Below, piece after piece: positions 1-22,477 of a stretch of 22,477 nt of DNA (positions are counted from its first letter, which is position 1; each line of letters opens with the position of its first letter). Source of the stretch: a virus. The notes beneath the pieces were generated by a model that was not told where the DNA came from, searched no databases, and worked only from the letters and a program-made list of their open reading frames with translations. The position numbers were made by a program, and so were the translations under genes. The stretch covers positions 1-22,477 of IMG/VR virus record IMGVR_UViG_3300010399_000080. One strand, written 5' to 3'.

Positions 1-491
1 GCAATGTCGAAGGTGATACCCTCGTAGCGCGTCACGCCATCAGCCCAGCCACCGATGCTTTTGCCCTCGGCGTTGGTGACTTCCAGTCCATCGCCGGGCT
101 TGAGTAGGTGCCCATCCGGGTAACCGCGCACACCCATGTGCACGTAGGTCATGTTGAACGGATGGACGAAGTCAGTGTTGTCATCGCAGTCCCAAATGAG
201 CGCGGGCGGGTACACGTCAATACCGCCCTCGGGCGTGGCGCGACGGCCCGCACCAATACGCTTGATGGAACGAATGCGATGGAGTACATCCTCGCCGACA
301 ACGGAGTAGAAGTGTCCAATGTCGGAGTGCAGCAAAGCAAGGTTGGACTCCTTCGGGTCGCCCTGATTGTTGTCCTCGTATACCTGCGCCAGACCCATGT
401 CGCGGAGGTGCATGAACGGGACGGTAATCCGGTACCAGTTGCAGGCTCCAGCTTTTCCCGCGTTGAGAGTCCAGCAGAAGAAATCAGACAC
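1..491 (-). CDS. Partial late-operon protein, possibly glycosyltransferase-like
   Basis: This reading frame is open from a GTG at 491 to the window edge (163 codons), so the C-terminus is missing. An AGGAG ribosome binding site lies six bases before the GTG, and the upstream gene ends only 13 bases away. The N-terminus contains NWYRITVPFMHL at about residues 19-30. A later segment has an acidic WDCDDNTDFVHPFN motif, then a Gly/Asp-rich region. From memory, a WYR motif near the N-terminus and a DxDD-type cluster occur in glycosyltransferase-like phage proteins, which might decorate virions or host surface. That recollection is not a verified match. It is the last visible gene of the leftward late module. 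It could instead be a virion-associated protein of unknown role. Confidence 0.5.
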   Translation of the reverse strand, partial: MSDFFCWTLNAGKAGACNWYRITVPFMHLRDMGLAQVYEDNNQGDPKESNLALLHSDIGHFYSVVGEDVLHRIRSIKRIGAGRRATPEGGIDVYPPALIWDCDDNTDFVHPFNMTYVHMGVRGYPDGHLLKPGDGLEVTNAEGKSIGGWADGVTRYEGITFDI

Positions 492-504
492 GATGGTCTC
501 CTTC

Positions 505-960
505 TTAGTTGACCTTGATTTTGCCGCGAAGGTCGCACGGATAACCAGAGGCTTCGAGGTAGTCAAGCAGCGCGTAGAAGAAATCGCGGTTGAGCTTCAC
601 ACAGCCTGCATGGTCGTCGTACTTGTAGAGCAGTCCGTCATCCATCTGTTCGCCGGTTTCCATGTCCACGCGGGCGAACATACCAAGGATGACTTGCCAC
701 ACTTCGTTGTCGATGTTCGCAACGTGCTGAAACTTACGCGTCGGGTCGAACCCATCCGCGCGCACAAACTTGCCGAGCGTCGAGAGCGTCTGACGCATGT
801 CTCGCTGCTCAACGAGGTTCGTTCGTGTCTCACGCATCTTACCAGCCGCAGCGCGCCCAAGGGAGCCCGGTGCCACAGCAGCGCCGAGCAGCCCGAGGGT
901 GCCTGCGTTCTGGCTTTTGATGCGATTGACCTTGAGTTGTGCCTTGTCGCTCAGACTCAC
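505..960 (-). CDS. Hypothetical late-module protein, 151 aa
   Basis: I do not recognise this protein. The start is a GTG at 960 with AAGGAG five bases upstream. The first 45 residues are basic and Ala/Gly-rich, with a short hydrophobic run (TLGLLGAAVAPGSLG) that is too short for a clear membrane span. The rest is mixed helical, with acidic and aromatic residues near the end (DFFYALLDYLEASGYPCDL). It lies three genes downstream of the capsid gene, in the same operon and 22 bases after the preceding stop. A head-completion or virion role is possible from position alone, but no motif supports it. Confidence 0.65.
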   Translation of the reverse strand: MSLSDKAQLKVNRIKSQNAGTLGLLGAAVAPGSLGRAAAGKMRETRTNLVEQRDMRQTLSTLGKFVRADGFDPTRKFQHVANIDNEVWQVILGMFARVDMETGEQMDDGLLYKYDDHAGCVKLNRDFFYALLDYLEASGYPCDLRGKIKVN

Positions 961-982
961 GGTCTCTCCTTCCTGCGTTGTC

Positions 983-1210
983 TTACCGCGACTTCGCTCC
1001 GGGCTTCACAACGTCAGCCCCACCGCGCGCAGCACCAACCGAGGGATTCACAACCTTCTGGCTGAGAACCTTCGACTTGTTCTGCGGCACCTTGAGACTC
1101 GCCGGATTGCCCTTGTCCGTACTGGAGTCATTGCCCTGCGGATTCACGACCTGCTGATTCAGCACGACGCGCCGCTGCGGCTGCTCCACGGGATTGCCAC
1201 GCTTCGCCAT
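983..1210 (-). CDS. Small basic Asn/Gln-rich hypothetical protein, 75 aa
   Basis: I chose the ATG at 1210 because AGGAG and AGAGG sequences sit just upstream. Starting further upstream would add an Arg-rich tail that reads like non-coding sequence. The product is short and polar, rich in Lys, Asn, Gln and Val. Short patterns recur: VVLNQQVVNPQ near residue 15 and VLSQKVVNPS near residue 52, which suggests an internal duplication of a V-x-x-Q-x-V-V-N-P motif. No cysteine pair or membrane segment is visible. It lies between two other small genes downstream of the capsid gene. Function is unknown; low complexity suggests a flexible or virion-associated peptide, which is only inference. Confidence 0.6.
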   Translation of the reverse strand: MAKRGNPVEQPQRRVVLNQQVVNPQGNDSSTDKGNPASLKVPQNKSKVLSQKVVNPSVGAARGGADVVKPGAKSR

Positions 1211-1241
1211 GTTTGTACCTCTCCTGCGCGACGCGCAGTGG

Positions 1242-1451
1242 TTAGTAGCTCTTGTTGGCCTTTCGCGCCCGACGAACAGCTTCCTCGGCCGTGTCCTTGT
1301 TCTGCGCACCCTTCACGTAGTCGGACTCGGTTTTGTTCATCTTGATGGGCGGAGGTGGATTGGTGAAGACCTTCATGTCGGCATCCATGCCCGAAGTGTC
1401 AACAGGAGCGGCGTAGTTGCCGACCCTCATGATGGGGTTCTTGCGTGCCAT
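1242..1451 (-). CDS. Small hypothetical protein, 69 aa
   Basis: This starts at ATG 1451, two bases beyond the stop of the upstream gene, so translation is probably coupled. The N-terminus is MARKNPIMRVGNYA. A proline stretch (NPPPPIK) lies near residue 31, and the C-terminus is basic and helical (AEEAVRRARKANKSY). I do not recognise a family. It is one of three consecutive small proteins after the capsid gene, where phages often encode head-decoration or head-tail connector components. Nothing in the sequence singles out one of those roles. Confidence 0.6.
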   Translation of the reverse strand: MARKNPIMRVGNYAAPVDTSGMDADMKVFTNPPPPIKMNKTESDYVKGAQNKDTAEEAVRRARKANKSY

Positions 1452-1453
1452 AG

Positions 1454-1762
1454 TTACGCCCCCGGTTTCGCAGGGATAGGATTCGTCGAGGGACTCGCCC
1501 CGAACGAACGCACATCCTTGCCTGTCGCGAAAGCAGACACGTCAGCAATCTTGGGATTGCTACCGTTGCACTCGGTCTTGTAGTCTGCACTGGTCATCGG
1601 ATTACCAAGCGCGCCGGGCGTCGCCTCGCTGTCCTGCTCGGCATCCTTTTGCGCCGTCATGTTGACGCCGATGGGGATAGGCAGGTTGTCGATACCGTCC
1701 ACGGGACCGGGGTCAGGAGCAACTTTGCTCTGCCACCGGGGCGGACGCTTTCTGTCAGCCAT
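1454..1762 (-). CDS. Hypothetical protein downstream of the capsid gene, 102 aa
   Basis: The ATG at 1762 follows a GAGGT-type ribosome binding site and lies 72 bases after the capsid gene stop. The protein is rich in Pro, Gly, Ala and Asp and opens with a basic MADRKRPPRWQSK. No hydrophobic segment or cysteine pair is visible, so much of it may be disordered. Small genes directly after a capsid gene are often decoration or connector proteins, but this composition is not diagnostic. The gap between the capsid stop and this start is the longest in this part of the operon; I see no terminator-like hairpin with a T-run in it. Confidence 0.6.
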   Translation of the reverse strand: MADRKRPPRWQSKVAPDPGPVDGIDNLPIPIGVNMTAQKDAEQDSEATPGALGNPMTSADYKTECNGSNPKIADVSAFATGKDVRSFGASPSTNPIPAKPGA

Positions 1763-1834
1763 GTATGTACCTCACAGAGACAGCAGGGGCCGCCACCCGA
1801 GAGCAGCGGCCCCATACTGGCTAAGCTACTTGGA

Positions 1835-2878
1835 TTACGTCACCAAGTTGAGCTTGTTGTTGACGCCCTTGATGACGCCGTTCGCCTTCTCAGCGAGCAC
1901 TTCCAGCGTGCACTCGCCCACGACGAACCCGGCCACCGAGTCACCGCGCTTACCGACCAGCTCGTGATGAACTGGACGCAGCCACGCGATGCGGTTGATG
2001 GCACGCGACAGGAAGAACATCTGACCACCGGTCGCCGTCGCCGACGCCGTAGCGGTCGTGGTGTTCGTGCTCTCAGGCACCCACCGGTCCAGCACAATCT
2101 GAATCAGACCGAAGTCCGAATCATAGAAGTCGATTGCGCCGACCAGCTTCTTGTCCACCGCCGCGATGTTCTTGGCGTAGACGTTGCCCGCAGCCGCACC
2201 CGGAACCGCGAAGGACGAAATCTGGCGCTTGACCTTCGGCGACACATAGACCTGCTCGGGGTTGCCACCCTGATTGTAGATGGCGTTGAGCATGTCGTTG
2301 AAGTCACCGACGGTAAGCTGACCGTCATGCGTCGCATCGCCGCCCGTACCGGCATTGGCACCCGCGAAGGCGGTGTTCGTGGCGATGAACGCCTGAAAAC
2401 CGCGCATCACGCGCGCAGTGCCCGAGGCACCAGTAGCGGTCGAGAGGTTACCGAAGCAGAGACGCTCCAGCTTGATGGCCAGTTCCTTACCGGCCTTCTG
2501 AACCTCGTACGCGTACTGGTCTGCGAAGCCCGCCGTGTCAACGGCGCGCTGCGACTCGGACAGACCAATGTCCTTGCGGAGAATCATGGTCACGTTGTAC
2601 TCGCGAATCGGCACCGTCGTGGTGTCGAGACTCCAGTCAGCGCCTTCCACCGCACCCAACAGGGTGTTCGGGACAGTGCCAACGGCCGCGAGCGAATCCT
2701 GCAACCACTGGTGATAGATGTGTCGGCAGCCCACCTTCGGGGCCTGCGACACGAACGGCGTATCGTACGGCGAGATGTTGGTAATCTGCTCCAACAGGTC
2801 TTCCTTCGCGACGCCGGACTTGAGGTCCGCACCGTCGAAGGCGTACGCGCCGAAGTTGAAAGTTGCACTACCCGGCAT
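1835..2878 (-). CDS. Major capsid protein, SU10-type (DUF5309-like)
   Basis: This 347-residue protein should form the icosahedral shell. The N-terminal region LLEQITNISPYDTPFVSQ (about residues 28-45), followed by a conserved HQWLQDSL, matches my memory of the SU10/DUF5309 major head family, an HK97-fold group. The length is typical. The middle carries TVPIREYNVTMILRKDIGLS and then helices rich in Glu and Lys. A Gly/Thr/Ala-rich loop at about residues 275-290 could be surface-exposed. The start is ATG 2878 with GAGGA upstream. It lies directly downstream of a scaffold-like gene, the normal order in phage head modules. No separate prohead protease is recognisable next to it. Confidence 0.9.
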   Translation of the reverse strand: MPGSATFNFGAYAFDGADLKSGVAKEDLLEQITNISPYDTPFVSQAPKVGCRHIYHQWLQDSLAAVGTVPNTLLGAVEGADWSLDTTTVPIREYNVTMILRKDIGLSESQRAVDTAGFADQYAYEVQKAGKELAIKLERLCFGNLSTATGASGTARVMRGFQAFIATNTAFAGANAGTGGDATHDGQLTVGDFNDMLNAIYNQGGNPEQVYVSPKVKRQISSFAVPGAAAGNVYAKNIAAVDKKLVGAIDFYDSDFGLIQIVLDRWVPESTNTTTATASATATGGQMFFLSRAINRIAWLRPVHHELVGKRGDSVAGFVVGECTLEVLAEKANGVIKGVNNKLNLVT

Positions 2879-2937
2879 GGGTGGTGTCCTCGCTGCTTAA
2901 AGCAGCACTTCGACTACGTTGAACTTGAAATCTCCTT

Positions 2938-4251
2938 TCATCGCTGACCGAAGATTTCGGGGGGAAGGAAGCGACCAATGGTAGCATGACGCCACTGCGC
3001 AGCCGACTGCGAGCCGGGGGCTTCACCCTCGCGGCGCATTGCAGCGGCCATCGCATTGATATCATCCTGCGAAGGCCCAACGATACCGGGCGTCTCCGCA
3101 GCACTGCTACCACCAGCGGAGCCATGCACGATGCCAGCGTCTTTCAACGCCTTGTCGCGAAGCTCCATACGGACCTGTTCACGAGCCGCCAAGTCATCCT
3201 CAACTCGGCCAGCTTCCGCGCGAGAGACGGTGCCGGGCGCACCCGGAACACCTCCACGAGCCTTGACGAACTCAGTATAACCGAGTTCCGCAGCGCGTAC
3301 CTCTCGACCCGTTGCACGGAGCGCCTGCATGGAGTCCGTGAGCAGGGGGTTCATCCTCAAGAAGAGGTTGAACTCGTCGTCGTTGATGTACTGAGAGTCA
3401 GGGTACTTATCCGCCATGAAGGCGTTGACCTCAGCCCACCGAGCCGACTCGGCGTTACGTGCATGGTCTGCACGGTCACGCTCATCCACCGCAACCGCCT
3501 TGGAAGTTTCGCGAGCGACTTCACTGGTCGCCTCCGCGTACTCCACGGCGCTATCACCGTCGAATCCAGATTCGCGCACCTTCGACAGCATCTTGTCGAG
3601 GCGGGCCTTTGCCAGTTCGAGAGCCGGGTGTGATTTCGGCACGAACGGCGAGACCGGTGCTACGGCCGGGGCAGCCGCAGGCGGGGCGGCGATGGTAGCA
3701 GCCGAGGGTGTAGTGGTCAGCCGAGTCTCGGCCGCCTCCGCACGTCTCAGTGCATCCTTCGCCATGTTTGCGAGATGGCCCGCACCCTTCAACGCTTCAT
3801 CGACAGTCTTGTACTTGCCCATGTACAGGCCATTCGCGTCCTTGAGGGACTCGAATGCCGAGAGCAGGTTCGCAGCCGCTTCCGCGTTAGGTGCGTCCGT
3901 CTTGACCACTGGCGCGGGCGTCGTCACCGGCTGCTGAACGGGTTGTCCGTTCGGTGCAGTCAGCTTCGGCGTCACTACCGTGGTCGGTGCTCCCTCCGTC
4001 GTTGCGGGTTGTCCGCTTGCCGGGGGCGTGTACTTGACACCGTGTCCCGCGAGGAACTCGGTGATTTGTTCAGTCGTTGCACCATCGGCCCTCGCGCGTT
4101 CCGCGATGGCGACAGCAGCTTGCTGTGAGTTCGGAGGATTGCCGTGGCCCCAACCAATAGCGGCCATAGGGTTAATCACTTCGTCCTGCACGATGGTCTT
4201 CGCGAGATGCTTGGTAAGAGCAATCTCAGCAGCACTTCTACCCAGTTCCAT
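2938..4251 (-). CDS. Putative head scaffolding protein, 437 aa
   Basis: The position immediately before the capsid gene, the length and the composition all suggest a scaffold that guides prohead assembly and is then lost. The protein is rich in Ala, Glu, Arg and Pro. A Pro/Thr/Ala/Val-rich linker covers about residues 73-120, with another Ala/Pro linker around residues 187-203. Between and after these are charged, probably coiled-coil helices (ALKGAGHLANMAKDALRRAE; later AEAGRVEDDLAAREQVRMEL). The C-terminus is basic to neutral and ends FLPPEIFGQR; C-terminal segments contact the capsid in known scaffolds. The start is ATG 4251 with GGAG five bases upstream. No direct homology is recognised, so the assignment is contextual. 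Confidence 0.7.
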   Translation of the reverse strand: MELGRSAAEIALTKHLAKTIVQDEVINPMAAIGWGHGNPPNSQQAAVAIAERARADGATTEQITEFLAGHGVKYTPPASGQPATTEGAPTTVVTPKLTAPNGQPVQQPVTTPAPVVKTDAPNAEAAANLLSAFESLKDANGLYMGKYKTVDEALKGAGHLANMAKDALRRAEAAETRLTTTPSAATIAAPPAAAPAVAPVSPFVPKSHPALELAKARLDKMLSKVRESGFDGDSAVEYAEATSEVARETSKAVAVDERDRADHARNAESARWAEVNAFMADKYPDSQYINDDEFNLFLRMNPLLTDSMQALRATGREVRAAELGYTEFVKARGGVPGAPGTVSRAEAGRVEDDLAAREQVRMELRDKALKDAGIVHGSAGGSSAAETPGIVGPSQDDINAMAAAMRREGEAPGSQSAAQWRHATIGRFLPPEIFGQR

Positions 4252-4290
4252 TGTCTCTCCCTCGGGGTCGTCCCGTGGTTGAGGTGGATG

Positions 4291-4491
4291 TTACCGCTTC
4301 TTTCGTGTACCTTTGAGCGGATTTTTACGCTCGGAGTGATGGTATTCGCCACCATGCTCCGCTTCGTTTCGCTTTTCGCTCATGAAGATGGCCTTCTCCT
4401 GTGGAGAGCCGTGCTTCACGATTGGTCCATTTGGGCCGCCGCTATGCAGCTTGCCCGCCTTTCCTTTCTTGAACACTTCTGAGCTAGGCAT
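4291..4491 (-). CDS. Small basic protein, DUF6496-like
   Basis: This 66-residue protein contains FKKGKAGKLHSGGPNGPIVK followed by QEKAIFMSEKR. From memory, this is the pattern of a small phage and bacterial family (DUF6496-like) of unknown function. I chose ATG 4491: a GGAG lies eight bases upstream, and the start overlaps the end of the HNH gene by eight bases. The C-terminus is strongly basic (SERKNPLKGTRKKR), which could suit DNA or RNA binding. It sits between the HNH and scaffold genes in the head module. Confidence 0.7.
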   Translation of the reverse strand: MPSSEVFKKGKAGKLHSGGPNGPIVKHGSPQEKAIFMSEKRNEAEHGGEYHHSERKNPLKGTRKKR

Positions 4492-4771
4492 TCTCCTTTC
4501 TCCGACTCTTCTCACGGAGACGATGACAGTTCGCGCAAACAATATCGCACTTTGCTATCTCGTCCAAAAGGACTTCAAGCGTGATACTTGCGATGTTGGA
4601 AGCGATAGTGAACTTCTTCGTGGAAGGGTCACGATGGTCGAAGTCCATACAAACAGGGTCAAACGAATGACCGCAATCGGTGCATGGCTTAGACTTTATC
4701 GCATTAAGAACTAGACGGCGTCGTGCGGTATGGGCACGACGATTTCGTTTTTGTTTCTCCGTGGAGGCCAC
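4484..4771 (-). CDS. HNH endonuclease (copy 1)
   Basis: This 95-residue protein is probably a small HNH nuclease that nicks or cuts DNA. Zinc ligands appear as CTDC (residues 30-33) and CANC (79-82). The catalytic core shows MDFDH (His46) and NCHR (Asn81, His83). The N-terminus is very basic. It closely resembles the second HNH gene at 9527-9874 in the same operon: both carry CTDCGH, VCMD-x-DH, EIAKC and VCANCHRLR. The GTG start at 4771 shares a base with the upstream TAG stop, and its end overlaps the next gene by eight bases. Its position between portal and scaffold genes fits a free-standing homing-type insertion, though a packaging-linked role is also possible. Confidence 0.88.
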   Translation of the reverse strand: MASTEKQKRNRRAHTARRRLVLNAIKSKPCTDCGHSFDPVCMDFDHRDPSTKKFTIASNIASITLEVLLDEIAKCDIVCANCHRLREKSRRKENA

Positions 4772-5175
4772 TAGAAGTCCTCCAAGGGGTCGTAAGCCTC
4801 GGGGGTCGCTGATTGGTTAACGCCGACAACAGGAGCAACTTTGCCCTGCTGACGTTTCAGTTCATATTGTCGGTCGCTCGTCATCTGACCCATCGCCTCG
4901 TGAATGCGATTGAAGTCAGCTTCGGCGGTTACAGCCTCGAAGAACTTGAGTAGACCTTCAATGGATGCAACCCCTCCAGCGAGGAAGTCATCCGGGTACT
5001 CGTCCTTACGTTTCTGCGACCGGTCAAGCCAGAGTTCGCGCATGGATTCACGCACGGACTCCAAGTACGGCTTGAACGCCGTTTCGTAGGCGGGACTCAT
5101 GAGCACGAACTGAATGAGACTCAGGTCTTGCTCAGTGAGCTTTCGCGCCTCGAAGAATGGACGTACGGAAGGCAA
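4771..5175 (-). CDS. Hypothetical protein downstream of the portal, 134 aa
   Basis: The start is a TTG at 5175, supported by a strong AGGAGG five bases upstream; no better ATG or GTG is available. The protein is predicted helical and charged (TEQDLSLIQFVLMSPAYETAFKP near the start, then WLDRSQKRKDEYPDD). The tail is acidic and proline-containing (PEAYDPLEDF). It follows the portal gene by 13 bases and precedes the HNH gene. Its place between portal and scaffold suggests a head or assembly role, but I recognise no family and no catalytic motif. Confidence 0.65.
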   Translation of the reverse strand: MPSVRPFFEARKLTEQDLSLIQFVLMSPAYETAFKPYLESVRESMRELWLDRSQKRKDEYPDDFLAGGVASIEGLLKFFEAVTAEADFNRIHEAMGQMTSDRQYELKRQQGKVAPVVGVNQSATPEAYDPLEDF

Positions 5176-5188
5176 CTAGCCCTCCTTT

Positions 5189-7225
5189 CTAGGCCGCCAT
5201 CTGCGGCAGTTGATGCGCGAGATTCGGTGGTGCAAGCATCCCTTGTGCAGAGCCGGCCGGCATACCCGGCAGTGACTGGAGGCCCAAAGCCGCGAGCGGC
5301 CCGACTCCCGCTCCGAGACCGCCCGGCCCGGCGATTTGGCCGGACGTAGGGACGTTCTGGAGGAAGGATTGGGGCGTACCCGCCATGCCTTGTCCACCGA
5401 GCAGAGCACCTTCGTTCATCTGGAGCAGGGCCTTGAGACGCGGGTCCTGCATGAAGATTTCGTTGATGTTCGGCACGTCAAATGCACGGAAGATGCTACG
5501 CCAGAAGTTCACCACATTGATTTGGCCCATGACGGCCTGACCAATCGGTGTGCCCATAGCGCCGAGAAGCTGCACGAGAGCCTGCTGCTGCATCCCCTTC
5601 GACAGCCCGACTGATGCGCCAAGTGCCCTCGCTGCGTAGTTCGGCGTCAGGTCGTAACCATTGAGCCGCTCTCGCGAGCCGGGGATAGGCGTTTGGGTGA
5701 CGGGGTCGAGTAGGGCTCCGTCGCCGAGAATGAGAACCTCGACGGGGAGTTCGAGAAACTGCTTATCGAGCGCGACGAACATGTTCGCCATCGGTTCGAG
5801 AAGCATCTCTTCGTAAATGCGCGACTCTAGGAGCAGTCGCGTGCCGGCCGCTTCACGGCGACCCACGAACTCTCGTGCGGTCTGTCGGCTATCAGCACCT
5901 TGCAGGCCGGCGACAACATCGTCTTGGATGCCCGTGCCCATATTAGCGAGCATGCGCATCTGTCCAATCTTGTCGTCTGCGATGGTCAGGCCCTGTACGT
6001 TGTGCTGGACAGGCTGGACCATCTCTGATGGATTGCCGTTCACCGGGACAAACTTACCGGGGCGCGCGTACAGGTTCTTAGTGACGAGCCCAGCAGCACG
6101 GTTGTAGAACCACATCGGGTCAACGAGCAAGTCCGCAGCGTCGAGCGACTGGTTCAGGTACCGGTTCGCGACAATCTGAATCTTCTCCACGACCTCGCCC
6201 TTGCCGGGCGCGTAGAAGTAGTGCATATCCGGCGTCGGCGTGAAGGCGACGAACGGAAGCAGGCCGTGGTTGTAAGGGTTCGGCTTGTTGCGCATCAGGT
6301 AGCGGCGGTTGGCCACTGTGATGACACGCTGCATGACGCCGTCAGGCGCATATTCGGACGGGATAGTGCCCCACATTTCGAGAATCTCAATGGGGCGACT
6401 GTACTTGTCCATGAAACGCGCCGTTTCATCGTCCATCCCGGTACGAACTTGAAAGCGCCTGAGGGACGTGCTGGCATACGCATTGCCTTTGCCGACTGCA
6501 CCTTCCATTTCCAAACGGCGAAGCTCGTTCTTGTCGAACGCGCCGATGGAAGCGAGGTAGCGAATGTCGTCAAGGTCGAGGAAATAGCGGCGCACGACCC
6601 ACTTCATCTGGTCGAGGCGCGGGACACAGGGCTGCGGGAAGAAATCGAGAAGGTCGATGAGCATGGACTCGGGTCCATCGAACATCGTGACCGGCTGCTT
6701 CTTGATGTGCCGGACAATCTTCCCGCTGAGCGGTGCGCGGTCCACATACTCCACGACACGCATCGGCTGGTCTTTCTTCCAGCCAATCTGCATGACCGCG
6801 ACCCCATATAGGTCTGCGGAGACGACAGCGTCAACCTGCTTGAGGAAGCACTTGTCGTCCTTCATCTGCGCGGAGATGAGGGCCTCGCGCTTGCGTGCGA
6901 TGGGCATATCGTCCGGGCCGTAGCCAAGGAACGAGACCACCGGGTAGTCGGCGAGCGAAGTCGCTACCTTGCGTGCTGCGTCGGCCCAAATCGCCGAGAA
7001 GATGAGCGGGATGTGGACATTGTTCTTGTGAGGATGGAACCGGCCGGACCAGTTCCCTCGCCACAGGTCATAGAGCCGTGGCCACTTGGCTCGCACGCCC
7101 CAAAAGTGCTTCTCGCTGTACTGCATGTGGTCCACGACGAGATTGCACAACTGCTCGCGGAACGCCACGCCGGACAGACGAACGAAGGTCTGGTCGTAGT
7201 AAGTGGAGGTTGACGTATCACTCAT
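5189..7225 (-). CDS. Portal protein, 678 aa
   Basis: This is the likely portal, a dodecameric ring at one capsid vertex through which DNA enters and leaves. Supporting features are its length, its place between the packaging genes and the scaffold/capsid pair, and an internal core with WRGNWSGRFHPHKNNVHIPL (about residues 54-73). Other portal-like segments are NPYNHGLLPFVAFTP and the region GEVVEKIQIVANRYLNQSLDAAD near residue 363. The C-terminal 100 residues are rich in Gly, Pro, Gln, Leu and Ala, probably flexible. ATG 7225 overlaps the exonuclease stop (ATGA), with GAGG upstream. Podovirus-like portals of this size are common, but the exact family is not proven here. Confidence 0.85.
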   Translation of the reverse strand: MSDTSTSTYYDQTFVRLSGVAFREQLCNLVVDHMQYSEKHFWGVRAKWPRLYDLWRGNWSGRFHPHKNNVHIPLIFSAIWADAARKVATSLADYPVVSFLGYGPDDMPIARKREALISAQMKDDKCFLKQVDAVVSADLYGVAVMQIGWKKDQPMRVVEYVDRAPLSGKIVRHIKKQPVTMFDGPESMLIDLLDFFPQPCVPRLDQMKWVVRRYFLDLDDIRYLASIGAFDKNELRRLEMEGAVGKGNAYASTSLRRFQVRTGMDDETARFMDKYSRPIEILEMWGTIPSEYAPDGVMQRVITVANRRYLMRNKPNPYNHGLLPFVAFTPTPDMHYFYAPGKGEVVEKIQIVANRYLNQSLDAADLLVDPMWFYNRAAGLVTKNLYARPGKFVPVNGNPSEMVQPVQHNVQGLTIADDKIGQMRMLANMGTGIQDDVVAGLQGADSRQTAREFVGRREAAGTRLLLESRIYEEMLLEPMANMFVALDKQFLELPVEVLILGDGALLDPVTQTPIPGSRERLNGYDLTPNYAARALGASVGLSKGMQQQALVQLLGAMGTPIGQAVMGQINVVNFWRSIFRAFDVPNINEIFMQDPRLKALLQMNEGALLGGQGMAGTPQSFLQNVPTSGQIAGPGGLGAGVGPLAALGLQSLPGMPAGSAQGMLAPPNLAHQLPQMAA

Positions 7226-7845
7226 GGAGTCGCCTCAAGGCCCGCTTTTACGAGCCATGTAGGAAGGTCGGTGAGGCGGACGAAGCCGCGCGGTCCTATC
7301 AGGCCGCCGTGCTCACAGACATAGAAGAAGAGGTCGCGCGTGAGTTGAACGTCGGACGCGCAGTAGGTGAACAGTTCTGCCCACCGGCCACGTTGTGCGA
7401 GTTCCTTCGCGTTGCTGCCGTGGTTGATTTTACCCCGCCCGAGGTTCCGCTTTGCGGTCGTATCGAGCGTCATGTCTCCCTTGGTGCCTACAAACCCGCG
7501 TGTGGCCATGACCCTCGCGAGTTCGGTATACAGGTCTACGTGGTGTCGGAGCGAGAGCCGTCGTCCGACGAGTCCTTCGACCACTGGCACGTCAAATCGT
7601 TCGCTGGAGTAACCGACCACAACATCTGCAAGTTCGAGGTGGCGTGCGGCGGCGTTGATGGTGAAGTCGTCGTAGAAGTGAACCCAGCCGTCTTCCGAAT
7701 CCCATATCGCGAGGGCCGAAACGCCACCCTCGCCTCGCCGCAGAGCATCCCAACCAGCTTCATGATTGCAGTCGCGGTTGTGACCGCACGGGCAAAGGTC
7801 TTCGGCATGTTTGCGCGTCTCCAAGTCGAATACGAGAATGTGCAC
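7222..7845 (-). CDS. DEDD-family 3'-5' exonuclease-like protein
   Basis: The protein has the three RNase H-fold exonuclease motifs. VFDLET gives Asp7 and Glu9 at the N-terminus. VVVGYSSERFDVPVV supplies the second acidic motif. YCASDVQLTRDLF supplies the last, with Tyr four residues before Asp as in DEDDy enzymes. It should remove nucleotides from DNA or RNA 3' ends using two metal ions. The N-terminus also holds a Cys/His cluster (CPCGHNRDCNH) that may bind zinc. I prefer GTG 7845, seven bases from AGGAG; a TTG at 7848 is the alternative. It sits between a structural gene and the portal and overlaps the portal start by four bases, an odd place for a replication-type nuclease. The upstream 112 bases hold no convincing gene. 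Confidence 0.8.
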   Translation of the reverse strand: MHILVFDLETRKHAEDLCPCGHNRDCNHEAGWDALRRGEGGVSALAIWDSEDGWVHFYDDFTINAAARHLELADVVVGYSSERFDVPVVEGLVGRRLSLRHHVDLYTELARVMATRGFVGTKGDMTLDTTAKRNLGRGKINHGSNAKELAQRGRWAELFTYCASDVQLTRDLFFYVCEHGGLIGPRGFVRLTDLPTWLVKAGLEATP

Positions 7846-7957
7846 CAAGGCACTCCTTTCCGGGACGGGAGCGGCCGGTCCGCCTCGACATCCGCAGCCA
7901 GCTTAGCCGCTACCGCGCGCACGCTGCAACGTGCTCCGTTCGGAAGCCGCTCACCGC

Positions 7958-8188
7958 CTAAATCTGTTGAGGCGTCGGGACGGCCGAGGGTTCAATCTCG
8001 ACCTGTTCCTTGAAAATGCTTGAGACGCCGAAATCATTCTTCCACGCCTCGACACCGTTGAGGTAGGTGAAGATGTGGTAGGTGCTCGCCTGATAGGCTT
8101 GAACCTTATGGTCGAGCACGTAGAAGGACGCGTTGAGTCCGGTCCCGAGTATCGTGACCTTGATGCACTTGATTTTCTTCTCGGCCAT
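7958..8188 (-). CDS. Small hypothetical protein, 76 aa
   Basis: The ATG at 8188 follows a GAGGT ribosome binding site and starts two bases after the collar-like gene stops. The sequence alternates hydrophobic and polar residues (KCIKVTILGTGLNASFYVLDHKV), which suggests beta strands. The C-terminus is acidic and Pro-rich (EIEPSAVPTPQQI). No cysteine pair or membrane helix is present. Its close coupling to the tail-collar-like gene suggests a related virion role, such as a small tail or fibre-associated protein, but I recognise no family. Confidence 0.6.
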   Translation of the reverse strand: MAEKKIKCIKVTILGTGLNASFYVLDHKVQAYQASTYHIFTYLNGVEAWKNDFGVSSIFKEQVEIEPSAVPTPQQI

Positions 8189-8190
8189 AG

Positions 8191-9540
8191 CTACCTCGGG
8201 AGGTGACGAAGGTCGCCCGCTGCAATACGGTGCTCTGCTTCGGGCAGGAGACCCGTATACGGGTTACCAAGGTCGAACAGGTTCAGGTCGTACGACGTGA
8301 TGGTCGGCTTCGGCGTGGACGGCGGCGTCGTTCCCGTGAACTGCACGTAGATAACCGTGCGATGTTTGGGGAGGGCAGCGTTCGCTGTGCACAGGTCGAT
8401 GGTTACTGCGACCGCGTTGTTCGTGGGCGTGTCGGAAGACGTGTCCCACGAGTCGTGATTGTGACCATCGGCTGCGAAGGTATTGCCACCGTCAGCGGCG
8501 GTCGTCGTTGCAGTTGCGACGTTGCTGAGGGTGGTGTGCGTGTGCGAGTTCTGGATGGGCTGGCAGTTGCTTGCGGTGTGGCTGTGCTGCGTTCCGCCGC
8601 CAGTAGTAACTCCAGACTCGCCATTGATAGCTGCGCCCTTGAGCCACTTGCCGTCCATCCCGCTGTAGCGGGTCCAAGTCGCAGGGATACCTGCGTTCGT
8701 TCCGAGCCATAGGGCAATAATGTTCGTCGGGAAGGAGTCCGCACCCGGTGTGATGATGTTCAGCTTCTTGAAGGGTGGCTCACCATTCGCGGCGTCGATA
8801 GTCGTTGTGACCGACTGATTCGTACCCGTGGTCGCTTGCAGAGCCACAGTATGCGTATGGCCAAGCGAGGATAGGGTATTCGCGCCTGTACCTTTACCTA
8901 CCTGTGCCGTATCGCCACCAGTTGATGTACCAGTGTGCGTGTGCGGATTCTGCGTATGCGTGTGGGTAGGAGAAGTGTGGGTGTGCGTGTTTGAGCCACC
9001 CGTTGCTCCACCATTACCGCCACCCGTTGCACCCTTGAGGTACGTGTCACCGTTGACACGCGTCCATCCAGAGGGAAGCGTGTCCGACTCGAAGAAAGCG
9101 AGACAGCCCGATGGGAGAGATACAGGCGTGCCGTCGCTCTTTATCCAGATGACCTCTTTGAATGCAAGGTCATTGGAAGCTGCATCGACGGTGATTGCGA
9201 CGCCGTTATTCGTGGGCGTGTCAGATGAAGAGGTAGCATCTGTCGAGTGGCCGTGGTTAGCACCTGCGCCACTACCACCGCCCGCACCCGCGATGACAGT
9301 TGCATCTACGTGACCCGCATCTACGTGGAAAGTGTGGCTATGCGGGTTCTGTGTAGGCGTGTGCGATGGCGATGTATGCGTGTGCGTCGTGGACCCTCGG
9401 TCCGTGGAGAGGTCCGTGTCAGCGCCCGCCGCTGCGCCAAGGATATAGCGCGAGTCGAGGGAGGTCTCACGGGACCAGCCAGCGGGGATACTCCCCACGG
9501 TCGAGGGCCAAGCAACACAAATACCGCTAGGCACCGCCAT
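8191..9540 (-). CDS. Triple-repeat tail-collar/fibre-like protein with His-x-His clusters
   Basis: The 449-residue protein is built from three related units beginning near residues 3, 142 and 270. Each starts with a strand ending in G/LP-x-x-W (residues 18-22, 155-159, 285-289). Next comes a Gly/Ala-rich turn and a His-x-His-Thr cluster (53-69, 185-203, 319-335). A second His-x-His follows (96-98, 228-230, 360-362), then a V/T-rich strand ending near the next unit. The architecture resembles phage tail-collar domains; His-x-His motifs coordinate iron in the trimeric T4 gp37 fibre tip. It is probably a receptor-binding or fibre component. I chose ATG 9540, nine bases after GGAG; it overlaps the HNH gene by 14 bases. 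A last segment of about 45 residues lies outside the repeats. Confidence 0.8.
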   Translation of the reverse strand: MAVPSGICVAWPSTVGSIPAGWSRETSLDSRYILGAAAGADTDLSTDRGSTTHTHTSPSHTPTQNPHSHTFHVDAGHVDATVIAGAGGGSGAGANHGHSTDATSSSDTPTNNGVAITVDAASNDLAFKEVIWIKSDGTPVSLPSGCLAFFESDTLPSGWTRVNGDTYLKGATGGGNGGATGGSNTHTHTSPTHTHTQNPHTHTGTSTGGDTAQVGKGTGANTLSSLGHTHTVALQATTGTNQSVTTTIDAANGEPPFKKLNIITPGADSFPTNIIALWLGTNAGIPATWTRYSGMDGKWLKGAAINGESGVTTGGGTQHSHTASNCQPIQNSHTHTTLSNVATATTTAADGGNTFAADGHNHDSWDTSSDTPTNNAVAVTIDLCTANAALPKHRTVIYVQFTGTTPPSTPKPTITSYDLNLFDLGNPYTGLLPEAEHRIAAGDLRHLPR

Positions 9541-9874
9541 GAGTTCGTCTCCGCTCGGTGCGAAGACGGTGACAGTTCGCGCAGACCAGTTCGCACTTGG
9601 CGATTTCTTCCAAGACACGAGTCCACGATGTGTGTGCCGTCAACTGACCGATGTTGAAAGATTTTTCTCCGCGAACATGGTCCCAATCCATGCATACCGC
9701 AGGAAACTTATGGCCACAATCAGTACAAGGATGGTCTTTCAAAACTGCCATCAACTTGTTTCGTTGTGTACGTAGTTTCTTGTACTGAGAGGCTGCCGTC
9801 TTTTTCGCCAACTCAGGGTTTTGTTCGCGCCAAAGACGGGACCATTCGCGCTTTCGTTCAGGTGTTTGAGCCAT
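9527..9874 (-). CDS. HNH endonuclease (copy 2)
   Basis: This 115-residue protein carries a complete HNH signature: CTDC (50-53), MDWDH (His66), and CANCHR (98-103, with Asn100 and His102). The basic, aromatic N-terminal 45 residues (REWSRLWREQ) may bind DNA. It is clearly related to the HNH gene at 4484-4771 in core motif and spacing, but has a longer N-terminus. The ATG at 9874 has GGGAG upstream and overlaps the preceding gene by 17 bases; its own end overlaps the collar-like gene by 14. Tucked between a small gene and a tail gene, it looks like a free-standing selfish endonuclease. The target cannot be predicted. Confidence 0.88.
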   Translation of the reverse strand: MAQTPERKREWSRLWREQNPELAKKTAASQYKKLRTQRNKLMAVLKDHPCTDCGHKFPAVCMDWDHVRGEKSFNIGQLTAHTSWTRVLEEIAKCELVCANCHRLRTERRRTHGGA

Positions 9875-10106
9875 TGCGCTGCTCCCGCAGGAAATCCTGC
9901 AACTCGATGAGTGATTGCTGGACTTCCTTGACGAGTTCGCGGAGGTTAGAGCCCCACGAATGAGAGCGCGTTTCGGCGATGATGTTCACGAAGTTCTCTT
10001 TCAGACCAACGACCTTCGACTCTTGCCGATAGGCAATGTAGAGGTCGGTGATGTTCTGGAAAACTTCTGTGGGATGACCTTCGCGCTCCACGATGACTTT
10101 CATCAT
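9858..10106 (-). CDS. Small hypothetical protein, 82 aa
   Basis: Two consecutive ATG codons (10106 and 10103) follow AAGGAG; the second has the better spacing. The protein starts with a beta-like segment (MKVIVEREGHPTEVFQNI) and ends in a charged amphipathic helix (LRELVKEVQQSLIELQDFLREQRN) that could form a coiled coil. It lies eight bases after a 77-aa helical gene. The pair, directly downstream of the large terminase, could be partners, but this is inferred from position only. I recognise no family. Confidence 0.65.
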   Translation of the reverse strand: MMKVIVEREGHPTEVFQNITDLYIAYRQESKVVGLKENFVNIIAETRSHSWGSNLRELVKEVQQSLIELQDFLREQRNGSNT

Positions 10107-10113
10107 CGGCTCC

Positions 10114-10347
10114 TTATGTGACGTTACGAAAGCTACTCGCCGCCTGTGCGATGTAGGCGGTGGTGTTTTCGATTTCCGCCGCGATGAGGTCGCGTGCCAG
10201 TGCTCGATTGTTCACGTCGAGCAGACTCCAGATGGTAACACCGAGCGTCTCTTCAAAGAGACCTTCAATCTTACCGCGAGCCTCAACAAGAATACCGATT
10301 TGCTCGTTGAGTTGGTCGATGACGTTCTGCACTTCGGGAGTCAGCAT
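10114..10347 (-). CDS. Small helical hypothetical protein, 77 aa
   Basis: I chose ATG 10347 because GAGGA lies just upstream and it follows the large terminase stop by seven bases. The product is almost entirely predicted helix (VIDQLNEQIGILVEARGKIEGLFEE, then a second helix from about residue 43), with no cysteines and no membrane span. A helical hairpin of this size after a terminase gene could be a connector or packaging accessory protein. No specific family is recognised. Confidence 0.65.
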   Translation of the reverse strand: MLTPEVQNVIDQLNEQIGILVEARGKIEGLFEETLGVTIWSLLDVNNRALARDLIAAEIENTTAYIAQAASSFRNVT

Positions 10348-10354
10348 GGTGTCC

Positions 10355-12253
10355 TCAGACGGGGTCGCGCGGGGCGTTCCAACCGTCTTCGTCGAAGCCA
10401 ACGGGCACTGTAGCGCCTTGCTCGATAGACTCGCGCATCTCGCGCATTTCGTCATCGAGGGCTAGAACCTGCTCGTCGGTCAGTTTGCCAGTGAAATACT
10501 TTAGGTCGTCATCACCGGGCTGGCGTACACCAGTGTCTTTGTCGGGGACACCGGGATTGGCCGTCGGCGGGTTCCAGAGTTCGGGGATGAAACCATCGGT
10601 CGCGGCGTCCGCAAGGTCGTCGTGCTCGGTGGCGTTCACCTTGAGAATCTGGTAGACTAGCGAACGGAGTGTCGGAGGGACAATCCAGTTCGCTTGTTGG
10701 TCCTTGTGAAGGAGCAGTCGGACGTATCCTTCTGCCCAATGGCCTGCCGCAGTGCGGATTCGGCCCTTCTTGTCTGTGTGGCGATTGAGCTGGATGAACT
10801 GTTTCTCGTCCAGCATGAAGCCCGCGCCACGCAGGATACCAAGAATGCGGTTCTTGTAGGTGCCTCGTTTGCCACCCGGCTCCACTTCGTCCGTGATGGC
10901 GCGAATGAAGATGCGGCGGCGACGGAGTGCGAGGCAGACCTTGACGAGTTCCGCGTTGAAGTCCTCTTCACGCCACTCGTCGGAGTGACGCAAGAGGTCG
11001 GTGTCGAGGTAGAGGACACCATTGTCCCGAGGGTCAGAGAGCCAGACAACGATAGCGTTGAAGTCACCCTCGCGCACATTCTCGTTGGTCTTGAACGCTG
11101 TGTCGATGTGGATGGTTGCCCATCGTGGTTCGGTCACATCCCAATGGAAGTCCGGGTAGGACATGTAGAGGTAGGGGATTTGTGACTCGACGAGTGGGGC
11201 TTTCTCACCCGAGCCGGGATTGTTCTGCTGCTGCCCGGCGAAGTTCTCGGCATTGCGCTTCTTCGCGACCTTGATTTTGTCCACGGTCCACAGGCGCGGG
11301 TGCGTCGGGAGACCGGTGAACTCGTCTTCGGTCTGGTAGAAGAAGACGTGCCACTTGCCCTTGAGGAACGGTACGTCTGTGAAGAGGTGCATGTGGGGGC
11401 AGGGCATGCCGGACCACGATGCGACACCTTCGTACTTCATTGCACGCCCAGCCACGTCACCATCGAGATAGCGAGTGGCAGTCAGAACTAGAAGGCCGTT
11501 GGCGTGCAGTGCGTCGTACGAAGCGTTGAAGGCCGTGTGCACGGAGCGCAGGTAGGCCATCTTGCCGTCGCGCAGCTTGTTCGCGTAGATGGGGTCATCC
11601 CACCAGTGCTGGCGATGGTGATAGCCGGTCATACCAACGTCCGCTGAGGTCATCTCGAAGGAGCCCTCGGAGACGGCGTCAGCGCCACGGTACGCGTGCT
11701 TGATGTACTCCTTCGGCTTCCACGACTGCGCGCCTACGCGCCAGTTGCCGTAGAGCCAAGTGAACCACGACTCACGCGCGAGTTCACCTTCGCCGTTCAT
11801 GATGGCGGCGATGGAGGCAAGGATATCCTCCGAAAGATTGGTAGTCGCCGACCCGATGAGCGTAGTCATCTTGGGGTCGTCGAGGTGTGACCACAGGGAG
11901 CCTGCTTTGGTTGCGGAGACGGTCTTGCCGTAGCCACGGGGGAGCAGGGACATGATGCGGTACTGCTCGGGCTCGCCCTGTGCGAGCGTAAGCGCCTTCC
12001 ACCGGAGCAAGTGGTATTGAAGCCACGAGCAATAGGGGTGGTGGATGGGCTCGTACAGCCACTGTGGCTCGGCGGGGTGGGAGCGTAGAAACGCTCTCGC
12101 ACCCCACGCGAGGTTTAGAAACCACCAGAGGGAGTCTTTGTGCGTTGAAGGGGTAACGCCATCAGGACCGAACCAGTGATTCGGAGCGCAGGCCGCACGC
12201 CACACGTCACGTTCGGCCGTGAGGTCCCAACCGAAGTCTGTGGTAACGGCCAT
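10355..12253 (-). CDS. terL: Terminase large subunit, 632 aa
   Basis: This is the ATP-driven DNA packaging motor and headful or site-specific nuclease. The ATPase domain has a Walker A motif PRGYGKT (105-111), a Walker B-like HWWDDPI (216-222) with paired acids, and a coupling segment LLVLTATRY (254-262). The C-terminal RNase H-like nuclease domain shows HIDTAF (Asp384), ITDEVEPGG (around Asp455) and EHDDLADAATDGF (Asp545 to Asp549), the expected acidic metal ligands. The length suits the family. The start is ATG 12253 with AAGGAG upstream. A long DNA segment of about 2.7 kb with nine small genes separates it from the putative small terminase, more than in most phages. Confidence 0.95.
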   Translation of the reverse strand: MAVTTDFGWDLTAERDVWRAACAPNHWFGPDGVTPSTHKDSLWWFLNLAWGARAFLRSHPAEPQWLYEPIHHPYCSWLQYHLLRWKALTLAQGEPEQYRIMSLLPRGYGKTVSATKAGSLWSHLDDPKMTTLIGSATTNLSEDILASIAAIMNGEGELARESWFTWLYGNWRVGAQSWKPKEYIKHAYRGADAVSEGSFEMTSADVGMTGYHHRQHWWDDPIYANKLRDGKMAYLRSVHTAFNASYDALHANGLLVLTATRYLDGDVAGRAMKYEGVASWSGMPCPHMHLFTDVPFLKGKWHVFFYQTEDEFTGLPTHPRLWTVDKIKVAKKRNAENFAGQQQNNPGSGEKAPLVESQIPYLYMSYPDFHWDVTEPRWATIHIDTAFKTNENVREGDFNAIVVWLSDPRDNGVLYLDTDLLRHSDEWREEDFNAELVKVCLALRRRRIFIRAITDEVEPGGKRGTYKNRILGILRGAGFMLDEKQFIQLNRHTDKKGRIRTAAGHWAEGYVRLLLHKDQQANWIVPPTLRSLVYQILKVNATEHDDLADAATDGFIPELWNPPTANPGVPDKDTGVRQPGDDDLKYFTGKLTDEQVLALDDEMREMRESIEQGATVPVGFDEDGWNAPRDPV

Positions 12254-12262
12254 AAAGGCTCC

Positions 12263-12637
12263 TTACGCGACTAGGCTCACAGCCTGTCGCCATACATCTT
12301 TCAACGTGCCACTGCCTGTCTTACCGATGACGCCGTGAGCAACCATGCATGAAGGGAGACGGTCTCCATTCGTGCGATTGAATCGCTCTGCGGCTGCGTT
12401 GAACTTCTCGACCCACGCGATGACATCTACCAGCGCGGTGCGGTGCTCAAAGCCGAGTAGGAAAGACTCGACGAGGCCGGGCAATGGGCGAGTGGGGATG
12501 GTGAAAATCATGTGCGAGGGGTCGTTGCGGTACTTCTTCGCAGCGGGTGAAGCGAACGAGTTCTCGTCCCACTCACCAGCCATCCACGGGCCGATGAGGG
12601 TGAGGTACTCGCGCATGTGCTGCTTGGCGTTGAGCAT
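12263..12637 (-). CDS. Hypothetical protein upstream of the large terminase, 124 aa
   Basis: The ATG at 12637 follows AAGGAG and lies eight bases from the preceding stop; the gene ends nine bases before the large terminase start. The N-terminus contains YLTLIGPWMAGEWDE, and the middle contains FTIPTRPLPGLVESFLLGFEH. The C-terminal part is mixed alpha/beta. No catalytic motif is evident. Tight coupling with the terminase suggests a packaging or virion role, but I do not recognise the family. Confidence 0.65.
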   Translation of the reverse strand: MLNAKQHMREYLTLIGPWMAGEWDENSFASPAAKKYRNDPSHMIFTIPTRPLPGLVESFLLGFEHRTALVDVIAWVEKFNAAAERFNRTNGDRLPSCMVAHGVIGKTGSGTLKDVWRQAVSLVA

Positions 12638-12645
12638 GTGACTCC

Positions 12646-13128
12646 TTAGATGCGGCGAAGGAACTTACGCAGCCGCTCCAGAGTGTTCAACAGGACGTTC
12701 CGCAGACGAATCCACAGAAGGCGAATGTTGAACTGGATGGGGTACTTCTCGCGGATGGGCTTCGTGACCTTGACCACGACGGTGCCCTGCGGGATACCGG
12801 GGCCACTGACGGGCGAGCCCGAAGCAGGTGCAATGACCACGTCTGGCTTCTTACCCTTGAGCGCGAGTTCGACTTCGGCACCGATGGCTGCGAACGTCCG
12901 CGCGGCTTCACGCGCGATGACGGGGCTCGACTCGTAGGTCGGGAACCGCTTGCCGCCGATGGTCGTAGTCATGATGCGCTTGTCGTGCGCATCAAGGGCC
13001 GCCTGCCCGAGCTTCAAGGCTTCGCGAACATCCATACCCTCGCGGATGTAGATGCGCTTGCCGTCTTCGGTGATGACGGGCGTGAGCTTGCCTGAGACGC
13101 CGGGGTCGTTGACTTCGTGTGCACTCAT
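12646..13128 (-). CDS. Hypothetical protein with basic amphipathic C-terminus, 160 aa
   Basis: I chose the internal ATG at 13128: AAAGGA lies seven bases upstream and the start overlaps the previous stop as ATGA. The middle includes helical segments (REALKLGQAALDAHDK; IAREAARTFAAIGAEVELAL) and a Gly/Pro/Ser-rich linker (residues 100-113). The end (about residues 135-160) is a strongly basic, Leu/Arg-rich amphipathic helix that may contact membrane, nucleic acid or a partner. No family is recognised. Confidence 0.65.
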   Translation of the reverse strand: MSAHEVNDPGVSGKLTPVITEDGKRIYIREGMDVREALKLGQAALDAHDKRIMTTTIGGKRFPTYESSPVIAREAARTFAAIGAEVELALKGKKPDVVIAPASGSPVSGPGIPQGTVVVKVTKPIREKYPIQFNIRLLWIRLRNVLLNTLERLRKFLRRI

Positions 13129-13367
13129 CGGAAAGTCCTTTCTAGGGCGAGGAAACCCCGAGGGGTCTCGATACGCCACTCTTCAAACTTCGTGAAGTTG
13201 CACCGGCTGTGTGAGAGACACCAGTGCTTTCGGAGTGAGACCCACCAGACAGACCACGCGCCAAGATGAATAAGGCGAGTGGCTACTGCAATACGAGGTG
13301 GTCTACAACAGGTCTTGCCCTCGCGGTCCGTGTAGAGCCACGAGGGCTCCACATGGATGCCCTTCAT
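13125..13367 (-). CDS. Small basic Trp-rich hypothetical protein, 80 aa
   Basis: ATG 13367 shares a base with the upstream TAA stop, with an AGGAAG-type site upstream, and the gene ends overlapping the next start by four bases. The protein is basic, rich in Trp, Arg and aromatic residues (LIHLGAWSVWWVSLRKHWCL), and has four cysteines. The hydrophobic stretch is broken by charged residues, so a true membrane span is doubtful. Coding status rests on coupling at both ends. No family is recognised. Confidence 0.55.
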   Translation of the reverse strand: MKGIHVEPSWLYTDREGKTCCRPPRIAVATRLIHLGAWSVWWVSLRKHWCLSHSRCNFTKFEEWRIETPRGFLALERTFR

Positions 13368-13618
13368 TAGGAGGGCTTCCTGTCGAACCGGTTGAAGGCT
13401 GAGGGGTTCACGAACGTCTGACGGGGATGGGTTGCACGCTGCGCGAGGGCCAGACGGCCGGCGTAGAGTGCAGCGGACTCGTCAGCGGTCGGGTTGTCCT
13501 TGCGGAAGTTGTCCGCAGCAGTCTTGCGTGCGGCCTCGCAGTCGTCGCAGGTGTTGTTGTAGCACTCGGCGACGGTCGCATTCTTGGCGCTACAGTTGCG
13601 GCAATAGCTAGAAGCCAT
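13367..13618 (-). CDS. Small zinc-ribbon-like protein, 83 aa
   Basis: The start ATG 13618 is preceded by AGGAG at seven bases and overlaps the upstream gene by 11 bases. The N-terminal 30 residues contain CRNC and then CYNNTCDDC, a pattern typical of a small zinc ribbon. The rest is a charged helix followed by a polar tail (HPRQTFVNPSAFNRFDRK). A zinc-bound protein-protein or nucleic-acid-binding module is likely; the biological role is not evident. Confidence 0.65.
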   Translation of the reverse strand: MASSYCRNCSAKNATVAECYNNTCDDCEAARKTAADNFRKDNPTADESAALYAGRLALAQRATHPRQTFVNPSAFNRFDRKPS

Positions 13619-13814
13619 TGGGTGCTCCTTGACCCTCGGCGGGCCAGTCAAAAGGTTCGTTGTGCTCGACCACAAGGACGAGATGTGCATTGTGGTCCCA
13701 CAACCAAGTTAGGCGGTTCGGCTCGCACCAACAGTCGAATGCTTGGTGCGGGGTCGTGTGCAGCGTATGGGTGCGGCCGTCAGTAGGAAGCAGATGGATG
13801 ACTCGACCGTCCAT
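13608..13814 (-). CDS. Small hypothetical protein with CxC motif, 68 aa
   Basis: I chose ATG 13814, five bases after GAGG, rather than an upstream Met inside the SPFH gene. The protein has several His and Trp residues and the segment HTLHTTPHQAFDCWCEP followed by a V-rich strand (HLVLVVEHNEPFDWP). Small phage proteins with a conserved H-x-L-P...D-C-x-C-x-P pattern are common in GC-rich phages, as I recall, but have no known function. The DCWC and His cluster could bind a metal. Confidence 0.6.
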   Translation of the reverse strand: MDGRVIHLLPTDGRTHTLHTTPHQAFDCWCEPNRLTWLWDHNAHLVLVVEHNEPFDWPAEGQGAPNGF

Positions 13815-13821
13815 GTGCGCC

Positions 13822-14376
13822 TCATGCCTTTGTTCTCTCCGTTTCGAGTGCATCGCCCCACGTACCGGGGTGCTGGTCCATGATGAGGCGATACGTCTTC
13901 ACGCGAGCGTAGGTTGAAAGCGTGAAGTGCTCGTTGCGCAGGCCGAACTTCGACAGGCCGAGCTTGGGCCGCACTTTGGCGGTAATGAGTTCGGGCGTGC
14001 AGTCGGAGAGGTCGTGCGTGGTGACGTACTCAGCCACTTTGCCGGAGATGATGGCGTGGAGGGAGTCCTCCGGGTGCTGGAGTGCGTCGTACAGGCGGTC
14101 AAGGTCACGGATACTGTAGCCCACAGCGCCAGCGAGCGTGATGGTGTGGCCATCGCGGGTCGTCAGCGTAGCTGGGCCGAAGCCGGAGTATCGACGGCGA
14201 GTCGTCTGGCGGTAGATGAGGTCGGCGTAGGGGATTTTCCAGTGCATGCCGGGGCCGAGTTTCGTGCGGCCCTTGCCGAGGCGGACACGGATGCCCTGTT
14301 CCCACGGCTGGATGATGGTCCACCAGACGAAGAGGTCGAAGAACTGACGGATGAAGTCGAGAAGAGTCGAGAACAT
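13822..14376 (-). CDS. SPFH/band-7 (stomatin-like) membrane protein
   Basis: Residues 4-23 are a hydrophobic N-terminal membrane anchor. The next stretch, PWEQGIRVRLGKGRTKLGPG followed by MHWKIP, matches the opening of SPFH/band-7 domains (stomatin, prohibitin, HflK/C). Later segments (TRDGHTITLAGAVGYSIRD, then a helix and TAKVRPKLGLSKFGLRNEHF, then YARVKTYRLI) fit the rest of the domain. Such proteins form cage-like oligomers at membranes and modulate proteases or channels. The 184-aa length leaves almost no C-terminal coiled coil. TGATG coupling joins it to the gene upstream. Its function in a phage packaging operon is unclear; membrane remodelling, lysis timing or superinfection exclusion are possibilities. 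Confidence 0.85.
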   Translation of the reverse strand: MFSTLLDFIRQFFDLFVWWTIIQPWEQGIRVRLGKGRTKLGPGMHWKIPYADLIYRQTTRRRYSGFGPATLTTRDGHTITLAGAVGYSIRDLDRLYDALQHPEDSLHAIISGKVAEYVTTHDLSDCTPELITAKVRPKLGLSKFGLRNEHFTLSTYARVKTYRLIMDQHPGTWGDALETERTKA

Positions 14377-14618
14377 CAGAGGGCCTCAGCGTCCCGCGCC
14401 TTCTTCCACGCGAGCAGTTTGCGCTCCAGTTCCACCATAGTGTACTCGTCTGGTGCACCGTAGCGGTCGAGTCGGAAGATTTGCCGCTTGCCTCGATACT
14501 TCACCTCGGCGATAAGGAAGTACCGTTCCGGAAAGCCCCTGATGGTGATGTACTCGGGGCGTCGGATGTACTCGATGGCGTGGAGGGAGTCAGGGAACGT
14601 GCAACCGTAGTGGAACAC
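14376..14618 (-). CDS. Small hypothetical protein, 80 aa
   Basis: I place the start at GTG 14618, which shares a base with the TAG stop of the upstream gene (TAGTG). An AAGGG-type site lies upstream. This avoids an upstream extension that overlaps the zincin-like gene. The product has a beta-rich N-terminus (PEYITIRGFPERYFLIAEVKYRGKRQIFRLDRYG) and a basic C-terminal helix (MVELERKLLAWKKARDAEAL). It is coupled to the SPFH gene downstream. No family is recognised. Confidence 0.6.
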   Translation of the reverse strand: MFHYGCTFPDSLHAIEYIRRPEYITIRGFPERYFLIAEVKYRGKRQIFRLDRYGAPDEYTMVELERKLLAWKKARDAEAL

Positions 14619-15040
14619 TAGCGGACCACCCTTTCTTCGAGCGGGATTGGTTCGAGAGCCTTGGCGGCTTCGACCAGTTTCTGATTGATGAGCTTCGTCC
14701 AGCGTTTCAAGCGTTGTGGGGACTTCATGACCCAACCGCTGATGTAGGACGAGAGGCTGAGGACGAAGACCTCTTCGAGGTTTTCATCGAACTTGCCCCG
14801 TGCGAGTTCGGAAAGGGTCACATGCATCAGTTCGTGGATGACGAACTCGACAATGTCCTCGTGATTGTTGAGGTCGATTTCGATTTTCACGTAGCGCGGC
14901 GGAAAGTTGTCGTCGAAATCCACGCCGGCAGCGTCATCACGCTTGTTCTTGGCGACCAGCGTCGTTGTTGGGCGGTCCAGCAGGCTCAGCAGGTGGCGAT
15001 GGAGGCGAGGACGCGTCCACGGAAGGGCTAGTTTGGCCAT
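14618..15040 (-). CDS. Zincin-like metallopeptidase-fold protein (HELMH)
   Basis: Residues around 65-75 read EFVIHELMHVTLSEL, a HExxH zinc-binding helix set in a hydrophobic context. The upstream strand YVKIEIDLN and the downstream EENLEEVF-like helix (DENLEEVFVLSLSSYI, with a Glu that may be the third ligand) fit small minimal gluzincin-type proteins. It might cleave a virion or host protein, or be an inactive relative. The first 30 residues contain the pattern W-x-x-P-x-LHRHLLSLLDRPT, supporting the ATG at 15040. That start lies inside the putative small terminase, overlapping it by 104 bases in another frame. No signal peptide is present, so it should act in the cytoplasm. Confidence 0.75.
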   Translation of the reverse strand: MAKLALPWTRPRLHRHLLSLLDRPTTTLVAKNKRDDAAGVDFDDNFPPRYVKIEIDLNNHEDIVEFVIHELMHVTLSELARGKFDENLEEVFVLSLSSYISGWVMKSPQRLKRWTKLINQKLVEAAKALEPIPLEERVVR

Positions 15041-15731
15041 CGGCGGGCATCTCCAAGCCGGAGGCGGCGTAGAAAGCGGGAACGTAGACGTGTGGACCGC
15101 AGGCGTTGAGGAAGTCGGTGCAGCGTTCGATGGCTGCGGCGAGCGTCAGGGGCTTTCCGGGGCCAAGGTCCTTGGTCCGGGCCATGTCGAGCAGCTTCGC
15201 CCAAAGCTGGGACGCGCTCATGCGCGTGTCTGGATGGAGCGAGGGGTCGAAGGCGAACCGTTTCACCTGCTTGAGCATGCGCTTACGGGTGAGGTCGTCG
15301 TCTTCGTCGGCGAGGTCGTCGAGCATCTGGCTCATTTGACGGAGAGCTTCGCCGTCTACCGTGCCGGTCTTGTGCATCCTCGGCGCAGGCTGACTCGCTT
15401 CGCTCGCAGCCTGCTTGTCGGCAGGCTGTGGGTCATTTGGCCCATCGTCGTCTGTACCCTCGGCGGGTGGGTCACCTGACCCAAGAGCTTTCACCGCGAC
15501 CGCGAGGGCCACAGCGTCCGCCCCGGACTCGGGATTGTTCCGGCCGGGGGGCAAAAGCCCCTCCCTGACCAGCGTCTCTCGGGCGCGGGCGACAGTGCGT
15601 ACTGCGACTCCAGTCTCACGAGCTACGTCCGCGATGCTCGCGTCCGGGTGCCGGAGGTACTCGCGCCTCGCGACCTCCCTCTGCCACTGCTTAGTGGCCC
15701 GGAGGTTCGACTTCGGCTTGTCGGGTGACAT
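14937..15731 (-). CDS. Putative terminase small subunit / HTH DNA-binding protein
   Basis: This 264-residue protein is first in the leftward operon, with AAAGGAG four bases before ATG 15731. Residues 25-60 (REYLRHPDASIADVARETGV, then AVRTVARARETLVREGL) form a clear helix-turn-helix. A long acidic, Ala/Gly/Pro-rich linker follows at about 65-120, then a helical region (about 120-225) that could oligomerise. The tail is Ser/Pro/Ala-rich and of low complexity. HTH plus helical oligomerisation domain suits a small terminase that recognises phage DNA for packaging. A transcription regulator is the alternative. The last 104 bases overlap the zincin-like gene. Confidence 0.65.
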   Translation of the reverse strand: MSPDKPKSNLRATKQWQREVARREYLRHPDASIADVARETGVAVRTVARARETLVREGLLPPGRNNPESGADAVALAVAVKALGSGDPPAEGTDDDGPNDPQPADKQAASEASQPAPRMHKTGTVDGEALRQMSQMLDDLADEDDDLTRKRMLKQVKRFAFDPSLHPDTRMSASQLWAKLLDMARTKDLGPGKPLTLAAAIERCTDFLNACGPHVYVPAFYAASGLEMPADGQTSPSVDASSPPSPPAEPAGPPNNDAGRQEQA

Positions 15732-15774
15732 GAGGCTCCTTTGGGGTCGTCCGGGGGTATTCTACTTCCCCTAA

Positions 15775-15790
15775 CTAAATATACATTTAG
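15775..15790. repeat. AT-rich inverted repeat (CTAAAT/ATTTAG)
   Basis: CTAAAT at 15775-15780 and ATTTAG at 15785-15790 are perfect 6-base arms around a 4-base centre. It sits in a roughly 36-base AT-rich island (15771-15806), unusual in this GC-rich window, just upstream of the leftward operon. It could be an operator or an easily melted element. Confidence 0.5.
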
Positions 15791-15798
15791 TAGAACAT

Positions 15799-15865
15799 AT
15801 AGATACGTCGAGCCTTCGACTCGACTCGGCTCTCGCGGTCGCTCGCTCGTTCGACGTATATCTAT
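15799..15865. repeat. Long inverted repeat around a TCG-rich core
   Basis: The left arm at 15799-15811 (ATAGATACGTCGA) pairs with the right arm at 15851-15865 (TCGACGTATATCTAT) apart from a 2-base bulge. The 39-base centre is TCG/CTCG-rich and itself contains GAGCC/GGCTC arms. It could form a cruciform or a transcript stem-loop. Confidence 0.55.
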
Positions 15866-15982
15866 CCGGCGATTAGTCTTAAGAGGACCCTCGCGGTTGG
15901 CATAGGGTCCAGTTTTCCGGTGTCTCGGGGTCTGGTATTTCCTACGCGCACCGATGGCGGGTCGTAGGGGGCCTCGGTGGCC

Positions 15983-16215
15983 CCGGCACAGACGCGCGGG
16001 CGGGCGCACGCATAATGCGCGCACGCGGGCGCAGGCTTGGACCGCGCACACGCGCCCGTGATTCGCGCAACGCACACACGCGCAATGGGATACGCGCGCG
16101 GTTCACAGCGCACGCGAGGGTCCCAGCCGTGCAAATCGCACTGGAGTGCATTGCAAAACGCAGTTCTCCCACTAGTAGTATACCACACGCGCACGCGTAA
16201 ATCGCGCACGCGCGT
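15983..16215. repeat. CpG-rich alternating purine-pyrimidine tract
   Basis: The tract consists of many short runs such as GCGCACACGCGC and ACGCACACACGCGC, interrupted by a few non-alternating bases. Such runs can adopt left-handed Z-DNA under negative supercoiling. Frames through it give low-complexity Arg/Ala-rich peptides, unlike proteins. Confidence 0.55.
16009..16019. promoter_or_regulatory. Dyad CGCAT-A-ATGCG
   Basis: Five-base arms flank a single central A. The core GCATAATGC is identical to the core of the dyad that overlaps the -10 box at 16504-16516, so both may bind the same regulator. Confidence 0.35.
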
Positions 16216-16255
16216 GTTAAATCTTCGCGCGCGATGTTAAATCTCGCGATAGGGC
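16196..16255. repeat. Three iteron-like direct repeats, 20-bp period
   Basis: Copies begin at 16196 (CGTAAATC), 16216 (GTTAAATC) and 16236 (GTTAAATC), exactly 20 bases apart. Each is followed by a CG-rich 12-base segment (GCGCACGCGCGT, TTCGCGCGCGAT, TCGCGATAGGGC). Near-two-turn phasing fits cooperative binding of an initiator or regulator on one face of the DNA. Confidence 0.55.
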
Positions 16256-16305
16256 AAAATCACCCAAGGGGGATTGCAGAATGCAAGAATCAGGCATGCA
16301 TCTTG

Positions 16306-16347
16306 CACTGGTCAAAATCTGACCAGCACTGGTCAGAAACTGACCAC
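16306..16347. promoter_or_regulatory. Tandem operator-like dyads TGGTCA-N5-TGACCA
   Basis: Two 21-bp units abut, at 16306-16326 and 16327-16347. In each, TGGTCA (16309-16314; 16330-16335) faces TGACCA (16320-16325; 16341-16346) across five bases. The arms are perfect and CAC precedes each. A weaker third half-site, CACTGGCAC, follows. It lies about 135 bases before the rightward -35 box, so it may be a repressor/activator site or part of an origin. Confidence 0.65.
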
Positions 16348-16386
16348 TCACTGGCACGGACCTTGCTCGCGCACGTGCGCATACGT

Positions 16387-16404
16387 GGAGACGCGCGCGT
16401 CTCC
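16387..16404. repeat. 18-bp perfect palindrome
   Basis: GGAGACGCGCGCGTCTCC reads identically on both strands, with no spacer. It lies between the tandem dyads and the rightward promoter and could be a dimeric-protein site. As RNA it would form a hairpin only with a short central loop. Confidence 0.6.
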
Positions 16405-16482
16405 GAGCCTTGCGTCGAACGCACCTGCACACGCTCACGCGTTCCGCAGCGCGCGCAATCGCACGCGCGCACGCGGTTCTAC

Positions 16483-16512
16483 TTGACTCGCACCCTCGGC
16501 ATCGTGCATAAT
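16483..16512 (+). promoter_or_regulatory. Sigma70-like rightward promoter
   Basis: TTGACT at 16483-16488 and CATAAT at 16507-16512 are separated by 18 bases, a close match to the sigma70 consensus in otherwise GC-rich DNA. Transcription would begin near 16518-16520. It would read through the structured segment into the rightward genes, because no terminator is evident before 17334. Confidence 0.6.
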
Positions 16513-16523
16513 GCACCTAGTGC
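16504..16523. promoter_or_regulatory. Operator-like dyads overlapping the -10 box and start site
   Basis: GTGCAT at 16504-16509 faces ATGCAC at 16511-16516 around one A, covering the -10 box. GCAC at 16513-16516 also faces GTGC at 16520-16523. A protein bound here would block polymerase, so repression of the rightward operon is plausible. Confidence 0.5.
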
Positions 16524-16670
16524 AATGCGATTCTGCAATGAAAATCGTGAGAGTCGGTTATCGCATCGTTGTGCCGCAACAAGTTAGCCGATTGGCACGG
16601 CCAGTGCACAGTGTATCCGCCGTCGAGGGAACGGCAGGCGGACAGGACAGGACGGACCCGCAAAGCCGAA

Positions 16671-16711
16671 TATGCACAGTGCTAGGCGCACGGTCCCCTT
16701 GGGGATGCATA
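16671..16711 (+). ncRNA. Three-way-junction-like element A
   Basis: The outer stem TATGCA (16671-16676) pairs with TGCATA (16706-16711). Inside are hairpin GTGC/GCAC (16679-16682, 16688-16691) and hairpin TCCC-CTTG-GGGA (16694-16705), which directly abuts the outer stem and could stack on it. The CTTG loop is a known stable tetraloop type. Confidence 0.45.
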
Positions 16712-16757
16712 GGCGGACGGACAGCACAACGGAACGTAGGCGGCCGAGAGACAGGCA

Positions 16758-16793
16758 CGCGAAACGACCACGGTGTACCGTGGAAACGACGCG
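16758..16793 (+). repeat. Symmetric hairpin with mirrored AAACGA internal loop
   Basis: CGCG at 16758-16761 pairs with CGCG at 16790-16793, and CCACGG with CCGTGG closes a TGTA loop. The two strands of the internal loop are both AAACGA (16762-16767 and 16784-16789). The 12-base core ACGGTGTACCGT recurs in inverse orientation at 17040-17051. Confidence 0.45.
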
Positions 16794-17030
16794 ACGAGCC
16801 CCGCACCCCTACGGATGCGTAAGCATACCTTGTGCCGAGACATAGGGAAGCACGGCCACGCAAAAGCGTGGGCGATTGCTCGGAGCGTAACGGCCAGTCC
16901 CTAGCGTGGGACGTGCGTTCAAGTGCCCCAAGCCGTTCAAACTGCGCGGAGTGTGTATCCTCGCCAGTGTATCACGGTACAGTGCAGAACGCACCTATTT
17001 GCGCCAATGTTAGCCCCGAGCCCCAAGCGA

Positions 17031-17061
17031 GCAAAATGCACGGTACACCGTCCCATTTTGC
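17031..17061 (+). repeat. Long hairpin GCAAAATG/CATTTTGC
   Basis: Eight perfect pairs (17031-17038 with 17054-17061) are followed by a small asymmetric bulge and ACGG/CCGT around a TACA loop (17040-17051). No T-run follows, so it is not a typical intrinsic terminator. Confidence 0.5.
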
Positions 17062-17241
17062 CGATTAAACCCCCAGCGTAAGGCGAGCGGAGCGGTTGCG
17101 CCGTATAACCCACCAAAAGGCTCGCACTAGTGCACGTGACCCGCAAGGGACGAGACTGTGCAAAGTGCGTGAGGCGCTTCCAGCGGGAGTACCATCCCCG
17201 CGCAGCGATGACCGGCTGACACCTACGATGCACAGGGGGAA

Positions 17242-17297
17242 CCGCTGTAGCGTGCTGCAACAGCACGCCCGAAGAGCGCGAAAGCGCGAAACAGCGG
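17242..17297 (+). ncRNA. Three-way junction B just upstream of the rightward operon
   Basis: Outer stem CCGCTGT (17242-17248) pairs perfectly with ACAGCGG (17291-17297). It encloses GCGTGCTG-CAA-CAGCACGC (17250-17268, eight pairs) and GCGC-GAAA-GCGC (17276-17287, a GNRA tetraloop). This compact 56-base fold ends 36 bases before the first rightward start codon. Confidence 0.55.
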
Positions 17298-17303
17298 CAG
17301 TAC

Positions 17304-17336
17304 CATGCCCGAACGGCGAAAGGACGGTACGGCATG
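17304..17336 (+). promoter_or_regulatory. Stem that could sequester the first start codon
   Basis: CATGCC (17304-17309) is complementary to GGCATG (17331-17336), which includes the ATG at 17334. The AAAGGA ribosome binding site lies in the loop. An alternative pairing is GTACC (17300-17304) with GGTAC (17326-17330), so two exclusive states are possible. Confidence 0.4.
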
Positions 17337-17528
17337 AAATCCGTCAACTGCGAGCCCCATTGGCCCAATCTGCAAGCCTTTTTTGAGCAGGCAGCACGCG
17401 ACTCGCGAGGGGCCAAGCGTGCCATGTTCCAGAAGAAGGCGGACGAAATCAAAGCGTATCTCTCCGCCCACCCCGCGTGCCCGACGTGTGGCCGCGTGCA
17501 GCGTACCGGCTGCTGCGAAAGCGAGTGA
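17334..17528 (+). CDS. Small zinc-finger-like protein, 64 aa
   Basis: This is the first gene of the rightward operon. ATG 17334 follows AAAGGA. The protein begins with a helical region (NLQAFFEQAARDSRGAKRAMFQKKADEIKAYL) and ends with CPTCGRVQRTGCC, a CxxC...CC pattern that may bind one zinc ion. It lies four bases before the next gene. Small proteins with a single Cys-rich end are common in phage early regions; the function is unknown. Confidence 0.65.
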   Translation: MKSVNCEPHWPNLQAFFEQAARDSRGAKRAMFQKKADEIKAYLSAHPACPTCGRVQRTGCCESE

Positions 17529-17532
17529 CGCC

Positions 17533-17724
17533 ATGACCCGGAAGGACTATGTCCTACTCGCCCGTGCCCTGCGTGGTACCCAACCCAACCGCGCCGAGTA
17601 CATTGGCCCCGAAGGGCGCGCATGGCTCGCATGCGTCTACGCTATCTCGCTTACCCTTGCGCGAGACAATCCCCGATTCGAGCGTGACACGTTCCACGCT
17701 GCGTGCGGAGTGGATGCAATATGA
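17533..17724 (+). CDS. Small conserved phage-type protein, 63 aa
   Basis: The start is ATG 17533 and the stop overlaps the next start as ATGA. The pattern MTRKDYVLLARALR near the N-terminus and DNPRFERDTFHAACGV at the C-terminus matches, as I recall, a widespread small phage and prophage protein family of unknown function. It is predicted to be helical. Nothing points to an enzyme. Confidence 0.75.
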   Translation: MTRKDYVLLARALRGTQPNRAEYIGPEGRAWLACVYAISLTLARDNPRFERDTFHAACGVDAI

Positions 17725-18422
17725 ACCTACTCGCAATCTCTCACGACGCCAAAACCGTCAAAGGCGAAGCGCGCGGCTACCTGACGGGCATCCTGTATCT
17801 TGTGCCCTCGGACGGTAGCGGACTAGGCAACCTGTGTCCGCACGCAAGCGCAGGCTGTCGCGCTGCGTGCCTGTTCACGGCCGGACGCGGTGTCATGAAG
17901 CCCGTCCGCGAAGGGCGCATGCGCAAGACGCGACTCTTTTTCGACGACGCAATCGCATTCGTCGAAATGCTTGCGGACGATATCCGCAGGCTCGAAAAGC
18001 GTGCCGCGAAGCGCAACCTGATACCATGCGTGCGACTCAACGGCACGTCCGATATCCCTTGGGAACGCATGAAAGGCCGGCTCGGCTTCACGCTCCCGCA
18101 GATGTTCCCGCACGTCCAGTTTTACGACTACACCAAGCGCCCGAACCGCATGAACATGCCCCCAAACTACCACCTGACATTCTCCCTGTCAGAAACCAAC
18201 CGCGTGTGGGCAATGGCCGAGCTAGCACGTGGTCGAAACGTCGCGGTCGTATTCGCGACACGCAAGGGCCAACCGCTGCCCGAGACGTGGAACGGCTTCC
18301 CCGTTATCGACGGCGACCTGTCTGACCTGCGGTTCCTCGATGCCAAGAGCGTCATCGTGGGACTGCGTGCGAAGGGCCGCGCGAAGGGTGAATCGAGCGG
18401 CTTCGTGGAGGCTGCGGCATGA
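17721..18422 (+). CDS. Gp88-like protein, 233 aa
   Basis: The ATG at 17721 overlaps the upstream stop. Residues 20-58 read as a Gp88-type opening: YLTGILYLVPSDGSGLGNLC, followed by CPHASAGCRAAC and TAGRG. Conserved cysteines are at 39, 46 and 50. Next comes RKTRLFFDD, and later RLNGTSDIPWE and FYDYTKRP. Gp88 proteins are widespread in phages; the function is not established as far as I know. The three closely spaced cysteines suggest a metal or iron-sulfur site, but the spacing is not the classical radical-SAM CxxxCxxC. The length suits the family. It is translationally coupled on both sides. Confidence 0.85.
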   Translation: MNLLAISHDAKTVKGEARGYLTGILYLVPSDGSGLGNLCPHASAGCRAACLFTAGRGVMKPVREGRMRKTRLFFDDAIAFVEMLADDIRRLEKRAAKRNLIPCVRLNGTSDIPWERMKGRLGFTLPQMFPHVQFYDYTKRPNRMNMPPNYHLTFSLSETNRVWAMAELARGRNVAVVFATRKGQPLPETWNGFPVIDGDLSDLRFLDAKSVIVGLRAKGRAKGESSGFVEAAA

Positions 18423-18547
18423 ACTGGAAAATCACTCAAGTCGCCGAGCACGAATGGGAAATCCGCTTCGGCAATACCGTACACTTCGCGCAGTCTGCGG
18501 CCGGTGCGGTCGAACTACTCCGCGCGCTTCATGATGGAGGGTTCTGA
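18419..18547 (+). CDS. Very small hypothetical protein, 42 aa
   Basis: ATG 18419 overlaps the Gp88-like stop (ATGA) and its TGA shares a base with the next ATG (TGATG), a strong sign of real coupled coding. The sequence has beta-like EWEIRFGNTVHFAQS followed by a helix AAGAVELLRALHDGG, resembling a small two-strand-plus-helix domain. No family is recognised. Confidence 0.6.
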   Translation: MNWKITQVAEHEWEIRFGNTVHFAQSAAGAVELLRALHDGGF

Positions 18548-18855
18548 TGGCCCCGACTCGCCGCTACATGTCCACCGCTGCTCGCGTGGCAGAGCAGAAG
18601 CGCATGTGCCCACAGTTTTACTGCACGCACAAGACGTGCCTGTGGCGCACGAAACACGTGGACGGGCGCGTGACTCCATGTCCACGCCACCCCGTGCTGT
18701 TCGCTGGGCGCTGCGAGTGCTACAAGGGCCACAACAGCAGCATCGGACGTTGCAACGTCCGCGAAGTGTCGCGCCTCAAGCGCGAGAGTGACACGCCCGG
18801 CACGCCCGTGCTGTGCGAACGCTGTGAACGCGAATGTCGAAAGGAACCCGCGTGA
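18547..18855 (+). CDS. Cys-rich probable zinc-binding protein, 102 aa
   Basis: The start ATG 18547 couples to the previous stop, and the end overlaps the next start as GTGA. It has ten cysteines and several histidines. They fall in three groups: CPQFYC with CLW, CPRHP with CEC, and CERCEREC near the end. The C-terminal GRCNVREVSRLKRES with TPGTPVLCERC recalls a small zinc-binding module seen in other phage proteins. The function is unknown; RNA, DNA or protein binding are all possible. Confidence 0.7.
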   Translation: MAPTRRYMSTAARVAEQKRMCPQFYCTHKTCLWRTKHVDGRVTPCPRHPVLFAGRCECYKGHNSSIGRCNVREVSRLKRESDTPGTPVLCERCERECRKEPA

Positions 18856-19025
18856 TTCAGCCCTCGGTCGTGAGCGGATACGTGCAGCGCATGCGCAAGG
18901 CAACCGCGAGGGTCCAGCCCACGCACAAGGTCATCCCCGCAATCCCGAGCAGCAACGTCCACTGCGACAGCGAGACCTACGCTGCTCGCAAGTTCCTGTC
19001 CACACTCATTCGGAGGCCCAAGTGA
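18852..19025 (+). CDS. Small basic protein, 57 aa
   Basis: I prefer GTG 18852, which has AAAGGA upstream and overlaps the previous stop by four bases (GTGA), over an upstream ATG inside the previous gene. The protein is basic (VQRMRKATARVQPTHK; LIRRPK at the end), with one cysteine. It overlaps the DUF932-like gene start by four bases. No family is recognised. Confidence 0.55.
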   Translation: MIQPSVVSGYVQRMRKATARVQPTHKVIPAIPSSNVHCDSETYAARKFLSTLIRRPK

Positions 19026-20155
19026 CAGTCCTCAATCAAGCGCACAAGCAGTGGGCAACCCGCCCAGCGGACGAACGGTTCCGCACGCTCGGCGACCTAC
19101 GCAACGCGGTGTTGCGTCGGCGTCAGCGTTCCACCGACGGCATGCTGGCCATGCGTGACGTGACGCTCCGTGTGAACGGCACGCTCACTGCGCATGGTGC
19201 TGCTGGCGGTGTCGCATCGTTCACACACTGGTCTGCTGGCCAGTTGTGCAACAAGCTGGGCGTGCCGCGTGACCTGCTGGCCAAGCTGTCCCCCAGCATC
19301 GGCAGCGACGTGCTGAACGACCGCCTGCACAAGGCAATCGACGAGGGCGACGTGGACGCACGGCAGCGCGTGCTGCTCACGTCCGACGACGATGGTGGTC
19401 GCACACTCCGAGCCCTGCACGGCGAGTCGTACGGTCGCCTGTGGGACTACGACCTCGCGAACACGCTGGCCGAGTATCTGCCGCCCGGCTGGCGCAATCC
19501 TGTGGCGTACGAAGGCGGCCAGTGGGGCGCACAGTTAGTGCCCAGCGGCCTGTACGCTGGTGACCGCGACATGTTCGCGTTCTTCATCGACAGGGGTGAC
19601 GCGCTCGACAACCCCTCGTTCGACGTGGACGGCGAGCAGTTCAATCGTGGGTTCTTCGCGTGGAACAGCGAGACCGGCGCGAAGTCCTTCGGCTACACCA
19701 CGTTCATGTTCGACCGCGCCTGCGGCAACCACTACGTGTGGGGAGCGAAGGAAGTGAACACGTTCCGCACCCGGCACGCTGGCCGTGGCCCGCAGCGTGC
19801 ACTGCACACGTTCCGCAGGTTCCTCGAAACGCTCAACACCATGAACGATGTGAGCGGGTTCGTGGCAGCGGTGCGTGCAGCGAAGGCCGACATGGCGGTG
19901 CCCATCACGGGCACGACGAGTGCGGCCAAGCTGGAAACTCTGGACCTCGCGTACAAGGCGTTCAAGGGCACGTTCACGCAGTCGCAGGTGACGCTGGCCC
20001 TCGACGCGATGTTGCGCGAAGAGAAGAACGTCACGGGTTCGCGGTACGACTGGCTCGCCGGATTCACGGCGGTCGCTCGTGGCCTCACGAACGCGGACGA
20101 GCGCAGCAAGATGGAGACGGACGCCAGCAACCTCCTGCTGGTGCCCGTCAAGTAA
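19022..20155 (+). CDS. DUF932-like protein, 377 aa
   Basis: I use GTG 19022, with GGAG upstream and a four-base overlap with the preceding stop. The protein shows the layout of DUF932 (phage/plasmid-like TIGR03299-type) proteins as I recall it: an N-terminal region with FTHWSAGQLCNKLGVPRDLL, then LRALHGESYGRLWDYDLANT, then MFAFFIDRG, FNRGFFAWNSETGAKSFGYT and FDRACGNHYVWG, then a helical C-terminus. These proteins are common in phages and plasmids and their role is unclear. A minus-strand open frame of 595 codons runs opposite part of it but has no protein-like composition. Confidence 0.82.
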   Translation: MTVLNQAHKQWATRPADERFRTLGDLRNAVLRRRQRSTDGMLAMRDVTLRVNGTLTAHGAAGGVASFTHWSAGQLCNKLGVPRDLLAKLSPSIGSDVLNDRLHKAIDEGDVDARQRVLLTSDDDGGRTLRALHGESYGRLWDYDLANTLAEYLPPGWRNPVAYEGGQWGAQLVPSGLYAGDRDMFAFFIDRGDALDNPSFDVDGEQFNRGFFAWNSETGAKSFGYTTFMFDRACGNHYVWGAKEVNTFRTRHAGRGPQRALHTFRRFLETLNTMNDVSGFVAAVRAAKADMAVPITGTTSAAKLETLDLAYKAFKGTFTQSQVTLALDAMLREEKNVTGSRYDWLAGFTAVARGLTNADERSKMETDASNLLLVPVK

Positions 20156-20392
20156 GGGCATGTTAGGCTGCCTCACGGCCCGGACAACGGACCACCGTGG
20201 CAGGAACAACAGCACACCATGCCCGTAAACAACGGCCGCACCCGGTTCGACTCCGGGCGATGCTAGCATCGGGAGTGGCATGCCTGCGGCCGTTACAACG
20301 TGGGAAGATGCGCAATCAACGGGGCGCATCAAGCGGAGAGGTTGGATTGAGGTTCCGTCTCCGCACCTAACTTCCAATCGAAAGGAGCAAAC
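20156..20392 (+). ncRNA. Candidate structured intergenic RNA with a T-arm-like hairpin
   Basis: This 237-base gap is the only large one in the rightward operon. Perfect stems are GGGCATG/CATGCCC (20156-20162, 20218-20224), AACGGCCGCA/TGCGGCCGTT (20231-20240, 20285-20294), GATGCGC/GCGCATC (20307-20313, 20324-20330) and GCGGAGA/TCTCCGC (20333-20339, 20358-20364). Inside the ten-pair stem, CCCGG-TTCGACT-CCGGG (20241-20257) matches a tRNA T-arm exactly in stem length and loop consensus. It is followed without a linker by the palindrome CGATGCTAGCATCG (20258-20271). Inside the first stem, CTGC/GCAG and CACGG/CCGTG can also pair. A complete tRNA is absent. It could be a small RNA, an mRNA processing or protective element, or DNA recombination site. 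Confidence 0.5.
20375..20387 (+). promoter_or_regulatory. Ribosome binding site in a repeated 13-mer
   Basis: CAATCGAAAGGAG precedes ATG 20393 by five bases. The same 13 bases occur at 21666-21678 before ATG 21687. A similar GAAAGGAG precedes ATG 20939. These strong sites probably set high translation for the genes that follow. Confidence 0.65.
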
Positions 20393-20743
20393 ATGTACCC
20401 CGAGGCCACGACACGCCAGAAGTTCCACACCGCTGTCGCGAAGCTGGAGTACGCGATGGAAGAACTCACGCGTGCTTCGGATGCCGCAGTCGCCGCCCGC
20501 AAGGAAGTGGACAAGTTCATCGACACCCTCTGCCCGCTGCCTTCGGGCGAACCTGTGTCGGAGAAGCACAACATCCCCAGCGAGGGCATGTTCTCCGGCA
20601 AGATTGCCCTCATCAAGGCGCTGCGTGACTGCCCCATCGGAACCAATCCCGACACGGGCAAGCCGCGCATCGGCCTGCGTGAGGCGAAGGAGGCGGTCGA
20701 TGCATGGCAGCGTGACCAAGCCCGTCTTCGTCAGCCCTCGTGA
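20393..20743 (+). CDS. Protein with an L7/L12-like C-terminal motif, 116 aa
   Basis: ATG 20393 follows a strong GAAAGGAG. The first 45 residues are a charged helix (likely coiled coil: KFHTAVAKLEYAMEELTRAS). The C-terminal part has KIALIKALRD (70-79) and IGLREAKEAVD (93-103), the two signature helices of the ribosomal L7/L12 C-terminal domain, where K-IKxVRxxTGLGLKEAKxxVE is typical. Here about 12 extra residues (DCPIGTNPDTGKPR) separate them. In L7/L12 this domain binds translation factors; a phage version could bind such factors, but similarity alone does not show it. The stop overlaps the next GTG. Confidence 0.75.
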   Translation: MYPEATTRQKFHTAVAKLEYAMEELTRASDAAVAARKEVDKFIDTLCPLPSGEPVSEKHNIPSEGMFSGKIALIKALRDCPIGTNPDTGKPRIGLREAKEAVDAWQRDQARLRQPS

Positions 20744-20925
20744 GCCCTCGCGAGTGGGATGAAGCGGCACGTGCCAAGGGCGTCGATATCGACGACCCCG
20801 AGTACATGCCAGCAGCACAGCGGGCGATGGGCAACGTGCCCCGCCCGCCCGGACCCAGCCGTCACCCAAGCCCTCGCTGCGAGAGCGGCAAGCGGCTCTA
20901 CTGCACGTGTGATACGTGCTTCTGA
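20740..20925 (+). CDS. Small protein with C-terminal CTCDTC motif, 61 aa
   Basis: GTG 20740 overlaps the preceding stop (GTGA), the reason for this start. The N-terminus is acidic and helical (PREWDEAARAKGVDIDDPEY), the middle is Pro/Gly-rich, and the end reads CESGKRLYCTCDTCF. The terminal Cys cluster suggests a metal-binding tail. I recall similar endings in other phage proteins but cannot name a family. Confidence 0.6.
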   Translation: MSPREWDEAARAKGVDIDDPEYMPAAQRAMGNVPRPPGPSRHPSPRCESGKRLYCTCDTCF

Positions 20926-20938
20926 AAGGAGCAACACC

Positions 20939-21388
20939 ATGAAGATGCCCGATGATGTGAAGTCCGAACTGTTCAACGTCCTCACGTCCCTCCCGAAAGA
21001 GGTGGACGGTCTCAAGCGCGCCATCGTGGATGGCTCGTTCGACGGCAGCACGTACGACACGAGCAATGGCACGCGCGGTGCGTGTCTCGTCGGCACGGTC
21101 TGCAAGATGCAGATGCGGCGCATCAACAGAGTGTTTCGCGCTGACAACGGCCGCGACTACACCGCCAAGGTCACCACGCCCACCGGCACGTTCATCGTGG
21201 ACGCCGACAGCGCGCTCGAACAGTGGGTGTTCTTCATCTACCCCGAAAACCGTGGCAATGCTGAGGCTGACGGACGTCGCGCCGCCCTCTTGGCCGCCAT
21301 CGCCGAGTGGGAAGTGACGCACAAGGCGAGGGTGCTGCGTCGCTGGTACCGCGCGACCAAGCGTTTCGTCAAGGTCGCGAGTGTCTGA
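20939..21388 (+). CDS. Conserved phage-type hypothetical protein, 149 aa
   Basis: ATG 20939 has GAAAGGAG upstream; the longer open frame reaching back to 20759 has no such site and overlaps the previous gene. The segment GLKRAIVDGSFDGSTYDTSN followed by GACLVGTVCKM recalls a widespread phage family of unknown function with a GS-x-Y...CLVGT pattern. A later EQWVFFIYPEN and a C-terminal helix complete it. TGATG coupling joins it to the next gene. Confidence 0.7.
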   Translation: MKMPDDVKSELFNVLTSLPKEVDGLKRAIVDGSFDGSTYDTSNGTRGACLVGTVCKMQMRRINRVFRADNGRDYTAKVTTPTGTFIVDADSALEQWVFFIYPENRGNAEADGRRAALLAAIAEWEVTHKARVLRRWYRATKRFVKVASV

Positions 21389-21690
21389 TGCACGGGCTCA
21401 AGAGATACCTCAACCAGACCATCCGTCTGCGCGTGGACCAGCGCATGCCGTACTGGCGGCACAACATCCGCTGTGGCCTGCACAGTGGCATCCCGTGGTG
21501 CTGCGTCCTGTTCTTCACGTTCGTCTGGTACCCAACCGCTGAGACGCGCTGGCACGAGCGGTATCGCCGCTGGCGCACGTGGTGGCACCGCAATGGCTGC
21601 ATCCGCTGTCCCATCTGCATCCTTCGCAACGCACCCGGCATCTCCGCGAAGCACTGCGACTGCTACAATCGAAAGGAGACTCAGTCATGA
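21388..21690 (+). CDS. Small Trp/Cys-rich protein, 100 aa
   Basis: ATG 21388 shares a base with the upstream TGA. The middle segment HSGIPWCCVLFFTFVWYPT is hydrophobic with two adjacent cysteines, and the end has CIRCPICI followed by HCDCY, a zinc-ribbon-like array. I recall phage proteins with an IPWCC motif and a C-terminal CPxC cluster, all of unknown function. It is basic overall. A short membrane-associated segment is possible but not certain. Confidence 0.65.
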   Translation: MHGLKRYLNQTIRLRVDQRMPYWRHNIRCGLHSGIPWCCVLFFTFVWYPTAETRWHERYRRWRTWWHRNGCIRCPICILRNAPGISAKHCDCYNRKETQS

Positions 21691-22106
21691 GCAAACCCCG
21701 TGTCCTCACGAACGCCGAAGAGCGCAAGCTGATTGCTGCCCTTCGGTCCGACAAGTACAAGCAGACACCGGACTGGCTGCGCAAGGGCGACAGGTTCTGC
21801 TGCCTCGGTGTCTACTGCGACATTTCCGGCAGCGGCGAGTGGAAGAAGCGTGACCGGGAGTTCTCGTTTCATCTCTTCGGCAAACATCTACTGGAACCGT
21901 CCGCTCTCACCGTTCTTCCGACGCTTCTGGCCCGGCGTCTCAGATGGGACGACGACAGTGGGATTCTCAACTTCACGAATCGTGAAGCTGGCGTCGTCAC
22001 GCTGGCCATGCTCAACGACGATGGCTTCACGTTCAACCAGATTGCCGACCTCATCGGCGCGGGCCTCGTCCGCAAGCTGGCGAAGCGCAAGAAGGTGACG
22101 CCATGA
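21687..22106 (+). CDS. Conserved phage-type hypothetical protein, 139 aa
   Basis: ATG 21687 overlaps the upstream stop and follows the repeated 13-mer with GAAAGGAG. The N-terminal half has LIAALRSDKYKQTPDWLRKG followed by DRFCCLGVYCDISG, a pattern I recall from many phage proteins: W/L-x-x-ALRSG-Y-x-Q...LR-x-G-x-x-CCLGV-CD. The C-terminal half has LAMLNDDGFTFNQIADLI, also usual in that family. Function unknown. It ends overlapping the next ATG. Confidence 0.8.
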   Translation: MSKPRVLTNAEERKLIAALRSDKYKQTPDWLRKGDRFCCLGVYCDISGSGEWKKRDREFSFHLFGKHLLEPSALTVLPTLLARRLRWDDDSGILNFTNREAGVVTLAMLNDDGFTFNQIADLIGAGLVRKLAKRKKVTP

Positions 22107-22258
22107 CCGGCTACTACATCCACATCACCGAAGAGAACGTCACTCACCTGCGATTCTTCCGCAACGAAGCGCAGGCTGCCCAGCAAATCGACAAGTGGTA
22201 CCGTGACACCGATGGCCGTGTTGCGACGGTCGTCGGACCGCAGCAGGTGGCCAAATGA
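22103..22258 (+). CDS. Very small hypothetical protein, 51 aa
   Basis: ATG 22103 overlaps the previous stop (ATGA), and its own TGA overlaps the next ATG. The sequence is GYYIHITEENVTHLRFFRNE then a helix and VATVVGPQQVAK, a likely beta-alpha-beta fold. No family is recognised. Support comes from tight coupling at both ends. Confidence 0.6.
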   Translation: MTGYYIHITEENVTHLRFFRNEAQAAQQIDKWYRDTDGRVATVVGPQQVAK

Positions 22259-22377
22259 AGACCTTCATTCTGTACATCATCGCCCTCACCCTTATCTTAA
22301 TCGGGGCGGAACTCAAGGAGATGAACCGTCACCTCGCTGTCATCGCCTCACCCGTCCCCGTGGAGGTGCGCAAGTGA
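22255..22377 (+). CDS. Single-pass membrane peptide, 40 aa
   Basis: ATG 22255 overlaps the previous stop and the gene ends overlapping the next GTG. Residues 3-18 (TFILYIIALTLILIGA) form one hydrophobic segment, followed by an amphipathic, charged tail. It should sit in the inner membrane. A lysis or superinfection-exclusion role is possible, but nothing specific supports it. Confidence 0.6.
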   Translation: MKTFILYIIALTLILIGAELKEMNRHLAVIASPVPVEVRK

Positions 22378-22477
22378 AGTCTCGCACGGTCGAAGCAATC
22401 GCACGGGCTGGTGCTCTCGACCGTGCACAGGCTTACCTCGCAGAGAGCAAGCGCACAGCGGAGAAGGCTGCCGCCGA
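22374..22477 (+). CDS. Partial protein at the right edge
   Basis: GTG 22374 overlaps the previous TGA (GTGA) with GGAGG seven bases upstream. The 34 visible codons give a basic, Ala-rich helical start (KSRTVEAIARAGALDRAQAY). The rest is outside the window, so no family can be assigned. Confidence 0.55.
   Translation, partial: MKSRTVEAIARAGALDRAQAYLAESKRTAEKAAA

Follow-up and report, generated by a model that had tools for sequence, protein, structure and literature searches.

A type III hammerhead ribozyme between a conserved promoter motif and a phage operon

The intergenic segment and its promoter region

The window, by which we mean the whole stretch of DNA analyzed here, is a virus record of 22,477 bases. 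It carries SU10-type head and portal genes and the terminase gene on the minus strand and a rightward operon on the plus strand, and the divergent space between the operon and the minus-strand genes is occupied by a segment at 16513-17333 (Table 1). The segment had been called gene-free in a first-pass annotation, and codon-position analysis bore this out: clear genes of this phage have G+C contents of 0.74-0.81 at third and 0.41-0.52 at second codon positions, whereas the ORFs of the segment are flat. A coding reading was rejected because this signal is absent. Homologues of the protein encoded by the first operon gene sit downstream of the leader in two related contigs, L017 and L057. No tRNA was found in the window, and among the relatives tRNAs were seen only in L017. 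A gene for a Band 7/SPFH-domain protein (13822-14376, minus strand) lies between the terminase gene and the leader.

Table 1. Features at the intergenic locus of the window
Feature	Position	Strand	Remarks
Sigma-70-like promoter, TTGACT-N18-CATAAT	16483-16512	+	10/12 consensus positions; role uncertain
Upstream element, TTGTGCCGCAACAAGTTAGC	16569-16588	+	Partly palindromic; contains CAANNNNTTR, as IHF sites do
Sigma-54-type (-24/-12) promoter, TGGCACGGCCAGTGCAC	16593-16609	+	TGGCA-N7-TGCAC; predicted start near G16619
Hairpin GCCGT-CGAGGGA-ACGGC	16619-16635	+	Perfect 5-bp stem
Leader body	16619-17249	+	About 630 nt, release by cleavage predicted; no coding signal; bracketed by promoter and ribozyme
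Conserved island	16891-16997	+	39/41 and 19/19 identical to L016, the nearest relative of the window
Island hairpin GTCCC/GGGAC	16897-16912	+	
Island 8-pair helix, GTGCGTTC/GAACGCAC	16913-16920 with 16987-16994	+	Encloses a hairpin that differs in sequence between phages
Type III hammerhead ribozyme	17242-17297	+	Core CCGAAGA (U4C); 36 nt before the first start codon
Hammerhead stem III	17242-17248/17291-17297	+	Open end of the ribozyme
Hammerhead stem I	17250-17268	+	
First operon gene	17334-17528	+	64 aa; EPHWPxLxxFF motif; third-position G+C 0.74

Relatives were gathered by several routes. Terminase searches yielded related contigs, and BLAST of the segment against these gave L016 and L019, matching at the equivalent intergenic position. 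Inspection of these regions revealed the shared promoter motif TGGCA-N7-TGCAC. When viral contigs were scanned for this motif together with its upstream element, L056, L057, L059, L064 and others were added. Searches with a small conserved downstream protein (query A2) brought in L185, L186 and the distant L190, which lacks the ribozyme; a second small-protein query (A7) returned nothing new. Among GenBank phages, no relative of the window was found by DNA or by terminase, and a terminase-alignment search of cellular genomes found none either.

A promoter had previously been placed just upstream of the segment. The sigma-70-like site exists, at an expectation of 0.5 such sites by chance in this 2-kb region, but it was not seen conserved in L016; the conserved motif is sigma-54-like and lies inside the segment. 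In a 12-locus alignment of the same intergenic space, TGGCA and TGCAC are invariant, with the qualification that the alignment is partly selected: L056, L057, L059 and L064 were retrieved with the promoter pattern and L026 and L033 with a relaxed version, and the window, L016, L019, L042, L185 and L186 came by other routes. Sigma-54 promoters have the same letters and the same 12-nt GG-GC spacing as this motif, and they need RpoN and an enhancer-binding protein. Positions 16593-16607 of the window, with TGGCAC and TGC at that spacing, depart from the sigma-54 consensus TGGCACN5TTGC by one mismatch (GTGC for TTGC) and in lying in a phage; L057, L064, L185 and L186 have the perfect TTGC. Sites with at most one mismatch number six in the window, against 2.1 expected. 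Judged by the motif, the site may be used by sigma-54, and the leader RNA probably starts from it.

An element similar to that upstream of the window promoter stands beside the promoter in L016, L019, L033, L042, L056, L057, L059 and L064, and in inverted orientation in L185 and L186; from its motif it may be an IHF site. The predicted start, G16619, lies 12 nt past the GC of the promoter and is the first base of a perfect hairpin, which would thus form the 5′ end of the RNA.

A promoter-pattern scan of cellular genomes picked up matches in scattered genomes (L194-L231), in which motif and upstream element again occur together. No hammerhead was found near these matches, and we therefore counted them as promoter matches only, not as host or relatives. 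The arrangement CAACNACTTA-N5-7-TGGCA-N7-TGCAC is found in many cellular genomes, frequently in the form ATCAACAACTTA (a match to the IHF consensus), and is perhaps a common sigma-54 promoter layout. Elsewhere in the window, at 16305-16366, two tandem near-palindromes, CTGGTCAAAATCTGACCAG and CTGGTCAGAAACTGACCA, lie directly before a perfect sigma-54 site, TGGCACGGACCTTGC (16352-16366); they may serve a second promoter as operators or activator sites.

A hammerhead ribozyme ahead of the operon

The hammerhead of this family surfaced as a CUGANGA-stem-GAAA pattern when the 3′ ends of the leaders were compared. In the window, stems I, II and III have 8, 4 and 6 pairs beyond the U-A pair, as counted by a three-stem pairing descriptor, and stem II is formed by GCGC-GAAA-GCGC. 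The NUH cleavage site is GUA at 17247-17249, with the cut predicted after A17249, and U17248 pairs with the last A of GAAA to give the A15.1-U16.1 pair. The hammerhead is also the minimum-energy fold of 17199-17333. Two three-way-junction-like folds had been proposed for the segment from a first reading; one three-way junction, the hammerhead, is certainly real.

We built a covariance model (R1) from 11 phage hammerheads, leaving the window out, and searched with filters off. It matched window positions 17245-17294 at 42.4 bits (E=1.5e-10), and the second-best place in the window scored 9.9 bits. R1 also finds a hammerhead at the equivalent site in 11 related loci, among which L057 and L188 are near-identical and L056, L057 and L064/L184 had themselves gone into the model. 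Because a pairing rule governed the choice of sequences for R1, the pair statistics of its alignment do not count as independent evidence. The descriptor matched none of 200 shuffles of the window. Applied to 677 kb before any loci had been fetched by hammerhead pattern, it matched eight places (the window being counted twice, as L001), all of them at the site and strand of the leader hammerhead; ten dinucleotide-shuffled versions of the 677 kb gave no match.

Phage hammerheads have been known since 2011. Type III examples occur in phages PaP3 and Bcep176 and in the haloviruses HF1/HF2, where they lie 13 nt before a helicase gene (PMC3088659); the window ribozyme likewise stands shortly before a start codon. 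It resembles the type III family (RF00008) in its three stems, GUA site, GAAA and loop-closed stems I and II, and differs from it in ending a long leader with its own conserved promoter, in falling below Rfam detection (RF00008 does not match the window at E values up to 10) and in its core. Of the consensus core, CUGANGA plus GAAA, the second part is present and the first is replaced by CCGAAGA, so that the window does not have a consensus core. The U4C change is a published natural variant, and the window is accordingly filed as a core variant. Perreault and co-workers described natural variants of the core that are less active, among them one with an insertion after A6; for U4C they described a considerably lower activity in vitro that still permitted viroid infectivity (PMC3088659). 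On this analogy the window ribozyme is probably active but slow, owing to the rare core change.

Similar departures were seen in other members: L019 has a CCGATGA core (U4C), and its stem II begins with an A-A mismatch at the base; L186 has an extra core nucleotide after A6. Taken together with the window, these changes suggest that cleavage could be slow or regulated in some members. Rfam itself detects a type III hammerhead in L064, at 49.1 bits against a gathering threshold of 48.5. By contrast, the hammerheads of L042, L056, L057 and L059, all with consensus cores, were unlisted in an Rfam scan at E up to 5, whereas R1 scores three of the four at 57-66 bits, which makes the RF00008 threshold a weak test. 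In two leader hammerheads, L033 6506-6676 and L059 9731-9897, stem I is lengthened by an insert exceeding 100 nt.

Structure and conservation of the leader body

The body of the leader evolves fast. Complete bodies in the relatives range twofold in length, from 346 to 714 nt, and those of the window and L016 are mostly unalignable outside one conserved island; a full-leader alignment of these two gave no structure signal (z -0.8). The core genes of the two phages are about 75% identical at the DNA level, whereas a 41-nt stretch of the island is 95% identical. When the pattern of the island helix was scanned, hits other than L016 were dropped, since the flanking island sequence was absent from them.

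L064, L185 and L186 share a multi-branched junction domain in which 11 of 42 pairs show two-sided changes; shuffles give 4.9 and slid controls 0-2. The test is biased towards the domain, whose structure was derived from the same three sequences. Alignment folding z was -4.7 for the plus strand and -2.3 for the minus strand. A covariance model of the domain (R2) finds only its own three members and does not detect the domain in the window or the other relatives, and no single fold of the body was found across the family. For the full leaders of L185 and L186, folding energy favors the plus strand (z -3.3 versus -1.9), but the minus strand, too, has more two-sided changes than expected. The body therefore has structure in some relatives and, probably, in the window as well.

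In the window itself, the bulk statistics of the segment are modest. At least ten perfect stems had been claimed for it; counting non-overlapping perfect stems of at least 5 pairs with loops of 3-10, we found seven where 5.4 are expected. Seven or more occur in 57 of 200 shuffles, and the number of stems by itself is thus no better than chance. Its folding energy is somewhat better than that of shuffles, with z -2.06 on the plus and -2.01 on the minus strand, and this near-equality means that energy singles out neither RNA strand. The reported plus-strand excess of GNRA loops is real (four loops closed by at least 3 pairs, against 0.6 expected), but the claim that they occur on the plus strand only was inexact, as one GCAA loop lies on the minus strand. 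Across 13 leader bodies of the family, with stems of at least 4 pairs, there are seven GNRA loops on the plus strand against 1.5 expected and one on the minus strand against 0.5. An 82% direct repeat (17181-17208 and 17292-17319) flanks the ribozyme.

Comparison with GOLLD and ROOL, which had been named as possible counterparts, gave no match to either in the window at the Rfam gathering threshold, and a scan of 15700-17400 at E up to 10 returned only sub-threshold chance hits. The segment is therefore neither of these, and assignment to any other Rfam family was rejected on the same ground. Like GOLLD and ROOL (PMC12286853), the window leader is phage-encoded, non-coding and several hundred nucleotides long. 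Those RNAs often lie near tRNA islands, whereas the window leader is without an Rfam match, a nearby tRNA or a single conserved fold, and a hammerhead would form its 3′ end.

Self-processing of the leader and other readings

We consider it fairly likely that the segment is a self-processing 5′ leader of the rightward operon, extending from the sigma-54-type promoter to the end of the hammerhead. RNA polymerase with sigma-54 would start near 16619 and yield a structured leader, which the hammerhead at 17242-17297 would then cut after A17249. Such a cut in the cell would free a leader RNA of about 630 nt, possibly with a use of its own. The remaining operon mRNA would then begin with a 5′-OH within the ribozyme fold, 84 nt upstream of the first start codon. 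This interpretation is carried by the hammerhead fold, its position across the family, the conserved promoter motif and the missing coding signal; the plus-strand GNRA excess, the island shared with L016 and the covarying domain of L064, L185 and L186 also speak for a leader RNA. Against it stand the U4C core, the lack of a family-wide body fold, the structure-free alignment of the window and L016 bodies, and L039, where a gene follows the promoter motif after about 100 nt and a hammerhead is absent. The first-pass annotation had offered a large RNA or a long leader as alternatives. Cleavage by the ribozyme would make a free large RNA out of the leader, so the two are not alternatives here. 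A long structured leader is supported, and related phages have one at the same place, but the decisive hammerhead was missed. That the freed product acts in trans during infection, as a large phage RNA with its own sigma-54-type promoter and hammerhead-mediated release, is a more doubtful proposition.

The strongest competitor, which we regard as a serious if tentative possibility, holds that only the promoter and the hammerhead matter: the cut would shape the 5′ end, stability or translation of the mRNA, and the body would be a functionless spacer with local hairpins. The twofold range of body lengths and the poor alignment with L016 speak for it, and in viral contigs fetched by hammerhead pattern such ribozymes frequently lie 10-40 nt before start codons. 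A spacer does not readily account for the island kept at 95% identity to L016, nor for the covariation in L064, L185 and L186. It is rather improbable that the body acts in cis before or during cleavage, as an attenuator, an antiterminator or a ribozyme switch. The upstream copy of the direct repeat duplicates the 3′ strand of stem III, and its CAGCGG (17182-17187) could compete for the 5′ strand; the plus-strand leader, however, is without a terminator-like site, and the ribozyme is the minimum-energy fold of its surroundings, albeit in a stretch that excludes the competitor strand. Least credible of all is a mere G+C-rich intergenic spacer with chance stems. Energies about equally low on both strands and a stem count at chance level are what it would predict, but the hammerhead score, the conserved promoter and the island shared with L016 oppose it, and for the 3′ end the R1 match already refutes it.

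Partial coverage of the literature gave no account of a sigma-54-type promoter, long leader and hammerhead as a unit, a weak sign of novelty. In about a dozen related phage contigs the hammerhead occupies a fixed place between the promoter-leader unit and the operon, and this makes it directly testable whether its purpose is to release a large RNA or to set the 5′ end of the mRNA. With weakened cores in several members, selection may be acting on the speed of cleavage. Screens at curated Rfam thresholds miss clear hammerheads of this kind.

Hammerheads were also seen outside the leader site. Second hammerhead-like elements, weak (15-19 bits) and perhaps degenerate, lie further down the operons of L042 (610-646), L059 (10979-11026) and L056 (1878-1918), the last immediately before the next gene. 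Six viral contigs (L085, L088, L090, L096, L146 and L168) each carry two or three type III hammerheads, mostly a few tens of nucleotides before start codons.
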